Origin: Anaerococcus sp. Marseille-Q7828
Lineage (GTDB): Bacteria; Bacillota; Clostridia; Tissierellales; Peptoniphilaceae
Direction: 5' to 3'
Assembly (NCBI RefSeq): GCF_949769285.1
Contig: NZ_OX458331.1
Span: forward strand, 186,001 to 250,000
DNA: 64,000 bases
Shown: one piece after another, positions 1-64,000 of the stretch
Layout: each line of letters opens with the position of its first letter
Position numbering within the stretch: the first letter of the stretch is position 1
Translations under genes and position numbers: made by a program
The notes under the pieces: generated by a model
Databases searched by the model: none
Seen by the model: the letters and a program-made list of their open reading frames with translations, nothing else
Told to the model about the DNA's origin: nothing

Positions 1-1396
1 CGTTAACTGTTGGAATTTCTACTTCCTCAATTTCTTCAGTAGGGATTAGTGGAATTAAAGAATTTTCGCATTTTTCTTTTATTTCTTCTGCTGGAGTTAG
101 TGGAATTAGTGGGAATTCGCATTTATCATCTTCTACTTTCTTTGTTCCATATTCTACAATATGGTTTTGTGCCATGCGCTCAGCAACTTTTTCCCTGCTG
201 ATTTCTTTGCCATTACCATCAAGAACGACCTTGTATAGGGTATATCCAGCAGAACCAACTTGGATTATTCTTTCCTCGCCTACTTTTAGTTCTGGATTTG
301 CAATTCTTTCTTCTTTGAAGTCTGTATACTCAAACTTGTAGTCGATAGTTGTTGCGTCTTCAGCGTCTTCGATTGGGGTAAGTGGAGTATCTTTTTTCGT
401 TCCAATCCTCTTGATTCCTTTTTCAGCCTTTGGTGATGGTAATTCTCTTGTTTCAAGAAGTTGGGCAAATACTTGACCATCTTTTCTGGTGTATTTGATT
501 CTTGTCACTCTCTTGCCAATAACTGGTTCTTTTTCGATTACAACCTTGCCTTCTTCTAGGCTATCATCTTCAATTATTTCATAGCCTAGGTTGATATCTT
601 CAGTTTCGGTATCATACCATTCATCTTGTGTTGGTAGAGGACCATCTGTATGTGTTTCACCATCTTTTTCTAGTGCTTTAAAAGAAATTTTTGTACCATT
701 TATGGCATCTGTTTCTAGTTCCGAAACAGTATAGAGTTTGCCATCAACTTCAACTAATGTATAGCCAGCATTGCCCAATTGGTCAATATTAAATACCAAT
801 TCTTTGGTCTTAGGATCTTCTATTAGAACATCTCCAGCTTTTGCTGGCTTGCCATCAATATAGAACTTTGGTGTTCTATTTCTATATGGGAGATTGGTTT
901 CAGGGTTCAATTCCCCATCATGAGGTAATTCATTGACAGAATCACTATTGAAATCTACTGAAAATCCTTTATTGGCATCCCAATAAACCATTCCATCAAC
1001 TTTTCCCTCTCCCTTGTCATCAAGCCAATTGATTTCTAGGTCAGTATCATAAAGTTGGATTAACTCAAGATTGCCATCATTATTTGTCCTTAGTTTTGCT
1101 TTTTCCTTGTGGGACTCATCTCCCTTGTCAAAGATTTCTTCATCTTCAGTATGTTCGATTGAAGTAGTGGATTCGTCAATATCAACATCTCTTGTTTCTT
1201 CAGTATCCCAATCTTCAATCTCAAGTGGATATTTTTTATCTGGGAGTGCATTCCAGTCAAATTCTGTATGGTTTTCTTTAGTGCTATCAATACCTATTGC
1301 CTCTACTGTAGTTTCATCTGCATGGGCTAGGGTGTTTTGGCCAAGTACCAGGCTTGTTGATAGAACTAGGCCCAATACTATGTTTTTCTTATTCAT
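1..1396 (-). CDS. Secreted G5-domain surface protein, 3' end beyond the window
   Basis: The frame is open from an ATG at 1396 to the window edge (465 residues visible, no stop), so the C-terminus is missing. It starts with a signal peptide ending near AHADE and is preceded by AAGGAG. Two stretches resemble G5 domains: about residues 245-330, and about 340-420, which contains VGEERIIQVGSAGYT and ends HIVEYGTKK. After the second comes a short proline-rich direct repeat (FPLIPLTPAEEIKEK, then SLIPLIPTEEIEE). G5 domains are known from cell-wall proteins, proteases and adhesins that bind glycans or zinc. It lies 38 bases downstream of the lamin-tail protein on the same strand, so the two are probably co-transcribed. 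Whether it ends in a sortase motif cannot be seen. Function inferred only as surface adhesion or matrix binding. Confidence 0.8.
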   Translation of the reverse strand, partial: MNKKNIVLGLVLSTSLVLGQNTLAHADETTVEAIGIDSTKENHTEFDWNALPDKKYPLEIEDWDTEETRDVDIDESTTSIEHTEDEEIFDKGDESHKEKAKLRTNNDGNLELIQLYDTDLEINWLDDKGEGKVDGMVYWDANKGFSVDFNSDSVNELPHDGELNPETNLPYRNRTPKFYIDGKPAKAGDVLIEDPKTKELVFNIDQLGNAGYTLVEVDGKLYTVSELETDAINGTKISFKALEKDGETHTDGPLPTQDEWYDTETEDINLGYEIIEDDSLEEGKVVIEKEPVIGKRVTRIKYTRKDGQVFAQLLETRELPSPKAEKGIKRIGTKKDTPLTPIEDAEDATTIDYKFEYTDFKEERIANPELKVGEERIIQVGSAGYTLYKVVLDGNGKEISREKVAERMAQNHIVEYGTKKVEDDKCEFPLIPLTPAEEIKEKCENSLIPLIPTEEIEEVEIPTVN

Positions 1397-1413
1397 GGAT
1401 ATCTCCTTTATTG

Positions 1414-1444
1414 AAGAGCTAAGAGGATAAACTCTTAGACTCTT
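1414..1444 (-). other. Intergenic hairpin over the stop codon of the lamin-tail gene
   Basis: CTAAGAG and CTCTTAG (7 bp) are extended by AAGAG and CTCTT, with a 6-base loop. It covers the TAA stop of the upstream gene and precedes the ribosome site of the G5 gene. No T run follows, so it is unlikely to be a full terminator. It may be an mRNA-processing, stabilising or partial attenuation element. Confidence 0.5.
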
Positions 1445-4400
1445 GTCCTAATTGCTTTTGATATTTCGTTATTTACAATGATTTCTATTATTACTTTCTC
1501 ACCAGCTTCTAGTGGTCTACATAATGAAAGGGTATATATTTCCTTGTCTACTTGCTCGATTGTAGCTTCGATTTCTTCGTCTGAACGTGTTTTTACAAGG
1601 ACCTTATCTATATTGTGTGAGCTTATAAGAACCATCTTGTCTCCATCAATACTATCTAAGGTAAATCTTAGATTTTCGTTAAGCTTTGGACCCTGTGGTT
1701 CTTCTGTTTTGACTTCTTCAAATATTGCGGTGTAAGTTAATCTATCTTCAGAAGCTTTCCATTCTACAAATTTGTAGCCTTCTTTAGCTTCAACTTTTGG
1801 AGCTTTTTCTAGTGGATTTTCACCTTCAGCTAATTCTACTGATAAATCACCTGTAGCTATTCCTTTTTCTGAGTCAACTACGAAGTTTATAGTTTTCACT
1901 TCTGGTGCTTTTTCTTCCCATATACCGGTGATTGTTACATCTTCTTTTACTTCAAATTCTTCGCTAGCTTCTTTGTCAGCTTGACCATCACCATCAATAT
2001 CCCAACCTTTGAATTCATATTTGTCTTCTTCTTTTACTTCTGGTAATGTGATTTTTGTTCCTGACCAAACATTTTGTTCAGCTGGGACTTCATTATTTTC
2101 AAGGCTTACATTGTGTTTAAATTTTACTGTTACTTTTTCTTCTTGACTATCTCTTAGGTACCAGAGTGGTTCTCTATGGTCTGCTGTTCCTTCGACATAT
2201 GGTCTGTGGGATACTTTTTCAAAGTCAGTTTTGTTTACATCATCGTAAGCTATTCTTCTAATTGATCTGTCCACATGTGGTGATACAGCTGGTTTTACAA
2301 TGTATTGGTTGTTGTAATATGTTCCAACCTTATCAATGGTATTTTTTTCGTTTGGTTCTTCTGGGCCTTTGGTTAAGGCAAGACCAATTGCTTGGTAGTC
2401 AAAGTCATTTTGATATAATTTTCCACCTGATAGGTCAAGGTCAACTCTTGGTAATTCTTTTTGTTCACCTGACTTAAATCCTGCACCTGCTTTGATTACG
2501 AAGTAGTCATTAGCTTTTATAGTCCCTGATAGAGGAATATTGTAAGCATATTCTGGTCTCCACTGTTTAGAAACGTGTAGGTTGATTCCCGCTAGGTCAA
2601 TGTCTGTATCCGATTTGTTTTGGAGAATCACATAGTCATTTGCATAGTATGATTGTTGCAAACCTCCTCCACCATAGATTTCATAGATGTATAGGCCTTG
2701 TGGTAGTTCGATTTTTGGCTCTTCTTTTTCAACTTGAACATAAACATCTCTAGCCATTGTCAAATTGAATGGATACCAGTAAGGATCAATTCTTTCACCT
2801 ACACTTACTTCTTCTAGTCCACCGCCTTCAACATGTTTTTTTATTGATACAATCTTGTAGCCTTCAGGTATTTTGAATTCAAAATCATAGTCACCCTTGG
2901 TTAAACCACCACCATTTGCCCTGTTTGGTGTTAGGAAATAAGGATTCTTTGAATTTTCTCCTGCCAATACTCCTTCAAGTCTAGTATTGTCCCTAGGATT
3001 TATTGTAGCAAAGCCAAATCCTTCTGTCAGAGTTTGAAGATTGTCTTTATTTTCAAAGTAATCTCCTTCGTGGAAGTGAACTGCGAACCTGCCATATCTA
3101 CCTTCCCAGTAGCCCTTTACAGTCATGTCTTCAGTGACTGTGAATGTATCCCCAGGATTTGCATCAGCCTTGTTTGGATAAGCCTTATCAAGTTCCCAGC
3201 CCATAAATGAGTAATCACCAAGAACTTCTTCATCTAAACTTGGCAACTTTATTTCTGTTCCTACTGGGACGTTGATTGGATCAGGGAGTTTTGCACCATC
3301 AATATTTTTATCAAATTCAAAGTTTACTGTAACTTTTTCTTCTTCTTTTTCCTTTACTTCAACATAGATAGAATCAACCATGGTTAGATTAAATGGTGCT
3401 TCTGGTCTAGGTAGTGAAATTGTTGAACCATTTTCTATTTCGATAACGCCGTTTGATCCTGTATCTCTAGCAATTCTTACTATTTCATAGCCTTCTGGAG
3501 CTGTTACATTTAGGGTGTAGGTTCCTTTTACAAGACCATTGTTAATACTGATTTTTCCTTTACTAGAAGAATTTTTACCTTCAGTAATTTGGCCTGATTG
3601 TTGGTTTTCTACACTAAATCCACCACCTGCAAGTTGGTCATCTTCTAACTTAGTAATCTTATCTCTGTTTTCAAAATTATCGTCTATAAATTGGCCGGTA
3701 TGGAATGTTAGGCTTACTTTGCCGTAAGCACCTTCCCAAATACCCATAATAGTAGTATCTTCGTCTACTGTGATGGTATCTCCTGGGTTTAAATTAGGTG
3801 TTGCATATTTGTTGTTGCCTTTTGCCCAACCTAGGAATGAGTAGCCATCTTTTACTATAGGACTTACTTCTGGAAGAGTAATCTCGCTACCAACTTTTAC
3901 TTTTTGAGCTTCTGGAACTGTTACTCCTGCAATGTCTTTGTTAAATGCGAAGTTAACTGTAACTTTTTCCTCTTCTTCCCAAACCGCTGTAAATACAACA
4001 TCAGATTCTGGGTAATAAGATTGGTCAAAGTTTGTTATAAGTCCAGTTACTGGATTGCCTTCTGCGTCAAATAAAGTTCCCTCTACTTTCCAACCTAGGA
4101 ATTTATATCCTTCACGATTAACATCTTTTAACTTTATTTCTGTTTTTTTGGTAAAGCCTGGAACAGTTATTTCATTTACACCTTCACCAGTTAGGGTGAC
4201 GGTATATGATTCCTCTACTGGTTTTTTGCCTATAATCACATCGAAATTAACTTCAGGAGCTATAAAGTGTGAGTCGAATTTTATCTCAATCTCAGCTTTA
4301 TCTTTTTCTTTTAGCTCAACTTTTGTAATAGCTTGATTTTGTGTATATTTTTCTTCTCTTAGATTAACTTCTTTGATAAATTCATTGCTATCCAAACCTT

Positions 4401-5484
4401 CAACTCTCAATGTATAGGTGTCATTTTTAAGTTGTAGGAGTGACATTTTGTGAGTTTGAGCCTCTCTTTTTACACCATAAGGGAATCTTCTTTCTTCTGT
4501 GTCAGTCCCCTTGATGTAAAGCTTATATTGGATTCCACTAAAGGCTGTGCCATCTTCTCTTTTTACATAAGCTTTAATTTGTCCACCTTCCATTACTTTC
4601 CAGCGTACTTTTAGAGTGACATCAGATTTTGGATAATAATCAGTGAAAGGATCTGCTCTTTTAATGTAGTCAATCCTGTTGCCATCCTTATCCTCAAGCT
4701 CGCCTTCAACATCAAATCCATCGAAGTGGTAGCCATCTTTGTAGAATTTATAATTGCCTTCAAAATCGATATTATAAGCCTCACCATTTTTAACTATCTT
4801 TGTTTTTAAATCTTCATTCACTTGTCCACCATTTGGGTTGATGGTGACAGTTGACTCCTTTGGTGTGACTTCTGGCTTGCTTGTTTCTTCTAGCAAATAA
4901 TCTAGGGAGCTCTCATTTAGGCTGATATAATCAAAGTCTTTTGCGTTATCATCAGTATCTGTATCATTAATTCTTCTTATGGATCCATTGTTTGACGCTG
5001 CTACTGATGGTGAAGCTTCTCTAAATAGAGCTGTTCCCACTCCCACAAGGTCAATAGTATTGGCTGCTGATGGCTTTTGACCATCTCTTGTTAGGGCAAT
5101 GGCAAAATTTTTCGCACCTATTCCCATATCTTTAGCCTCTATATCTTTTCTTGGCAAGGCTTTTGCTGACTTATTAAAACCTTCTTGGGCCTCTACTACA
5201 TAGTATTGGCCTGGTTTCAAGTTTCCAGTTAGGGCAATCTTATCTTGCCAGGCTTTTGCTGACCCTCTATGAACATATAGTCCATCAAGTTTCAGATTTT
5301 CTGTGCTTATATTTTTAAGAATAATGTAGTTATTTTTAAATGTTGCTCCACTATTTCCACCACCTCCATACACTTCATATATAACAACAGTATCGCTTGC
5401 TGCTTCTACAGTCTGTGTATTGGTTAGTGTAAGTGCAAGTATCATTGCAAATAACACTCTTACAAAATTTTTCAGTTTTTTCAC
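1435..5484 (-). CDS. Large secreted protein with two lamin-tail domains and InlB-type repeats
   Basis: 1349 residues. It starts at GTG with AGGAGG nine bases upstream; signal peptide at residues 1-28. Two lamin-tail (LTD) domains are visible, about 31-195 (VVIYEVYGGGG) and 931-1105 (LYIYEIYGGGG), both with the NNYIIL/NDYVIL strand and a late SIRRI motif. Listeria-Bacteroides (Flg_new) type beta-grasp repeats with GY.F.GW cores occur near 250, 460, 548, 757, 1155 and 1237. Residues 507-712 and 717-920 are a duplicated module in which each copy ends PFNLTM..(I/V)YV.V. Low-complexity acidic EEEKVTV joints link the modules. No LPXTG, choline-binding or SLH motif is present at the C-terminus, so surface retention is unexplained. 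Known roles of such proteins are adhesion or nuclease-associated display; a specific function is not claimed. Confidence 0.88.
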   Translation of the reverse strand: MKKLKNFVRVLFAMILALTLTNTQTVEAASDTVVIYEVYGGGGNSGATFKNNYIILKNISTENLKLDGLYVHRGSAKAWQDKIALTGNLKPGQYYVVEAQEGFNKSAKALPRKDIEAKDMGIGAKNFAIALTRDGQKPSAANTIDLVGVGTALFREASPSVAASNNGSIRRINDTDTDDNAKDFDYISLNESSLDYLLEETSKPEVTPKESTVTINPNGGQVNEDLKTKIVKNGEAYNIDFEGNYKFYKDGYHFDGFDVEGELEDKDGNRIDYIKRADPFTDYYPKSDVTLKVRWKVMEGGQIKAYVKREDGTAFSGIQYKLYIKGTDTEERRFPYGVKREAQTHKMSLLQLKNDTYTLRVEGLDSNEFIKEVNLREEKYTQNQAITKVELKEKDKAEIEIKFDSHFIAPEVNFDVIIGKKPVEESYTVTLTGEGVNEITVPGFTKKTEIKLKDVNREGYKFLGWKVEGTLFDAEGNPVTGLITNFDQSYYPESDVVFTAVWEEEEKVTVNFAFNKDIAGVTVPEAQKVKVGSEITLPEVSPIVKDGYSFLGWAKGNNKYATPNLNPGDTITVDEDTTIMGIWEGAYGKVSLTFHTGQFIDDNFENRDKITKLEDDQLAGGGFSVENQQSGQITEGKNSSSKGKISINNGLVKGTYTLNVTAPEGYEIVRIARDTGSNGVIEIENGSTISLPRPEAPFNLTMVDSIYVEVKEKEEEKVTVNFEFDKNIDGAKLPDPINVPVGTEIKLPSLDEEVLGDYSFMGWELDKAYPNKADANPGDTFTVTEDMTVKGYWEGRYGRFAVHFHEGDYFENKDNLQTLTEGFGFATINPRDNTRLEGVLAGENSKNPYFLTPNRANGGGLTKGDYDFEFKIPEGYKIVSIKKHVEGGGLEEVSVGERIDPYWYPFNLTMARDVYVQVEKEEPKIELPQGLYIYEIYGGGGLQQSYYANDYVILQNKSDTDIDLAGINLHVSKQWRPEYAYNIPLSGTIKANDYFVIKAGAGFKSGEQKELPRVDLDLSGGKLYQNDFDYQAIGLALTKGPEEPNEKNTIDKVGTYYNNQYIVKPAVSPHVDRSIRRIAYDDVNKTDFEKVSHRPYVEGTADHREPLWYLRDSQEEKVTVKFKHNVSLENNEVPAEQNVWSGTKITLPEVKEEDKYEFKGWDIDGDGQADKEASEEFEVKEDVTITGIWEEKAPEVKTINFVVDSEKGIATGDLSVELAEGENPLEKAPKVEAKEGYKFVEWKASEDRLTYTAIFEEVKTEEPQGPKLNENLRFTLDSIDGDKMVLISSHNIDKVLVKTRSDEEIEATIEQVDKEIYTLSLCRPLEAGEKVIIEIIVNNEISKAIRTRV

Positions 5485-5531
5485 AAGCTGAATCCTCCTT
5501 TATACTTTCTGATTCTTATAATAACTAGTAT

Positions 5532-5560
5532 TTATCAAATATAAATTCGGAAAATGTAAA
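5532..5560 (-). promoter_or_regulatory. Promoter of the surface-protein operon
   Basis: Reading the minus strand, TTTACA (5560-5555) and TGATAA (5537-5532) are separated by 17 bases, about 45 bases upstream of the GTG start. It is the best sigma-A match in this stretch. Confidence 0.45.
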
Positions 5561-5707
5561 ATCATCTTTAAGAAGATCGTTTTTTTGTAAAATTTTATTA
5601 ATATTTAAAGTTTCATTAAGTATTTTGATTTATGGATTCAGCTCATTATTTTATAAGTTTTTTAAAATTTATTAAATTTATCTTAAGACTAAGGCCAAAA
5701 ATTTACA

Positions 5708-6420
5708 TAATCAGAACTACCAGCTTAGCTGGTAGTTTCCACAGCGCCTAGAAGGCGCGAATACCGGCACGCCCCTATTGGGGCTCCGAGTATTATCTCC
5801 ACATGCACCACTTTCTCAGCTTCTGCTTAAGCAGTTTATTTATTGCTTCTTTTTACTGACTCTCCCGTAAACGGGTCATAGTATTCCTTGATACTTATTT
5901 GATCCGCATAATAGTCTTCTTTTAGTTGATTTTGTATATATTCTTTTATCATTTTCTCATTTCGCCCTACTGTATCTACGTAATAACCTCTACACCAGAA
6001 ATGTCTGTTTCCATATTTATATTTTAAGTTTGCGTGTCGATCAAATATTATTAGTGAACTTTTTCCTTTTAGATATCCCATTATTTCTGAGATACTATAT
6101 TTTGGTGGTACTTCTATAAGCATATGGACATGATCTGGGCACAGCTCCGCTTCTATTATGTTTATTCCTTTTCTTTGACATAGTTCTCGTAGTATTTGAC
6201 CTATGTCTTTTTTTAGTTTCCCATATATTTCTTGTCTTCTAAATTTCGGGGCAAATACTATATGATATTTACATCTCCATTTTGTATGTGATAAACTATT
6301 GTTGTCCAATTTATTCTCCTTGTTTTTATTGTGCATGTGGTTATCACAATTATATTACAAGTGAGAATTTTTTGGTCTTGAAGCTAAAGCTTAATCCCTC
6401 CACCTGCATAGCAGGTGGTT
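5708..6420 (-). mobile_element. IS200/IS605-family insertion sequence (IS200-like, tnpA only)
   Basis: A Y1 transposase gene is flanked by hairpins typical of this family rather than terminal inverted repeats. One side has AACTACCAGC/GCTGGTAGTT (5715-5737), plus GCGCC/GGCGC (5744-5758) and GCCCC/GGGGC (5771-5784). The other side has CCACCTG/CAGGTGG (about 6398-6417). No tnpB is present, so it belongs to the IS200 rather than the IS605 arrangement. Exact cleavage points cannot be fixed without an empty site, so the ends are approximate. Confidence 0.75.
5836..6309 (-). CDS. tnpA: IS200-like transposase TnpA
   Basis: 157 residues from a TTG at 6309 preceded by GGAG and six bases. This gives the family-typical N-terminus DNNSLSHTKWRCKYHIVFAP; an upstream ATG at 6336 lacks a ribosome site. 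The HUH motif HVHML and a downstream Tyr in KEYIQNQ are the metal-binding and nucleophile residues of Y1 single-strand transposases. The length is that of an intact family member, so the element may be active. It cuts and joins single-stranded DNA at hairpin ends during replication. Confidence 0.9.
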   Translation of the reverse strand: MDNNSLSHTKWRCKYHIVFAPKFRRQEIYGKLKKDIGQILRELCQRKGINIIEAELCPDHVHMLIEVPPKYSISEIMGYLKGKSSLIIFDRHANLKYKYGNRHFWCRGYYVDTVGRNEKMIKEYIQNQLKEDYYADQISIKEYYDPFTGESVKRSNK

Positions 6421-6470
6421 TTTTGTTTCGCTCACATTCGTTCGCTCAACTCACTTAAGTGAACGCAAAA

Positions 6471-6500
6471 ATAAAAACACCTTAGAAAAATCTAAGATGT
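6471..6500 (-). terminator. Terminator of the DUF436 gene
   Basis: On the minus strand, ACATCTTAGA and TCTAAGGTGT form a 10-bp stem (one GU pair) with a short loop, followed by TTTTATTTTT. Confidence 0.8.
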
Positions 6501-6507
6501 TTAAAAT

Positions 6508-7053
6508 CTACTTATATATTGCACGCTCTCCTCCAATTAGTTTTGGTCTGGATTTTAGGGCTGTTACCCTGGCTTTTCCAATGTGTTTTTCTTTTAGCCT
6601 TAGTGGAACTTGAACAAATTTTACGTGCATGCCAATTTCTGTATCGCCAATATCAATGCCCGCATCAGCTATAATGTGTTCAACCATAACCGGGTCATTA
6701 AACTTCTTATAGGCGTTAACTGCAAGTGAGCCACCTGCATGAAGGGCTGGAACGACTGATACAATCTCAAGCCCTCGTGTCTTAGCAAGTTCTCTTTCAA
6801 CCACAAGGGCTCTGTTTATATGTTCGCATCCTTGAACTGCCAAGTTAATTTTTCTTTCATTTAAAATTATCAAAAACTCATCTATAACAGCTTCTCCAAC
6901 TTCAAGTGAAGAATCCTTACCAATAGCACCACCTACAATCTCACTAGTAGATCCACCAAGAACTAATATATCATCCTCGCCAATACCAGAAGCATCGATA
7001 ACTTCTAAGAGGGCCTTATGTACTTGTTTATAAATTTTATCCAAATTTTCCAA
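6508..7053 (-). CDS. DUF436 / UPF0340 family protein (YwlG-like)
   Basis: About 181 residues from a TTG at 7053, chosen because GAGGTG lies six bases upstream; a longer frame reaching 7086 also begins with TTG but has no ribosome site. The conserved GGSTSE near the N-terminus, [13 protein letters not shown] in the middle and ALHAGGSLA later match the TIGR01440/YwlG family. The family is widespread in Firmicutes and has no well-established biochemical role. It sits alone with its own terminator, and nothing in the neighbourhood suggests a pathway. Confidence 0.85.
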
Positions 7054-7173
7054 TTTATTCACCTCAATATAATCACTATACAACAAAAAATAACTTTATA
7101 AATCATAAATAAAAAGTGAAATCTAGGCAAAACGAATCTTTATTTTTTGCCTTTTCACCCTAACTTAGGCATA

Positions 7174-7206
7174 TAAAAAACCGCCACAATTTATAAACTG
7201 TAGCGG
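7174..7206 (-). terminator. Terminator of the small membrane-protein gene
   Basis: On the minus strand, CCGCTACAG pairs with TTGTGGCGG (two wobble pairs) and is followed by TTTTTT. It starts just after the gene's stop. Confidence 0.8.
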
Positions 7207-7214
7207 CTATTATC

Positions 7215-7490
7215 TTACTTGTACCAATATTTACCTTGACCAGCAAATTTTTGGTAAAGGAAGTATCCTGCTCCTCCCAAAAGTATTATTGGTAGTAATT
7301 TTATTACAAGGCCTAGGCCTAAGCCTAGTATTGTTAAAGGTATTAACAAAATGCCAGCAATTATTAAAAATGGTAGTAGTAGAACACCACCAACTAGTCT
7401 TAGGACAAAGCCTAGAATAGCAAATAAAATTCTAAAAACAAATGCACATATTAGTCCACCTGCTATTAAAAACAAAATTGTTGTAAGCAT
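7215..7490 (-). CDS. Small hydrophobic membrane protein, function unknown
   Basis: 91 residues, starting at ATG 7490 with AAGGAG six bases upstream. It is almost entirely hydrophobic: two or three membrane segments (about 2-20, 25-50 and 53-75) rich in Gly, Leu and Ile, then a short basic tail YQKFAGQGKYWYK. It is a single gene with its own terminator. The composition resembles small PspG-like or phage-shock-type membrane proteins, but I recognise no family signature and assign no function. Confidence 0.6.
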   Translation of the reverse strand: MLTTILFLIAGGLICAFVFRILFAILGFVLRLVGGVLLLPFLIIAGILLIPLTILGLGLGLVIKLLPIILLGGAGYFLYQKFAGQGKYWYK

Positions 7491-7580
7491 TTCATTCTCC
7501 TTCGATTGTTTTAAATTTCTTAATAGTATTATACCACATTTTAAAATAATTCAATAGATATTTGAAAATATTTTATAATA

Positions 7581-8288
7581 TTAATCAAGAACTTTAATTT
7601 CTATTTTTAATTCGAAATCAGATCCTGGACTTAATTTATATGTTCGCTTACTTTGATTAGAAAAGGCAGTAGAATTATATGTCGGTTCTACGCATATATA
7701 ATCGCCCTTAAAATCTGTCCAAAATACAAATTCATTTACATTTCTAATCCCTTTAACCACGATGTGATTGTCATTTGATGAAAATTCTTGATAGTCAGAT
7801 TTGTTATAGATGCTATTTGGCAAATCCTCTTTGTTTATTTGTATATCATTGATTACAAAATCTTTGTGGTCAGAATAAAAATAAGGATGAAAAGCTGGTG
7901 CAATAATCTTATCACTTTGACTTTGATTTTCTATTTTTATGCTGGCAAATAGTGACTTATTGGTAACTTCATAGATAAGTGTGAATAAGGTATCTTCATA
8001 CCCTCCCTCACCTTCTAATGAAAGTTTAATGCTAGATCCACTTGATTCTTCTATTTTCCATTCTCTATCCCTACAAAAACCATGAGCAGGCAAGTTCTCA
8101 TCAATTGTAGAAACACCAAAATTAGGGGCACACACATGCATGCCCCCTCTAACTTTCAATTCATCGCCAATTTTTACCATTAGCTTTGGGAAAAAAATCG
8201 GCTTGTCTCCTAGCTTAAGTGAGTCGATATATCCACCATTGGTGTTTACCCCTGCTATTAAGCTAGAATTAGAAATTGTTTTTTTCAT
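7581..8288 (-). CDS. Aldose 1-epimerase family protein
   Basis: 235 residues of the galactose-mutarotase fold. The family's catalytic signatures are visible: LPAHGFCRDREW (His), APAFHPYF (His) and ICVEPTYNS (Glu general base). The R/H pattern and length fit the YeaD-like branch, which acts on glucose-6-phosphate or related sugars in the cytoplasm, rather than classical GalM; the substrate is inferred. Its ATG lies one base beyond the ferritin stop, so it is translationally coupled to ferritin. The functional link between the two is not obvious. Confidence 0.85.
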   Translation of the reverse strand: MKKTISNSSLIAGVNTNGGYIDSLKLGDKPIFFPKLMVKIGDELKVRGGMHVCAPNFGVSTIDENLPAHGFCRDREWKIEESSGSSIKLSLEGEGGYEDTLFTLIYEVTNKSLFASIKIENQSQSDKIIAPAFHPYFYSDHKDFVINDIQINKEDLPNSIYNKSDYQEFSSNDNHIVVKGIRNVNEFVFWTDFKGDYICVEPTYNSTAFSNQSKRTYKLSPGSDFELKIEIKVLD

Positions 8289-8289
8289 A

Positions 8290-8802
8290 TTATTGTGGAT
8301 TTACATCAGGAGCTTCTGCTGGGCCTCTCTTGCCTAGTTCATTATCAAGCATATAAACTGAATGCCAGTCATCTCCAACTCTTTCAAGTCTTGTTAACAT
8401 CTTTGTGAAGTTTTCTTCTTCTTCAACTTGTTCATCGATGTACCATTGGATAAATGAGAATACACGATGATCACTGTCACGTGCTACATCAGCTATGTGG
8501 GTGATTCTTCTTGTTACTTCTTTTTCATGTTCTAGGGCAGATTTTATAACATCAGTTACATCGCTATATTCAGATTTTGGTTCACTAATTGCTGCATAAT
8601 GTGGCTTATATCCTACTGATTGAAGGAATTTTCTCATGCCTTCACCATGTAAAATTTCTTCTTCAACTTGGATGTCAAGCCATGATGTGAATCCATCTAG
8701 GTCCAAATCATCTGTATAAGCGCTCATTGCCTTGTAAATATAAGCAGATTCATACTCAAAGTTCATTTGTTCATTTAATAAATCTAATACATTTTCACTC
8801 AT
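8290..8802 (-). CDS. ftnA: Ferritin, non-haem iron-storage protein
   Basis: 170 residues from the ATG at 8802, preceded by AAGGAG; an in-frame ATG at 8817 lies within the ribosome site and is rejected. The four-helix bundle carries ferroxidase ligands in the bacterial ferritin pattern: NEQMNFEYESAYIY, EEEILHGEGM and the later EQVEEEENF. It oxidises Fe(II) and stores ferric iron in a 24-mer, which also limits Fenton chemistry in an anaerobe. Its start overlaps the end of the upstream 103-residue gene, and the epimerase follows directly. Confidence 0.93.
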   Translation of the reverse strand: MSENVLDLLNEQMNFEYESAYIYKAMSAYTDDLDLDGFTSWLDIQVEEEILHGEGMRKFLQSVGYKPHYAAISEPKSEYSDVTDVIKSALEHEKEVTRRITHIADVARDSDHRVFSFIQWYIDEQVEEEENFTKMLTRLERVGDDWHSVYMLDNELGKRGPAEAPDVNPQ

Positions 8803-9106
8803 TTTTATCTCCTTCATTCATTTCTAAAAAATTGTCATACAGAACGTATATTCCATAAAAAGGTAAGTTATTATCCAATAAAATTTTTGCTATTTCGGGT
8901 ATATTTTCCAAAAGAACCTGTATTGTAAAGGTATTTTTGCCCAAAACAAGAGAGTCCTTGGAAAGCAAACTCTTATCTTTAATTTTGGAATAAACTTCTG
9001 TTATCCCATCTCTGTCGAAAGAACATCCTATATCAATAGTTACAGGATAAATCTCGCCAGAATTTTCTCTATATTCTATTTTCTTAATTAAAGATACATT
9101 TTTCAT
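8795..9106 (-). CDS. Hypothetical protein of 103 residues upstream of ferritin
   Basis: Short cytoplasmic protein with alternating beta-like and helical stretches, no signal peptide and no Cys pair. Its stop TGA overlaps the ferritin ATG region (eight shared bases), so the two are translationally coupled. It contains EIYPVTIDIGCSFDRDGI near the start and IPEIAKILLDNNLPFYGIYV towards the end. I recognise no family. The coupling suggests a role with ferritin or the same regulation, which is inference only. Confidence 0.6.
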   Translation of the reverse strand: MKNVSLIKKIEYRENSGEIYPVTIDIGCSFDRDGITEVYSKIKDKSLLSKDSLVLGKNTFTIQVLLENIPEIAKILLDNNLPFYGIYVLYDNFLEMNEGDKNE

Positions 9107-9151
9107 GACAAACTTCCTCTTCTTATGTTATTATACAAATACCCATATAAA

Positions 9152-9182
9152 GAAAAAAAACACAGATTTTATTCATCTGTGT
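9152..9182 (-). terminator. Terminator of queH
   Basis: On the minus strand, ACACAGAT-GAATAAA-ATCTGTGT is followed by TTTTTTTTC. The hairpin begins inside the last codons of queH. Confidence 0.85.
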
Positions 9183-9816
9183 CATTTTTTATATTTTCTT
9201 TGTATTCTTGCATCTCCTTGTAGGAAAATACACATCCGCAATAAGATTGCCTGTACAAATCGTATTTTTTTGATAAATCTATGGACATTTTATAGCCATT
9301 TCTTTTTTTGAAATCAGCATATAAGTATTTGACTTTATATTTTTCTTCCAAATCTTTGCCTATTTCATTGATCCACTTGGAGTTTTTGTATGGTGAGATA
9401 GACAAGGTTGTGCAAAAATAATCGTAGTTATTTTCTTTGGCGTATTTGGCTGTTTCTTCTAGCCTAAGCTTATAGCAATCATAGCAAGCCTTACCCCCTT
9501 CTGGAGTGTCTTTTCTGACTTTTGCTATATCAGCAAAGTCTCTCACATCGTTTTCTGGTACTATAAGCTTACCATCTAGACCCATGCGCTTAGCAAGCTT
9601 ATCCACTTCCCTTGTTCTCTTAAAAAGCTCGCTTGCTGGATATATCATAGGATTATAATAATACATATCTATATCAAAATCCTCCTTTATCCTATACATA
9701 ACAGTTGTAGAACAAGGGGCACAGCATACTTGCATCAAAAGTTTTGGCTTTATTCCATCTTTTTTATTCTTTTCTATTATCTTTTCCATTTCGAGGTTGT
9801 AGTTTATGTTGTTCAT
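9169..9816 (-). CDS. queH: Epoxyqueuosine reductase QueH
   Basis: 215 residues of the DUF208/QueH family, the non-cobalamin epoxyqueuosine reductase that makes the last step of queuosine in tRNA. Cysteine signatures are in place: QVCCAPCSTTV near the N-terminus, KACYDCYKLRLEE mid-protein and SYCGCVFS near the C-terminus. These are the ligands for the 4Fe-4S cluster and adjacent metal site known for this family. No Shine-Dalgarno is visible; instead TGGTATAAT lies seven bases before the ATG, suggesting a leaderless mRNA. It is followed by its own terminator. No other queuosine genes are in the window. Confidence 0.93.
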   Translation of the reverse strand: MNNINYNLEMEKIIEKNKKDGIKPKLLMQVCCAPCSTTVMYRIKEDFDIDMYYYNPMIYPASELFKRTREVDKLAKRMGLDGKLIVPENDVRDFADIAKVRKDTPEGGKACYDCYKLRLEETAKYAKENNYDYFCTTLSISPYKNSKWINEIGKDLEEKYKVKYLYADFKKRNGYKMSIDLSKKYDLYRQSYCGCVFSYKEMQEYKENIKNDTDE

Positions 9817-9823
9817 AGTTTAA

Positions 9824-9829
9824 ATTATA
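9824..9829 (-). promoter_or_regulatory. Extended -10 box directly upstream of queH
   Basis: On the minus strand, TGGTATAAT ends seven bases before the queH ATG. Transcription would then start at or next to the start codon, and no ribosome site is present in between. No good -35 box is seen. Confidence 0.5.
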
Positions 9830-9845
9830 CCATTATTTTTTCCCA

Positions 9846-9874
9846 TAAAAAAAGCACATAACTTGTATGTGCTT
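9846..9874 (-). terminator. Terminator of the rplM-rpsI operon
   Basis: On the minus strand, AAGCACATA-CAAGT-TATGTGCTT is a perfect 9-bp stem followed by TTTTTAT. Confidence 0.9.
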
Positions 9875-9889
9875 GTGATTTTTGTAATA

Positions 9890-10282
9890 TTATCTCTTTG
9901 AGAATTGTGAAGATTTTCTTGCCTTCTTTTGACCTGGTTTGTATCTTTCTTTTTTACGTGGGTCACGTGTAAGAAAACCTGCTCTTTTTAGAGCTTGTCT
10001 ATAGTCAGGGTTTACTTCTAGTAAAGCTCTTGCAATAGCATGTCTGATTGCTCCAGCTTGACCATTGTATCCACCACCATTAACATTAACTTTGATATCA
10101 TAGCTGTTTTCATTTTCTGTTAGTTTAAGTGGTGATTTTACTATAACTTTTAATGTTTCAAAGTCAAAGTAATTGTCTAAGTCACGTCCGTTTACAACAA
10201 TATTTCCGCTGCCTGGTCTCATTGTTACTCTAGCAACAGAAGATTTTCTACGTCCGGTTGATTGAATAATTGTATCTGCCAT
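9890..10282 (-). CDS. rpsI: 30S ribosomal protein S9
   Basis: 130 residues, full length. Diagnostic features are the N-terminal [13 protein letters not shown], the central [19 protein letters not shown], and the basic C-terminus [12 protein letters not shown] whose last residues reach the ribosomal P site. It lies ten bases downstream of rplM, the standard bacterial pairing. A strong terminator follows. Confidence 0.98.
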
Positions 10283-10292
10283 TTAAATCTCC

Positions 10293-10733
10293 TTACTTTA
10301 ATTCCAATTTTTCAGGCATTTGAGCTTCGTGATTATGCTCTGGTCCTACTACTACTCTAAGTTTTTTAGCCATTTGGCGACCTAGTTTGTTGTGTGGTAG
10401 CATACCAACTACTGCATGTTCAACGATTCTTTCTGGGTGTTTAGCCATCATATCTTGGTATTTTGTGATTTTAAGTCCACCTGTGTAACCTGAATATCTT
10501 TTGTATTCTTTTTGGTTTTCTTTGTTACCAGTAAGTCTGATTTTTTCAGCGTTTACTACAATTACGTAATCTCCTGTATCCATATTTGGAGTAAATGTAG
10601 CTTTGTGTTTTCCTCTTAAAATTGCTGCAACTTGGCTAGCTAATCTACCTAGCACCATGTCTTCTGCATCTACGACATACCATTTTCTATCAATGTCTAA
10701 TGCACTTGGTGTGTAAGTTTTTTGATATTTCAT
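10293..10733 (-). CDS. rplM: 50S ribosomal protein L13
   Basis: 146 residues from the ATG at 10733, preceded by AGGAGG; an in-frame ATG at 10781 would extend the protein into the structured leader and is rejected. Motifs include [31 protein letters not shown] and [11 protein letters not shown], typical of L13, which binds 23S rRNA early in 50S assembly. It is first in the operon with rpsI. The leader upstream probably mediates autogenous control. Confidence 0.98.
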
Positions 10734-10885
10734 CAATATTCCTCCTATAAAATTTTCGCCTATCACATTTGGACACCGCAACTGATAGGTGGCGGCTGTA
10801 CTCGTCCTGACATTTGTTTTTAAAATCGCTTACAGGAAGCGCGATTTGATCGAAAAGTTTCATAAGAAGAAACTTTATAATCGAC
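10734..10885 (-). ncRNA. Structured 5' leader of rplM, probable ribosomal-protein (L13-type) leader
   Basis: About 150 bases separate the promoter from rplM. On the minus strand there are clear hairpins: AAGTTTC/GAAACTT, AAATCGC/GCGATTT, and CTATCA/TGATAG just upstream of the ribosome site, the last enclosing GTTGCGGTGTCC. Firmicutes are known to carry an L13-binding leader at this position. I infer the same role from location and structure; I could not match the consensus base by base. Confidence 0.55.
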
Positions 10886-10891
10886 TGATAT

Positions 10892-10920
10892 ATATTACTA
10901 TATATCAGGCATTTTGTCAA
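10892..10920 (-). promoter_or_regulatory. Promoter of rplM-rpsI
   Basis: On the minus strand, TTGACA (10920-10915) is followed after 17 bases by TAATAT (10897-10892). The -35 box begins directly after the potC stop codon, so the ribosomal operon has its own start despite lying downstream of pot. Confidence 0.8.
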
Positions 10921-10921
10921 G

Positions 10922-11719
10922 CTAGGCTGGCATAAATGAAGGATTTTCTTTATTCTTGCCAAAGATAGCTTTCCTATTTTGTAAAAACAAAAATATGAAT
11001 ACTATGACAAATATTATTGCTGATAGGGCATTGATAGATGGGTTGATTCCTCTTCTTGCCATGCCGTATATGGTCATAGATAAGTTAGATACACCATTTC
11101 CTGATGTGAAATAGGATATGGCAAAATCATCTATGGATAGGGTAAAAGATATCAAAGCTCCAGCTAAGATACCATTTTTGATATTTGGTATCAAAACTTT
11201 TCTTATGGCATATGACGGTGTCGCTCCAAGATCTAGGGCGGCTTCTATGATATTTTTATCCATAGCTTCTACCGCTGGCAGTACTGTCAAAACAACATAG
11301 GGTATACAAAACATAATGTGGGATAAAATCATGGTAATATAACCAAGTTCCATCCTTAGGAAACCATATAGGCCCATAAGAGATATAGCTGTGATGATAT
11401 CTGGGTTTAAAACTGGTAAGTAGTTGATATTTAATATCATGTTCTTGCGTTTGCCACGTAGTTCTGATATGCCAATAGCTGATAGTGTCCCTATGATTGT
11501 AGCAATTATTGTAGCAGCCACTGCTACAATTAGTGTAGTTCTTACAGCTCCTATAATCTCTGGATTAGAAAATAGGTCTACATACCAATCAGTTGTAAAA
11601 CCAACCCAGCGGCCACGTAGTTTACTGTCGTTAAAAGAAAAGACAATCATCACTACAATTGGTGCGTACAAAAATAAAAATACAAGGATAGTGTAAAAGC
11701 GTTCTAGAAATTTTCTCAT
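10922..11719 (-). CDS. potC: Spermidine/putrescine ABC transporter permease PotC
   Basis: 265 residues, six membrane segments. The EAA loop that contacts the ATPase is visible as EAALDLGATPSYAIRKV. It pairs with PotB to form the membrane channel for polyamine uptake. The start overlaps the end of potB by four bases (ATGA type). It is the last gene of the pot cluster; no terminator is seen after it, only the rplM promoter. Confidence 0.93.
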   Translation of the reverse strand: MRKFLERFYTILVFLFLYAPIVVMIVFSFNDSKLRGRWVGFTTDWYVDLFSNPEIIGAVRTTLIVAVAATIIATIIGTLSAIGISELRGKRKNMILNINYLPVLNPDIITAISLMGLYGFLRMELGYITMILSHIMFCIPYVVLTVLPAVEAMDKNIIEAALDLGATPSYAIRKVLIPNIKNGILAGALISFTLSIDDFAISYFTSGNGVSNLSMTIYGMARRGINPSINALSAIIFVIVFIFLFLQNRKAIFGKNKENPSFMPA

Positions 11720-12540
11720 ACTATATCCCCCTCTAAGTCTCTACCAAATCTTCTTTGAACTGCAAGGGCCAAGATTAGAATGAGCATTAGAATTATCGCA
11801 GTTGCCGATCCAAATCCCCAATTGCCAGTAAAAGTGAATTGTTGGTCTATGAGGTTTCCTATCATATAAACTTTTTGTCCACCCAAGAGGTTTGATACAA
11901 CAAAGGTTGATATGGCTGGTATAAATACCATTATAATTCCTGTATAAACTCCTGGAAGTGAAAGTGGAAAAGTTACTTTTTTAAATACTGTCTTTCTATT
12001 TGCTCCTAAGTCCAGAGCAGCTTCTATAAGGTTTGGGTCAACTTTTCTAAGGGCATTGTAAATCTGTATAACCATAAAGGGCAAAAATTCATAAATCATG
12101 CCCAAAACTACAGCTGTTGGCGTATACATTATTCCAAGCGGGTCCATGCCAAGGCTTGCTAAAAACCTATTTAATACACCATTTCTGCCCAGAAGTGTAA
12201 TCCAACCATAGGTCCTTAAGAGTAAATTTATCCACATAGGCATTATAAAGACAAAGATTAATGATGAAGCCACATTTTCATCCATTCTAGAAATTATATA
12301 GGCAACAGGATATCCTATCAATAAACATCCTAGTGTCGCTAGAAAAGCTATGAGTAAGGTTATTCCAAGCATTTTTAGGTATATAGGCTCAAAAAATCTC
12401 TGATAATTTCTAAGGGAAAATGTGAAATTGTCAAAAGCTATAGATTCTGACCCGTTGAAAGAATACATAAGTATCAATATCAGCGGCAATATTATAAAAA
12501 CTCCCGCCCATACTAGGTAAATATTTAAATATTTTTTCAT
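11716..12540 (-). CDS. potB: Spermidine/putrescine ABC transporter permease PotB
   Basis: 274 residues with six predicted membrane segments and an EAA loop (EAALDLGANRKTVFKKV) matching that of PotC. The N-terminal region SFNGSESIAFDNFTFSL and the MPMWINLLLRTYGW segment are typical of PotB. It overlaps potA upstream and potC downstream by four bases each, which argues for coupled translation and a fixed stoichiometry in the importer. Confidence 0.93.
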   Translation of the reverse strand: MKKYLNIYLVWAGVFIILPLILILMYSFNGSESIAFDNFTFSLRNYQRFFEPIYLKMLGITLLIAFLATLGCLLIGYPVAYIISRMDENVASSLIFVFIMPMWINLLLRTYGWITLLGRNGVLNRFLASLGMDPLGIMYTPTAVVLGMIYEFLPFMVIQIYNALRKVDPNLIEAALDLGANRKTVFKKVTFPLSLPGVYTGIIMVFIPAISTFVVSNLLGGQKVYMIGNLIDQQFTFTGNWGFGSATAIILMLILILALAVQRRFGRDLEGDIV

Positions 12541-13610
12541 GATGGCTCCTCAACTAATGGGTTATCATAAGGATCTGCCTCTATTGTAGGCTCTTCCATA
12601 ACGTGTATAGCATCAGGGTCTATGGCAACTCCTACCTCACTGCCTATTTCTACATTTTCTGGATTGTGGACATTTATAGAAAAATCTTCTCCACTTACTT
12701 TGATATTGTAATAAGTTCCCTTAAACATTGTATTTTCAACAATGCCCCTAAGGCTAGCGTCATTTGATAGGTAGAGGTATTCTGGACGAAGCATAACACT
12801 TACGTCCTTGCCTGGCATAACCTTATCTACACATGGGAATTCGTGGTTTAAAAATCTTACCTTTGACCTATCGACCATCTTGCCCCTAAAGATGTTTGAA
12901 TCTCCAAGGAAATTTGCAACAAAGGCATTTACTGGCTCTTCATAAATGTATTGAGGTGTTCCGTATTGCTCAATGATTCCCTTATTCATTACCGCAATCT
13001 TATCTGACATAGAAAGAGCTTCTTCCTGGTCGTGGGTTACGTATATAAAAGTAATTCCAACTTCTTTTTGAATATTTTTTAGTTCAACTTGCATCCTTTT
13101 TCTTAATTTTAGGTCCAAAGCTCCCAAAGGTTCATCAAATAGTATGATTTCAGGTTCGTTTACCAAGGCACGAGCAATAGCAACTCTTTGTTTTTGCCCA
13201 CCTGAAAGCCTTGATATATCACGGTTACCATATTTAGCCAAGTCAACTAAGTCTAGGGATTTTTGAACTTTTATTTTGATTTCTTTTTCAGGAACTTTTT
13301 TTATCCTAAGGCCAAAGGCAACATTGTCGAATACATTTAGATGAGGAAAAAGGGCGTAGTTTTGGAAAACTGTATTTATATTTCTCTCATTTGGTGGAAG
13401 CTTTGATATGTCTTTACCTTCAAAGATTACCTCTCCACTATCTGGCTTTTCAAAACCTCCAATAATCCTTAGAGTAGTTGTCTTGCCGCATCCTGATGGT
13501 CCTATTAAAGTTAGGAACTCTCCTCTTTCTACCGATAGATTGATGTCATCTAAGATCTTTTTTCCATCAAACTCTTTGTTAATTCCAACTAAATTTAGTA
13601 CTTGACTCAT
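12537..13610 (-). CDS. potA: Spermidine/putrescine ABC transporter ATP-binding protein PotA
   Basis: 357 residues. Walker A GPSGCGKTT (about 38-46), Q-loop FQNYALFPH, signature LSGGQKQR, Walker B ILFDEPLGALD and the switch His (YVTHDQEEAL) are all present. The C-terminal third (from about 240) is a TOBE-like regulatory domain ending in an acidic tail. It energises PotBC. The start ATG follows GAGGGGAA, ten bases after the potD stop. Confidence 0.95.
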   Translation of the reverse strand: MSQVLNLVGINKEFDGKKILDDINLSVERGEFLTLIGPSGCGKTTTLRIIGGFEKPDSGEVIFEGKDISKLPPNERNINTVFQNYALFPHLNVFDNVAFGLRIKKVPEKEIKIKVQKSLDLVDLAKYGNRDISRLSGGQKQRVAIARALVNEPEIILFDEPLGALDLKLRKRMQVELKNIQKEVGITFIYVTHDQEEALSMSDKIAVMNKGIIEQYGTPQYIYEEPVNAFVANFLGDSNIFRGKMVDRSKVRFLNHEFPCVDKVMPGKDVSVMLRPEYLYLSNDASLRGIVENTMFKGTYYNIKVSGEDFSINVHNPENVEIGSEVGVAIDPDAIHVMEEPTIEADPYDNPLVEEPS

Positions 13611-13619
13611 TTCCCCTCC

Positions 13620-14654
13620 TTAATAGCTTGCTAGGACTTCCACCCATTTGTCGTTATAGACTTGCATAAATCCTTCTAGGTCCTTGAACATCTCAAGTTT
13701 TGGCAATTTATCAAAATCGGGATATGCAATATCAGAATCAGCAATATAAGATGGTAACTTTTCTCTAACACCTGATACAACTGACGTGAAGCCTTCCATC
13801 CACTCAGCATTCTTTGCAGAAACATCTGGGTCTGTAAAATAATTTATAAAAATCTCAGCATTTTTTTTATTTTTTGCTCCCTTTGGAATAGCCATAGAAT
13901 CTACTTGTAGGTTCATTCCCTCTTCAGGAATCACATACTCAAGGTTTTCATTTTGACTTTGCATTAAAAGCGCATCCCCAGAATACATAACAGTAATCGC
14001 CGCATCACCTTGGACAACCAAGTCCCTAGCCTCATCGGTAAGATAAGCGTAAACCAATGGCTTTTGTTTGATTAACTCCTCTTTAGCTTCTTCTATTTCA
14101 TCCATATTTGTAGTATTTATAGAATAACCAAGTTTTTGTAGGGCAACCGACATAGAAAGCCTTGGCAAATCGTACATTATAATCTCACCCTTATACTTGG
14201 GGTCCCATAAATCTGCCCATTTTGTTATAGGTTCTTTGATGATATCCTTGTTATAAACTATGCCAAAATGTGATGAAAAATATGGCACTGTGTATTCATT
14301 ATTAGGATCAAAATCAAGGCCCTTGTACTTATCCTCTACATATTTAAAATTAGGGACATTAGAAAAATCAATTTTTTCAAGCATGTCATTTTTCTTAAGT
14401 TTTTGAACCATATAATCTGACGGAAAAATAACGTCATAGTTATTTGATGATTGGGATAACTTTATAAACATCTCTTCATCAGAAGTAAAAGTTTCATAAA
14501 CAACATCAATCCCCGTTTCCTTCTCAAACTCAGAAATCAAATCCAAATCAAGATATTCACCAGCATTAAAAACAACAACCTGGTTTTTTTCTCTTGATGA
14601 GCAAGATGATAGTAATAATATTAAAGCTAATATTAAAAAGCTCTTTTTCTTCAT
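13620..14654 (-). CDS. potD: Spermidine/putrescine-binding lipoprotein PotD
   Basis: 344 residues with a lipoprotein signal peptide (LLLSSC, lipidated Cys 18). The mature part has the PotD fold: NAGEYLDLDLISEFEKETG at the start, SDYMVQKLKKNDML, and acidic and aromatic ligand residues around TDEARDLVVQGDAA. It delivers polyamines to PotBCA. Here potD is the first gene of the cluster, whereas many bacteria place it last; high expression of the binding protein is the likely reason. The ribosome site is AAAGGAGGG. Confidence 0.94.
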   Translation of the reverse strand: MKKKSFLILALILLLSSCSSREKNQVVVFNAGEYLDLDLISEFEKETGIDVVYETFTSDEEMFIKLSQSSNNYDVIFPSDYMVQKLKKNDMLEKIDFSNVPNFKYVEDKYKGLDFDPNNEYTVPYFSSHFGIVYNKDIIKEPITKWADLWDPKYKGEIIMYDLPRLSMSVALQKLGYSINTTNMDEIEEAKEELIKQKPLVYAYLTDEARDLVVQGDAAITVMYSGDALLMQSQNENLEYVIPEEGMNLQVDSMAIPKGAKNKKNAEIFINYFTDPDVSAKNAEWMEGFTSVVSGVREKLPSYIADSDIAYPDFDKLPKLEMFKDLEGFMQVYNDKWVEVLASY

Positions 14655-14750
14655 AATCCCTCCTTTTAAAGTTTAAAATATTTTTTTTATTTTGTTAATT
14701 GATTAATTATCTTTTGGTTTATTTATAGTTTAAGGATATGCCGTTGCACC

Positions 14751-14801
14751 TCGGGGGATAGGAATTAGGGGTAGCGGAGACCCCTTTTTCCTTTCCCCCG
14801 A
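14751..14801. repeat. Large GC-rich inverted repeat (hairpin 1)
   Basis: Nested arms TCGGGGGA/TCCCCCGA (8), GGAA/TTCC (4) and AGGGGT/ACCCCT (6) fold into one long stem with a 7-base loop AGCGGAG. Confidence 0.8.
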
Positions 14802-14824
14802 TCCCCCTATACCTTATACACCCC

Positions 14825-14840
14825 CTCCGCTCCTGCGGAG
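14825..14840. repeat. Short GC-rich hairpin (CTCCGC/GCGGAG)
   Basis: A perfect 6-bp stem with loop TCCT. A second small inverted repeat (TTCGC-TCC-GCGAA) follows at about 14859-14871. Confidence 0.65.
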
Positions 14841-14960
14841 AGCAATGAGCAGTAGAAGTTCGCTCCGCGAATTCTTTTGTTTTGATTGTATTGTGTTACT
14901 TACTGCACCATAAAGCTTAGAAATACAAATATATAGGCTTAGGGGTGCGAAAATTGCTTT

Positions 14961-15046
14961 GTTTTCAAATTGAAGAATTTCGTTAAGAAATCGCACTGTT
15001 TGAGCGTAGCGAGTTTGCGATTTTAGAAATTCAAGATTTAGAAAAC
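14961..15046. repeat. Long imperfect inverted repeat with a GAGCGTAGCGAG loop
   Basis: Left arm elements GTTTTC, GAATTTC and AAATCGCA pair with right arm elements TGCGATTT, GAAATTC and GAAAAC in mirrored order. The roughly 20-base loop contains GAGCGTAGCGAG. The whole spans 86 bases and could form a cruciform or RNA hairpin on either strand. Confidence 0.7.
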
Positions 15047-15091
15047 ACCAATTTTTGAAGTCTATAAGATGGTTTCACCCTATCATATAGC

Positions 15092-15114
15092 AAGAATTTG
15101 CACAGCAAATTCTT
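15092..15114. repeat. Perfect 10-bp hairpin (AAGAATTTGC/GCAAATTCTT)
   Basis: Perfect arms of ten bases around ACA. No T run follows on either strand, so it is not a canonical terminator. Confidence 0.7.
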
Positions 15115-15170
15115 ACACATTCCAGCACCACGCAGTGGCCGTTTCGAGGGGGTAGCGGAAATGGGGGGTT

Positions 15171-15222
15171 AAGGGGGAAAACCAGTTGGGGAGAATCGGA
15201 ACTCCCCTGGGTTTTCCCCCTT
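15171..15222. repeat. Large GC-rich inverted repeat (hairpin 2)
   Basis: Outer arms AAGGGGGAAAACC and GGTTTTCCCCCTT are a perfect 13-bp match; inner arms GGGGAG/CTCCCC add six more with loop AATCGGAA. This is the strongest secondary structure in the gap. Confidence 0.85.
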
Positions 15223-15350
15223 AGGTCGAAGGAACAACCTTAAACTACAACAAAATAAAAGACATATTAATACAAAAAAGTATTTAATTAAATTTTATAA
15301 ATATTCCACAATTAACTAAATAGGTCCCTTTAGGTCGAAGCTATGCCCTT
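15222..15350 (+). repeat. Two copies of a CCTTAGGTCGAAG-type direct repeat
   Basis: TAGGTCGAAG occurs at 15222-15231 and 15331-15340, each preceded by CCCT or CCTT and followed about ten bases later by CCTTAAA. The start-to-start distance is 109 bases. Only two copies are present. Confidence 0.55.
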
Positions 15351-15443
15351 AAATAGCGAAAAAACATAAGATAATCAACCATTTAAAACAAAAATTTTAG
15401 TCCAAGATATTTAAAAAAATATCTTCTCCAACCCTTTTTGGGC

Positions 15444-15477
15444 AAAAAAATTCCTTGCACATTATTTTGAACAAGGA
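15444..15477 (-). terminator. Terminator of the candidate small RNA
   Basis: On the minus strand, TCCTTG (15477-15472) pairs with CAAGGA (15457-15452) and is followed by ATTTTTTT. Confidence 0.75.
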
Positions 15478-15674
15478 TTTTATTATCCTACCTATTTACT
15501 CATTATTTAAACCCTATAGGTAGGAAGTTTATTATTCGGATTTGGCAATTTGCCCCCTGTGGTTGTGAGTTTTAGCCATATAAATGAGTCTAAAGTATGG
15601 ATAAATGTGGATTTCTCCACCAGTTCTTACCCCACAGGTGTTCTTAATGTTTTTTATTTTTTTATTTTATTGTC
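15444..15674 (-). ncRNA. Candidate independent structured small RNA (about 230 nt)
   Basis: On the minus strand a strong promoter (TTGACT, 17 bases, TATAAT; 15709-15681) is followed by a unit that ends in a terminator at 15477-15444. Inside are a long-range pairing CCTGTGG/CCACAGG (15638-15632 with 15562-15556), a GTGGA-GAAA-TCCAC tetraloop hairpin (15620-15607) and a CCTACCTA/TAGGTAGG hairpin (15524-15487). No ribosome site plus open frame is visible. The class is unknown: SRP RNA, RNase P and tmRNA hallmarks were sought and not seen. It could instead be a long trkH 3' untranslated region. Confidence 0.5.
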
Positions 15675-15680
15675 ACTGCA

Positions 15681-15709
15681 ATTATAGTTATTATAGTTAT
15701 AAAAGTCAA
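15681..15709 (-). promoter_or_regulatory. Strong promoter downstream of trkH
   Basis: TTGACT and a perfect TATAAT on the minus strand, spaced by 17 bases, begin 19 bases after the trkH stop. No gene follows for over 1 kb in that direction, so it should drive a non-coding transcript. Confidence 0.7.
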
Positions 15710-15727
15710 TTAAAAAATCAAGTTTTT

Positions 15728-17188
15728 TTATTTTTTCTTAATATTTTTGTAGGTCATTGGAGATACTAATAGTAGCATTGGATATAGTTCCAATCTTCCA
15801 AATAGCATAGCAAGGGTCAATGTGAATTTTGATAGATCGCTCATCCTTGCAAATGTGTCCATTGGGCCTAGTTCTCCAATGTATGGTCCTATGTTATTTA
15901 TTGTGGCCGCCACTGCTGTAAATGCTGTTTCAAAATCACTAGTATCTATTGAAACTATTATCATAAAGATTACAAATAAAATCGTATAGATCAAAAAATA
16001 TCTATTGGTTGAACTTTCGACATCATCATCTACTTTTTTGCCATCTAGTCTATTTACTGTGATCCTCTTTGGGTTAACAGCTGTTTTTATTTGATTTATC
16101 GCAGATTTAAACATCATAACTACTCTTGAGACCTTTAGACCACCAGCTGTTGATCCTGCACATCCACCTATAAACATAAGTAAGGTTAGTAGGTGCCTAG
16201 CAAAAAATGGCCAGTTTCCAAAGTCAGCTGATACATACCCTGTGGTTGTAATTATCGATGATACTGTAAAAAACGCATTTGATCCAGAATATAATGGATC
16301 ATTATAGATTGGTCTTATGCTTATGAATATGAGGACTGTGGCAACAAATATTACTCCTACATATGTCCAAAGTTCTTCTGATTTGAAGCTTTCTCTTACA
16401 GATTTTATTATTGCATAATAATATAAATTGAAATTTACTCCAAAGAGCATCATTGCTACTCCAAGGATAATTTCTATAGACCTAGAATCATAAAAGGCTA
16501 CACTTGTCCCATGGTTTGCAAAACCACCTGTTCCAGCAGCTCCCATGGCGAATATGATACTATCAAATAAGTTCATTCCAGCTAGCAATAGTGCTATTGT
16601 AGTTATAAGTGTCAAGGCAAGATATAGTATGTATAAGACTCTTGCTGTTTCTGCTAGCTTTGGAGTAATTTTGCCAAAGGTTGGACCTGGGACTTCTGCT
16701 TGCATTAAGTTTGTCGATTCTTTGTTTTGTTTTGGCAAAATCGCAAGGGTGAATACTAAAATTCCCATACCACCTATTAAGTGGGATAAGGATCTCCAAA
16801 ATATGATTGAGTGAGGAAGTACATCTACATTTGTAGCAACTGATGCCCCACAGGTTGTAAAACCACTAGCCATTTCAAAAAAGGCATCCAAAAATTTGGG
16901 ATAGTTTGTTGGTGTCAAGTAAAGAGGAATGGCTCCAATAATAGAGTACAAAACCCAGCAAAAAGCTGTGGTAAACATGGCTTCTCTAGTAAATACATGG
17001 CCTTTTGTACTTCCCTTTTTTACTAAGAAAGTCCCTAAAAGTCCTGATAAGATAATTGGAAATACGAAATATAATTTGTCATTTGTGCCTTCTTTGTAAA
17101 TAAAAGCAACTATCAATGGTAAAATCATCAATAAAGCTAGTACCTGCAATAGCCTTCCAATAGCGTTATTTATAATTTTAATATTCAT
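15728..17188 (-). CDS. trkH: Trk potassium uptake protein TrkH
   Basis: 486 residues with the TrkH/KtrB architecture of four pore-loop repeats. Filter-like segments are FTTCGASVATN (about 110), GAAGTGGFANHG (about 217), TTTGYVSADFG (about 315) and NNIGPYIGELG (about 430). It conducts K+ across the membrane under control of TrkA. Start ATG after GGAG, two bases beyond the trkA stop, so the two form an operon. Length and the N-terminal extra helices favour TrkH over KtrB. Confidence 0.93.
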   Translation of the reverse strand: MNIKIINNAIGRLLQVLALLMILPLIVAFIYKEGTNDKLYFVFPIILSGLLGTFLVKKGSTKGHVFTREAMFTTAFCWVLYSIIGAIPLYLTPTNYPKFLDAFFEMASGFTTCGASVATNVDVLPHSIIFWRSLSHLIGGMGILVFTLAILPKQNKESTNLMQAEVPGPTFGKITPKLAETARVLYILYLALTLITTIALLLAGMNLFDSIIFAMGAAGTGGFANHGTSVAFYDSRSIEIILGVAMMLFGVNFNLYYYAIIKSVRESFKSEELWTYVGVIFVATVLIFISIRPIYNDPLYSGSNAFFTVSSIITTTGYVSADFGNWPFFARHLLTLLMFIGGCAGSTAGGLKVSRVVMMFKSAINQIKTAVNPKRITVNRLDGKKVDDDVESSTNRYFLIYTILFVIFMIIVSIDTSDFETAFTAVAATINNIGPYIGELGPMDTFARMSDLSKFTLTLAMLFGRLELYPMLLLVSPMTYKNIKKK

Positions 17189-17190
17189 AC

Positions 17191-18561
17191 TTACTCCAAT
17201 ATATCGTCAACTTGAGCCATATTCTTACTTTTTGTAATGATTAGGACCCTATCACCTTTTTCTATGACAGAATTTCCTGTTGCAACTTCAATCGATCCGT
17301 CACGATTTCTATGTTCAATTATTGCCACTAGGGTGTCATCTTTTACCTTTACTTCTTTCAAACTATGATTAAATAGCAAAGAGTTCTCGCTTACTTCAAA
17401 TTCTAGGACTTCTACTTGATCATCTTCTAGCTTGTAGAGGTTGTTTAAGGTTGATATATCCTTAGAATCGACCTTTGACCTAATGACCCTGTTGATATAG
17501 TTTGACGCTACAGATTTTGGTGTAAAGGTTGCATCTAGGTCTAAGATTCCGGTTATCTTTAACAAGCTTGTTCTATTTACCTTGGCTATAATTTTTTCAA
17601 TTCCATATTTTTCAGCTATTAGGGCAATTAAGATATTTTCTTCGTCCATACCTGTGAGGGCTACAACAGCATCGAAGCTCTCAACTCTAGCTTCTTCTAA
17701 TATATCAGAATCTGAACCATCTGCATTTATTACTATGGCTTCGGCATATTGCTCTTGGAAATTAATCGCCTTTTCTCTATCAATTTCAATTACTGTAACA
17801 TTAAAATTTCTTTCTAGTAGGAGTCTAGTTAGATGAGAACTCAAGGAGCTTGCACCTATTATAAGCACATCTTTCATTCTAATATTTTCAGGAATTTCCG
17901 CCTTATAGAAGGTATCTACATCTTCTTTTGTTCCCATTATATAAACTTTTTGACCTTGCTCGAGTATAAAATTACCCCTAGGTATACTGATTTCCCCGTG
18001 GTCATTTACTATGCCAATTAACACATCAAATTGGTTAAGGTATGAATCAGCCTCACTAAGTCTAAGACCAGCTAGCCTAGAATTTTCTCCAATAGTTATC
18101 TCTAGCATCATTGACCTATCTTCTAGGAAACTTTGTACATTTCTAGCGTGGGAATATTTGATTGATCTCTGAATTTCTTTTGCAGCAAGATATTCCGGAT
18201 TGATTACTAGATTAGAACCAGTGAGTTGTACTATATTATCCAAATTGTTGACATACTTAGTATCCCTTAACCTAAGTATTATATCCTTTGCTCCCAAATT
18301 TCTTGCTAGGGCCGCAGAGATAATATTAGTATCATCATTTCTTGTTAGGGCTATGAATATGTCACAATTATCAACATTTGCTTCTTTCAACACGTCAATA
18401 TCTGTTCCATCTCCGACAAGCGCCATGACATCATTTTGTTCAAGTAATTTATTTAAAATATCCTTATCTTGGTCGATTACCAAAATATCGTGATTTTGTA
18501 AAGATAATTCTTCTGTAAGATAAGAGCCGACCTTACCAGCTCCCAGGATAATAATATTCAT
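17191..18561 (-). CDS. trkA: Trk potassium transport peripheral protein TrkA
   Basis: 456 residues: two RCK_N-RCK_C units, as in full-length TrkA. The nucleotide-binding Rossmann motifs are MNIIILGAGKVGSYL at the N-terminus and DVLIIGASSLSSHLTRLL near 230. It gates TrkH in response to NAD(H)/ATP on the cytoplasmic face. The ribosome site is AGGAGG, and an extended -10 (TGCTATACT) lies just upstream, so the operon starts here. Confidence 0.94.
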   Translation of the reverse strand: MNIIILGAGKVGSYLTEELSLQNHDILVIDQDKDILNKLLEQNDVMALVGDGTDIDVLKEANVDNCDIFIALTRNDDTNIISAALARNLGAKDIILRLRDTKYVNNLDNIVQLTGSNLVINPEYLAAKEIQRSIKYSHARNVQSFLEDRSMMLEITIGENSRLAGLRLSEADSYLNQFDVLIGIVNDHGEISIPRGNFILEQGQKVYIMGTKEDVDTFYKAEIPENIRMKDVLIIGASSLSSHLTRLLLERNFNVTVIEIDREKAINFQEQYAEAIVINADGSDSDILEEARVESFDAVVALTGMDEENILIALIAEKYGIEKIIAKVNRTSLLKITGILDLDATFTPKSVASNYINRVIRSKVDSKDISTLNNLYKLEDDQVEVLEFEVSENSLLFNHSLKEVKVKDDTLVAIIEHRNRDGSIEVATGNSVIEKGDRVLIITKSKNMAQVDDILE

Positions 18562-18675
18562 CTATACCTCCTAAGCCTAACTAGTATAGCATTTATATAT
18601 TTAAATTCAAGTTTAAAACATAGATAATTTACTTCATTATACCACATAGATACTTTACAATAAGACTTATAAGCA

Positions 18676-18710
18676 AAGAAAAAAGCCAACCTAAAAAAGT
18701 CAGCTTTTTA
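18676..18710 (-). terminator. Terminator of the 259-residue membrane-protein gene
   Basis: On the minus strand, AAAAGCTGAC and GTTGGCTTTT form a 10-bp stem with two wobble pairs, followed by TTTCTTT. Confidence 0.75.
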
Positions 18711-18721
18711 CTCTTATATAT

Positions 18722-19501
18722 TTATTCAAATACTTGCTTTTGATAAGTTTCGTCTGTATTTTTCTCCTTGTAATCTAGATAGTTTAATGAAAGTTGGTTT
18801 AAGAAAAATACATAAGCGACAACTATATAAACAATGAAAACAAGGCTTAGTATCCCAGCAAAAATACCTGCTCCAATATTAGCTCCACTTGACGCTCCAA
18901 ACAAAGCTACTATCAATACTATATATATAATAATTGGGGCTAATATCCATTTTAAAAATACCTTTAAGGTCTGCCCAGCCAAATCCTTACCAACAACAAA
19001 TACTTTTTTAAAAAGATCTCCAAAAGCCTTATTGGGATTATCTGCTATGACAAAATATTGGTAGGCAGTAAAAATATAATAAATCATAGACACTATCAAC
19101 ATAAGTATTATCAGTATTAGCATTGATCCCAATCCAGTGTAGCTTCCAGCCAAAAGATTCATTGTTAATGAACTTGCGAAAACTGTTCCTGTCAAAATCA
19201 TCGCTATAGTAGGGATTACATTTATCAATAGGCTAAGACCAAAATTTGTTGGCTTTATCACATGATATCCATCTAAGTACTCTGATACAGAACCCATCCT
19301 ATTAAATAATAAGCCATGTGCTAGGATAATATTTGTAACAATACTAACAATCATTGCTAAAATCGAATAAATCATTGAAGGTTCTGATTCAGTCCCACCC
19401 ACGGATGCTCCCTTGAACAATTTTCCTAATAAAAAAATAATTAAGGTCATAATAATGTGTATAATCAAAACACTCGATAATTTAAAATCTCTTTTTTGCA
19501 T
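18722..19501 (-). CDS. Polytopic membrane protein, function unknown
   Basis: 259 residues with six predicted membrane segments (about 10-27, 45-62, 90-110, 125-147, 180-200 and 210-235). The start follows GAGGAGG. The layout resembles Yip1- or DUF-type six-helix bacterial membrane proteins, but no diagnostic motif is recognised. It is transcribed alone and divergently from the acetyltransferase gene, with its own terminator. Function not assigned. Confidence 0.65.
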   Translation of the reverse strand: MQKRDFKLSSVLIIHIIMTLIIFLLGKLFKGASVGGTESEPSMIYSILAMIVSIVTNIILAHGLLFNRMGSVSEYLDGYHVIKPTNFGLSLLINVIPTIAMILTGTVFASSLTMNLLAGSYTGLGSMLILIILMLIVSMIYYIFTAYQYFVIADNPNKAFGDLFKKVFVVGKDLAGQTLKVFLKWILAPIIIYIVLIVALFGASSGANIGAGIFAGILSLVFIVYIVVAYVFFLNQLSLNYLDYKEKNTDETYQKQVFE

Positions 19502-19568
19502 TTCTACCTCCTCTTTTCTTTATATATATTTACCCTTTTTTCGGGTATAAATGCAGTGAGGTGAAAAT

Positions 19569-19850
19569 ATGATTATAAAATTTGTTAAAGAAGAACATGA
19601 AGCTCAAGCTCTTGATGGCGAAAACAAGGCTGGCTACTGCCAATACGAAGAAAAAACAGATGGCACTTGGGCTATCACTCATACAGTTGTTGATGGCAAC
19701 TACCAAGGTCAAGGTCTAGCAGGAAAGCTACTTGATGAAGTTTGTGAAGCTGCTAGAAAGGAAAATGTAAAAATCGTTCCTATTTGCTCATATGCAGTCA
19801 AGAAATTTGATCAAGAGCCAGAAAAATACGGAGATGTGGACGCTAGATAA
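19569..19850 (+). CDS. Small GNAT-family N-acetyltransferase (YjdJ/COG2388 type)
   Basis: 93 residues. The short GNAT core of the COG2388 branch is visible: the acetyl-CoA binding loop VDGNYQGQGLAGKLLDE (about 46-62), and the CSYAVKKF stretch near the C-terminus with the usual Tyr. Such proteins are predicted acetyltransferases of unknown substrate; the human relative is NATD1-like. The ribosome site is GAGGTG, and a terminator follows directly. Single gene. Confidence 0.88.
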   Translation: MIIKFVKEEHEAQALDGENKAGYCQYEEKTDGTWAITHTVVDGNYQGQGLAGKLLDEVCEAARKENVKIVPICSYAVKKFDQEPEKYGDVDAR

Positions 19851-19858
19851 TAAATTAG

Positions 19859-19896
19859 GAGTGCTGGGCATGGTCAAGCAAGCACTCTTTTTTTTT
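19859..19896 (+). terminator. Terminator of the acetyltransferase gene
   Basis: GAGTGCT and AGCACTC (7 bp), followed by nine or more T. Confidence 0.85.
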
Positions 19897-20041
19897 GCCC
19901 TTTTTACAAAGCTTTTTATAATATTTTTTATTTTTCATAATATTTATTACAAAAGTCAAAAATTTGAACTTATTCTCTTAGTATCACAGATGAATTGGCT
20001 ATTTTTAGACATTTGTTATTTGATACGCTAATGTGATATTA

Positions 20042-20070
20042 TTTACCTTTTATTTATCATTTGATATGAT
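20042..20070 (+). promoter_or_regulatory. Promoter of the MFS transporter gene
   Basis: TTTACC and TATGAT with a 17-base spacer. The predicted transcription start at about 20077 coincides with an ATG in frame with the gene, which supports the downstream GTG as the real start codon. Confidence 0.6.
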
Positions 20071-20094
20071 ATTTTTATGAAAAGAGGTATTTCT

Positions 20095-21237
20095 GTGAAA
20101 AATGATTTAAGGAAAAAAATAGCAATACTTGCCTTATCTATATATGTTGCCAGCAATAGTGTAGTATCCGGCACCCTTGCTTTTATGCAAAGAGACTTGG
20201 GACTTTCTATCACAAATGCTGAAATGATGATAACTCTTGCATCTATTGCATCAATTGTAACTATATTATTAAATGAAAAGATTACCCAAAGAATAGGTAT
20301 GAAAAAGTGCGTGGATACCGGTCTCTTTTTAGTGGGTTTAAGTGCGATTACACCAGTAATATTTAAGTCGTATCCATCTATTATAATAAGCCGTCTTTTG
20401 ATGGGTGCTGGTGTTGGCCTATTTAATGGACACAGTGCCAATTATATAAATGTATTTTTTGAAGGAGACGAGGCAGATAAGCTCCACGGCATAAGAATTT
20501 CAGCTGAGTTTATAGGACAGATGGCCCTATTGTTTATTGCAGGACTCCTAATCAAAATTCAGTGGCAACTTGCATTTTTAGTTTATAGTTTTGCTTTTTT
20601 GATAATGTTCAATTTTAATAGGACAATTCCAGAAGTTGACATAAATGTTGAAAGTACAGATGATAGTAAATTTAGAATAAGTGGCCAATTAATATTTTAT
20701 GTAGTTTTTATAGCAATTATTATAATGAATAACACAGCAATAAGTGTAAGATTTCCAACAATTGCAACCCTAGCAAAGGGTCTTGATGCTGATGTAAGCC
20801 TATATATGTTAATTTTGCCAATCTCTGGTATGGTTTTTGGCTTTATGTTTGGAGCAATCAACAAATTGTTGAGAGAAAAAACTCTATACCTAGGCTTGAG
20901 CATTTATGTAATCTTTAACATGGTTATAGCCCTATTTGGTTACAATATGTATATTTACTTAGCCTCTATGTTTTTCCTAGCCTTTTCCCAATCCTTGTGC
21001 ACCCCATACTTATTTGCAGAAGTTGCAAGATTTGCCAAAGGATCCCAGGCTCGTATAGCAAACAACTTGCTTTTCATAGGTTGTAATGTGGGTGGCTTTT
21101 TGGCTCCATTTTTCCTAGAGGGAATAAATAGAGCATTTAATACAACTTCTTTGACCCTAGCTTTTTCAGCCTTTAGTGTGATTTATGCTTTGATGCTTAT
21201 TTTAAACATTTATGAAGAAAGAAAAATAAGAATGTGA
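20095..21237 (+). CDS. Major facilitator superfamily transporter
   Basis: About 380 residues from the GTG at 20095, which has AGAGGT six bases upstream; an in-frame ATG at 20077 has no ribosome site. Twelve membrane segments are predicted. An MFS motif A-like loop is present between helices 2 and 3 (EKITQRIGMKKCVD), and helix 4 has SRLLMGAGVGLFNGHS. It resembles the drug or metabolite efflux branch (AraJ/YdhP type), but the substrate cannot be read from sequence. Its own promoter and terminator make it monocistronic. Confidence 0.85.
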   Translation: MKNDLRKKIAILALSIYVASNSVVSGTLAFMQRDLGLSITNAEMMITLASIASIVTILLNEKITQRIGMKKCVDTGLFLVGLSAITPVIFKSYPSIIISRLLMGAGVGLFNGHSANYINVFFEGDEADKLHGIRISAEFIGQMALLFIAGLLIKIQWQLAFLVYSFAFLIMFNFNRTIPEVDINVESTDDSKFRISGQLIFYVVFIAIIIMNNTAISVRFPTIATLAKGLDADVSLYMLILPISGMVFGFMFGAINKLLREKTLYLGLSIYVIFNMVIALFGYNMYIYLASMFFLAFSQSLCTPYLFAEVARFAKGSQARIANNLLFIGCNVGGFLAPFFLEGINRAFNTTSLTLAFSAFSVIYALMLILNIYEERKIRM

Positions 21238-21241
21238 TTTG

Positions 21242-21267
21242 AGAGCGAATTTATCGCTCTTTTTTAT
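21242..21267 (+). terminator. Terminator of the MFS gene
   Basis: AGAGCGA-ATTTA-TCGCTCT is followed by TTTTTATT. Confidence 0.9.
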
Positions 21268-21327
21268 TTATAATATTAGCTTTATTTAATCAATGTAAAA
21301 TGATAAAATAATACAAAAGGAGATTTT

Positions 21328-21912
21328 ATGAGAATAGTTGATATAGTTTGCAAAGACGAATGGATCAAAGATTACGAATTTTTTAATGAATTTAAAGATA
21401 CAAAATATTTTGATATACTTCTAGATACTTGTGAGAATTTAAATACTGACATTCTTTTCAAAAGCAATGTCCACGGTCAAGACCACATAGAAAGAGTTAT
21501 TTTCTTTGCCCTAGTCCTTGCCTGGAAATATGATCTTGATAATAAAGATACCGATATAATCCGCTATGCGGCCTGCCTACACGATACAAAAAGAGTTAAT
21601 GACACTTGGGACGTTGACCATGGCAAACGAGCAGCAAGTGAATCTATTAAATATGCTAATATAAATAAGGACGATACAAATATCCTCCAAGCAGTAATTG
21701 CTGCCCACTCCACAGATGATAAATATATGGAGGATATAATCAGAGAATATAAGGTCACAGACTTTGACAGGGCCTTGTTTTTGGCAAAACTATTCAAGGA
21801 TGCTGATGGCCTAGATAGGGTTAGGATAAAAAGGTTAGATCCAGCCTACCTACGCAATGATTTTTCCAAAGACCTGGTAGATTTCGCCTACATTTTGTAT
21901 GAAAAGTACTGA
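21328..21912 (+). CDS. HD-domain phosphohydrolase
   Basis: 194 residues. HD-superfamily metal ligands can be followed: HGQDHIERV (first His), YAACLHDTKR (HD doublet) and DADGLDRVR (last Asp). A further HS..D in AAHSTDD fits a two-metal site. These enzymes hydrolyse phosphate esters of nucleotides or act as small metal-dependent hydrolases; the substrate is unknown. It has a good ribosome site (AAAAGGAG) and stands alone before the NlpC/P60 gene, which has its own promoter. Confidence 0.85.
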   Translation: MRIVDIVCKDEWIKDYEFFNEFKDTKYFDILLDTCENLNTDILFKSNVHGQDHIERVIFFALVLAWKYDLDNKDTDIIRYAACLHDTKRVNDTWDVDHGKRAASESIKYANINKDDTNILQAVIAAHSTDDKYMEDIIREYKVTDFDRALFLAKLFKDADGLDRVRIKRLDPAYLRNDFSKDLVDFAYILYEKY

Positions 21913-21916
21913 TTAT

Positions 21917-21945
21917 TTGACAGAAAATTTATTATCTAATAAAAT
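21917..21945 (+). promoter_or_regulatory. Promoter of the NlpC/P60 hydrolase gene
   Basis: TTGACA, 17 bases, TAAAAT, in the 60-base gap before the start codon. Confidence 0.7.
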
Positions 21946-21972
21946 TATTATGTAATAAATTAGGAGAATTGA

Positions 21973-23202
21973 ATGTCTGTAAGTATAAAGAAAATATTTA
22001 TCACATCTTTAATCCTTTCTCAAATTTTCATTTCAAACACGGCTTTCGCTGATTCTATTATTTTAAATAAAGAAACAAGCCCTGGTGTTAATGTACGCAG
22101 CAAAAAGGATACAAATAGTGAAATCTTAGGTGGTATAGAAGATTTTACTATGTATGAAATTAAAGATGAAGATGAAAATTGGTACCAAATTGATTTTGAC
22201 GGAAAAACTGGCTATGTTGGTAAAACTTGGTTTTATAGGCTTAACCAGACTAATATTATAGATGCCACAAATCTAAAAAGTGAAGCTAATAGCCAATCTT
22301 CAAACGCTGCTCCCTACAAGCTCTTGGAGCAAACTAAAGTCACTATCTTAGAATTTGTAAAAGATTCTGAATTTGTGAAAGTTTCTTATGATGAAAATTA
22401 TAAGGATAACAGGAAGATTAACGTAACTGATATCGAAGATTTATCCAATAATGACTTGCTTTTTAGCCTATCAGATGATAAAGATTCCGGAGTAAAGACA
22501 GTCACTTTAAATGATTCAATAAAGGATATACCAGAAGTAGTTACCCTATCCGAGAGTCCACAAACAGTTGAAATTGGTAAGGATGCAGATAAACTAAAAG
22601 AACCTGTAACAGGCTATGTCAAACTATCCTCCCTTGCTGTTTCTAAAAAAGATAAGGAAGACTTGGAAGGGTTAAAAAATACATATGAGGATATGAATAA
22701 GCATATCAAAGAAACTTTGGAATATGAAGAGTCTATCAGAAATCAAGTTATCCAAACAACTCATTATGAAACAATAACTACTTATGAAACTTCTCAAAGC
22801 ACTGATACAAATACATCTGTAATCGAAGTACCAGTTACTGGAAATCCAGTTGGTGTAGAACTTTATAAATGGGCTACTCAATTTGTAGGCCGTCCTTATG
22901 TCTTAGGTGGAGTATCCCTTACAAATGGTATAGATTGTTCTGGTTTCACCATGCAAATCTATAGACAAATCGGTATAGAATTGCCACACTTTGCCCAAAG
23001 CCAACAAAGATATGGAGTAGAAATTCCATTTGGTCAAGAACAAGCTGGGGACTTGGTATTTTTTGGAACAAGCCTAAATAATATCACCCACGTGGCTATG
23101 GCTGATGGCAATGGCAATATGATCCATGCATCTAGTCCTAGAGTTGGAATTATAATAAGTCCAATTAGAAATCCAATCTCTATAAAAAGAATAGTACAAT
23201 AG
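21973..23202 (+). CDS. Secreted NlpC/P60 peptidoglycan endopeptidase with SH3 domains
   Basis: 409 residues. Signal peptide 1-26 (NTAFA). A bacterial SH3 domain follows (about 35-92, with VNVRSKKDTNSEILG and WYQIDF), then a more diverged SH3-like segment (95-215), a charged helical linker (215-280), and a C-terminal NlpC/P60 domain. The catalytic triad is visible: Cys in IDCSGFTMQ, His in ITHVAMAD and a third polar residue in MIHASSP. It cleaves stem peptides outside the cell during growth or separation. An IS3-type element sits directly behind its stop, so any original terminator has been displaced. Confidence 0.93.
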   Translation: MSVSIKKIFITSLILSQIFISNTAFADSIILNKETSPGVNVRSKKDTNSEILGGIEDFTMYEIKDEDENWYQIDFDGKTGYVGKTWFYRLNQTNIIDATNLKSEANSQSSNAAPYKLLEQTKVTILEFVKDSEFVKVSYDENYKDNRKINVTDIEDLSNNDLLFSLSDDKDSGVKTVTLNDSIKDIPEVVTLSESPQTVEIGKDADKLKEPVTGYVKLSSLAVSKKDKEDLEGLKNTYEDMNKHIKETLEYEESIRNQVIQTTHYETITTYETSQSTDTNTSVIEVPVTGNPVGVELYKWATQFVGRPYVLGGVSLTNGIDCSGFTMQIYRQIGIELPHFAQSQQRYGVEIPFGQEQAGDLVFFGTSLNNITHVAMADGNGNMIHASSPRVGIIISPIRNPISIKRIVQ

Positions 23203-23267
23203 AAAAAATCCAGACCTCCTTTGACCTGAACCCCAAAATCCGGAATACGGATGGAGGGGTTTTTTGT

Positions 23268-23807
23268 ATGCCAAAATACACAAATGAATTTAAAATAAAA
23301 TTAGTAATGGAATACTTATCAGGTAAATCAGGTGGGCAAGAGAAAGTAGCTGAAAAATATAATGTTCCCAAAGATACCTTAAGAGAATGGATAAACAAAT
23401 ATAAATCTGGCGGCTTTGACAACTTATCTAAAAAGTTAAAAAACAATAAATTCTCTAGTGAATTTAAGCTGTCTGTAATACAATATAGGCAAATCAACAA
23501 TACTTCGCTCAGAGAGACTGCACAGCATTTTAATCTTGTTAATGGATCTATGGTATATAGGTGGGAGAAAGCTTACGAAGAACGTGGTCTATCTGGGCTA
23601 GAAGACAACAGAGGAAGGCCTAAAAAAGATATGACCAAATCAAATAAGAAACAAAAGAATAATACTCCAATAAACGAAAGTGAAAGAGAAGAATTAATAA
23701 GACTAAGAGAAGAAAATAGACTTCTCAAAATGAAGATAATCTACGAAAAAAAGCTACAAGCCTTGCTACTAGAAGAGGAAGCAGAAGCAAGGAAAAGACA
23801 AAGATAA
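23268..23807 (+). CDS. IS150-type transposase OrfA (helix-turn-helix)
   Basis: 179 residues. Two helix-turn-helix segments are visible: KYNVPKDTLREWINKYKSGG near residue 30, and TAQHFNLVNGSMVYRWEKAY near 85. A C-terminal leucine-zipper-like helix with ENRLLKMKIIYEKKLQ follows. It binds the inverted repeats. The ribosome site is GGAGGGG. Near its end lies the slippery heptamer A-AAA-AAG that leads into orfB. Confidence 0.92.
   Translation: MPKYTNEFKIKLVMEYLSGKSGGQEKVAEKYNVPKDTLREWINKYKSGGFDNLSKKLKNNKFSSEFKLSVIQYRQINNTSLRETAQHFNLVNGSMVYRWEKAYEERGLSGLEDNRGRPKKDMTKSNKKQKNNTPINESEREELIRLREENRLLKMKIIYEKKLQALLLEEEAEARKRQR
23747..23753 (+). promoter_or_regulatory. Programmed -1 ribosomal frameshift site
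   Basis: A_AAA_AAG in the orfA reading frame (after GAA), the canonical heptamer of IS3-family elements. A slip of one base enters the frame of orfB, which has no plausible start of its own. Confidence 0.85.
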
Positions 23808-24664
23808 TCCTCAATCTACAAAAAGAATATCCACAAAGTAAAATAGGTGAATGGCTAAGCATAGCTAAATTACCAAAATCATCATACTATGAGTGGAAGA
23901 TAAAGTTACTTAATCCAGTAGATAAAGACAAAAAAGTTAAAGATGAAATTAAAACCATAGTAGAAGCGTCAAAAGGTAGATATGGCTACAGAAGAGTAAC
24001 ATTAACATTAAAAAATAAGGGATTTAAAATTAACCATAAAAGAGTTCTAAGAATAATGAGAGAGGAATCCTTGCTATGTACTAAATTCAAAACTAGATCA
24101 AGAAAATACTCATCATACAAGGGACAAATAGGCAAAGTAGCAGATAATGTTGTAAAAAGACAATTTACAGCAAGTAAACCAAATGAGTTATGGTTAACAG
24201 ATGTAACAGAATTTAAAATTAAAGGTCAAGAAAAGAAACTGTACCTATCACCAATATTAGACCTATACAACAGTGAAATAATTAGCTATACACTAAGTAA
24301 CCACCCAACAATAAACTTAACCAATACAATGCTAGAAAAAGCACTAGAAGAAAATAAAGACATTAAATATTTAACTATACACTCAGACCAAGGATTTCAT
24401 TACCAACATAGTTCTTGGACTAAAAAACTAGAAAAGATGAATATAACCCAAAGTATGTCAAGAAAAGGCAATTGTCTAGACAATTCTCCAATGGAGAACT
24501 TCTTTGGGATATTAAAACAAGAAATGTATTATGGAGAAGATTTTAAAAGTTATGATCATTTGAGAAATGAGATTGAAAAATATATTAAATGGTACAATGA
24601 AGATAGGATTAAGACAAAATTAAACGGAATGTCTCCTGTTATGTACAGATTACATTCCGCTTAA
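23753..24664 (+). CDS. IS150-type transposase OrfB (DDE integrase domain), made by frameshift
   Basis: About 303 residues in the -1 frame relative to orfA, given here from the frameshift point. The first ATG at 24056 would remove the HTH_21 region (RYGYRRVTLTLKN) and is not the true start. The DDE catalytic residues are present: LTDVTEF (Asp), IHSDQGFHY (Asp) and SPMENFFGILK (Glu). The frame is intact up to the stop near the right end, so the element looks complete and possibly active. It acts as an OrfAB fusion that cuts and joins the DNA ends. Confidence 0.92.
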   Translation, partial: ATSLATRRGSRSKEKTKIILNLQKEYPQSKIGEWLSIAKLPKSSYYEWKIKLLNPVDKDKKVKDEIKTIVEASKGRYGYRRVTLTLKNKGFKINHKRVLRIMREESLLCTKFKTRSRKYSSYKGQIGKVADNVVKRQFTASKPNELWLTDVTEFKIKGQEKKLYLSPILDLYNSEIISYTLSNHPTINLTNTMLEKALEENKDIKYLTIHSDQGFHYQHSSWTKKLEKMNITQSMSRKGNCLDNSPMENFFGILKQEMYYGEDFKSYDHLRNEIEKYIKWYNEDRIKTKLNGMSPVMYRLHSA

Positions 24665-24727
24665 AATATTATTAAATTATTCCGTGTTTACGGGTTCAGG
24701 TCACTTTGAGAGTCTGGATTTTTTTGT

Positions 24728-25687
24728 TTAGTTATTTGATGAGAACAAATTTGCTATAGAGTCTACAATTGATCTTAAAAAGTCTAGAATTGAGTCAAGC
24801 AGACCGCTTTCTTGGGCTTGGTTTACTGCATCGTCAATTGAATCCTTGTTATTTTCATAAAATTCGTTGGCATTTTTTGCTAGTTCATTGCCAAATTTGA
24901 TAAGATTTTCTTTTACTTCTTTACTATCAATAGCTGAAGAGCCTTGGTACTTATCAAAGTAGTTGATTAGTATATTTATATTGTTATCGCTTAAGATATT
25001 TTCAAGGTTGACATTTTTTAAGGCATCGTTAATATAATTTCCTATTTGTTCACTAGATGCATTTTGGCCAGTTTCTTCCTTATGTTCGGCTAATTTTTGT
25101 TTTACTTCTATTATTAGCTTATCCAGCTCTTTTGGATCAAAGTCAGTTTTGTCCTTGTTTTCTTCTGCAATTTCTGTTACAGTTTCAAGCTCTTCTTGAG
25201 CAACTTTTGCCCTTTGTGGGTCGATTTCTTGTCCCTTTTCTTCAAGTGCCTTGTAAACCCCTACTAGGGCAGATTCACCAGTAACTGGTGTTGGACTTGC
25301 TACAAATATATCTGCATCTGTAATACCTGCTGTAATGGCTGCATTTGTGTATTGGCCATTGGTAATTTGGGTAATATTTGCAGGTGTGCTTATATTTACC
25401 TTAATTCCTGAATTAGCTGGCAAATATTTTATATAGACAGAGGAAATCATATTTCCATCTGGAGCTTCATAGCCCAGATATTTTTCTAAATCTTTGCCAT
25501 TTACAGTTGAAAAATTAGTGTTTGCATCTCCAGCTTTTACTCCAAACACATCATTCATTTGTTCTTGCTTTTTATTATCTAGAGCAACTCCGTATATTAC
25601 ATCATTCTTATCTTTACCAGCTGCAAAGGCTAGGCTTGGTATCACTAGGGCAAAGGCACACAAAAGTGCCATTAATCTCTTTTTCAT
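24728..25687 (-). CDS. Secreted DUF1002 protein
   Basis: 319 residues with a signal peptide (1-22, LAFAAG). The DUF1002 core is recognisable: YGVALDNKKQEQMNDVFGV, then GYEAPDGNMISSVYIKYL and a Thr/Ala-rich middle TNAAITAGITDADIFVASP. The C-terminal 130 residues are helical and acidic, ending in IVDSIANLFSSNN. The family is secreted in Firmicutes and has no known function. It begins eight bases after the Mrp gene, so the two are co-transcribed. The IS3 element lies right behind its stop. Confidence 0.85.
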   Translation of the reverse strand: MKKRLMALLCAFALVIPSLAFAAGKDKNDVIYGVALDNKKQEQMNDVFGVKAGDANTNFSTVNGKDLEKYLGYEAPDGNMISSVYIKYLPANSGIKVNISTPANITQITNGQYTNAAITAGITDADIFVASPTPVTGESALVGVYKALEEKGQEIDPQRAKVAQEELETVTEIAEENKDKTDFDPKELDKLIIEVKQKLAEHKEETGQNASSEQIGNYINDALKNVNLENILSDNNINILINYFDKYQGSSAIDSKEVKENLIKFGNELAKNANEFYENNKDSIDDAVNQAQESGLLDSILDFLRSIVDSIANLFSSNN

Positions 25688-25695
25688 AACCCCTC

Positions 25696-26481
25696 CTATA
25701 AACTTGTGATTTTAGAAACTATTGGGTCAAGTTCGCTTGGATTCTTATCCTCGATTAGACCCTTATCTATTAGTTCTGCTATTTGTGGGTCTATTGGAAG
25801 TTTGGCTACAGTATCTATGCCATGATTTGCTGCAACTTGGTCAATATTGCTCTCGCCAAAAATCTTGTGGACACTGCCACAATCAGGACATTTGAAATAT
25901 GACATATTTTCAACTATTCCTATGACATCCTTGCCCATCATTTTTGCCATTTTTAGTGATTTTTCAACAACCATCTCAACTAGGCCTTGAGGTGTTGCAA
26001 CAGCTACTATTCCATCTATTGGCAATGATTGGAAAACTGTAAGTGGCACATCGCTTGTTCCTGGTGGCATGTCGATTAGTAGATAGTCTAACTTACCCCA
26101 ATCTACATCTGTGTAGAATTGTTTTATGACCCCAGTTACTATTGATGATCTCCACACAACTGGATCTGTCTTGTTTGGCAAGATCATATTTACAGATATG
26201 ACTTCAATTCCATCACGGCTGATGCCTGGATACATCAAACCTTCCTTGGTTCCCCTAACATTGTCATTGATGCCAAAGGCTTGAGGTATTGATGGTCCTG
26301 TCACGTCTGCATCAAAAACTCCAACTTTGTATCCTTCTTTGTTTAATTTATTAGCAAGCATACTAGTTACTGAGGATTTTCCTACCCCACCCTTACCAGA
26401 CATGATTGCTATAACATGACCAACTGATGATCCTTCGTTTAGATTTACTTTAAATTGGTCAAAATTTCTTTTTGTTTCCAT
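25696..26481 (-). CDS. Mrp/NBP35-family P-loop ATPase, iron-sulfur carrier
   Basis: About 261 residues from the ATG at 26481 (AAGGAG upstream); an in-frame upstream ATG at 26511 lacks a ribosome site. The deviant Walker A is GKGGVGKSS, with DMPPGTSD as the switch or Walker B region and a CPDC pair (about 205) that would hold a bridging 4Fe-4S cluster between monomers. Mrp/ApbC proteins carry clusters to apo-enzymes. The domain N-terminal to the P-loop is absent, as in the short Mrp forms of anaerobes. First gene of a pair with the DUF1002 gene. Confidence 0.92.
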   Translation of the reverse strand: METKRNFDQFKVNLNEGSSVGHVIAIMSGKGGVGKSSVTSMLANKLNKEGYKVGVFDADVTGPSIPQAFGINDNVRGTKEGLMYPGISRDGIEVISVNMILPNKTDPVVWRSSIVTGVIKQFYTDVDWGKLDYLLIDMPPGTSDVPLTVFQSLPIDGIVAVATPQGLVEMVVEKSLKMAKMMGKDVIGIVENMSYFKCPDCGSVHKIFGESNIDQVAANHGIDTVAKLPIDPQIAELIDKGLIEDKNPSELDPIVSKITSL

Positions 26482-26500
26482 TATTAACTCCTTTGTATTT

Positions 26501-26524
26501 AAAAAAAGCATCCTATGATGCTCT
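26501..26524 (-). terminator. Terminator of the PTS_EIIC_2 gene
   Basis: On the minus strand, AGCATC-ATAG-GATGCT is followed by TTTTTTT, 64 bases after the gene. Confidence 0.8.
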
Positions 26525-26587
26525 TTTTATGATTATATCTAATTTTTATTAAATTTCCATAAAGAAGACTTCAAATATTTTTAATCC

Positions 26588-27607
26588 CTAGAAATCAATC
26601 TTCATATCTCCATCTTTTATAAGGTCTTTTTTAGCCATTATTTTATAAATGATAAAAGACAAAAGGCCTGGCAATATAAAGTGTAGGAGAAGTACTTGCA
26701 AAAGCAAGATGCTTACTGGTCTAGCCCCTGCCATTGTATTAATTGTGGCAATTTGTCCTACAAGTCCACTAGTTCCCATGCCTGATCCAAGGGGAGAATT
26801 TTCCATTTTAAAAACCACTGTGGCAAGTGGGCCAAGGATTGCACCAGCAAGGGTCGGTGGCAACCATATCCAAGGATTTTTGATGGTATTTGGCACTTGA
26901 AACATAGAAGTTCCAAGTCCTTGGGCAAGGAGTCCTTCTAGGCCATTGTCCTTATAGGAAATTATTGCAAATCCAATCATTTGTGCTGAACAACCTACTG
27001 TTGCAGCTCCACCAGCAAGGCCTGATAAAGATAACATCATACAAATAGCAGCAGACGATATAGGCAAAGTTAGGGCAAGGCCTACAAGGACTGCAACCAC
27101 CACTCCCATCAAAAATGGCTGAAGCTCTGTTGCCTTCATTATGACATTGCCAAGGCTTGCCATAAATCCTGCTACCCCTGGCCCAATAAAGTCCCCTACT
27201 AGGATTCCTACTAGGATAGTGAGTGCCGGTGTAATTATGATGTCAAGTTTAGTTCTTTTTGATACCAATTTACCAAATTCTACTGCAAAGATTGTCGCTA
27301 CATAAACCCCAACTGGACCGCCAAGTTCATAGGCTCCATTTCCCACAATGGTAACTGCAAATAGGATTAGGCTAGGAGCCTTCAAAGCATAGGCTATAGA
27401 AACAGCTATAGCAGCTCCTGTGGACTTAGTAACAAGTGGCCATATACGCTCTGTAAGAAAGTCTATGCCAAAGCTAGTGCCTATAGAATTTAAAATAGTT
27501 CCAACTAATAGAGATGCAAAAAGACCAAAGGCCATGGCCCCAAGTGCATCGATAAAGTAGGCCTTGGCTGAAAGGTCGATGTTTTGTTCTTGTAAATATT
27601 TTTTCAT
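26588..27607 (-). CDS. PTS_EIIC_2-type membrane transporter next to a niacin regulator
   Basis: About 339 residues from the ATG at 27607 (AAAGGAA upstream). Nine to ten hydrophobic segments with Gly-rich turns match the PTS_EIIC_2 family, a EIIC-like membrane protein that lacks EIIA and EIIB domains and so cannot be an ordinary phosphotransferase system by itself. Typical pieces are GAMAFGLFASLLVGTILN, NGAYELGGPVGVYVA and GAGARPVSI-like motifs near the C-terminus. It follows niaR on the same strand with its own promoter and a palindrome over the -35 box. A role in niacin or precursor uptake is inferred from context only. Confidence 0.8.
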   Translation of the reverse strand: MKKYLQEQNIDLSAKAYFIDALGAMAFGLFASLLVGTILNSIGTSFGIDFLTERIWPLVTKSTGAAIAVSIAYALKAPSLILFAVTIVGNGAYELGGPVGVYVATIFAVEFGKLVSKRTKLDIIITPALTILVGILVGDFIGPGVAGFMASLGNVIMKATELQPFLMGVVVAVLVGLALTLPISSAAICMMLSLSGLAGGAATVGCSAQMIGFAIISYKDNGLEGLLAQGLGTSMFQVPNTIKNPWIWLPPTLAGAILGPLATVVFKMENSPLGSGMGTSGLVGQIATINTMAGARPVSILLLQVLLLHFILPGLLSFIIYKIMAKKDLIKDGDMKIDF

Positions 27608-27636
27608 GCTAATTCCTTTTCTAATGCTTTTCGTTA

Positions 27637-27669
27637 AGTATAGCACAAAAATATTTAATTGTATATACA
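27637..27669 (-). promoter_or_regulatory. Promoter of the PTS_EIIC_2 gene with palindromic operator candidate
   Basis: On the minus strand, TATACA (27665-27660), 17 bases and an extended -10 TGCTATACT. The perfect palindrome TGTATATACA (27669-27660) covers the -35 box and is placed as a repressor site. NiaR, encoded just upstream, is the obvious candidate ligand, but this is inference. Confidence 0.5.
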
Positions 27670-27677
27670 CTAAGAAA

Positions 27678-28175
27678 TTAATTTAGGTAACCTTTATCTG
27701 CCAAAGCTTTTTTTATTCTTTCAAAGTCCTCCTCACTTTTAACTTTTATGGTGTGGTAGTGGATATCTTCTGTCAAATTCTTCAAAGGAATAGAAGTAGT
27801 CATATTTTTGACAAAATTTGTAACGCCAGATCTAGAATGTATGTCCAGATCCTTTTTAATCACCCCGTAGACAGGATGGTTTATGAAGACATCAACTACG
27901 ATTCCGCCATTGTCAACTATTGTATTTAGCTCATCTCTTATATCCTTATCCTCATGGTGAGATTCTAGGATATAGGTCAATGAGCCTTCGTCATCTATTT
28001 TGTAACCCCTATTTGTAGATATGATATTTATCCCAAAAGCTTTTAAAACTCCAATATCTTTTACTATAATCTGTCTTGAAACACCAAATCTTTGGGCCAA
28101 AGCAGATCCACTTTGGGAATGTTCTTCTTCTTGTAAAATTTTTATTATCTGATTTTGCCTATCACTAATTTTCAT
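27678..28175 (-). CDS. niaR: Transcription repressor NiaR (niacin-responsive, HTH_11 plus 3H domain)
   Basis: 165 residues. An N-terminal winged helix (about 5-58, with GSALAQRFGVSRQIIVKDI) is followed by a 3H domain named for its conserved histidines: ESHHEDKD, FINHPVYGVIK and EDIHYHTIKV. NiaR (YrxA) proteins bind nicotinic acid with a metal and repress NAD synthesis or niacin uptake genes in Firmicutes. The gene is divergent from the lysine-type T-box unit and upstream of the PTS_EIIC_2 gene. The ribosome site is AGAGGT. Confidence 0.92.
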   Translation of the reverse strand: MKISDRQNQIIKILQEEEHSQSGSALAQRFGVSRQIIVKDIGVLKAFGINIISTNRGYKIDDEGSLTYILESHHEDKDIRDELNTIVDNGGIVVDVFINHPVYGVIKKDLDIHSRSGVTNFVKNMTTSIPLKNLTEDIHYHTIKVKSEEDFERIKKALADKGYLN

Positions 28176-28209
28176 TTATTACCTCTTTTCTCTAATATAC
28201 CTTTAAAGC

Positions 28210-28237
28210 TTGACATTTTTAAATTATAATGTATTAT
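28210..28237 (+). promoter_or_regulatory. Promoter of the lysine-type T-box and amino-acid ABC operon
   Basis: TTGACA (28210-28215), 16 bases, TATTAT (28232-28237). The leader begins about 28245. Confidence 0.65.
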
Positions 28238-28244
28238 AAGTAAA

Positions 28245-28500
28245 AACGAAGAAGAGATGAGTAGCTAGATTTAAATTTTATAGAGAGTCCCTGACGGTGG
28301 AAATGGGATAAAGGCTTGTTTAGTGAATAAAAACTCGGAGTACCTTTGGGGATGTCTTGATCTAAAGGCGGGATTGCCCGTTATAGCAATAGAGTATGTA
28401 TGTACTTGATGAGGTGTATATCGCGAGGTGTACATAAATTTGGGTGGTAACACGGCACAATCGTCCCATGGGATGATATGAGCGCGTGTATTTTTTTACA
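28245..28500 (+). ncRNA. T-box riboswitch, specifier AAA (lysine)
   Basis: Stem I contains AGTA opposite GAA (the E-loop), joined by GCTAGA/TTTAGT, and the AGAGAGTCC..GGTGG distal elements. After GAA and one base comes AAA (28329-28331), the lysine codon. The T-box GGGTGGTAACACGG is at 28442-28455; its TGGT would pair with a tRNA ending ACCA, and bacterial tRNA-Lys carries A73. tRNA-Asn (G73) fits less well, so AAC is rejected. The terminator stem competes with this motif. It controls the transporter downstream. Confidence 0.88.
28450..28497 (+). terminator. Regulated terminator of the lysine-type T-box
   Basis: ACACG/CGTGT outer arms and ATCGTCCC/GGGATGAT inner arms form a long hairpin, followed by ATTTTTTT. 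Its 5' side overlaps the T-box motif. Confidence 0.8.
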
Positions 28501-28533
28501 CTTTTTTAGCCCAGAAAGATTAGGAGAGAAAAT

Positions 28534-30126
28534 ATGAAAAAAGTAAGAAAGATTATCTTGACCTTGTTAATCATCATTCTAGCCTTTGCTAGTACAAGTT
28601 TTGCAAGCTCAAGTGAAAAAAAGGTCCTAAGAGTTGGTATGGAGGTCAACTACGCTCCTTATAACTTCTCAGAAGTAGACGATAGCAATGGAGGGGTTCC
28701 TGTAAAAAACTCCTCAGGAGAATATGCCAATGGTTATGATATAGCCATAGCAAAAGAAGTTGCCCAAAGCCTTGATATGGATTTGGAAGTTTATAAAATA
28801 GATTGGGATGGTCTAATCCCTGCCCTTACCAGCGGAAAAATAGACGTTATAATAGCTGGTATGAGCCCAACAGAAGAAAGAAGAGAACAAATAGATTTTA
28901 CCGACTCATATTATGATGCTGTAGTTGGAGTAATCTTAAAGGAAAATTCGAAATATAAAGATGCTAAGTCTATAAATGACTTTGCCGGCGCAAAACTTAC
29001 TGGCCAATTGGGAACCTATCACTATGACTTGTTAGATCAAATGCAAGATATAAAAAAGGAACAAGCCCTTGATTCATTTCCAACAATGATTGCCGCAACT
29101 AAGGCTGGCACCATCGATGGCTATGTTTCTGATAAGCCAGGAGCTGAAAGTGCCATGACTTCCAATAAAGACCTTATATTTGTTCAATTTGGCGAAGGAA
29201 ACGGCTTTACAGTCGACTCATCACTTACATCACTTTCTATAGGTGTCAAGAAAAATTCTGACCTTACTCCAATGCTTAACCAAGCTTTAGAAAATATTAC
29301 CAATGACCATAGAGAAGAATTGATGAAGGAAATTGTCCTACTAACTAGCGCAAATGAAAGCAGTGAAGAAAATCCAAGTTTCTTTGAAGAAATGCAACAA
29401 ATCTGGCAAAAGTACTCTTCTCTATTTCTTAGAGGTATAGTAAACACCCTATTTATTGCCATACTATCAACAATACTAGGTTTTTTGATAGGACTTTTAG
29501 TTGCAGTTATTAGAAAAATCGAGATAAATAAAAGCAAAAATAAATTTTCTTATATACTTCATAAGATAATAAACTTTATCTTATCAGCTTATGTAGAAAT
29601 ATTCCGTGGCACACCTATGATGGTCCAATCTGTAATAATATTTTATGGTCTCAAGCAATATTTTGACATTGACCTTTCAACAATGTTTGCAGCAATCCTC
29701 ATAGTTTCCATAAACACAGGAGCCTACATGTCAGAGGTAGTAAGAGGTGGTATAAATTCAATTGATAACGGCCAATTTGAAGCTTGTAAGGCCCTAGGAA
29801 TGACCCATTTTCAAACTATGACCAATGTTGTTTTGCCACAGGCGGTGAAAAACATCTTGCCATCCTTGGGCAATGAATTTGTAATCAATATCAAAGATAC
29901 ATCTGTACTAAATGTAATATCTGTAACAGAATTATTCTTTATGTCTAAGTCTGTAGCAGGATCAACCTACCAATACTTCCCAACATATTTGATTACAGCA
30001 ATAATCTACTTTGTACTAACCTTTGTTATTACAAGGATAATCAATCACTTGGAAAGAAAAATGAACGGAAGAGAATACATCCACGAAGCAACTACAGGAG
30101 TAAAAAATGCCAATATTAAAGGTTAA
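28534..30126 (+). CDS. Amino-acid ABC transporter, fused substrate-binding and permease protein
   Basis: 530 residues. A signal peptide (1-25) is followed by a periplasmic-type solute-binding domain of family 3 (about 33-265: [38 protein letters not shown]), then a His/Glu/Gln/Arg-type permease (about 295-515) with the EAA loop [19 protein letters not shown]. Fusions of this GlnP-like kind import polar or basic amino acids. The AAA-specifier T-box upstream argues that the substrate is lysine or another basic amino acid. It overlaps the ATPase gene by 20 bases. Confidence 0.92.
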
Positions 30127-30841
30127 AAATTTGGAAAAAAAGTTTGGAGAAAACTTAGTTCTCAAAGATATAAATTTTGAAGTTAATAAAAACGAAGTCG
30201 TTTCAATCATAGGATCTTCCGGTTCTGGTAAGTCCACCTTGCTTAGATGCCTAAACTTACTAGAAAGGCCAACTAGCGGCGAGATTTACTATATGGATAA
30301 AAACATCCTAGCTGAACACTTTGATGAAAGACACTACAGGTCTGAAGTAGGTATGGTTTTTCAAAACTTTAATCTTTTTGAAAACAAAAATGTCTTGGAA
30401 AATTGTACCCTGGGCCAAGAAAAAGTTTTAAAAAGATCAAAAAAAGATGCCCAAGAATTGGCCATGAAATATTTGACAGATGTTGGCATGGATAGCTTTA
30501 AAAATTCTAAGGCAAGCCAACTATCCGGAGGTCAAAAGCAAAGAGTAGCCATAGCCCGTGCCCTTTGCATGAACCCAAAGGTCCTATTGTTTGATGAGCC
30601 AACCAGCGCCCTCGACCCAGAGATGGTAGGCGAAGTTCTTGAAGTTATGACCAAGCTTGCCAAAAGCGGGATAACAATGATTGTAGTAACCCACGAGATG
30701 GATTTTGCAAGAGATGTTTCTACTAGGGTATTATTTATGGATAAAGGTATAATCTTAGAAGATGGAAAACCAAATGACATTTTCACAAATCCGACCCACG
30801 ATAGAACTAAAGAATTCTTATCTAGGTTTTTAAATAATTAA
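30107..30841 (+). CDS. Amino-acid ABC transporter ATP-binding protein
   Basis: 244 residues of the GlnQ/HisP type. Walker [10 protein letters not shown] (about 38), Q-loop [11 protein letters not shown], signature LSGGQKQR, Walker [13 protein letters not shown] and switch His VVTHEMDF. The start is inside the 3' end of the permease gene, with CAGGAG upstream, so its translation is coupled. It powers the fused importer and is under the same T-box. Confidence 0.95.
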
Positions 30842-30855
30842 TACGAGGAGAAACT

Positions 30856-31368
30856 ATGACAGACTTAGTAGAAATATATTCCACAAGCGAAGACTCATTT
30901 GCCGTTGGCTATATAATCTATAAGGAAAATAACAGACTATTTACCCATCTTGTAGATGACCAAGGTAAGCTTGATGGCTACCTATTGTTTGATACAAGGA
31001 TGATTGATGGAATCGAAACAAAGACAGACTACCTTAAAAAGATCGAAAAATATATGGACTTTTGGGGCAATATTTCTATAGGTGATAGCGATAATGAAAT
31101 TTATAAGTCCAAACCTGACTTCATAGATTTGATTAAATACGCCAAAGACAACCACAAAATAATCACTCTTTCAACAAGCTTCGATTACTTTGATTCTATA
31201 ACAGGCTTTGTAAAATCCTATGATGATCAAATAGTTCTTGTAGATGCACTTAATCAAACAAATGCCAAAATCTTTGACCAATTTGAAATTCCTATAAAAG
31301 ACCTTGTAACCTTAGAAATAGAATCCATAGACAATTTTCTCTTAGGATACGCACACAAAAAATCATGA
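30856..31368 (+). CDS. Hypothetical protein with two similar halves
   Basis: 170 residues, no signal peptide or membrane segment. Residues about 12-62 and 108-166 look like two copies of a small beta-rich fold: SFAVGYIIYKENNRLFTHLV..ID.. in the first, and SITGFVKSYDDQIVLVDA..IKDLVTLEI in the second. This resembles an Sm-like or short beta-barrel duplication, but no family is recognised. It lies between the ATPase and murJ genes and overlaps murJ by four bases, so it is co-expressed with both. Confidence 0.6.
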   Translation: MTDLVEIYSTSEDSFAVGYIIYKENNRLFTHLVDDQGKLDGYLLFDTRMIDGIETKTDYLKKIEKYMDFWGNISIGDSDNEIYKSKPDFIDLIKYAKDNHKIITLSTSFDYFDSITGFVKSYDDQIVLVDALNQTNAKIFDQFEIPIKDLVTLEIESIDNFLLGYAHKKS

Positions 31369-32870
31369 ATAACACTTTACTATTAATAATATTAAACTTT
31401 GTAGGAAAAATCTTCTCATTTGTTCGTGAGATGATTTTTTCTTTTACTTATGGGACTGGTGATATTACCGATGCTTTCAACACTTCTACCACAGCAGCGA
31501 CCTTGATATTTTCAGTAATTACCTACGCCCTATCCAAAACATACATACCTACTTACAATGAGGTTATTAAAAATGGCGATGAAAAATCCGGAGACCACTT
31601 TACCAATAGACTTCTAGATTTTATGCTTTTTCTAACTACCCTTATGATGATATTAGGTCTTGTATTTGCACCATTTATAGTAAAACTTTTTGCAGCAGGC
31701 TACAGTGGTGAAAAACTAAAAATCGCCTCTCTATTTATGAGAGCGGTAATCCTTACCATTTACCCAAATGTCTATGCAGCAATATTTTCTGCATATTTGC
31801 AGATTAAGGGAGACTTTCTCACTCCTGCCTTGCCTCTTGTCATCATGAATATATTGCTAGGACTTACCATAATGGTATCCAAGGGCAATGTTGTCATAAT
31901 GGCAGTGGGTATATTTTTGGCCTATTTCTTACAATATGCAATGTTTCCCCGTGCGACAAAAAAAGCTGGTTTTAAAAGAGAAAAGATTAGCTTTGGCCTT
32001 GATCCCAATGTCAAAAAACTAATCATTCTTTCTTTGCCAACAACCTTTACTATGGCAGCTGTCTACATATCAACCATTGTAGACCAATCATTTGCATCAA
32101 TAGTTGCTCCAAATGGAGGAGTTTCCATAGTAAACTATGCCCTAAAGATTTTAAGGATAGTAAGTTCAACCTTTATTATTCCCTTCCAAATCACAGCATA
32201 TCCAATCATAGGAAAACTTGTTGCCAATGGAGATATCAAGGGCATGAAGGATTTGACAGGACAAAGCTTGGTAAAGATTATGACCTTATTTATCCCATCA
32301 ATAATAGGCCTTATGGTTTTATCAGAACCTATAATTACCTTTGTCTACTACAGGGGTGAATTCACCTACCAGGATATGATAGCAACTAGCCAGGTCCTAT
32401 TTTACTATAGCCTCTACCTTATAGGTCCAGCCCTAGCCGACCTATTATACCTATCATTTTTTAGCCACCAAAACACCAGAGTACCAACAATAATTGCCTT
32501 TATTCAGTTGGGAATAAATATAATTTTGGACTTTGTCCTATCCAGAGCCTACGGCTTAGTCGGTCTTGCCCTTGCCACAACATTTAGCCAATTCGCAGCA
32601 GTATTAATGGCCCTTATAGCCTACTATAAGCATTTTGGTAAGCTAAATTATCCTTATATCTTAAAAAATATAGGAAAGATTATAATGGCAGGAGGAGTCA
32701 TGGGAGCATTTGCAAAATTCTTCTTTGCCATAAGACCATCCAACCTCTGGTTACTAGTAACCATTGCCCTTGCCGGACTAATATACGTGGGACTAGTATA
32801 TATGCTAAAAGTCGACGAATTCGACCAAATATTAGCAGCCTTTAAGAAGAAAAAGAAAAAGCTTGAGTAA
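31365..32870 (+). CDS. murJ: Lipid II flippase MurJ (MviN)
   Basis: 501 residues, 14 hydrophobic segments typical of the MOP superfamily. The N-terminal region has GKIFSFVREMIFSFTYGTG and TDAFN, matching the Arg- and Asp-containing central cavity residues of MurJ; YAIFSAYLQIKGDFLTPALP marks helix 5. It moves lipid II across the membrane for peptidoglycan synthesis. The start ATGA overlaps the preceding stop. A bidirectional terminator encloses its stop codon. Confidence 0.92.
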   Translation: MNNTLLLIILNFVGKIFSFVREMIFSFTYGTGDITDAFNTSTTAATLIFSVITYALSKTYIPTYNEVIKNGDEKSGDHFTNRLLDFMLFLTTLMMILGLVFAPFIVKLFAAGYSGEKLKIASLFMRAVILTIYPNVYAAIFSAYLQIKGDFLTPALPLVIMNILLGLTIMVSKGNVVIMAVGIFLAYFLQYAMFPRATKKAGFKREKISFGLDPNVKKLIILSLPTTFTMAAVYISTIVDQSFASIVAPNGGVSIVNYALKILRIVSSTFIIPFQITAYPIIGKLVANGDIKGMKDLTGQSLVKIMTLFIPSIIGLMVLSEPIITFVYYRGEFTYQDMIATSQVLFYYSLYLIGPALADLLYLSFFSHQNTRVPTIIAFIQLGINIILDFVLSRAYGLVGLALATTFSQFAAVLMALIAYYKHFGKLNYPYILKNIGKIIMAGGVMGAFAKFFFAIRPSNLWLLVTIALAGLIYVGLVYMLKVDEFDQILAAFKKKKKKLE

Positions 32871-32890
32871 TTCTCAAGCTTTGTTTTTTA
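32858..32890 (+). terminator. Terminator between murJ and the convergent DUF2089 operon
   Basis: AAAGCTTGAG and CTCAAGCTTT (10 bp) around the murJ stop, followed by GTTTTTTAT. An A run on the other side (AAGAAAAAGAAA) makes it likely to act in both directions. Confidence 0.9.
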
Positions 32891-33220
32891 TAAATCTTTG
32901 ATATTCATTTTATCAAGTTCTTTTTTCATATTCTTCTTTTCTCTGATACCCAAATAAATAAAAACTAATATTATAGTCGGAATATTAGCAACTAGAAAGG
33001 CAATAAATAGTGCCATATAATTTTCCACTTGACTGAATGAATCAAAAGCTGCAATTCCAGCAACATTCGCCAAGGCAAAGATTAGTGAAATAACTGGAAG
33101 GATTAAACCTAAATACTTATTTTCCTTTTTGCAAAGATAAACTTGTAAATAAATTATTGCTGCACATATAAACAATAATAAAATAAGCAATATTATTGTA
33201 TTGATCATAGATATTTTCAT
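32888..33220 (-). CDS. Small membrane protein downstream of a DUF2089 gene
   Basis: 110 residues with three predicted membrane segments (about 5-27, 38-58 and 68-92), followed by a charged tail KKNMKKELDKMN. It has a good ribosome site (GGAGAG) and starts one base after the DUF2089 stop. Pairing of a DUF2089 regulator with a small membrane protein is common in Firmicutes; its function is unknown. Confidence 0.65.
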   Translation of the reverse strand: MKISMINTIILLILLLFICAAIIYLQVYLCKKENKYLGLILPVISLIFALANVAGIAAFDSFSQVENYMALFIAFLVANIPTIILVFIYLGIREKKNMKKELDKMNIKDL

Positions 33221-33221
33221 C

Positions 33222-33512
33222 TTAACTCTCCTTTGTCTTTTTGTATTCGTTAATTAAAATTTTAGCAGTATCAAAATCGATTTTTTCATCCAAGGCTAGT
33301 CTTTTAATTGTGAGAATATAAGGATCTTTGCCCTTTTGTTCATTAATTTCTATCTTTTGAATAAGCCTATCAAGTCTAAGTCTTACAGTAGGATAGGTCA
33401 CATCGTAAATCCTTGCAACTTCTTTTAGTGATCCCGACGCCAAGATAAAAGTTTTTATAAAAGAAATATCCTCATCACTAAGCTCAGCCATCCACTCAGG
33501 AAGTATATCCAT
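33222..33512 (-). CDS. DUF2089 family helix-turn-helix protein
   Basis: 96 residues. The C-terminal region of the DUF2089 family is clear: LPEWMAELSDEDISFIKTFI, then a sigma-region-4-like helix-turn-helix GSLKEVARIYDVTYPTVRLRLDRLI (split across residues 27-51). The family's N-terminal zinc ribbon with CXXC pairs is missing, so this is the short form. It probably regulates transcription, perhaps of its own operon; the target is unknown. Confidence 0.85.
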   Translation of the reverse strand: MDILPEWMAELSDEDISFIKTFILASGSLKEVARIYDVTYPTVRLRLDRLIQKIEINEQKGKDPYILTIKRLALDEKIDFDTAKILINEYKKTKES

Positions 33513-33591
33513 AAGTTCCTCCTTTAATTATCTTCAATATACTCTTTAATATTATTAAAGTCAATAGTTTGTTTAAGTTTAATTTTATTCA

Positions 33592-33626
33592 AATAAAAAC
33601 TCAGCCACTTTTTTAGGTGACTGAGT
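33592..33626 (-). terminator. Terminator of the ABC-lipoprotein-peptidase operon
   Basis: On the minus strand, ACTCAGTCAC and GTGGCTGAGT form a 10-bp stem, followed by TTTTATTTG, just after the thioredoxin-like gene. Confidence 0.85.
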
Positions 33627-33637
33627 AAATCAAAAAA

Positions 33638-34105
33638 TTATAGGCAATCCTTATTTTTAATAATCCAATCCTCGAAATTTTCATCTTTTTCTATATTTTC
33701 TTGGCCAAATTTTTCAAAAGTTCCGTCTTTTTTTACTAGTAAGAAGTCTGGTACTTGTTCTATTTGGTATTTGTCTACAATTTTTTTATAAGATTTTGAA
33801 TCTCTATATTTCTTTGTATCAAAGTATCTGATTTTGATGTCATTTTCTTTTGATATTTGTGTTAGTACTTGTGCTAATGCCTTGCAGCCTATGCAATCTT
33901 CACGTCCTATGTAGACAAAGGCGTTTAAGGAATTGTCAGCATTTAAAAACTCTTGGTCAGATATCTCATCAAATTGGGAAACATCGTAGGGGCTATTGCT
34001 GATTTTTGCCAATTCATCTTCTAGCTCTTGGCTTTTTTGGCTATAGATGCCAAAGGCTACAAAGAGCGCTATTACTATAGTCAAGATTATATTTCTCTTG
34101 TTCAT
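33638..34105 (-). CDS. Membrane-anchored thioredoxin-like protein
   Basis: 155 residues. One N-terminal membrane segment (7-22) places the rest outside. A thioredoxin fold follows with the active-site motif REDCIGCKAL (about 72) in place of CGPC, the cis-Pro EQVPDFLLV and a terminal strand ending GTFEKFG. The dithiol is intact, so it can be redox active, for example in reducing or forming disulfides in envelope proteins. Last gene of the long operon; it overlaps pepT by four bases. Confidence 0.85.
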   Translation of the reverse strand: MNKRNIILTIVIALFVAFGIYSQKSQELEDELAKISNSPYDVSQFDEISDQEFLNADNSLNAFVYIGREDCIGCKALAQVLTQISKENDIKIRYFDTKKYRDSKSYKKIVDKYQIEQVPDFLLVKKDGTFEKFGQENIEKDENFEDWIIKNKDCL

Positions 34106-35337
34106 ATGCCCCTCATCAATTCTACGGTCACTTTAAATGACTTATAAAAGCTATTCATTGGCAAGAATTCTTTGTTAGAGTGGAAGTTGTGGGCACCTGT
34201 GAAGTAGTTTGGAGTGAGTATTCCCCTTGTTGATAGGTATGATCCATCTGTTCCACCTCTCATTGGAATGATTTTTGGATCTATCTCTAATTTTTGGTAG
34301 ATATCTTTAAGATTTTCTATGGCAACCTCGTTATTTTCATCGACACTGTCTAGGATATTTGCGTAAGTATCTTCTATGTCAATTTCAATTTCTGCAGACT
34401 TGTATCGCTTTTTCAAGATTTCTATTGCATCAAGTAGGTAGGTTTTGGATTCTTCAAATTTTTCCTTATCGTGGTTTCTTATATTGAAATCTATCCTGCA
34501 GTTAAGGACATCTGATTTGATGTCGGTTATCCAGACGTATCCTTCTCTATTTTCGGTATTTTCTGGCATCTTTGCCCTATCTAGCATAGATATAAAATCA
34601 TGGGCAATCATAATAGGATTGACCAAAACTCCCTTGGCTGACATTGGATGGGCGCTTACTCCCTTTATCTTTATGACTCCACTTGCTGCATTGAAAGTTT
34701 CATAAACTAATTCACCAAGGGCACAGCAATCAATTGTATAGGCAAAATCGACAGGAAATTTTTCAAAGTCAATTTTCCTCACTCCCCTAAGGCCAATTTC
34801 CTCATCTGGGACAAAGGCTATGTAAATATTGCCGTGGTTAATATCTGGATTTTCTTTTAGATACCACAAGGCTGTGATGACATTGGCTATGGCTGCCTTG
34901 TTGTCAGCTCCAAGTACAGATCTTCCATCTGTAACAATTATGTCATCGCCCATATAGGATAAGATTTCCGGGTTTTCTTTGGTGGAAAATACTATATTTT
35001 CCTTCTCATTTAAAACAATATCCTTGCCATCATAATTTTTGATTACTTGTGGATTGATCTGATCTGAGAGACCTACATCAACTGTATCGAGATGGCATAC
35101 CCAGCCAATATTATAGGTAGTATTATTTGCTGGAAGTTTTGCTTGTAAAACTCCAAATTCATTGATGGCGATGTCAACTAGGCCCAAATCTTCTAAGTCT
35201 TTTTCTAACTTTTGGACCAATAAAAGTTGTCCCACAGATGATGGGACATTGGGATTTTTTTCATCAGATTGGCTAGGGATAGCCAGGTAAGATAGAAAGT
35301 TTTCTTGTAGTTTTTCTTTTATAATAGCTTCATTCAT
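34102..35337 (-). CDS. pepT: Peptidase T (tripeptide aminopeptidase)
   Basis: 411 residues of the M20B family. The dinuclear zinc ligands are visible: CHLDTVDVG (His, Asp), GADNKAAIA (Asp), PDEEIGLRG (Glu pair), TIDCCALGE (Asp) and the C-terminal TGAHNFHSNKEF (His). It removes N-terminal residues from tripeptides in the cytoplasm. The start follows AAGGA. It overlaps both neighbours, so it is fully embedded in the envelope operon. Confidence 0.95.
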   Translation of the reverse strand: MNEAIIKEKLQENFLSYLAIPSQSDEKNPNVPSSVGQLLLVQKLEKDLEDLGLVDIAINEFGVLQAKLPANNTTYNIGWVCHLDTVDVGLSDQINPQVIKNYDGKDIVLNEKENIVFSTKENPEILSYMGDDIIVTDGRSVLGADNKAAIANVITALWYLKENPDINHGNIYIAFVPDEEIGLRGVRKIDFEKFPVDFAYTIDCCALGELVYETFNAASGVIKIKGVSAHPMSAKGVLVNPIMIAHDFISMLDRAKMPENTENREGYVWITDIKSDVLNCRIDFNIRNHDKEKFEESKTYLLDAIEILKKRYKSAEIEIDIEDTYANILDSVDENNEVAIENLKDIYQKLEIDPKIIPMRGGTDGSYLSTRGILTPNYFTGAHNFHSNKEFLPMNSFYKSFKVTVELMRGI

Positions 35338-36131
35338 TTCATATTCCTTATAAAATCAGCAAAGATTCTTCTGCTGTATTCATCGTCACTATAGCTAGCT
35401 TCTGGGTGCCATTGAACCCCTATCATATATGAGTAGTAGGGATTTTCTATGGCTTCAATAAGCCCGTCTGGGCTTTCTGCTCCGATATCTAGGCCATCGG
35501 CTAGCTTTCTTATTCCCTCATGATGGAAGGAATTGACTTCTATTTGATTTTCACCAATAACTTCTCTAAGATAGGAATCATCTCTTATATTCACATTATG
35601 GTAAGAAAAAGTTTTATCATCTCCCCTATGGATAATCTCTGTAGAATATTGGCTTTTTATATCATCATATAAAGACCCACCATAGTAGATGTTCATAAGC
35701 TGCATGCCCCTACAAATGCCAAGAATCGGTTTATTTTTTTCTATAGCATAGGCAAATATATCAAGACTTTTTTCATCATCTTCCTTAGAATAATCTTCTA
35801 CCAAATCGGGATTTCCTCCATAAAGTGAAGGATCAAAGTCATTGCCACCAGCAAAGACAACTCCATCAGCCTCATCCACCATTTCTTTTATATCTTCTAA
35901 GCTAAATTGGCTGGTATCAACGTCCATCAACATAATATTGTTTGAGCCAAATGGATACTCAACTTTCGATATATTTTGATTGTTGTGGACAATAGCAACT
36001 AACTTTTTAGGGAAAAACCTATCTCTTATTACTACAATTGCTAAAACCGCAATTATTAAAACTAGGCCTAATTTAAAAATTCTTAAGGGAGAGCTTTTAT
36101 TTATTTTTTTCTTGGCTTTTCTTTCCTTCAA
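35334..36131 (-). CDS. Membrane-anchored peptidase C26 (gamma-Glu-GABA hydrolase-like)
   Basis: About 265 residues from a TTG at 36131 with AGAGG upstream; the frame stays open to 36188, but that start has no ribosome site. A basic N-terminus (LKERKAKKK) and one membrane segment (about 20-38) precede a class I glutamine-amidotransferase domain. The triad is complete: ILGICRGMQL (Cys), and VQWHPEASY (His and Glu). FAGGNDFDPSLYGG fits the PuuD-like C26 branch that cleaves gamma-glutamyl bonds. A membrane anchor is unusual for this family. Whether the catalytic domain faces in or out depends on the positive-inside rule, which favours outside. Confidence 0.8.
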   Translation of the reverse strand: MKERKAKKKINKSSPLRIFKLGLVLIIAVLAIVVIRDRFFPKKLVAIVHNNQNISKVEYPFGSNNIMLMDVDTSQFSLEDIKEMVDEADGVVFAGGNDFDPSLYGGNPDLVEDYSKEDDEKSLDIFAYAIEKNKPILGICRGMQLMNIYYGGSLYDDIKSQYSTEIIHRGDDKTFSYHNVNIRDDSYLREVIGENQIEVNSFHHEGIRKLADGLDIGAESPDGLIEAIENPYYSYMIGVQWHPEASYSDDEYSRRIFADFIRNMK

Positions 36132-36153
36132 TTTACTTATCCTCTTAAAATAA

Positions 36154-37062
36154 CTAGTACTTGCTTGCTCCTTTATCGCTTGCAACAACTATTGTATCGC
36201 CCTCAAATCTTATGCCATAGGCATTGTCTACTTTTGTAAAAACAGTTCTAGTTCTCTTATCCATAAAGCTTAGAGACATATCTTCGCCATCCTTGTCTAT
36301 GCCAATTACTGTCGATGGAGTGAAATAATTGGCCTCATGCTTGTCCCAGGATTCCTTTTGGGAATATATCCTATCCTTGTCTGAAGCATATAGACTTATT
36401 ATCTCCTTTTCCCTGTATAAGTCCTTGGATAAGTATAAGTCAGAAGTCTCATAGCCAACTGATATAAGCTCTGGACTATCTCCTTTTTTGCCAGACTCTA
36501 TAGATTTTTTGTAAAGTTCGTAGTAATTTTCGCTTGCCTTATAAGTAGTATAGAAAATATTATTAGGGCTTACTATGCCATCTTTGATATCGCCGTGGAT
36601 ATTTTCAATTTGGGTGATAGTAAAATCGCTTAGGTTTAGGAGGCTTATAGTAGTCTTATCTCTATTTTCCTGATCATTATCATAAAACTTATTGATGAAA
36701 TATAAGTTGCCATCCATAATACCTATAGGTATGATCTCTTGGCCACTGTCAAAGTCAAAAATAGTCTTAATCTCTGTCTTTTCTATGTCAACTAGCTTAT
36801 ATTGGTGAAGCTTGCTATCTCCTATAACAAACATAGATCCCACCCCATAGATATCATAGGCAAGGGAATTTTCTTCGGCATATATTATTTCTTTTGTGTT
36901 TCCATTTGGGTTAAATTTTAGCAATTTTTTCACTATAGGATTGTAATAAATTTCTTCCTTATTTACATCCAAGTGCCTTATACTCAGCGAATCATTATTT
37001 TTAGAAGCACATCCTGTAAAAAGTAAAACCGCTAAAATCAACCATATTCTAATATTTTTCAT
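36154..37062 (-). CDS. Lipoprotein, third member of a tandem paralogous trio
   Basis: 302 residues. The lipobox is LLFTGC (Cys 18). It lacks the long acidic linker of its two upstream relatives but keeps shared segments such as EIIPIGIMDGNLYFINKFYDN and the trailing run of short beta strands, which suggests a beta-propeller-like or DUF5050-type fold. No ribosome site precedes the ATG; instead TGTTATAAT lies six bases upstream, hinting at an internal, leaderless start. Function unknown. Confidence 0.7.
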   Translation of the reverse strand: MKNIRIWLILAVLLFTGCASKNNDSLSIRHLDVNKEEIYYNPIVKKLLKFNPNGNTKEIIYAEENSLAYDIYGVGSMFVIGDSKLHQYKLVDIEKTEIKTIFDFDSGQEIIPIGIMDGNLYFINKFYDNDQENRDKTTISLLNLSDFTITQIENIHGDIKDGIVSPNNIFYTTYKASENYYELYKKSIESGKKGDSPELISVGYETSDLYLSKDLYREKEIISLYASDKDRIYSQKESWDKHEANYFTPSTVIGIDKDGEDMSLSFMDKRTRTVFTKVDNAYGIRFEGDTIVVASDKGASKY

Positions 37063-37068
37063 ACTTTA

Positions 37069-37074
37069 ATTATA
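37069..37074 (-). promoter_or_regulatory. Extended -10 box abutting the third lipoprotein gene
   Basis: On the minus strand, TGTTATAAT ends six bases before the ATG, with no Shine-Dalgarno in the 39-base gap and no good -35 box. Confidence 0.4.
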
Positions 37075-37101
37075 ACACGGATTTGCCAAAAGTTCGGCTC
37101 T

Positions 37102-38205
37102 TTACTGAAAATCGATTTCAAATTCACCTATGTTATTGTCCTCGTCTATATAATATAGGGTATTTTGTAAATATTTCTGGCCTCTAATGTTTTCATCAAA
37201 AACCATATCGCCATCGTAGGCATGATAAATTTTTAGATTTTGTTCATAGTCACTTGGATTTTCTCCAGTGGATTTTGTGTAATACAAAACGTACTTGCCC
37301 TTTATATCAACCAAACCATCTGCCTTTGCTGGAATTTCCCATACTTGATCACCGATATGGATGCCTTCTGCATCAGCTTTGAAATATTCATTTACAGTTT
37401 CTGGTCCATCTTTGTAGCTAGTAGCATAGATATCGTAGGAGTCGTAATCTTTTTCTACTAATTCTGGTTCAGCTGATAGATCAGATTCTGGCGAAAAAGC
37501 ATAGAGGTTATTTTTGCCAGATTCATTATTTATAAAATAGACCTTGTCTCTAGTATTTGCTATAGATGTAACATTAGTTGAAAACTGACCTGTATAATCT
37601 TTTAGGTCTTTATTTTCTATATCAAAGTATCCTAGTGTATTTTTACTATCTACAACATTGCCATCTTCGTCCAATACAGTTAGATAGTGGTAGCCATAAA
37701 TCTTATTGCCAATCATCCCAATTGGATGGAATTCTTCATTTTGGGCAAATCTAAATAAAAGATTTAAGTTTTTGCCGACTAGATCGTAAATGCCATATTC
37801 ATTATTATCAGTTGACCTGCCAACAAAGAGGGTAATGGCGCCAGGAACTTTTTCAAAAAACATAGATCCATTTTCAAATTTTGTATTCCCATCAAGGTCT
37901 ACCAGCTTATCATTTCTGTCAAATTGAACCAGGTAGAAGTTAGGAATATAAAAGACATTGTCTTTATCAATCTTTACATCCTTATCTATTAAAAGTTCCT
38001 GATTTTCTACATTGGCTTCTTTTTTACTTTCATCTTCTTTTTCATCTTCTTGCTTGCTATTATTGCTATCTTCATTGGCTTTGGAAACTTCTTCTATTTC
38101 AGTATTTGTACTTTCTTTATCTTCTATATTTTTATCACTTTTTCCATTGCTAGCGCATGATGTTAAAAACAAGACTAGCGCTAGCACGGATAAGATCTTT
38201 TTCAT
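37102..38205 (-). CDS. Lipoprotein, second member of a tandem paralogous trio
   Basis: About 367 residues from the ATG at 38205, which gives a clean lipoprotein signal (LFLTSC). An earlier in-frame ATG at 38217, directly after the previous stop, adds four residues. After the Cys comes an acidic, Glu/Ser/Asn-rich linker to about residue 72, then a beta-strand-rich domain with FHPIGMIGNKIYGYHYL, IANTRDKVYFINNESGKNNLY and KYLQNTLYYIDEDN. The pattern matches the neighbouring lipoproteins. It is probably displayed outside the membrane; no function is known. Confidence 0.75.
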   Translation of the reverse strand: MKKILSVLALVLFLTSCASNGKSDKNIEDKESTNTEIEEVSKANEDSNNSKQEDEKEDESKKEANVENQELLIDKDVKIDKDNVFYIPNFYLVQFDRNDKLVDLDGNTKFENGSMFFEKVPGAITLFVGRSTDNNEYGIYDLVGKNLNLLFRFAQNEEFHPIGMIGNKIYGYHYLTVLDEDGNVVDSKNTLGYFDIENKDLKDYTGQFSTNVTSIANTRDKVYFINNESGKNNLYAFSPESDLSAEPELVEKDYDSYDIYATSYKDGPETVNEYFKADAEGIHIGDQVWEIPAKADGLVDIKGKYVLYYTKSTGENPSDYEQNLKIYHAYDGDMVFDENIRGQKYLQNTLYYIDEDNNIGEFEIDFQ

Positions 38206-38217
38206 AATAAGCCCCAT

Positions 38218-39453
38218 TTATAGCTCTATATCTACTGATTCCAATTGGTTATTACTGGTTAAATAATATAGTTTGCCATCAGCAATTTTTATGCCACGAA
38301 CTACTTCTTCTAGTACTGTTTCTCCACTTGTAAGGTTTAAAATCTTTAGATTTGTTGATAATCTATCTCCCTCACCTTTGGCATCTACTTGGAAATAGAA
38401 AATATTATTTCCTATAATTTCTTGGTGGCCTGTTTCAGCCCACAAAAATGGGAATTTTTGGTCATTGGCATAGATATTGTCATTGTCAGCCCTTAGTATC
38501 TTCCAGACTGGCTTGCCATCTACAAATCTTTTTTGGCCAAATAAGTATTGGAGATTGAAATCTTTTTCTACTAACTCCGCCTCTTGGTCTAGGCCCTTTG
38601 ATAAATCTAGTTTGTATAGGTCATAGTTATAGGCATCTTCTTTGTTATCGCCAGGTTTTGTAAATTGAAGTTCTCCGTCTATTACTACTGCACCACCTGT
38701 CATAACGTCTATTGTATCTTCAAAATCGTGAACTTCACCTGTTGCAAGATCTACGTATCCTATGGCATTTTTTTCATTTTCTAAGGTTTCTGTTCCATTG
38801 ATATCAGACTTAGCATAGTAATTATGGAAGCCATAAATCTTATCTCCAACTAGACCTAGAGGACGAAATTCTTCATCTGAAGGAAATTCATATAGGCTAG
38901 TGACATTCTTATCATTCATCCTAACAACGGTTACTTTATCATCTAAATCTTCTACATTACGTTTTGTTCTAATAAAAATATTATTTGAATACTTCACATA
39001 ATCATAATTATATGAGTCATCGCTTGGGGATACTATTCCATTTTCATCTACGATTTCCCCATCTTCGTTTACACTTCTAAATGTTGAATATGGTAGGAAG
39101 AACAAATCATCAGCGGTAACTTCACCTTGTTTTTCTTGATCAACATTTTCTTCTTCCCCAGGCTTATCTTCTTTAGATTCTGTTTCTTCTTTATCTTCTT
39201 CGCCTTCTTCTTTATCGTTTATATCTTTGTCAACTTTTTTGCTTTGGTCTGTATCTTCTGATGCATTTTCTTCAGAATTTTTATCCTCAGACTCCTCTTC
39301 ACTTTCCTCTGGTTTTGATACTTCTATGACTTTCTTTTGATCGTCTTTATTCTCTTCTTCGATTTGATTGTTATCCTCTCCTGCTGGCGCACTGGAATTA
39401 GTACACCCCATAAGAGCTAGGGATAGGACTGCTATTGGTATATATTTTTTCAT
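38218..39453 (-). CDS. Lipoprotein, first member of a tandem paralogous trio
   Basis: 411 residues. Lipobox LALMGC (Cys 17), then a very acidic Glu/Asp/Lys-rich linker of about 95 residues, then the domain shared with the next two genes: FRPLGLVGDKIYGFHNYYA, NAIGYVDLATGEVHDF and KIADGKLYYLTSNNQL near the end. Repeated short strands and the periodic aspartates suggest a propeller-like fold. It follows the FtsX-type permease gene by ten bases (ribosome site AAGGAG), so it is likely part of the same export or sensing complex. Confidence 0.75.
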   Translation of the reverse strand: MKKYIPIAVLSLALMGCTNSSAPAGEDNNQIEEENKDDQKKVIEVSKPEESEEESEDKNSEENASEDTDQSKKVDKDINDKEEGEEDKEETESKEDKPGEEENVDQEKQGEVTADDLFFLPYSTFRSVNEDGEIVDENGIVSPSDDSYNYDYVKYSNNIFIRTKRNVEDLDDKVTVVRMNDKNVTSLYEFPSDEEFRPLGLVGDKIYGFHNYYAKSDINGTETLENEKNAIGYVDLATGEVHDFEDTIDVMTGGAVVIDGELQFTKPGDNKEDAYNYDLYKLDLSKGLDQEAELVEKDFNLQYLFGQKRFVDGKPVWKILRADNDNIYANDQKFPFLWAETGHQEIIGNNIFYFQVDAKGEGDRLSTNLKILNLTSGETVLEEVVRGIKIADGKLYYLTSNNQLESVDIEL

Positions 39454-39463
39454 TATCTTCTCC

Positions 39464-40849
39464 TTAATTTGCTCTTAAAGCCTCGATTGCTGAAAGTTTT
39501 GTAGCTCGTCTTGCTGGTAGATATCCTGCTAATACACCAACTAGGGCTGAAAATCCTACTCCAACTATGGCTAGCCAGACTGGAATAATTATTATATTTC
39601 CGCTAGTGCCAAACATTGAGTTGGGATCTGCTCCCAGAGTGCTATTTAATAGCTTAGCAACGAGCAATGAAATGACAAGACCAAGTATGCCTCCAAAAAA
39701 TCCTATAAATCCAGACTCTATAAGAAACATAGTCTCAACATCTCTAACTGAGGCTCCTATTACTTTCATTACCCCAATTTCCTTTTGTCTCTCATAAATA
39801 CTCATTAACATAGTGTTTATGATACCTATGGCTGATACTATAAAGGCGATAGAACCAATACCTCCAAGAATAAGCATAATTGTCCTTGTTTGGTTTTGAA
39901 TTTCTTCGTTAGTTTCGGCCATTGAATGAGTTTGATAACCTAGTTGTCTTATTTCTTGTTCGACTGCTTCTACATTTTTGACATCATCTACTATAACTTG
40001 TAAATTGTCATAAGTTATTTTGTCACTTGTTTCAGGGATTGGATTTCCTTTTTCGTCAAATGATTGGTTTAAGCTAGGAGACATTATCTTAGCATCTTCT
40101 TTTTTTAACATTTTGAAGGTTGCTTCAGATATATAGGATCCCCAGCCAGATAAAAATGAGTTTTTGTTTAGTTTGCCTGCTATTTCTATTGGTACATCTG
40201 TATATTCTGGTTTTTGTTCTTCTTTTTCTTCAGATCCATTTTGAGGATTTTCATTGCCAAAATTGACTCCATCGTCCTCTTCTTCAAAGACATAGCCTAA
40301 GCGGATGAAGTACTGGTGGGCATTAAAGTCAAAGTCCTCTACTGGCTCCATATAAAAACTACCGCCACCTTCTGCTATTTGTTTGGTTGCTTGGGTATTT
40401 TGTCCTAGAAGAATTTTATTATCATCTTTGGCATTTGGTGGATTTCCAAAATCCATCATATCTTTATCAATCATTGAAAACACATTGTCAGGAATGATAT
40501 TTATAGACCCGTCAATTTCATAATCTTCAGTATCAGACATCTTTATTTGGACATATACATTCTTACTAGGCACCACTGCCTTAACATGGCTTACACTTTT
40601 TAAGTCGTTTAGCACCTTATCATTTATAGTAAGATTGCCTTGACCAGATCCGTCCATGACATCTATAGTGGTAAGGCCTTGGAAGGATTCTATCATCTCT
40701 TTTTGCGAATTGCTAATGCCTTCAGCAAAGGCAAGCATTAGGATAATAGAGGTTGAGCCTATAACAACTGATAAGATAGTAAGAATAGTCCTAGATTTAC
40801 GACGCCAAAGATTCCTTAGGGCCATTATAAATCTATCAGATATCTTCAT
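39464..40849 (-). CDS. ABC transporter permease, FtsX/MacB type
   Basis: 461 residues. The topology is one N-terminal membrane helix (about 17-40), a large outer domain (about 45-320, MacB_PCD type), then three C-terminal helices forming the FtsX domain (AFIVSAIGIINTMLMSI, the coupling segment YERQKEIGVMKVIGAS, and the last helix before ARRATKLSAIEALR). This is the non-canonical permease of MacB- or LolC-like mechanotransmission transporters, which move proteins or signals rather than import solutes. It overlaps the scaffold gene by 14 bases. Confidence 0.92.
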   Translation of the reverse strand: MKISDRFIMALRNLWRRKSRTILTILSVVIGSTSIILMLAFAEGISNSQKEMIESFQGLTTIDVMDGSGQGNLTINDKVLNDLKSVSHVKAVVPSKNVYVQIKMSDTEDYEIDGSINIIPDNVFSMIDKDMMDFGNPPNAKDDNKILLGQNTQATKQIAEGGGSFYMEPVEDFDFNAHQYFIRLGYVFEEEDDGVNFGNENPQNGSEEKEEQKPEYTDVPIEIAGKLNKNSFLSGWGSYISEATFKMLKKEDAKIMSPSLNQSFDEKGNPIPETSDKITYDNLQVIVDDVKNVEAVEQEIRQLGYQTHSMAETNEEIQNQTRTIMLILGGIGSIAFIVSAIGIINTMLMSIYERQKEIGVMKVIGASVRDVETMFLIESGFIGFFGGILGLVISLLVAKLLNSTLGADPNSMFGTSGNIIIIPVWLAIVGVGFSALVGVLAGYLPARRATKLSAIEALRAN

Positions 40850-41891
40850 CTTCTATTATTAGCTCCTTCTCTTTTTTATCTTTTGATCTTTTTCTTAGTA
40901 AGACAACTACAAGGGCTGCGATTATTGCTAGTCCAACCCACAAGAATGGAGATGATAAGAGGCCTCCGCCTGCGTTTTGGCTAGGATCTTCTCCCATGCC
41001 GCCATCAGCTGGTATCATTTCACCAGTTTCTGGGTCTTGGATCATACCACCTTCCATGCCATCCATGCCTCCCATATCCATAGAGGTTACATTGGAATTG
41101 AAATTTTGTGTTTGTGTGTGGACATTGCCTGCTGAATCTTCGTAGGTTAGAAGAATCTTGCCTTCAACATCTCCCTCTCTTTCCGGAGTGATATTAAAGG
41201 TGAAAGTTTCAGTTGTTCCTGTATTAAAATTACCTATAAATCTTCTGTCATTATCTATTGTAAATCCCTTGCCTATGACATCACACATAAAAGTATTTAG
41301 GTTGTCCTTGCCTGTATTATAGATGTTTACAGAAACTTGAGTTTGCTGACCAACTATTAAATCTTCGTGCTTTACATCGCCAATGGTTACATTTGCCCTT
41401 TGGACAACAGGGATACCTATAGACTCCTTGGTGGTGTATTGGTTGCCCCAGTAGTCTTCATATTCCAAGGTTAGGCCAATCACATAGTTGCCTGCAGCAG
41501 CATTTGGATTTACATTCATGGTGATGTACTTATTGGAAGTATTCCAAGGGTAAAGAGCAGCTAGATAAAAGGAATTTGATTGGTCAACAGGACTAAAGAC
41601 TGAACCATCGCTTACAAGGGCATTGTTATCTCCGCTTGCTTGGGGTTGGGATTGGAGTTGTGACTCTATAGTTACCTTAAGGTTATAGATGGTGTTTTTG
41701 GCGTTGGTATTATACAAGGTAAAGCCAAGGTTAAAGGAATCTCCAGCCTCTACAGTTTGTGGATTCAAGCTATAGTTTGAAATTATAAGCTTCGGTTGGT
41801 TTTTCATTTGTACTTGGTTTGTTGTATCATCTCCTGAAGCGTTGCCATTTGAAGAATCATTTCCATTTATTTCATCATAATATGTCGTCAT
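40836..41891 (-). CDS. Tail-anchored extracellular scaffold protein of an ABC export system (COG1361-like)
   Basis: 351 residues. The body is built of two Ig-like, CARDB/COG1361-type beta modules (about 32-165, with NPQTVEAGDSFNLGFTLYN; and 166-265, with VGQQTQVSVNIYNTGKDN). A Gly/Met-rich linker (275-315) leads to a C-terminal membrane helix (about 316-335) and a basic tail RKRSKDKKEKE. Homologous arrangements put the beta domains outside. No signal peptide is visible, and a stop codon lies two codons upstream of the ATG. The gene overlaps both ATPase and permease. Confidence 0.75.
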   Translation of the reverse strand: MTTYYDEINGNDSSNGNASGDDTTNQVQMKNQPKLIISNYSLNPQTVEAGDSFNLGFTLYNTNAKNTIYNLKVTIESQLQSQPQASGDNNALVSDGSVFSPVDQSNSFYLAALYPWNTSNKYITMNVNPNAAAGNYVIGLTLEYEDYWGNQYTTKESIGIPVVQRANVTIGDVKHEDLIVGQQTQVSVNIYNTGKDNLNTFMCDVIGKGFTIDNDRRFIGNFNTGTTETFTFNITPEREGDVEGKILLTYEDSAGNVHTQTQNFNSNVTSMDMGGMDGMEGGMIQDPETGEMIPADGGMGEDPSQNAGGGLLSSPFLWVGLAIIAALVVVLLRKRSKDKKEKELIIEDEDI

Positions 41892-42597
41892 TTTCTAATA
41901 CCTCATCAATAGTTAAATTCTTATGTATATTTTCTATCTTTCCATCTCTCATAAATAAAGTTCTATCAGCAAATTCTGTCATCTCATCATCATGAGTTAC
42001 CATAATAAAGGTCTGTTTATTTTTCTTGGTGATGTCCTTTATGAGCTGCATTACTTCAAAACTTGTCTTAGTATCTAGGTTTCCCGTTGGTTCATCTGCA
42101 AAGATAATCTTTGGTGTTCCAACAAAAGCACGGGCTATGGACACCCTTTGCTGTTGACCACCAGAAAGCTCATTTGGCTTGTTGTTCATCCTATCTTCTA
42201 GACCTACTTGTTTTAAAATCTTGTAGGCTTCTTTTTTCCTCTCTTCTACTCCGATTCCCTTAAAGGTTAAAGGCAGGGATACATTTTCCCATGCCGTTAG
42301 GTAGGGCAATAGATTGTAAGATTGGAAAACAAAGCCAATATTTAGATTCCTAAACTTGGTTATGTCAGTTTCCTTTAGCTCATTTAAAATAATATTACCA
42401 TACTTGATGGAACCCTTGGTCGGATACTCAAGACCAGCCAGCATATTTAAAAGAGTTGACTTGCCAGAACCAGATGTCCCAAGCAAGGCTATAAATTCAC
42501 CTTTTTCAATGTCTAGGTCTATACCGTCCAGAGCTTTGATGATATTATTTCCAATCTTATAGTATTTTTTTAAAGATCTTACTTCAATTAGCGACAT
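41875..42597 (-). CDS. ABC transporter ATP-binding protein, MacB/LolD type
   Basis: About 240 residues from the ATG at 42597, six bases after GGAG; a TTG at 42609 and an ATG at 42600 are weaker. Walker A GTSGSGKST, Q-loop FVFQSYNLLPYL, signature LSGGQQQR, Walker B IIFADEPTGNLD and switch His MVTHDDEM. It drives the FtsX-type permease. First gene of the long operon, preceded by a promoter with an internal palindrome. Confidence 0.94.
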   Translation of the reverse strand: MSLIEVRSLKKYYKIGNNIIKALDGIDLDIEKGEFIALLGTSGSGKSTLLNMLAGLEYPTKGSIKYGNIILNELKETDITKFRNLNIGFVFQSYNLLPYLTAWENVSLPLTFKGIGVEERKKEAYKILKQVGLEDRMNNKPNELSGGQQQRVSIARAFVGTPKIIFADEPTGNLDTKTSFEVMQLIKDITKKNKQTFIMVTHDDEMTEFADRTLFMRDGKIENIHKNLTIDEVLENDDIL

Positions 42598-42684
42598 CAT
42601 TAACTCCAATTTTTGGTTTTTTTCAAAATGTAAAATATATTACAAAATAGTGTCATACTATTAGACACACACTCTGTTTGCATT

Positions 42685-42713
42685 ATTATATCATTTCAAA
42701 TGATTGTTGACAA
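42685..42713 (-). promoter_or_regulatory. Promoter of the ABC-lipoprotein operon with a palindrome in its spacer
   Basis: On the minus strand, TTGTCA (42713-42708), 17 bases and TATAAT (42690-42685). The spacer is largely occupied by the perfect palindrome ATCATTT-C-AAATGAT (42690-42704), an excellent position for a repressor or activator. A leader of about 80 bases follows. Confidence 0.65.
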
Positions 42714-42775
42714 TTATTTATTTAAATAATATTTATATTCATTTACATCACAGAAAAAGAAACATATATTAAAAT

Positions 42776-42804
42776 AACCTATAAGATTTTTAATCTCATA
42801 GGTT
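42776..42804 (-). terminator. Terminator-like hairpin after the Nudix gene
   Basis: On the minus strand, AACCTATGAGATT pairs with AATCTTATAGGTT (12-13 bp). The following ATTTTAATAT is a weak U tract. Confidence 0.55.
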
Positions 42805-42819
42805 AGAAATTCAAATTAT

Positions 42820-43266
42820 TTAATTTATATATGTAATATTATCATCTCTGATATCCCATATTATCTCCTGGTAGGTCCCATCATAGATCTTTAGAATCTT
42901 ATCCATAGAAAGGCTCATCCCATCCATTTTCTTGAAGTCCTCAAAATCTATCCAAGAAAGCGTCCCTTCTCGATTATCTCTGATAAGCTTACCACTATAC
43001 TTACTTGTCTCATAAAGAAGACCCACATCCTTATAGTCATCAGAAATCCAAGTTATAAATCCACAAAATGTCAAATCAGAAATGTCTAGACCAGTTTCTT
43101 CCTTGGCTTCCCTTATAGCAGAATCATAAAAAGATTCATTTTCTTCTACTTTGCCCCCAGGAAAAGTCAGTCCTTCCCAGCCTTCTTTTTTCACCTTATC
43201 CAAGATGACAACTTCATTTGTATTAGGGTTTATAATTTTTATCATATTCATTAGTCTAGTTTTCAT
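42820..43266 (-). CDS. Nudix hydrolase (MutT-like)
   Basis: 148 residues. The Nudix box is intact: GGKVEENESFYDSAIREAKE followed by ETGL (about 37-60), giving the metal-binding Glu cluster. The layout, with FPGGKVE and a later WIDFEDF, resembles 8-oxo-dGTP diphosphatases of the MutT/NUDT1 type. It could cleanse oxidised nucleotides; the exact substrate is inferred. Single gene, ribosome site AGAGGA. Confidence 0.9.
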   Translation of the reverse strand: MKTRLMNMIKIINPNTNEVVILDKVKKEGWEGLTFPGGKVEENESFYDSAIREAKEETGLDISDLTFCGFITWISDDYKDVGLLYETSKYSGKLIRDNREGTLSWIDFEDFKKMDGMSLSMDKILKIYDGTYQEIIWDIRDDNITYIN

Positions 43267-43339
43267 ATAAATTCCTCTAAATTATTAATCATACATTAGT
43301 ACTTTATTGGTATTTATAATTTTTACTAGTTATAGGCAT

Positions 43340-43364
43340 AAAAAAACTGGCGACTAGCGCCAGC
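43340..43364 (-). terminator. Terminator of the flavodiiron protein gene
   Basis: On the minus strand, CTGGCG-CTAGT-CGCCAG is followed by TTTTTTT. Confidence 0.92.
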
Positions 43365-43373
43365 TTTTTGAAT

Positions 43374-44627
43374 TTATTTCTTGCCTTTGTTTTGAGAAGC
43401 AGATTTTGCTTTTTCTTCTCTACGTTTTTTCATAGAATCTTGGATTCCCTCAACTATTGCGTCCATTTCTGGTTCTTTCATACGTTTTAATGAACTTGTG
43501 ATTTCTAGTTGTTCTGGAAGAACGTCCATAAGTCTCATTTCTTCATCTAGGTATTTTTCCATTTTTTCTGCAGCTTGTGGTGCCCAAGATCCATTTCCTA
43601 TGATAGAAACTGCTCTGTTTTGTACGTTTAGAGCCTTCATATCTTCTATGAAGTTTTGCATTGGAGGATATACTCCAAGGTTATAGGTTACAGATGCAAG
43701 AACTATGTTAGAATATTTGAATGCTTCTGCTATTAGAGTTGATACGTGTGTACTTGATACATCTCTTAGGCTAATATCTGTGATGCCTGCTTCACAAAGT
43801 TTGCTTGCTAATGCTTGAGCAGCATATTCTGTGTTGCCATACATTGATGCATATACTATTAGTACACCTTCTTCTTCTGGTTCATATGTTGCCCAGTGGG
43901 TGTATTTATCGAGGATATAGCCAAAGTTATCTCTCCATACCAAGCCATGTAGTGGACAGATGTATTTGATGTCAAGTGTTCCAGCTTTTTCAAGAGCTTT
44001 TTGTACGAAGGTTCCGTATTTTCCTACGATATTTGTATAATAACGTCTTGCTTCGTCTAGGTAATCACGATCCCAATCAACTTCGTCTGCAAATAGTCTA
44101 CCGTTGTTTGCTATAAATGATCCGAAGGCATCTGCTGAGAATAATACACCATTTGTTGTATCATAGGTCATTAGAACTTCTGGCCAGTGAACCATTGGTG
44201 CTTCCACGAAAGCTAGGGTATGTTTACCAAAGTTCATAGAATCGCCTTCTTTAACTTCGATATATCTATCGTCTACGTGATAACCAAATTGTCTCATAAA
44301 CATTACTCCTTTTTCAGAAGAAATGATTTTAAGATTTGGATATCTTTCTAACATCAATTCGATTGATGAACAGTGGTCTGGTTCCATGTGGTTGATAATC
44401 ATATAGTCTAGGTCACGTCCATCAAGAACACGGCTTACATTTATGATATATTCACGAGTGATTGCCCAGTCTACTGCATCTACTAAAACTGTTTTTTCAT
44501 CCATTAGTAGGTAAGAGTTATATGATACACCTTCAGGAATTGGGAATATATTCTCAAATAGGGCAAGTCTTCTATCATCCCCACCTACATAGTATAAATC
44601 TTCTGTTACTTTTCTAACTGTATACAT
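43374..44627 (-). CDS. FprA-type flavodiiron protein (A-type flavoprotein)
   Basis: 417 residues. The N-terminal metallo-beta-lactamase-like domain (about 1-250) has the diiron ligands: NHMEPDHCS (His, Glu, Asp, His), PMVHWPEV (His), SADAFGSF (Asp) and CPLHGLVW (His). A flavodoxin domain follows (256-395) with the FMN loop YASMYGNTEYAA, and the C-terminal 20 residues are Lys-rich. These enzymes reduce O2 to water or NO to N2O and protect anaerobes. It lies six bases after the acyl-CoA dehydrogenase fusion, so they are probably co-transcribed. Confidence 0.94.
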   Translation of the reverse strand: MYTVRKVTEDLYYVGGDDRRLALFENIFPIPEGVSYNSYLLMDEKTVLVDAVDWAITREYIINVSRVLDGRDLDYMIINHMEPDHCSSIELMLERYPNLKIISSEKGVMFMRQFGYHVDDRYIEVKEGDSMNFGKHTLAFVEAPMVHWPEVLMTYDTTNGVLFSADAFGSFIANNGRLFADEVDWDRDYLDEARRYYTNIVGKYGTFVQKALEKAGTLDIKYICPLHGLVWRDNFGYILDKYTHWATYEPEEEGVLIVYASMYGNTEYAAQALASKLCEAGITDISLRDVSSTHVSTLIAEAFKYSNIVLASVTYNLGVYPPMQNFIEDMKALNVQNRAVSIIGNGSWAPQAAEKMEKYLDEEMRLMDVLPEQLEITSSLKRMKEPEMDAIVEGIQDSMKKRREEKAKSASQNKGKK

Positions 44628-44633
44628 ATTTAC

Positions 44634-46559
44634 CTACTTTCTATCTTCTGGGAATTCTACTTTGATAAATTCTTCTTTTGCTTCACCTGATACTGGTGAT
44701 ACCCAGCTGTCTGGCAATTTATCAAATGGTGTTCCAGGTTCGATACCTTGTGTTGGATCGCCAACTTCTGGGTCATATTCATAACCTGAACCTAAGTCAA
44801 CATAAACATCTTCTTTTGGAGCCATCTTACGTGGTTTGCTTCTTTTTACTTTCTTCATTGGTGGAGCTGGTTTCTTTTCTTCACCATTGTCAAGTTCTGC
44901 TATTAGTAGTGGTAATACTTCTTTGAAGTCTCCTACTATACCGTAGTCAGCGTTTGCAAAGATTGGAGCGTTTTTGCTGTTGTTGATTGCAACTATTGTA
45001 GATGCATCACGGATTCCTTTTAAGTGTTGGCCAGCTCCAGATACTCCAACTCCGATGTAGAGGTTGTTTTTGAAGTTTTGTCCACTCATACCTACGTATC
45101 TATCAAGTGGAACGTATTTTAATGTTTCTGCTACTGGTCTAGAAGATGATATAGCTGCTCCTGCTTGGTAAGCTAAATCTTCTATTAGTTTCATATTTTC
45201 TTTTTCGCCAATACCACGGCCAGCTACTACTATTCTTTCAGCTTCTGTTACTGGTGTCCATGGATCGATTCCTACTGTGAAGTCATATCCGTCTTTTTTA
45301 AGGGCTGCTACTAGATTTTTAACCGCCTCTTTAGGATCTCCCTCAAAGATTTCGCCCTTTCTAACTCCTGCGATTGGACCTTGTTTAGATTTTCTTCCAA
45401 CTGCTTGGACTCTGGGAGCACGACCTACTGTGCTTGCTCCAACTACTACTCTCATGATTTCGTTAGTACCTTCATAGATTTGAGTGATTTTTGCGTCTCT
45501 GAAGAATCTTTCAACGTCAACACCCTTGATAAATCCTGAACCACCGTAAAGTTGGATAGCTTCAGTTGTTATTTGCATTGCAAGATCTGATGCAACTTGT
45601 TTTGCCATAGCAGCTTCAGCAGAATATCTTTCGTGGTGAGTCTTAAGGTCTGCTGCATGATAAATCATAAGTCTAGCGCCGTGTAGATATGTTGCCATAT
45701 CAGCAAGTTTAAATGTATTTCTTTGTAGGTGAGCTATAGGAATACCAAATTGTTCACGTTCTTTTGCATAAGCTAGAGCTGATTCATAAGCACCTTGTCC
45801 AATACCTAGAGCTTGAGATGCTATACCAATTCTACCTCCGTCAAGTGTAGCCATGGCAATCTTAAATCCTTGACCTTCTTTTCCAAGTAAGTTTTCTTTT
45901 GGAACTTTAACATTGTCAAAGTGAAGCTCTGCTGTAGATGAAGATCTGATACCTAGTTTGTCATAGTGATCAGAGAAGGTAAATCCTTCAAATTCTTTTT
46001 CTACTATGAAAGCTGAAATACCATGTGTTCCAATACCTGGTGTTGTTACTGCAAATACAACATATGTGTCAGCTTTTGGAGCATTTGTTATAAATATTTT
46101 TTTACCGTTTAATATGTAATGATCTCCGTCAAGTTCTGCTGTGGTTTCTGTACCGCCTGCATCTGAACCGGCGTTTTCTTCTGTAAGACCAAATCCACCT
46201 AGTTTTTCTCCCTTAGCAAGTGGAACTAAGTATTTTTGTTTTTGTTCTTCTGTACCAAAGGCAAATATTGGCCAGCTTCCTAGTGAGGTATGTGCTGAAC
46301 AAATTACACCAACACCGCCGTCAACTCTTGATAATTCTTCTACTGTTATAGCATAAGAAATTGCATCAAGGCCTTGGCCACCGTATTCTTTTGGATATGG
46401 GATTCCCATAAATCCTAGTTCGCCCATTTCTTTTACAATGTCATCAGGAAATTCGTTGTTTTGATCTAGATCAAAGGCAATTGGTTTTACTTTTTCTTCA
46501 GCAAAAGCTCTGACTTTTTTACGTAAAGCTTCATGCTCGTCTGTTGTTCTAAATAGCAT
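44634..46559 (-). CDS. Acyl-CoA dehydrogenase fused to EtfA C-terminal and degenerate rubredoxin-like domains
   Basis: 641 residues. 1-380 is an acyl-CoA dehydrogenase: [15 protein letters not shown] and FITNAPKAD in the FAD core, YGGSGFIKG, and QIYEGTNEI with the catalytic-base Glu of short-chain enzymes. About 430-550 is the FAD domain of the electron-transfer flavoprotein alpha subunit ([36 protein letters not shown]). A Lys/Pro linker leads to 583-641, which follows the rubredoxin pattern ([18 protein letters not shown]) with every iron-binding Cys replaced. It probably reduces crotonyl-CoA or a related enoyl-CoA; EtfB is not in the window. Confidence 0.93.
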
Positions 46560-46681
46560 TGAGACCTCCTTTATTTATCACTACTATTTTACTATAGTAT
46601 AAACCGTAGAAAACGTTTTGTCAATAGATGTTTGTATTTTATTTTTATCTTGATAATATTACTTAAATTATATTATTAAAG

Positions 46682-46721
46682 AAAAAAAAGACTGACAAAA
46701 ATAAATCTATTTTCATCAGTC
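46682..46721 (-). terminator. Terminator of ileS
   Basis: On the minus strand, GACTGATGAAAATA pairs with TATTTTTGTCAGTC (14 bp including wobbles) and is followed by TTTTTTTTC. Confidence 0.88.
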
Positions 46722-46728
46722 ATTAATC

Positions 46729-49700
46729 TTATAATTTTTCTATTTCGATTTTAATCTTCTTATCATTTAGGTCTATTTCCTCTGCTGATAAGTCTTTGTT
46801 ACTTAGACTATCTGCTAGGGTTTCTTTCTTGATTTCATCGGCAAATTTTTCCAATGATTTGCTTAGCTCTTCTTCTGCTCCATAAGAGATATTGATCCTA
46901 TCAGTCACTTCGAAGCCAGAGTCTTTTCTCAAGTTTTGAATTTTTGAGATAAACTCACGAGCATAACCTTCATCTTTGAGATCTTCTGTGATTTCAGTGT
47001 CTAAAACAACAAATACATTGCCGTTCATTTCCACATCAAAACCTTCTTTGGCAGAGATTCTTACATCTAAGTAGTCGCTTGTAACTTGGTATTTGTCACC
47101 GTCAAGATCAATCTCAACAGGTCCCTCGTTAGTTTGATTTACAAAGTCCTTGGCATCAACACTTGCCAAATATTTTGCAAAATCATTTACCTTTGATTGG
47201 AATATGCGACCTACCACTCTAAAGTCTGGTTTTAGTGAAAAATTCATAAATTCAGAAAGGTCATTTGCAAATTCTACTTCTTTTATATTTAGCTCTTCTT
47301 TGATTAGAGGAATTAGGTCAGAAATCCTATCTTGGTAGGAACCATCAACTATAATTTTGGCTAATGGTTGGCGCACTTTGATCGATTCTTTCTCACGGCT
47401 TGCACGGCCAAGGTTTACAATTTTTCTTACTAAGTCCATATCAGCCTCTAGGCTCTCATCTATGAGATTATTATTTGCTTCTGGCATGATTTGAGTATGA
47501 ACTGTCTTTTCATCTGTTAGATTTCTATAAACCTCTTCTGCTATATGAGGTGTTATTGGCGCAATTAGTTTTGCAATAGTTATTAGGGCATCATAAGTTG
47601 TTTTATAGACTGCCTTTTTGGAATCTGTAAGTTCACTCATCCAAAATCTCTTTCTATTGCGGCGGATGTACCAATTTGATAAGTCTTCTACTACAAAGTC
47701 TGAAATCAAGTGAACAACCTTGTTGTAATCAAATACTTCCATTTGTTCACTGTATTCTTTTATAAGTGTGTTTAGTCTAGAGTATAACCACTTGTCAATT
47801 TTTTCTAATTTTACTTCCCCAATATTTTTAAGGTCTTCTATACCGAGATTGTCAGTATTTGCATATAGGCTAAAGAAGTTGTAGACATTTTCGTAGGTTC
47901 TAAAGAAGTTGTTTCTTACTTCAACCAAACCAGCTTCATCAAATTTTGTTTGCATCCATGGTGGTGATACATATAGGGAATAGAATCTAACTGCATCTGC
48001 CCCGTACTTGTCAAATAGAGCAAATGGATCTAGGGTATTGCCCTTTGACTTAGACATTTTTTGGCCGTTTTTGTCAACTACTAGATCATTTACCAATACA
48101 TTTTTGTATGGTGCCTTGCCTGTTGTTATAGTTGATATAGCCATAAGTGAGTAGAACCATCCACGAGTTTGGTCTATACCCTCACAGATAAAGTCTGCTG
48201 GATAATAATTTTCAAATAGGTCTTTATTTTCAAATGGGTAGTGTAATTGGGCAAATGGCATTGCTCCTGAGTCAAACCAAACGTCAATTACATCTGGCAC
48301 ACGGTGCATAGTTCCATGGCAGTGGTCACACTTGATAGAAACTTCGTCTACATATGGTCTGTGAAGTTCTATATTTTCATCTATATCTTCTATGGCAAGC
48401 TCTGCCAGTTCTTTTCTTGATCCTACTGTTCTTGTATGGCCACAATCATCACAGCGCCAGATATTAAGTGGTGTACCCCAATAACGGCTTCTAGATATAG
48501 CCCAGTCTTTTACATTTTCTATCCAGTTTCCAAAACGCTTTTCACCTATAGTTGGTGGATACCAATTTACAGACTTGTTGTTTTCAACTAATTTATCTGA
48601 AAACTTGCTCATCTCTATATACCAAGATGGTGTTGCATAGTAAACTAGTGGTGTGTGGCATCTCCAGCAGTGTGGATAGTTATGTTCTACAGTTTGTTTT
48701 TTAAATACTTTGCCTTCATTTACAAGGTGGTGCCAGATATCTTCATTGGTATCAAAGATGAATTGGCTCTTCCAAGGAGTATCTGTAAACTTACCTTCTT
48801 TATCAACAGGTTGAACGAAATCTAGGCCATACTTTCTACCAATTTGATAGTCGTCCTCACCAAAGGCAGGTGCAGAGTGAACTATACCTGTACCATCTTC
48901 TGCAGAAACATAGTCTGCAAGTGTTACTATAAAGGCCTTTTCTTCATTGACATCTACATATGGAAGTAGTTGCTCATATTTCATATATTCCATATCAGAA
49001 CCCTTGAGAGTTTCTACCACTTCGTATTCATGGTCAGTCATCAGACTTTCACACAAGGATTTTGCCATATAATAATAAGCATTGTCAGTTTTATCAAATA
49101 CTTTTACATAGTCAAGGTCTGGATTTACTGATAGGGCAACGTTAGATGGAAGTGTCCATGGTGTTGTTGTCCACGCTAGGAAATATTCATTTTCTGTGTC
49201 TTTTTTCTTAAACTTGACTGTAAGGGTGATGGTTTTATCCATTTGGTAACCTTGAGCTACCTCGTGGCTTGCAAGACCTGTACCACATCTTGGGCAGTAT
49301 GGCATAACTTTTGCCCCTTCGTAGATGTAGCCATTTTTGAAGGCCTTATCTAATAGATACCATTCTGTTTCTATATAGTCGTTGTCCATGGTTACATAAG
49401 GGTGATCCATATCATATAGAAATCCCATGCGATCAGACATATCACGCCACATATCAGAATAGGTCCATACTGATTCTTTACAAAGCTTGTTGAACTTTTC
49501 TATACCATAGCCTTCGATGTCGTTTTTGTCGTGGAAACCTAGTTTTTTCTCAACTTCGATTTCTACTGGCAGACCGTGGGTATCCCAGCCTGCTTTTTTT
49601 AGGACCTTGTAGCCTTTCATATTCTTGTAACGGCTAGTCATATCTTTTAGTGTTCTTGCTATAACGTGGTGGATACCTGGCTTACCATTTGCTGTTGGTG

Positions 49701-49842
49701 GTCCATCATAGATTATGTATTCTTCTGCATCCTCACGTGTTTTGAAAGTTTCTTCTAATAGGTCGATTTCTCTCCAATATTCTTCTATACTTGCTTCACG
49801 ATTTTTTGTATCGCCTGTATTTAGAGATTTGAATTTACTCAT
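46729..49842 (-). CDS. ileS: Isoleucyl-tRNA synthetase
   Basis: 1037 residues from the ATG at 49842, which has AAGGAGG upstream; an in-frame start at 49887 lies inside the leader terminator. The class I HIGH-like motif is GKPGIHHV near residue 56 and KMSKSKGN is in the second half of the core. The editing domain, anticodon-binding domain and several zinc-ribbon pairs (PYCPRCG, WRCDDCGH, IKCDHCHG) are present. The length and the internal pattern fit the IleRS2 (eukaryote-like) type often found in anaerobic Firmicutes. It charges tRNA-Ile and is controlled by the T-box upstream. Confidence 0.95.
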   Translation of the reverse strand: MSKFKSLNTGDTKNREASIEEYWREIDLLEETFKTREDAEEYIIYDGPPTANGKPGIHHVIARTLKDMTSRYKNMKGYKVLKKAGWDTHGLPVEIEVEKKLGFHDKNDIEGYGIEKFNKLCKESVWTYSDMWRDMSDRMGFLYDMDHPYVTMDNDYIETEWYLLDKAFKNGYIYEGAKVMPYCPRCGTGLASHEVAQGYQMDKTITLTVKFKKKDTENEYFLAWTTTPWTLPSNVALSVNPDLDYVKVFDKTDNAYYYMAKSLCESLMTDHEYEVVETLKGSDMEYMKYEQLLPYVDVNEEKAFIVTLADYVSAEDGTGIVHSAPAFGEDDYQIGRKYGLDFVQPVDKEGKFTDTPWKSQFIFDTNEDIWHHLVNEGKVFKKQTVEHNYPHCWRCHTPLVYYATPSWYIEMSKFSDKLVENNKSVNWYPPTIGEKRFGNWIENVKDWAISRSRYWGTPLNIWRCDDCGHTRTVGSRKELAELAIEDIDENIELHRPYVDEVSIKCDHCHGTMHRVPDVIDVWFDSGAMPFAQLHYPFENKDLFENYYPADFICEGIDQTRGWFYSLMAISTITTGKAPYKNVLVNDLVVDKNGQKMSKSKGNTLDPFALFDKYGADAVRFYSLYVSPPWMQTKFDEAGLVEVRNNFFRTYENVYNFFSLYANTDNLGIEDLKNIGEVKLEKIDKWLYSRLNTLIKEYSEQMEVFDYNKVVHLISDFVVEDLSNWYIRRNRKRFWMSELTDSKKAVYKTTYDALITIAKLIAPITPHIAEEVYRNLTDEKTVHTQIMPEANNNLIDESLEADMDLVRKIVNLGRASREKESIKVRQPLAKIIVDGSYQDRISDLIPLIKEELNIKEVEFANDLSEFMNFSLKPDFRVVGRIFQSKVNDFAKYLASVDAKDFVNQTNEGPVEIDLDGDKYQVTSDYLDVRISAKEGFDVEMNGNVFVVLDTEITEDLKDEGYAREFISKIQNLRKDSGFEVTDRINISYGAEEELSKSLEKFADEIKKETLADSLSNKDLSAEEIDLNDKKIKIEIEKL

Positions 49843-49857
49843 TTTTACCTCCTTAAT

Positions 49858-49884
49858 AAAAAAGAACCGTCCATACAGACGGTC
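49858..49884 (-). terminator. Regulated terminator in the ileS leader
   Basis: On the minus strand, ACCGTC-TGTATG-GACGGT is followed by TCTTTTT, directly before the ileS ribosome site. Confidence 0.8.
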
Positions 49885-50052
49885 CACTTATTGATAGTTT
49901 TGCTCTTAACGATTGGCTTTCGTGCAAGGCTAATAATTTCACCTTGCAAACTAAAAGATGATATTCGCTTATCCTTCCCTTAGCGCTTTTCACCAGCCAG
50001 CGCCTCTCTATAAGTTATTGATAAGTTACTGTTCTCTATAACGTTGATATTC
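49858..50052 (-). ncRNA. T-box riboswitch of ileS, specifier ATC (isoleucine)
   Basis: Reading the minus strand, stem I has AGTA, AGAGAGGCGCTGG..GGTG and the 3' loop GAA-T-ATC-A, with ATC at 49961-49959. This matches the isoleucine codon and the gene controlled. A stem III hairpin GCAAGG/CCTTGC follows. The T-box itself is atypical: AAGTGGACCG (around 49886-49879) lacks one base of the canonical TGGNACC, and there is no visible stem II. Confidence 0.85.
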
Positions 50053-50058
50053 TACATA

Positions 50059-50086
50059 GATAATACTAATCTCGCCCTACTTGTCA
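50059..50086 (-). promoter_or_regulatory. Promoter of ileS
   Basis: On the minus strand, TTGACA (50086-50081), 16 bases and TATTAT (50064-50059), directly upstream of the T-box. Confidence 0.75.
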
Positions 50087-50098
50087 AGGGCAAAAGCT

Positions 50099-50584
50099 TT
50101 AGATATGTTTTACTACCTTGAATTTATATAAGGAAAATACATCTTGACTATCTACATTTGCCTTATCTAGGGCATCTTCAAACATTTGATAGTCAGACTC
50201 ATAGTCATTTCTAAACACCATAGTGTCTTCGTTGTTGTATTTGACAACTAGGCCATGGTACATACCAAATTCTTCCATATATTGGATTTGTTGGACCTTA
50301 ACTACTTCATAAACCATGATGTACAAATCATCTATGCCATAGTTTACCAAATCAATGGCATTGTTAAATATAGTAGCGTTGACAGATTCATAGATCACAT
50401 CAAGGCCTATATCAGAACGAGTTGGGTAGATAGAACCACTTGTTTCAATCCTATCTTCCTGGCTAACAACAATGATTGCTCCATTGTTGTTTTTCTTAAA
50501 TTCCTCGTCGTAATCCTTTAAATAGGTCTTGTTTTCCTCGTAGTATTTAATTGAATCTTTTGCTAATTGTACTAGTTTGTCCAT
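50099..50584 (-). CDS. AMMECR1-like protein, weak similarity
   Basis: 161 residues, no signal peptide. The N-terminal helix LVQLAKDSIKYYEENKTY and the following GAIIVVSQEDRIETSGSI resemble the start of AMMECR1 domains, where a Gly/Cys-containing GCIG motif is usual; here the Cys is absent (SGSI). The remainder with DVIYESVNATIFNNAID is less clear. The assignment is tentative. It starts one base after the glutathione peroxidase stop and is the last gene of the methionine T-box operon. Confidence 0.5.
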   Translation of the reverse strand: MDKLVQLAKDSIKYYEENKTYLKDYDEEFKKNNNGAIIVVSQEDRIETSGSIYPTRSDIGLDVIYESVNATIFNNAIDLVNYGIDDLYIMVYEVVKVQQIQYMEEFGMYHGLVVKYNNEDTMVFRNDYESDYQMFEDALDKANVDSQDVFSLYKFKVVKHI

Positions 50585-50585
50585 A

Positions 50586-51068
50586 TCATTCTTCCAATAA
50601 TTTTTCTATATCTTTAGCGATATTTTCTGGCTTTTTTTGAGAAGCGTAGCGATTTACTACATTTCCATTTTTATCTACAAGAAATTTGGTAAAGTTCCAC
50701 TTGATTTTATCTCCGAAAATACCTCCTTGGGCATTTTTTAGGAACTTATAAAGCTCTGCTTCATTTTCTCCATTTACATCAATTTTGGCAAATCTATCAA
50801 AAGTTGTTCCAAAGTTTGATGTGCAAAAATTAGCTATCTCTTGGTCAGTTCCTGGAGCTTGTCCACCAAATTGATTGCATGGGAAGTCTAATATTTCAAA
50901 TCCTCGGTCTTTGTATTTTTCATATAAGTTTTGAAGAGCATCGTATTGAGGAGTAAATCCACATTCTGTTGCAGTATTTACTATCAATAGCACCTTGCCC
51001 CTATATTTTTCAAGGGATATATCATTGTCCTCATTATCTTTGACAATTATGTCATAAATCTCTGTCAT
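50586..51068 (-). CDS. Glutathione peroxidase family protein (Cys form)
   Basis: 160 residues. The three catalytic positions are present: TATECGFT (Cys where selenocysteine is found in others), FPCNQFGGQAP (Gln) and IKWNFTKFLVD (Trp). These enzymes reduce peroxides, in bacteria mostly with thioredoxin. The second Cys in PCNQFGG may resolve the first. Ribosome site AAGGAG. It lies 60 bases after the second metQ and may be read from the methionine T-box promoter. Confidence 0.93.
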   Translation of the reverse strand: MTEIYDIIVKDNEDNDISLEKYRGKVLLIVNTATECGFTPQYDALQNLYEKYKDRGFEILDFPCNQFGGQAPGTDQEIANFCTSNFGTTFDRFAKIDVNGENEAELYKFLKNAQGGIFGDKIKWNFTKFLVDKNGNVVNRYASQKKPENIAKDIEKLLEE

Positions 51069-51128
51069 AGTAACTCCTTAAGTTTACGATGCTATTACTA
51101 TACGTGATTTTTATAACATTTAAAGATT

Positions 51129-52007
51129 TTACCAAACTGGGATTGATGAGCCCTTTGTTGTTTCATCAACTATTTTCTTGGTTTCATCTGTGTGATAGTA
51201 GTTGTCAATCAAGTCTTTTAGGGTTGGACTGTCCTTTTTATCTTGTGTTGTTGCTATGATGTTTACATAAATATCTTTACCTGGTTCATTGTGGTCTTCT
51301 AGGTAAATGGCATCTTCTGTTGGTATGAAACCTGCATCTACTGCCATTCCAGAGTTTACACAAGCTATGTCCACATCGTCAAGAGATCTTGCTGTTTGGG
51401 AAGCTGATAGCTCTACTATTTCAAAGTTTCTTGGATTTGATGTGATTTCATTAAGAGTGATGGAATCTCCATCCTCGCCTTCTACTTCTATAAGTCCTGC
51501 TGATTGAAGTAAAAATAGTGATCTTGATCCATTAGTTGGGTCATCTGGTATTGCAATTCTTGCCCCATCTTCTAGGTCAGCTAAGTCCTTTATTTTTGAT
51601 GAGTATATACCAAGTGGAGCAATTGATGTATCTGCGATTGATACTATATCTGATCCACTAACTTCGTTAAAGTCTTGGAGGAACTTTTTGTGTTGGAAGG
51701 CATTGATATCAATATCTCCTGATAAAAGTGCCTCATTTGGTTCCCTATATTCGCTAAATGTGACTATTTCTATAGTTTTGCCTGTACCTTCTTTGTATCT
51801 TTTTGCTACATCTTCCCAAGCTTCGTTGTTTTCTCCAACTACACCAAGTTTTATAACATCTTTATCTTTTAATGGATCTGTATCGCTTTTAGCTTCTGTT
51901 GTTGTTTCTGCTTCTGGTTCTTTTGCACTTTCGTTATTTTTTGCCCCACAAGCACTAAGTCCTAAGATTAGTGCAAGGCCTAGGCCGATTTTACTGATAT
52001 TTTTCAT
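51129..52007 (-). CDS. metQ: Methionine-binding lipoprotein MetQ, second copy
   Basis: 292 residues of the NlpA/MetQ family. Lipobox GLSACG (Cys 20), then a Glu/Ala/Thr-rich linker, then the binding domain with IKLGVVGENNEAWEDV, IDINAFQHKKFL, DTSIAPLGIYSSK and the DDPTNGSRSLFLLQSAGLI ligand region. Methionine or D-methionine is the usual ligand. It is 22 bases after the first metQ and clearly related to it, so a tandem duplication is likely, with possible divergence in ligand. Confidence 0.9.
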   Translation of the reverse strand: MKNISKIGLGLALILGLSACGAKNNESAKEPEAETTTEAKSDTDPLKDKDVIKLGVVGENNEAWEDVAKRYKEGTGKTIEIVTFSEYREPNEALLSGDIDINAFQHKKFLQDFNEVSGSDIVSIADTSIAPLGIYSSKIKDLADLEDGARIAIPDDPTNGSRSLFLLQSAGLIEVEGEDGDSITLNEITSNPRNFEIVELSASQTARSLDDVDIACVNSGMAVDAGFIPTEDAIYLEDHNEPGKDIYVNIIATTQDKKDSPTLKDLIDNYYHTDETKKIVDETTKGSSIPVW

Positions 52008-52029
52008 TATTATTCTCCTTAAAATTTTC

Positions 52030-52881
52030 TTACCAAGATGCTATCCAAGCACCATTTGTATATGTGTCGTAGTCTTTCTTTGTTTCGTCTGTTTGATAGT
52101 ATTTTACAAGTTCTTTGTAGGCTTCATTGTCCTTATCTTCTGCCCTTGCTGCTATTACATTTACATATATTTTAGCGTCTGGATTTTCTGGGTCTTCTAG
52201 AAATATTGCATCTTCGTTTGGACTTAGTCCAGAGTCTAGGGCATAGTTGTCATTTACTGCAGCCACTTTTACATCATCTAGTGCCCTTGCAGTTTGAGCT
52301 GCATCCATTTCTATAAATTCGAGATTTTTTGGATTTTCTGTTACATCATCTATGGTGATAGCTTGGCCAGGATCACCATTTACTTTTATAAGTCCAGCTG
52401 CTTGAAGTAAGAATAAGGCTCTTGGTCCATTTGATGGGTCATTTGGTATAGCAACCTTATCTCCATCTTCTAGCTCATCTAGGCTTTTTATTTGATTTGA
52501 ATAATAACCTAATGGGGCAAGCATGGTGTCAGCTATGGCTACAAGTTTTTCTTCTCCTTGGGCATCGTTATATTCATCTAAAAACTTGTAGTGTTGGAAG
52601 CTATTTACATCTATATCCCCACTAGCCAAGGCTTCATTTGGTTGGGTATAGTCAGAAAACTTTACTAGCTCAGCTTTTTTGCCTGTGCCTTCTTCGTATC
52701 TTTTGATAACTTCTTCCCATACTTCGTTTTTCTCACCTACAACACCAATTTTGATTGTATCTGCTACTTCTGTTGGAGCTTTTTCTCCAGTGTTTGCTTC
52801 TTTGTTCTCTCCATTTGATCCACATGAGCTAAGGCCTAAAACTAGGGCCAATCCTAAAGTTAATTTTCCTAAATTTTTCAT
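52030..52881 (-). CDS. metQ: Methionine-binding lipoprotein MetQ, first copy
   Basis: 283 residues. Lipobox GLSSCG (Cys 20), mature domain with IKIGVVGEKNEVWEEV, IDVNSFQHYKFL, DTMLAPLGYYSN and a PNDPSNGPRALFLLQAAGLI stretch (written as overlapping parts). It shares the fold and most of these motifs with the following copy. It feeds methionine to MetNI. The ribosome site is AAGGAGG, 13 bases after the metI stop. Confidence 0.92.
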   Translation of the reverse strand: MKNLGKLTLGLALVLGLSSCGSNGENKEANTGEKAPTEVADTIKIGVVGEKNEVWEEVIKRYEEGTGKKAELVKFSDYTQPNEALASGDIDVNSFQHYKFLDEYNDAQGEEKLVAIADTMLAPLGYYSNQIKSLDELEDGDKVAIPNDPSNGPRALFLLQAAGLIKVNGDPGQAITIDDVTENPKNLEFIEMDAAQTARALDDVKVAAVNDNYALDSGLSPNEDAIFLEDPENPDAKIYVNVIAARAEDKDNEAYKELVKYYQTDETKKDYDTYTNGAWIASW

Positions 52882-52894
52882 ATTAAAGTCCTCC

Positions 52895-53560
52895 TTAATG
52901 ACTTGTTTTTCTTATTAAATGATTTGCTATAGCCTGGATTAAAAATACGACTATTAGTATCAAAACAACACTTACTATTACTACATCATCTTTGTAGCGT
53001 TGGTAGCCGACTGCTATGGCCAAGTCTCCTATACCGCCTCCACCTACAAGTCCAGCCATGGCTGTTAGGCCAAGTAGGGATATTAGAGTTATTGAGCCTG
53101 CACGCAAGAGTGATGGTAGGCCTTCTCTAAGATAGACCCTTGTTATTATTTCAAAAGGTGACGCTCCCATGGCTTCTGCCGCTTCAATCTTTCCTGGTTC
53201 AACACTTGCTAGGGCTTGTTCTACTTGTCTAGCAAAAAATGGCACACAAGAAAATACTAGAGGAACTATAGCTGCATTGGGGCCTATTCTTGTTTTTACA
53301 ATCTCTTTTGTAATTGGCGCTATAAGGGCAACCAAGATTACAAAAGGTATGGACCTAAATATATTTGTTAACTTATCCAAAATACTATAAATAACCTTGT
53401 TTTCTAAAATCCTTCCGTGGTCTGTGACAACCATTATTATGCCAATTATAAGTCCAAATATTCCAGCAAATATTGCTGAGATAAACAACATATACAAGGT
53501 CGTCTTAAAGTCTTCGATTATCCTATCTCTTATGGACCATGAGTACTCAAAAAATCCCAT
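52895..53560 (-). CDS. metI: Methionine ABC transporter permease MetI
   Basis: About 222 residues from the ATG at 53560, six bases after GGGAGG; an in-frame start at 53584 lacks a ribosome site. Five membrane helices, and the EAA-type loop EAAEAMGASPFEIITRVYL. It forms a homodimer in the MetNIQ methionine importer. It overlaps metN by 14 bases. Confidence 0.93.
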   Translation of the reverse strand: MGFFEYSWSIRDRIIEDFKTTLYMLFISAIFAGIFGLIIGIIMVVTDHGRILENKVIYSILDKLTNIFRSIPFVILVALIAPITKEIVKTRIGPNAAIVPLVFSCVPFFARQVEQALASVEPGKIEAAEAMGASPFEIITRVYLREGLPSLLRAGSITLISLLGLTAMAGLVGGGGIGDLAIAVGYQRYKDDVVIVSVVLILIVVFLIQAIANHLIRKTSH

Positions 53561-54575
53561 CTTTACCTCCCAATACTTCTGCACTAACTTCTCTTTCTTC
53601 TAGGTAATTTCCAAGTTTACTTAGTGAATCCGGATCACCAGAAATACTTACAATTAGATTGCCGACAGGAACCCCTGTGATAAACTCAATATTTCCTGCA
53701 AGTATATTTGTTTTAATGCCAAACTTTTGGTAAATATCATTTATAAGTGGTTCTGTTGTAGATTCTCCTACATAGTTTAGCTTAACCAAGAGTTCATTTT
53801 CCTTTAAGATTCCTATATTTTGTTTAACTTCTTCTATGGTATCTGAAATATTTGTTGAAGTTTCAACGAATTCTTTGGTTAGCTTATCTCTTGGATTAGC
53901 AAATATAGAAAGAGTTGAACCAGATTCTACGATTTTACCATCTTGCATAACTGCACACTTGTTGCAAAGGTCCTTTACCACCTCCATTTGATGGGTGATA
54001 ATTACAATTGTAAGTCCCAAAGATTCATTAAGCTCCTTAAGTAGTTTTAATATTTGCTTGGTTGTCTTTGGGTCTAGGGCACTTGTAGCCTCATCGCAAA
54101 GAAGTATCTCTGGATCTGATGCTAGGGCTCTAGCTATAGCACATCTTTGTTGCTGACCACCAGAAAGTTCCCTAGGGTAATTGCTAGCCTTATCAGCAAT
54201 ACCAACTAATTCTAGTAACTTTCTTGCCTTTGCTTCTTTCTCTTCTTTCGGTATTTTTAGTTTCCTTATAGGAAATATTACATTGTCCAATATGGTGATG
54301 TTATTGAGCAAATTAAAATGTTGGAAGATCATTCCGATATTTTTTCTCTTTGCTCTCAAATCCTTGTTGGAAAGGTCTAAAAGATTTTCGCCATTTATCA
54401 AAACCTGTCCACTTGTAGGTCTTTGGAGAAGATTTATGGTCCTTACCAAGGTCGATTTACCAGCTCCAGAAAATCCGACAATTCCATATATATCATTTTT
54501 TTCCACCCTAAGGTTTACATTATCGACAGCCTTAAATCCGTCAAAGTCAACTGTTATATTTTTTAAATCAATCAT
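53547..54575 (-). CDS. metN: Methionine ABC transporter ATP-binding protein MetN
   Basis: About 342 residues from the ATG at 54575 with GGAG six bases upstream. Walker A GFSGAGKST, signature LSGGQQQR, Walker B ILLCDEATSALD and switch His IITHQMEV. The C-terminal 80 residues form the NIL domain (LVKLNYVGESTTEPLIND), which binds methionine and shuts the transporter off when the cell is replete. It overlaps the amidohydrolase gene by eight bases, so the operon order is M20, metN, metI, metQ, metQ. Confidence 0.95.
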   Translation of the reverse strand: MIDLKNITVDFDGFKAVDNVNLRVEKNDIYGIVGFSGAGKSTLVRTINLLQRPTSGQVLINGENLLDLSNKDLRAKRKNIGMIFQHFNLLNNITILDNVIFPIRKLKIPKEEKEAKARKLLELVGIADKASNYPRELSGGQQQRCAIARALASDPEILLCDEATSALDPKTTKQILKLLKELNESLGLTIVIITHQMEVVKDLCNKCAVMQDGKIVESGSTLSIFANPRDKLTKEFVETSTNISDTIEEVKQNIGILKENELLVKLNYVGESTTEPLINDIYQKFGIKTNILAGNIEFITGVPVGNLIVSISGDPDSLSKLGNYLEEREVSAEVLGGKDGIF

Positions 54576-55776
54576 CAAAAACTCCATTTAAGAAATCACT
54601 GGCAAATTTTACTTGTAGGCCAACTGCATATTTGATACCTTCTGGGTCTAGGTCAAATTCTGGCGTGTGAGCACCTGCACTGATTCCTTTTTCTTTATTT
54701 CCAACACCAAATCTAGTATAGACTGAAGGGCAAAGTCTAGAATATCCAAAAAATGATTCTGAACCATAGCTTGTTTCTGCTTCTTTTAAGGCATTTGGAT
54801 AAATATCTTTTAGAGATTTTCTAACATCTTCTGCTAGGTCTGGATCGTTTATGGTTGGATAGGCTACTATTCTAGTATAGTCTGTAAATTCTATATCGCA
54901 CTTATGGGCCTTGGCAGTTTGCCTTGTTACTTCTTTTAATACTTCTAGGGCATCTTCTCCAGTCTTATCATCAAAAAATCTCAAGGTCCCTTTTACATTG
55001 CATATGTCAGGTATTACATTTGAGGCTGATCCACCGTTTATAGCTCCCAGACCAAATGTTACAGTTTTACTTATGTCAAGCTGGTTGACCCATGCTGTTG
55101 TAAGGGCTGTAACTATATTAGCTGTTGCTGTAAGGGGATTTATGCACTTATCGGGGCGAGATCCATGACCACCCTTACCTATAACATTAAATTCTACACC
55201 AGCACATCCTGCATGAGATGGGCCCTTGATTACAGAAATCTTTCCAATTTCCATAAATGGCGATTGGTGGTTGCCATAACAAGCATCTAGATTTTTGTCT
55301 CTAAGGTGGTCTACCATTGCTTCAATCCCACCGCCTGTCTCCTCGCCTTCTTCAAATATAAAATAAATTTTGCCCTTAAGTTCATCTTTTAAATCAAGAA
55401 GGATTTTTGCTGTTGTAAGAAGTGTTGCCATGTGTGAGTCGTGCCCACAAGCGTGGCTTACTCCATCAATTTTTGATACAACTGTCTTTTTGTTTTTTAG
55501 ATTGTATTGACTTTCTCCTATTGGGAGTGCATCAATATCTGTTCTTATCCCAATTGTTTTGCCTGGCTTTCCAGTATCAAGCAAGGCCGTAAAGCCAGTT
55601 GTATTTGCAGCATCTTCTACTATAAGTCCAAGTTTCTCACACTCAGCTTTAAGGCATTTTGCTGTTTGGTATTCCTTATCACTTACTTCTGGGTTTTCGT
55701 GTAGGTAAGTTCTCCAGGATATGGTATCAGTAAAATACTGGTCTATTTTTTTCTTTATCACTTCATTGCTGGTCAT
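54568..55776 (-). CDS. M20-family amidohydrolase (IAA-Ala/N-acyl amino acid hydrolase type)
   Basis: 402 residues. Metal ligands of the M20D group are visible: GVSHACGHDSHMA (Cys, His, His/Asp), FEEGEETGGG (Glu pair), AYGNH (His) and a C-terminal GAHTPEFD (His). Such enzymes cleave N-acyl amino acids; close relatives act on N-acetyl-cysteine or N-acetyl-methionine. Its position as the first gene after a methionine T-box suggests release of methionine from an N-acylated or conjugated form, which is inference. The start follows AAAGGTG. Confidence 0.88.
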   Translation of the reverse strand: MTSNEVIKKKIDQYFTDTISWRTYLHENPEVSDKEYQTAKCLKAECEKLGLIVEDAANTTGFTALLDTGKPGKTIGIRTDIDALPIGESQYNLKNKKTVVSKIDGVSHACGHDSHMATLLTTAKILLDLKDELKGKIYFIFEEGEETGGGIEAMVDHLRDKNLDACYGNHQSPFMEIGKISVIKGPSHAGCAGVEFNVIGKGGHGSRPDKCINPLTATANIVTALTTAWVNQLDISKTVTFGLGAINGGSASNVIPDICNVKGTLRFFDDKTGEDALEVLKEVTRQTAKAHKCDIEFTDYTRIVAYPTINDPDLAEDVRKSLKDIYPNALKEAETSYGSESFFGYSRLCPSVYTRFGVGNKEKGISAGAHTPEFDLDPEGIKYAVGLQVKFASDFLNGVFDD

Positions 55777-55800
55777 TTTTTCACCTTTCTAATTCGCATA

Positions 55801-55842
55801 AAAAAATCGTCCCTAAATCCTAATAATAGAATCTAAGGACGA
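55801..55842 (-). terminator. Regulated terminator of the methionine T-box
   Basis: On the minus strand, TCGTCCTTAGATTC pairs with GGATTTAGGGACGA over 14 bp (wobbles included) and is followed by TTTTTTT. Confidence 0.9.
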
Positions 55843-56080
55843 CATTAATCGCGTTACCACCTTAATTTATGCATACTCACGCATACATACTCTCATCAAG
55901 TACAAACATACTCTACTTCTATAACGGGAAGTCCCGTGTGAATCTAACTATCGACTCACCCCAATCCAAGGCCATCTTCATCTAAACTTATATCCACCCA
56001 TCTCACCAATACTGGGCTCTCTGTAGAATATCCATCTAGACTACTCTTCTTATCATTTGGTTTTGTAAAATCTATTTGAT
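55801..56080 (-). ncRNA. T-box riboswitch, specifier ATG (methionine)
   Basis: On the minus strand, stem I has GAGTAGTCTAGA, AGAGAGCCC..GGTGAGA distal elements, and the specifier loop GAA-G-ATG-G with ATG at 55975-55973. The T-box AAGGTGGTAACGCG (55863-55850) has TGGT, which fits the ACCA end of tRNA-Met. Stem II/III hairpins (CGGGACTTCCCG and CTCAC-type arms) lie between. It controls the M20-metNIQQ operon. Confidence 0.92.
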
Positions 56081-56086
56081 GGGATT

Positions 56087-56115
56087 ATAATACCACCAGT
56101 AAAAAACTATGTCAA
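56087..56115 (-). promoter_or_regulatory. Promoter of the methionine T-box operon
   Basis: On the minus strand, TTGACA (56115-56110), 17 bases and TATTAT (56092-56087). Confidence 0.8.
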
Positions 56116-56182
56116 ATTTATTTAATAAATTATTTTACATTTTTATCAATATTTTTTCTTTTGTATCATCGAATTTTACAAG

Positions 56183-56209
56183 CAAAAACGCCCATATTAA
56201 TGAGCGTTT
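56183..56209 (-). terminator. Terminator of the oligopeptide-binding protein gene
   Basis: On the minus strand, AAACGCTCAT-TAAT-ATGGGCGTTT (10 bp) is followed by TTGCTTG. Confidence 0.8.
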
Positions 56210-56221
56210 GCAAATACTATA

Positions 56222-58456
56222 CTATTTTTTGAGGGTCATTGCGTTGATTTGATATTGAGCTGGCCATTCTGGTGTATTTAGATCGAAGCCTTCTACCCTG
56301 TTTGTATATCCTGTGTGGTATTGGTTAGAATATAGTGGGATTTCTGGCAAGTAATCATTGTACCATAATTGGAAGTCAACCCATTTATCCAAGTATCCTT
56401 CTTTATCTTTTGGATCTGTCTTTCTCAAAGCTTCTGTTACTTCATCAGCCTTTGGATCATTTGTCTTTGTATGGTTGTCAAAACCTTTTGAGTTGTATTG
56501 ATAGTATGGGTCAAATGGTGGTTCAAAAGATTGGCCCATGTTGAATGCTGTGTATTCAGCATTTTCTTTTGGAGAATAGTAGTAGTCTAGCAAGGTTGCA
56601 AAGTTTCCTGCTGTTACGTTGTATTCCATACCTACTTGCTTAGCGTTGTTTGGAACTTGGTTAGAGATTAATGTTGTAATTGGAGATTCATCAGAACCAA
56701 ATTGGTTTACAACTAGTCTATTACCATTTTCATCATATCTGTAGTAGTCATAGCCATCAGGATCATTTTTAAACGCTTCTTCAGCCTTTGCTATATCCCA
56801 AGCTGTCTTACCATCTTCTTCAAATGTATATGGAGTCTTATCTAGCAATGCATTTGCTTCATCAAGGTTTAGTTGATAGTTTGTAAGCTCTGGGTTGCTT
56901 TCTAGGTCTGGTCCTTTTTCCTTATACATCCATTGGCTTGCACCATATAGACCATTGGTTACAACTCCGTATCCACCTGCAAATTGTTGAACGAAAGTAT
57001 TTCTGTCCATTAGGTGAGCTATGGCTTGTCTTACTTCTTTATATTGAGTAGATCCACGATCTGTCAAGAATGTTACGTTACCATAACCGTTTCTGTCAAA
57101 TGAATTGTACTTGATTTTACCTGCATCAGCGGCAGCTCTGATTTGGTCGATCTTACCACCTTCAGTTTCATCTTGCCATATATCTATATCTCCATTTTCA
57201 AGAAGGTCTACAGCTATATTAGCATTTACTATTTGTACTATAACATTTGGAATAGTAGCTTTTTCTCCCTTGAAGTTGCCCTTGTAGTTAGGGTTTAGGG
57301 AAAGTTTTACCATGTTATTTGAATAGCTATCAAATACATATGGTCCACATACTACTGATGGTGCCAATCTGTATTCATTAGCAATCTTAAGCATAGCTTG
57401 TTCTTTCAATTGTTCAGTAGGGTCTACATCGCCCTCTAATCTACTTTCAAGGTCTGCTATAGCGTCATCGTGAGCTTTTTGTGTTTCTTCGTCGACTTCT
57501 GCACCTTCATTATCTTCTTCAAATTGTTTGTTCAAGTTGTCAATTTGAGTTTTGATAGAGTCTTGATATGCTTTTTTATCTTCTTCTGTTACTTCATAGC
57601 CTTCTTTTGCAACAAGTTTCTTACCATTTTCACTTATAGCTAAGTTGTCAGTAACTGCATGCATTGGGAATGGTGATTGTTGGGAAAGATATGATTCTTC
57701 ATAATATGGCAAGAATGATGAATCGATTGTTACAGAGAAAGTATAATCATCAATCTTTTCCAATCCTTCAAACTCATCCACATCACTTTCAGGATCGTGG
57801 AAAGCTTCATAGCCTTTTAGGGCATCTTTACCAACTGTTGTAGCCCCAGATACCTTACTATAATTCGCATCAGAGAATAGTAGTGAATAGAATAGATAGT
57901 CATCTGCTGTTACAGGTTCGCCATCAGACCATTTTAAGTCTTCGTTTAGCTTATATGTAATAGTCTTTGATCCATCTTCATTTTCTACTTCTTTTGGCTC
58001 TTCAGCAAGAACTGTCATATTGTCTTGCCATTGACCAGCATCATCAACTACAGCTGTGTTATAAGCATTTGTTCCTTGAGTACCTAGAAGTTGTCTAACT
58101 ATAACGTCATAAGCGTTGTTAGCCCAGCCCTCAAAGAAGTCACCATTCATTGGGCTTGTACCGATAACTAGGGTATCATCAGCTGTTACATTGTCGAAAT
58201 CAGCTAGTTCTTTTTGGTCGTCATCAGACATTCCCTCTTCGTCTTTGTTTTCATCATCACTGTTTTCATCTGTATCTGTAGATTCATCAGTAGATTCAGA
58301 ATTATCTGTTTCTTCATTAGTAGTTTCTTCGCTACTTTGACTTTCTTCTTTTTTTACATCTTCTTGTTTTTCAGTATTATCTCCACCACCACAAGCTGCA
58401 AGGCTAGTTGCTAAACCTAAAGCCATTAGTGAGGAGAATATTCTTTTCATTTTCAT
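56222..58456 (-). CDS. Large oligopeptide ABC transporter substrate-binding lipoprotein (SBP_bac_5)
   Basis: 744 residues. Lipobox SLAACG (Cys 22), then an acidic Glu/Ser/Thr/Asp linker to about 85. The family 5 binding fold follows: TITYKLNEDLKWSDGEPVTADDY near 170, and KEVRQAIAHLMDRNTFVQQF near 475. An extra helical, Lys/Glu-rich stretch (about 285-350) is inserted in lobe I. It binds peptides or similar solutes for an Opp/Dpp-type importer, yet no permease or ATPase is adjacent, so it works with components elsewhere. It is a single gene with its own promoter and terminator. Confidence 0.9.
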   Translation of the reverse strand: MKMKRIFSSLMALGLATSLAACGGGDNTEKQEDVKKEESQSSEETTNEETDNSESTDESTDTDENSDDENKDEEGMSDDDQKELADFDNVTADDTLVIGTSPMNGDFFEGWANNAYDVIVRQLLGTQGTNAYNTAVVDDAGQWQDNMTVLAEEPKEVENEDGSKTITYKLNEDLKWSDGEPVTADDYLFYSLLFSDANYSKVSGATTVGKDALKGYEAFHDPESDVDEFEGLEKIDDYTFSVTIDSSFLPYYEESYLSQQSPFPMHAVTDNLAISENGKKLVAKEGYEVTEEDKKAYQDSIKTQIDNLNKQFEEDNEGAEVDEETQKAHDDAIADLESRLEGDVDPTEQLKEQAMLKIANEYRLAPSVVCGPYVFDSYSNNMVKLSLNPNYKGNFKGEKATIPNVIVQIVNANIAVDLLENGDIDIWQDETEGGKIDQIRAAADAGKIKYNSFDRNGYGNVTFLTDRGSTQYKEVRQAIAHLMDRNTFVQQFAGGYGVVTNGLYGASQWMYKEKGPDLESNPELTNYQLNLDEANALLDKTPYTFEEDGKTAWDIAKAEEAFKNDPDGYDYYRYDENGNRLVVNQFGSDESPITTLISNQVPNNAKQVGMEYNVTAGNFATLLDYYYSPKENAEYTAFNMGQSFEPPFDPYYQYNSKGFDNHTKTNDPKADEVTEALRKTDPKDKEGYLDKWVDFQLWYNDYLPEIPLYSNQYHTGYTNRVEGFDLNTPEWPAQYQINAMTLKK

Positions 58457-58494
58457 TTTGTGTCCTCCTAATATATATTCTATATATTGCTGTT

Positions 58495-58523
58495 ATTCTA
58501 TTACTTAAAATTCCTTTTGTCAA
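58495..58523 (-). promoter_or_regulatory. Promoter of the oligopeptide-binding protein gene
   Basis: On the minus strand, TTGACA (58523-58518), 17 bases and TAGAAT (58500-58495), with AGGAGG just before the gene. Confidence 0.75.
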
Positions 58524-58703
58524 TAGCTTTAATGGTTTTTTATTAACACTAGTGAATTATTATCCATAGTGTTGTTGGTATTGCTATATCATTGCTAATA
58601 GATTGCAATTTCTTCCATATTTCTTTAATACTTTATCTAATTATATAACTAAATCAAATTTACTTTCTTAGCTAGTTTCTTAAAAATCCAGCCTAAATTT
58701 GCA

Positions 58704-58730
58704 CAAAAAAAAGAGGAGGTAAAAACCTCC
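58704..58730 (-). terminator. Terminator of the HD/thioesterase operon
   Basis: On the minus strand, GGAGG-TTTTTA-CCTCC is followed by TCTTTTTTTT. Confidence 0.85.
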
Positions 58731-58794
58731 CCAATATGGTAAAATAAATTCATTTATAATATACGTTAATATAAGACTTTTGCAATGGTAATTC

Positions 58795-59427
58795 CTATTT
58801 TCTATAAAGATTATAAGGAAATTTGTACCACCTTTCCCTAGGCATATATTTTTCTATTGGCTTTGTTAATTTTTTTTGAAAATATTCCTCAAGCTCATAA
58901 AGTCTTTTTTTCCTATCTTCAAAATATGGGTTAGATCCATGCTTTTCCAAAACTCCCTTGGCTCTTTTTTCTATACCAAGGTATTCTGTCTTTATCAGAC
59001 CATCTAGAAGTTGAATCAATAAATCATAATCATTGTAATCATTATAGGCTAGAAAATCTCTTACAAAATCTTTTTCTTCATCACTTACATTCCAATCTCC
59101 CACATAAGCATCTACATTTTTTATCTGAAAACTATGGCTTAGGGCGATTCTTGCTGGAAAAAAGTAGGAATCAGATCTTAAAATCTTATATCCTCTTATG
59201 AAATGTGCCGCATTATCAAAAGCTTCTGATTTTCCCAAATCATGTAAGGCTCCACAAGCAAAGGCAATGTCTGGATCCAGTTCTAAGTCCTTTGCCATAT
59301 TTTTGGCAGTTTGGCCGATAATCCAAGAGTGCAAAACCCAATTACCAGGATTATTATTATATCCTTCTTCAAGATATGATATTATTTTGTCTCTATTTGC
59401 TATATTTCCATATCCTTCTTTATACAT
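58795..59427 (-). CDS. HD-domain protein
   Basis: 210 residues. HD-superfamily ligands: VLHSWIIGQ (His), CGALHDLGKSEAF (His-Asp) and a later QLLDGLIKTEY (Asp). NWVLHS..A spacing and HSFQ in the middle fit the HDIG-like or tRNA-nucleotidyl-type small hydrolases. It overlaps the thioesterase gene upstream by eight bases. The substrate is unknown. Confidence 0.8.
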   Translation of the reverse strand: MYKEGYGNIANRDKIISYLEEGYNNNPGNWVLHSWIIGQTAKNMAKDLELDPDIAFACGALHDLGKSEAFDNAAHFIRGYKILRSDSYFFPARIALSHSFQIKNVDAYVGDWNVSDEEKDFVRDFLAYNDYNDYDLLIQLLDGLIKTEYLGIEKRAKGVLEKHGSNPYFEDRKKRLYELEEYFQKKLTKPIEKYMPRERWYKFPYNLYRK

Positions 59428-60118
59428 TTTTTCTAATCTTTCCGTATGTGTAAATTGTATTATCTCCCGTTGATTTTAATCTAAAATCTATAATTCCATC
59501 ACTTTCAACAAATTCTCCTAAAACAGCATCCTTATTTCGGATTTCATTTTTATAAACTATATTAAAAAATGCCAAATCTTTTGTATCTAGCTTGCACAAG
59601 TCACATATATAATCAAAATATACTGCGTTGTTGACGTGAAGATTTTTATCTATGTCCGTATATCTTACCATAATTTCCTTTGATTTATCAAAATCATTCC
59701 TATATTCTAAATGATTTTTATCATAAATCATATCATCAACTTTGTAGGCAGCTATTAGGTCTTTGCTCATTTTTATAGGACGCATCCTATCTATATCCAC
59801 TAGCATAAAGACCCCATAGGCCTTTGCTATCATATTTCCATCTCTTTTGATATAGGCATTACGATAAGCATAAAACTTATTCATACCCAAAACTAAGCTA
59901 GTAACTTCTATCTGATCATTTGCTTTAATTTTTTCTTCTAATTCAATATCCCAAGAATATACTATCCACCTAAGTCTAGTCATATCTATGTCTTTTTCTA
60001 GGATGTATGAATGGCAAATGAGGACTTCTCCCATCAAACTAACTAGGTTTCTTATTGATAGATTCCCGTATTTATCGCACATTACTTCTGGTATTTTGTA
60101 TACTTCGCTATAAGCCAT
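59420..60118 (-). CDS. Acyl-ACP thioesterase (FatA/FatB family)
   Basis: About 232 residues from the ATG at 60118 with AAGGGA upstream; an in-frame upstream start at 60190 has no ribosome site. Two hotdog repeats are visible. The first contains MTRLRWIVYSWDIELEE; the second contains the catalytic-type DIDKNLHVNNAVYFDYICD (Asn-His). It releases fatty acids from acyl carrier protein and so sets chain length or free fatty acid output. It is followed at once by an HD protein in the same operon. Confidence 0.9.
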   Translation of the reverse strand: MAYSEVYKIPEVMCDKYGNLSIRNLVSLMGEVLICHSYILEKDIDMTRLRWIVYSWDIELEEKIKANDQIEVTSLVLGMNKFYAYRNAYIKRDGNMIAKAYGVFMLVDIDRMRPIKMSKDLIAAYKVDDMIYDKNHLEYRNDFDKSKEIMVRYTDIDKNLHVNNAVYFDYICDLCKLDTKDLAFFNIVYKNEIRNKDAVLGEFVESDGIIDFRLKSTGDNTIYTYGKIRKNV

Positions 60119-60191
60119 AAATCCCTTCTTTCTACATATACTATATTTTAAAGCTTTTGTTATGGCAAATATTGTTCTCAAGACAAACATT

Positions 60192-60218
60192 AAAAAAGAA
60201 CCAGCAAATGTGGTTCTT
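60192..60218 (-). terminator. Terminator of the ctpA-mgtE-mgtE operon
   Basis: On the minus strand, AAGAACCA-CATTTGC-TGGTTCTT is followed by TTTTA. Confidence 0.88.
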
Positions 60219-60234
60219 CTCGTACTTATACTTA

Positions 60235-61599
60235 TTATAGACCGCTTATCAACATCTTTGCTATTGAAAAATAAACAATTAATGATAAGGAGTCTACTAT
60301 AGTAGATATTAGTGGGCTTGCCATTATTGCAGGGTCTCCTCCAAATTTCTCTGCTATGATTGGAAGTAGGGATCCTACAGTCTTAGCCATTACCACTATT
60401 CCAACTATGGTAATGCCTACTATTATAGAAACTTGCACGCCTACCTTGTCAAAGAAAAAGCATTTTAAAAATGCTACTATGCCTAGGGCTAGTCCACATA
60501 TTAGGCCTACTAAAATTTCTTTAAGAACTACCTTAGCCCAATCGCTTGGCTCAATATCATGGGTTGCCATAGCACGGATAATTAGGGTTGATGATTGGCT
60601 TCCAGCATTTCCCCCTGAGTCTGTAAGCATTGGTATAAACATATTTAACGCTATCACTGCTTGGAGGACATATTCATAACCTCTTAGTATGGTTGATGTA
60701 AATGTAGCAGATATCATCAAAAACATTAGCCAAGGTATCCTATTTTTGGCAAGATCCCAAGGGCTTGTCTTTGAGTAGTCTTCCTCATCTGGTCTGGTAC
60801 CAGCCATAAGTTGGAAGTCCTCTGTCGCCTCTTGTTCGATGATCCACATGATATCATCTACTGTGATTATACCAACTAACCTAGATGTATTGTCTACTAC
60901 AGGTAGGGCAGTAAATCCATATTTTTGGAATTTGCGTGCTACATCTTCTTGGTCATCTGTAGTCTGAACTGTGATTACATCCTCATACATTAAGTCTTCA
61001 ATAATAGTATCTGGTGGACTTGTTACAATTAACCTTAGTGATACATAACCCAAGAGTTGTTTTGTAGGGCTTGTGACATAGCAAGTATATACTGTTACAC
61101 TATCGTTGCCAACTTTTTTGATATGAGCTAAGGCTTCTCTTACTGTCATATAGGCTTTGATTTCCACAAATTCTGTGGTCATCAAGCTACCAGCTGAATC
61201 CTCTGGAAACTTGAGATATTCATTTACTAGCTTTCTAGTTTCTGCATCAGAAGACCTTAGTATTCTTTGAACCAATGCAGCTGGCATTTCTTCTAAGGTA
61301 TCGATCATATCATCGAAATTTAGTTCTCTTAGTAAGGCCTTAAATTCATTTTCATTTAGGGCTTTTTGTAAATTTTCCTTTTGATCTGAATCCAGTTCAG
61401 CAAATACTTCAACTGCGTCATCTTTTTTCAAAAGCCTAAATACGACCAAGGCCTCTTCGGCAGTCAAGCTTTCCAAAAATTCTACTATGTCTACTGGATT
61501 TGTTCTTCTTAGAAGCTCGGATAGTTCATTAGATCTTTTCTTTTCTAGAAGATAGGAAAGTTCTCTTATTCTATCTTCTGTTGATTTGTACTTATACAT
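60235..61599 (-). CDS. mgtE: Magnesium transporter MgtE, second tandem copy
   Basis: 454 residues. An N-terminal MgtE_N helical domain (about 1-130, with RRTNPVDIVEFLESL) leads to a pair of CBS domains (about 135-260, with FTALPVVDNTSRLVGIITVDD) and five membrane helices (about 285-450; the MPMLTDSGGNAGSQSSTL motif marks the pore). The cytoplasmic domains sense Mg2+ and close the channel when Mg2+ is high. Start ATG follows AGGAGG. It is a close paralogue of the gene upstream. Confidence 0.93.
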   Translation of the reverse strand: MYKYKSTEDRIRELSYLLEKKRSNELSELLRRTNPVDIVEFLESLTAEEALVVFRLLKKDDAVEVFAELDSDQKENLQKALNENEFKALLRELNFDDMIDTLEEMPAALVQRILRSSDAETRKLVNEYLKFPEDSAGSLMTTEFVEIKAYMTVREALAHIKKVGNDSVTVYTCYVTSPTKQLLGYVSLRLIVTSPPDTIIEDLMYEDVITVQTTDDQEDVARKFQKYGFTALPVVDNTSRLVGIITVDDIMWIIEQEATEDFQLMAGTRPDEEDYSKTSPWDLAKNRIPWLMFLMISATFTSTILRGYEYVLQAVIALNMFIPMLTDSGGNAGSQSSTLIIRAMATHDIEPSDWAKVVLKEILVGLICGLALGIVAFLKCFFFDKVGVQVSIIVGITIVGIVVMAKTVGSLLPIIAEKFGGDPAIMASPLISTIVDSLSLIVYFSIAKMLISGL

Positions 61600-61611
61600 C
61601 CTATCCTCCTT

Positions 61612-62982
61612 CTAGACACCTAGGCCTGGTAAAATCATTTGAGCTATATTAAAGTAAACGATTAGTCCCAGTGAGTCTACAATTGTCGTAATAAGTGGAC
61701 TTGCCATAATTGCTGGATCTGCTCCCAATTTTTCTGCTATGATTGGTAGCAAGGATCCTATTGCCTTTGCAATTACTACAATCGAAAGAATGGTTAGAGC
61801 TACTACAAAAGCAACATTTATAGCAACCTTATCAAAGAAATAGCACTTTAGGAACGCTGCCAAGGCTAAGATTGCTCCACATATCAAACCTACCGATATT
61901 TCCTTTAGAACAACTTTTGCCCAATCACTTGGCTCTATGTCATGGGTTGCCATGGCACGGATGACAAGGGTTGATGCTTGGCTTCCGGCATTACCACCAG
62001 AACCTGTAAGCATTGGTATAAACATATTTAAAGCTATTACAGTTTGGATTACATCCTCGTATCTTTTTAGGATTGTAGATGTAAAAGCTCCTGATATCAT
62101 CAAAAACATCAGCCAAGGTATCCTATTTTTTGCCAAATCCCAAGGACTCATCTTTGAGTAATCTTCTTCTTCTGGTGAAGTACCTGCCAAAAGCTGGAAG
62201 TCTTCTGTATCCTCTTGTTCTATAATCCACATGATATCATCGACTGTGATTATACCGACAAGTTTATTGGTTAAGTCTACTACTGGCAAAGCAGTAAAAC
62301 CATACTTTTGGAATTTGTGAGCTACATCTTCCTGGTCTTCTGTGGTTTGAACAGTAATAACGTCCTCATACATCAATTCTTTTATTTTCACATCCAAATC
62401 ACTTGTGACGATCATCCTTAGTGATACATAGCCCAAAAGTTCCTTTGTAGGACTTGTTACATAGCAAGTGTAGACGGTTACCTTATCTTTTCCAACTTCC
62501 TCTATATATGCTAGAGTTTCGCCAACAGTTGTCTCTGGGCTTACTTCTACAAACTCGGTTGTCATTAGGCTTGCCGCAGAATCTTCTGGGAATTGTAAGT
62601 ACTCGTTTACAAGCTCCCTTGTTTCATCATCTGATGCCTTTAAGATATTATCGACAACTGCCGCTGGCATTTCTTCTAGGGTATCAATCATATCGTCAAA
62701 GTTTAAGTCATCTAGAAGTTCCTTAAACTCTGTATCATTAAGGCCTGCCTGTAGTTTTTCCTTATCCTCGCTATCAAGCTCAGCAAATACTTCTCTAGAG
62801 TCTTCTTTTTTTAAAAGCCTAAATACTATGAGTGCTTCTTCCGCTGGTAACTCTTCTATAAAATCAACTATATCTATTGGGTTAGTTCTACGAAGGAGGT
62901 CTGATAGTTCATTTACTTTCTTTTCATCTAGCAAATTTTTAAGGTCGTTAAGCCTTTTTTCTGTATCGGTATAGGAAAACAT
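61612..62982 (-). CDS. mgtE: Magnesium transporter MgtE, first tandem copy
   Basis: 456 residues with the same domain order: MgtE_N (1-130), CBS pair (135-260) and a five-helix MgtE membrane part (285-450) with MFIPMLTGSGGNAGSQAST. The two copies look highly similar over their length, mainly differing in the N-terminal third and last helix. It lies eight bases after the protease gene, ribosome site AGGTG. Homodimers or mixed dimers with the second copy are possible. Confidence 0.93.
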   Translation of the reverse strand: MFSYTDTEKRLNDLKNLLDEKKVNELSDLLRRTNPIDIVDFIEELPAEEALIVFRLLKKEDSREVFAELDSEDKEKLQAGLNDTEFKELLDDLNFDDMIDTLEEMPAAVVDNILKASDDETRELVNEYLQFPEDSAASLMTTEFVEVSPETTVGETLAYIEEVGKDKVTVYTCYVTSPTKELLGYVSLRMIVTSDLDVKIKELMYEDVITVQTTEDQEDVAHKFQKYGFTALPVVDLTNKLVGIITVDDIMWIIEQEDTEDFQLLAGTSPEEEDYSKMSPWDLAKNRIPWLMFLMISGAFTSTILKRYEDVIQTVIALNMFIPMLTGSGGNAGSQASTLVIRAMATHDIEPSDWAKVVLKEISVGLICGAILALAAFLKCYFFDKVAINVAFVVALTILSIVVIAKAIGSLLPIIAEKLGADPAIMASPLITTIVDSLGLIVYFNIAQMILPGLGV

Positions 62983-62990
62983 ATCTACAC

Positions 62991-64000
62991 CTATTTAATT
63001 TCTTCTAGAAGCTCATTGAGTGCGTATATAAACTGCTTATCATTTGCTAAGTCTTTTTTGCTTATATCAAAGTCTTCGTCTGCTTCAACCTCAATATCCG
63101 GAGTAACACCAACCTTATTAATTTGAGTTCCATTTGGTGTGAAATATTCACTTATAGTGATTTTTGCACCAGCACCATTTTGAAGATTGAAGATTTTTTG
63201 AACAACTCCCTTTCCAAAAGATTGGGTGCCGACTACCTTAGCTCTTCCTCGATCTTTTAGAGCTCCAGCAAGGATTTCACTAGCTGATGCTGAGTTTTCA
63301 TTTTGGATGATGGTTAGTGGTATATCATCAAAGTCAGCGTTGCTCTTTTCAACAGTTTCACTGCCATCTTTTTCCTTTGTAGTTACAATTGTTCCTTCGT
63401 CTAGGAAATTATCAGCTATGTTAATTACTACATCCAAAGCGCCACCAGGGTTGTTCCTAACATCTAGGATAAGTCCATCAATATCTTGGCTCTTAAGTCT
63501 ATTAAAGCTTTCAGAAAAGTCATTCCAAGTCACATCGTCAAATGCCATTATGTGAATATAGCCAATTTTCTTTCCATCGATTTCTACAATATCATCATCA
63601 ATAGTATCTACATTTACATCAGCCCTATCAACCTCGACATCAAACTCCTTAGAATTTGTAGAATTTTCCTCCACTCTTAAGATAGTCAAATTAACACTAG
63701 TACCTGGTTCGCCTTTGATTTCTGCAACAGCTTCTTCTAGCTGATCTGCACCAAAAGCAGTTCCATTGACCTTTGTTATATAATCACCAGGCATAATACC
63801 AGCTTCCTTGGCAGGGGAATTATCAAAAACAGAAATAGCTTTTATATATCCTTCCTTGCTAGCTTGGACAGAAACACCAATACCTTGGTATCTACCGTTT
63901 AATGTTTCCATAAGCTTTGAAAACTCATCTGGTGAATAATAAGAAGTATAAGGATCACCTAGGTTTGCAAACATCCCTTTTAATGAACCTTCATATATTT
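62991..64000 (-). CDS. S41-family C-terminal processing protease, 5' end beyond the window
   Basis: At least 336 residues are visible; the frame is open at the window edge (codons preceding the first ATG at 63974 read YEGSLKG), so the true start, probably with a signal or membrane segment, lies outside. The PDZ domain (RYQGIGVSVQAS to KVNGTAFGADQ) is followed by the S41 core with NPGGALDVV, the catalytic Ser in QNENSASASEILAGALKD, and the Lys in QSFGKGVVQ. It cleaves C-termini of envelope proteins. The downstream mgtE genes are probably in the same transcript. Confidence 0.93.
   Translation of the reverse strand, partial: IYEGSLKGMFANLGDPYTSYYSPDEFSKLMETLNGRYQGIGVSVQASKEGYIKAISVFDNSPAKEAGIMPGDYITKVNGTAFGADQLEEAVAEIKGEPGTSVNLTILRVEENSTNSKEFDVEVDRADVNVDTIDDDIVEIDGKKIGYIHIMAFDDVTWNDFSESFNRLKSQDIDGLILDVRNNPGGALDVVINIADNFLDEGTIVTTKEKDGSETVEKSNADFDDIPLTIIQNENSASASEILAGALKDRGRAKVVGTQSFGKGVVQKIFNLQNGAGAKITISEYFTPNGTQINKVGVTPDIEVEADEDFDISKKDLANDKQFIYALNELLEEIK

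Follow-up and report, generated by a model that had tools for sequence, protein, structure and literature searches.

A predicted terminator-containing leader RNA of the polyamine-import operon potDABC in Anaerococcus, with features of a transcription attenuator

Leader RNAs of polyamine genes described so far

In Haemophilus somnus and Pasteurella multocida, leaders ending in a terminator have been described upstream of the operon potABCD (Naville and Gautheret 2010; PMC2965389). As described there, this ABC-leader resembles the RNA reported here in being structured and in carrying a terminator and a proposed antiterminator before a polyamine-import operon, but it belongs to Gammaproteobacteria and to the gene order potABCD, a contrast that we draw from that paper's description. 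In its account of polyamine sensing, a report of 2023 judged the evidence for earlier claimed polyamine riboswitches unconvincing and described a single class, which is derived from SAM-I and associated with biosynthesis genes (PMC10853860). The function proposed here is like that of this spermidine riboswitch, namely RNA-based attenuation of polyamine genes, whereas the architecture differs: the riboswitch has the SAM-I four-stem junction and lies on biosynthesis genes, and our leader has no SAM match. The potE and odc1 motifs are likewise candidate leaders of polyamine genes, and a point of resemblance is that the odc1 motif, as presented in PMC8632094, has a hairpin whose loop forms a pseudoknot, as well as a short frame upstream. 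Both motifs differ from our RNA in the phyla to which they belong. The odc1 motif exerts its effect at translation start sites, and potE, according to its description there, has no obvious expression platform or covariation. The potC motif (RF01751) is alike in being named for a pot gene, but its examples in PMC2864571 are marine only and it was unmatched here.

We analysed a 64,000-nt stretch of an Anaerococcus genome (the window) and found on its minus strand a predicted RNA upstream of potD. A literature search, in which most subscription journals were outside reach, returned nothing that we recognised as describing it. Judged by its sequence, the leader is a new RNA family, while terminator leaders at pot operons are already in print for other bacteria. 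Our main reading, to which we assign a probability of about 60%, is that the RNA is the 5′ leader of potDABC and works by transcription attenuation, probably as a riboswitch-like polyamine sensor.

Promoter, terminator and conserved fold

The minus-strand promoter (15709-15681) consists of a -35 element TTGACT (15709-15704) and a -10 element TATAAT (15686-15681) separated by 17 nt, which together match the consensus at 11 of 12 positions, and transcription is predicted to start near 15674. TATAAT was kept in 9/9 homologues with a TTGAC-like -35 at the equivalent place, the latter being cut by the alignment edge in several rows. The predicted RNA of about 230 nt (15444-15674, minus) folds with z = -3.46, and none of 200 dinucleotide shuffles was equally stable. 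At its 3′ end (15444-15480) lie site B (15480-15474) and an intrinsic terminator, whose stem (15477-15452) and U tract of seven U (15450-15444) fold at -9.9 kcal/mol; a simple pattern scan had not listed it. The promoter, the leader and potD follow one another on one strand with an intrinsic terminator before potD, as in a transcription-attenuating 5′ leader. The leader contains no minus-strand frame of at least 40 codons. Searching Rfam 15, we found no family at the gathering threshold for the leader in the window or at four loci of relatives; even with E relaxed to 10, the leading matches fell far short of it. No Rfam SAM model of the SAM-I family matched the leader even at E up to 10, the spermidine variant included; we know of no separate Rfam model for that variant. 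These results confirm the promoter of the preliminary description, show it to be near-consensus, and bear out its terminator, its lack of a reading frame and of a known family, and, as a prediction from promoter, fold and terminator, its promoter-to-terminator RNA with conserved structure. As a side observation, two T-box leaders in the window exceeded their Rfam threshold, at 28240-28471 (+) and 55832-56065 (-).

The structured domain (15556-15638, minus) comprises P1 (15638-15632/15562-15556), P2 (15620-15616/15611-15607) and P3 (15605-15596/15580-15571), and is followed by hairpin P5 (15525-15517/15494-15486; whole element 15486-15525, minus), whose conserved loop contains GGGUUU (15514-15509). 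Across nine sequences, double-sided changes were found at one pair in P1, one in P2, four in P3 and two in P5, so that 8 of the 46 pairs of these helices changed on both sides, a tally that counts sequences, not events, among few and related relatives. Sliding the partners by 1-3 columns left 0-1 such pairs, and 0/500 shuffles reached eight. These double-sided changes suggest a conserved structured domain of the kind expected of a riboswitch, with a putative aptamer, and the stems claimed earlier, including the long-range closing pair, show compensatory changes in the relatives. The hairpin said to be GNRA-capped is present in the window, but the cap is not conserved: as read from the alignment, it occurs on P2 in 5/9 sequences. 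In the RNAalifold output the 5′ end also paired with the U tract (columns 3-10 with 204-211); this helix, made up of invariant pairs only, was left out.

The suggestion of a 6S-like RNA agrees with the length and the RNA's own promoter only. Against it, a search with E up to 10 gave no RF00013 match, the fold combines a branched domain with hairpins, and the genome has a separate 6S candidate, so this suggestion is unsupported and has next to no chance of being correct. That candidate (G000:C1:1404209-1404376, minus) scored 35.9 bits against an Rfam cut-off of 46.4, and 6S of the genus seems to be under-called by Rfam.

The loop and stem of P5 also hold a three-codon frame, AUG AGU AAA UAG (15492-15503, minus), behind an AGGG-like site. 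In translation-coupled attenuation, a ribosome on this frame would block or free the P5 loop and so set the terminator, with the ribosome as the target of the polyamine. All nine sequences keep AUG and UAG, the Lys codon varies as AAA/AAG only, and most sequences have the AGGG-like site 8 nt upstream, all of which fit such a mechanism. On the other hand, nine related sequences are few, UAG is also part of the P5 stem so that pairing may explain it, GGU replaces AGU in one genome (G012, Ser to Gly), and the AGGG-like site is weaker in G043; we consider the mechanism improbable. A 15-codon frame starting in the P3 strand (AUGGCUAAAACU...) was rejected as a conserved leader peptide, its start being lost and its frame shifted in G012.

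Distribution and gene context

We searched 41 genomes at the DNA level and obtained matches to the leader in eight, six of them full-length (own genome included); the other two covered about 30 bases of the A-rich 5′ end. PotD searches brought three further RNA-carrying genomes, giving nine of 31 Anaerococcus genomes with one copy each. A covariance model built from the nine leader sequences scored 234.9-267.7 bits in these genomes. Among the other 240 of the 249 genomes of the order no score exceeded 28.2 bits, and the best scores elsewhere were 31.1 bits among 391 genomes of the class and 37.1 bits among 398 of the phylum. The large searches used stricter filters, under which distant homologues could escape. 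The weak outside matches (about 24-37 bits) were rejected as homologues: in the five alignments inspected, similarity lay mainly in the terminator and most of P1-P3 was absent, the 37.1-bit match coincides in part with the end of an unrelated frame, and those beyond the five aligned were dismissed on score alone. A scan of genome contigs with a degenerate pattern of the 5′ part, which may omit the window's own record, returned seven records, all from Anaerococcus, including A. octavius, A. nagyae and A. provencensis.

In 9/9 genomes the RNA lies upstream of a polyamine-import operon that begins with potD. In the window the operon occupies the minus strand and consists of the polyamine-binding-protein gene potD (13620-14654), the ATPase gene potA (12537-13610), and the permease genes potB (11716-12540) and potC (10922-11719). 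PotA scored 358.8 bits against the cut-off of 355.6 of the polyamine subfamily TIGR01187; the best model for potB was PotB, below its own cut-off, and potC was named from its position and homology searches, without a family scan. All nine RNA genomes carry a PotD 72-100% identical to that of the window, and the remaining 22 of the 31 have a PotD only 36-39% identical and no RNA; the co-occurrence counts related genomes and perhaps reflects one event. The order is potD-potA-potB in the nine, with potC next in the window and in three 8-kb loci that were read. Elsewhere in the genus it is potB-potC-potD in 21/21 loci read (from 21 of the 22 genomes), and the same order was found in 21/21 loci read of other genera of the family, where PotD is 50-55% identical and also last. 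The genus thus holds two kinds of pot operon, potD-first in nine genomes and potD-last in the rest, which looks as if the operon had been rearranged in one group and displaced in the other.

The gene just upstream of the RNA is trkH in 4/9 genomes and a thiamine-salvage-like gene in 5/9 (thiD-, tenA- or cytosine-permease-like, named by reading the sequences without a family scan). Since the upstream gene varies, the RNA goes with potD and not with trkH, and a link to trkH, which adjoins the RNA in only four genomes, was rejected. The last modelled base of the RNA lies 23-37 nt before the potD start in 6/9 genomes, with the potD ribosome site just past the terminator, and the gap widens to 677, 735 and 788 nt in G021, G044 and the window, respectively. 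The informative neighbour is the downstream potD, which is masked in the window by a repeat element.

The spacer between leader and potD in the window (14655-15443) is mostly this high-copy intergenic repeat. Using 14660-15440 as the query, we found 33 matching stretches in the window's own genome, 29 in G044 and 30 in G021. Among these three genomes the RNA is 95-99% identical, whereas the repeat is 81-83% identical; the better conservation of the RNA argues that it is still under constraint. The repeat has inverted arms. In G021 its inner 580 bases run opposite to those of the window and G044, with both ends in the same orientation, and the inner segment may have been flipped or inserted twice.

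The same conservation across a repeat of 677-788 nt, together with a strong promoter and a terminator of its own, would suit a small RNA that acts in trans and is just a neighbour of potD, with its 3′ end made by the terminator and with readthrough being incidental. Against this stand the exclusive link to potDABC, the short gap in six of the nine genomes, and the absence of any second copy above 21.4 bits in the nine. Such an RNA is therefore unlikely, and the free-standing small RNA of the preliminary description is judged improbable on the same grounds: the RNA was found only with potDABC and mostly ends close before potD.

Proposed switching and the likely signal

The 5′ segment ACAUUAAGAACA (15639-15650, minus) is invariant in 9/9 sequences. 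We found that it is complementary over 5 + 6 pairs to UGUUC (15473-15469) and UAAUGU (15464-15459) of the terminator in all nine, with one pair falling in a gap in G043. This proposed helix, P0, and the terminator would be mutually exclusive. The terminator loop is itself nearly invariant and complementary to the 5′ segment; a near-invariant loop is unusual in a plain terminator. The P0 pairs never vary, so P0 has zero covariation. When the terminator was shuffled, 1.6-4% of the shuffles paired as well as P0 does; for the 5′ segment the share was 0.7-7%. P0 alone falls short of the terminator state in stability by 3-4 kcal/mol. The invariant segment could thus be the antiterminator, although its backing from shuffles is weak. 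If the P5 loop paired with AAAUCC at site B, or with the second copy of this sequence at site A (15538-15543, minus), about 6 kcal/mol would be gained. In nearly all sequences, such pairings were no better than shuffles (9-44% as good), except at site A of G018, where near 1% of shuffles were as good. As a proven switch, the loop pairing was rejected, and it is kept as a guess.

The proposed switching model fits this anatomy. RNA polymerase would either stop at the terminator (off) or continue into potD (on). With the operon on, the invariant segment near the 5′ end would pair with the 5′ arm and loop of the terminator, perhaps aided by the P5 loop pairing with site B. An imported polyamine, or a signal of one, would bind the P1-P3/P5 fold and withhold this segment, upon which the terminator would form and import would be shut off; the sign of this response is a guess from the usual control of importers.

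We favour the leader reading because the RNA occurs only before potDABC and tracks one kind of PotD, because the gap to potD is short in six genomes and the upstream genes differ, because eight pairs covary on both sides against 0-1 when slid, and because the near-invariant terminator loop complements the invariant 5′ segment. Counting against it are the 788-nt repeat that parts leader and potD in the window, and the facts that P0 lacks covariation and is weaker than the terminator and that the loop pairings stay at shuffle level. Taken together, the RNA is probably a cis-acting leader with a conditional terminator, and direct binding of a polyamine, which would make it a riboswitch, has somewhat less than an even chance. 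An RNA-binding protein instead of a metabolite might read the attenuator: a structured leader with a terminator would serve it, and PMC2965389, in its discussion of pot leaders, leaves this option open. The large multi-helix domain and the invariant unpaired bases would, however, exceed the needs of most protein attenuators, and we regard a protein-read attenuator as unlikely.

For the proposed attenuator, a polyamine is the likeliest signal, as judged from the genes. Among solved structures, the nearest to PotD are the Lmo0810 protein and spermidine/putrescine-binding proteins. PotD scored 221.8 bits, far below the NCBIfam equivalog cut-off of 582, so its substrate is not certain. AdoMet decarboxylase was absent from 9/9 RNA-bearing genomes, which indicates that the common spermidine route seems to be missing and that import may be the main source of spermidine; Pfam matches to spermidine synthase were weak (32.4 bits or less) and for the most part partial.

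More tentatively, and with the odds against it, the leader might represent a new class of polyamine riboswitch that has a fold unrelated to the SAM-I-derived one, shuts off import, uses its own 5′ end as antiterminator, and originated in a single Anaerococcus lineage together with the shift of potD to first place in the operon. If true, an import operon would carry a second, unrelated fold, polyamine sensing by RNA would have more than one origin, and the restriction of this fold to nine genomes of one genus, together with the changed operon order, would mark a young leader gained with the rearrangement of the operon.
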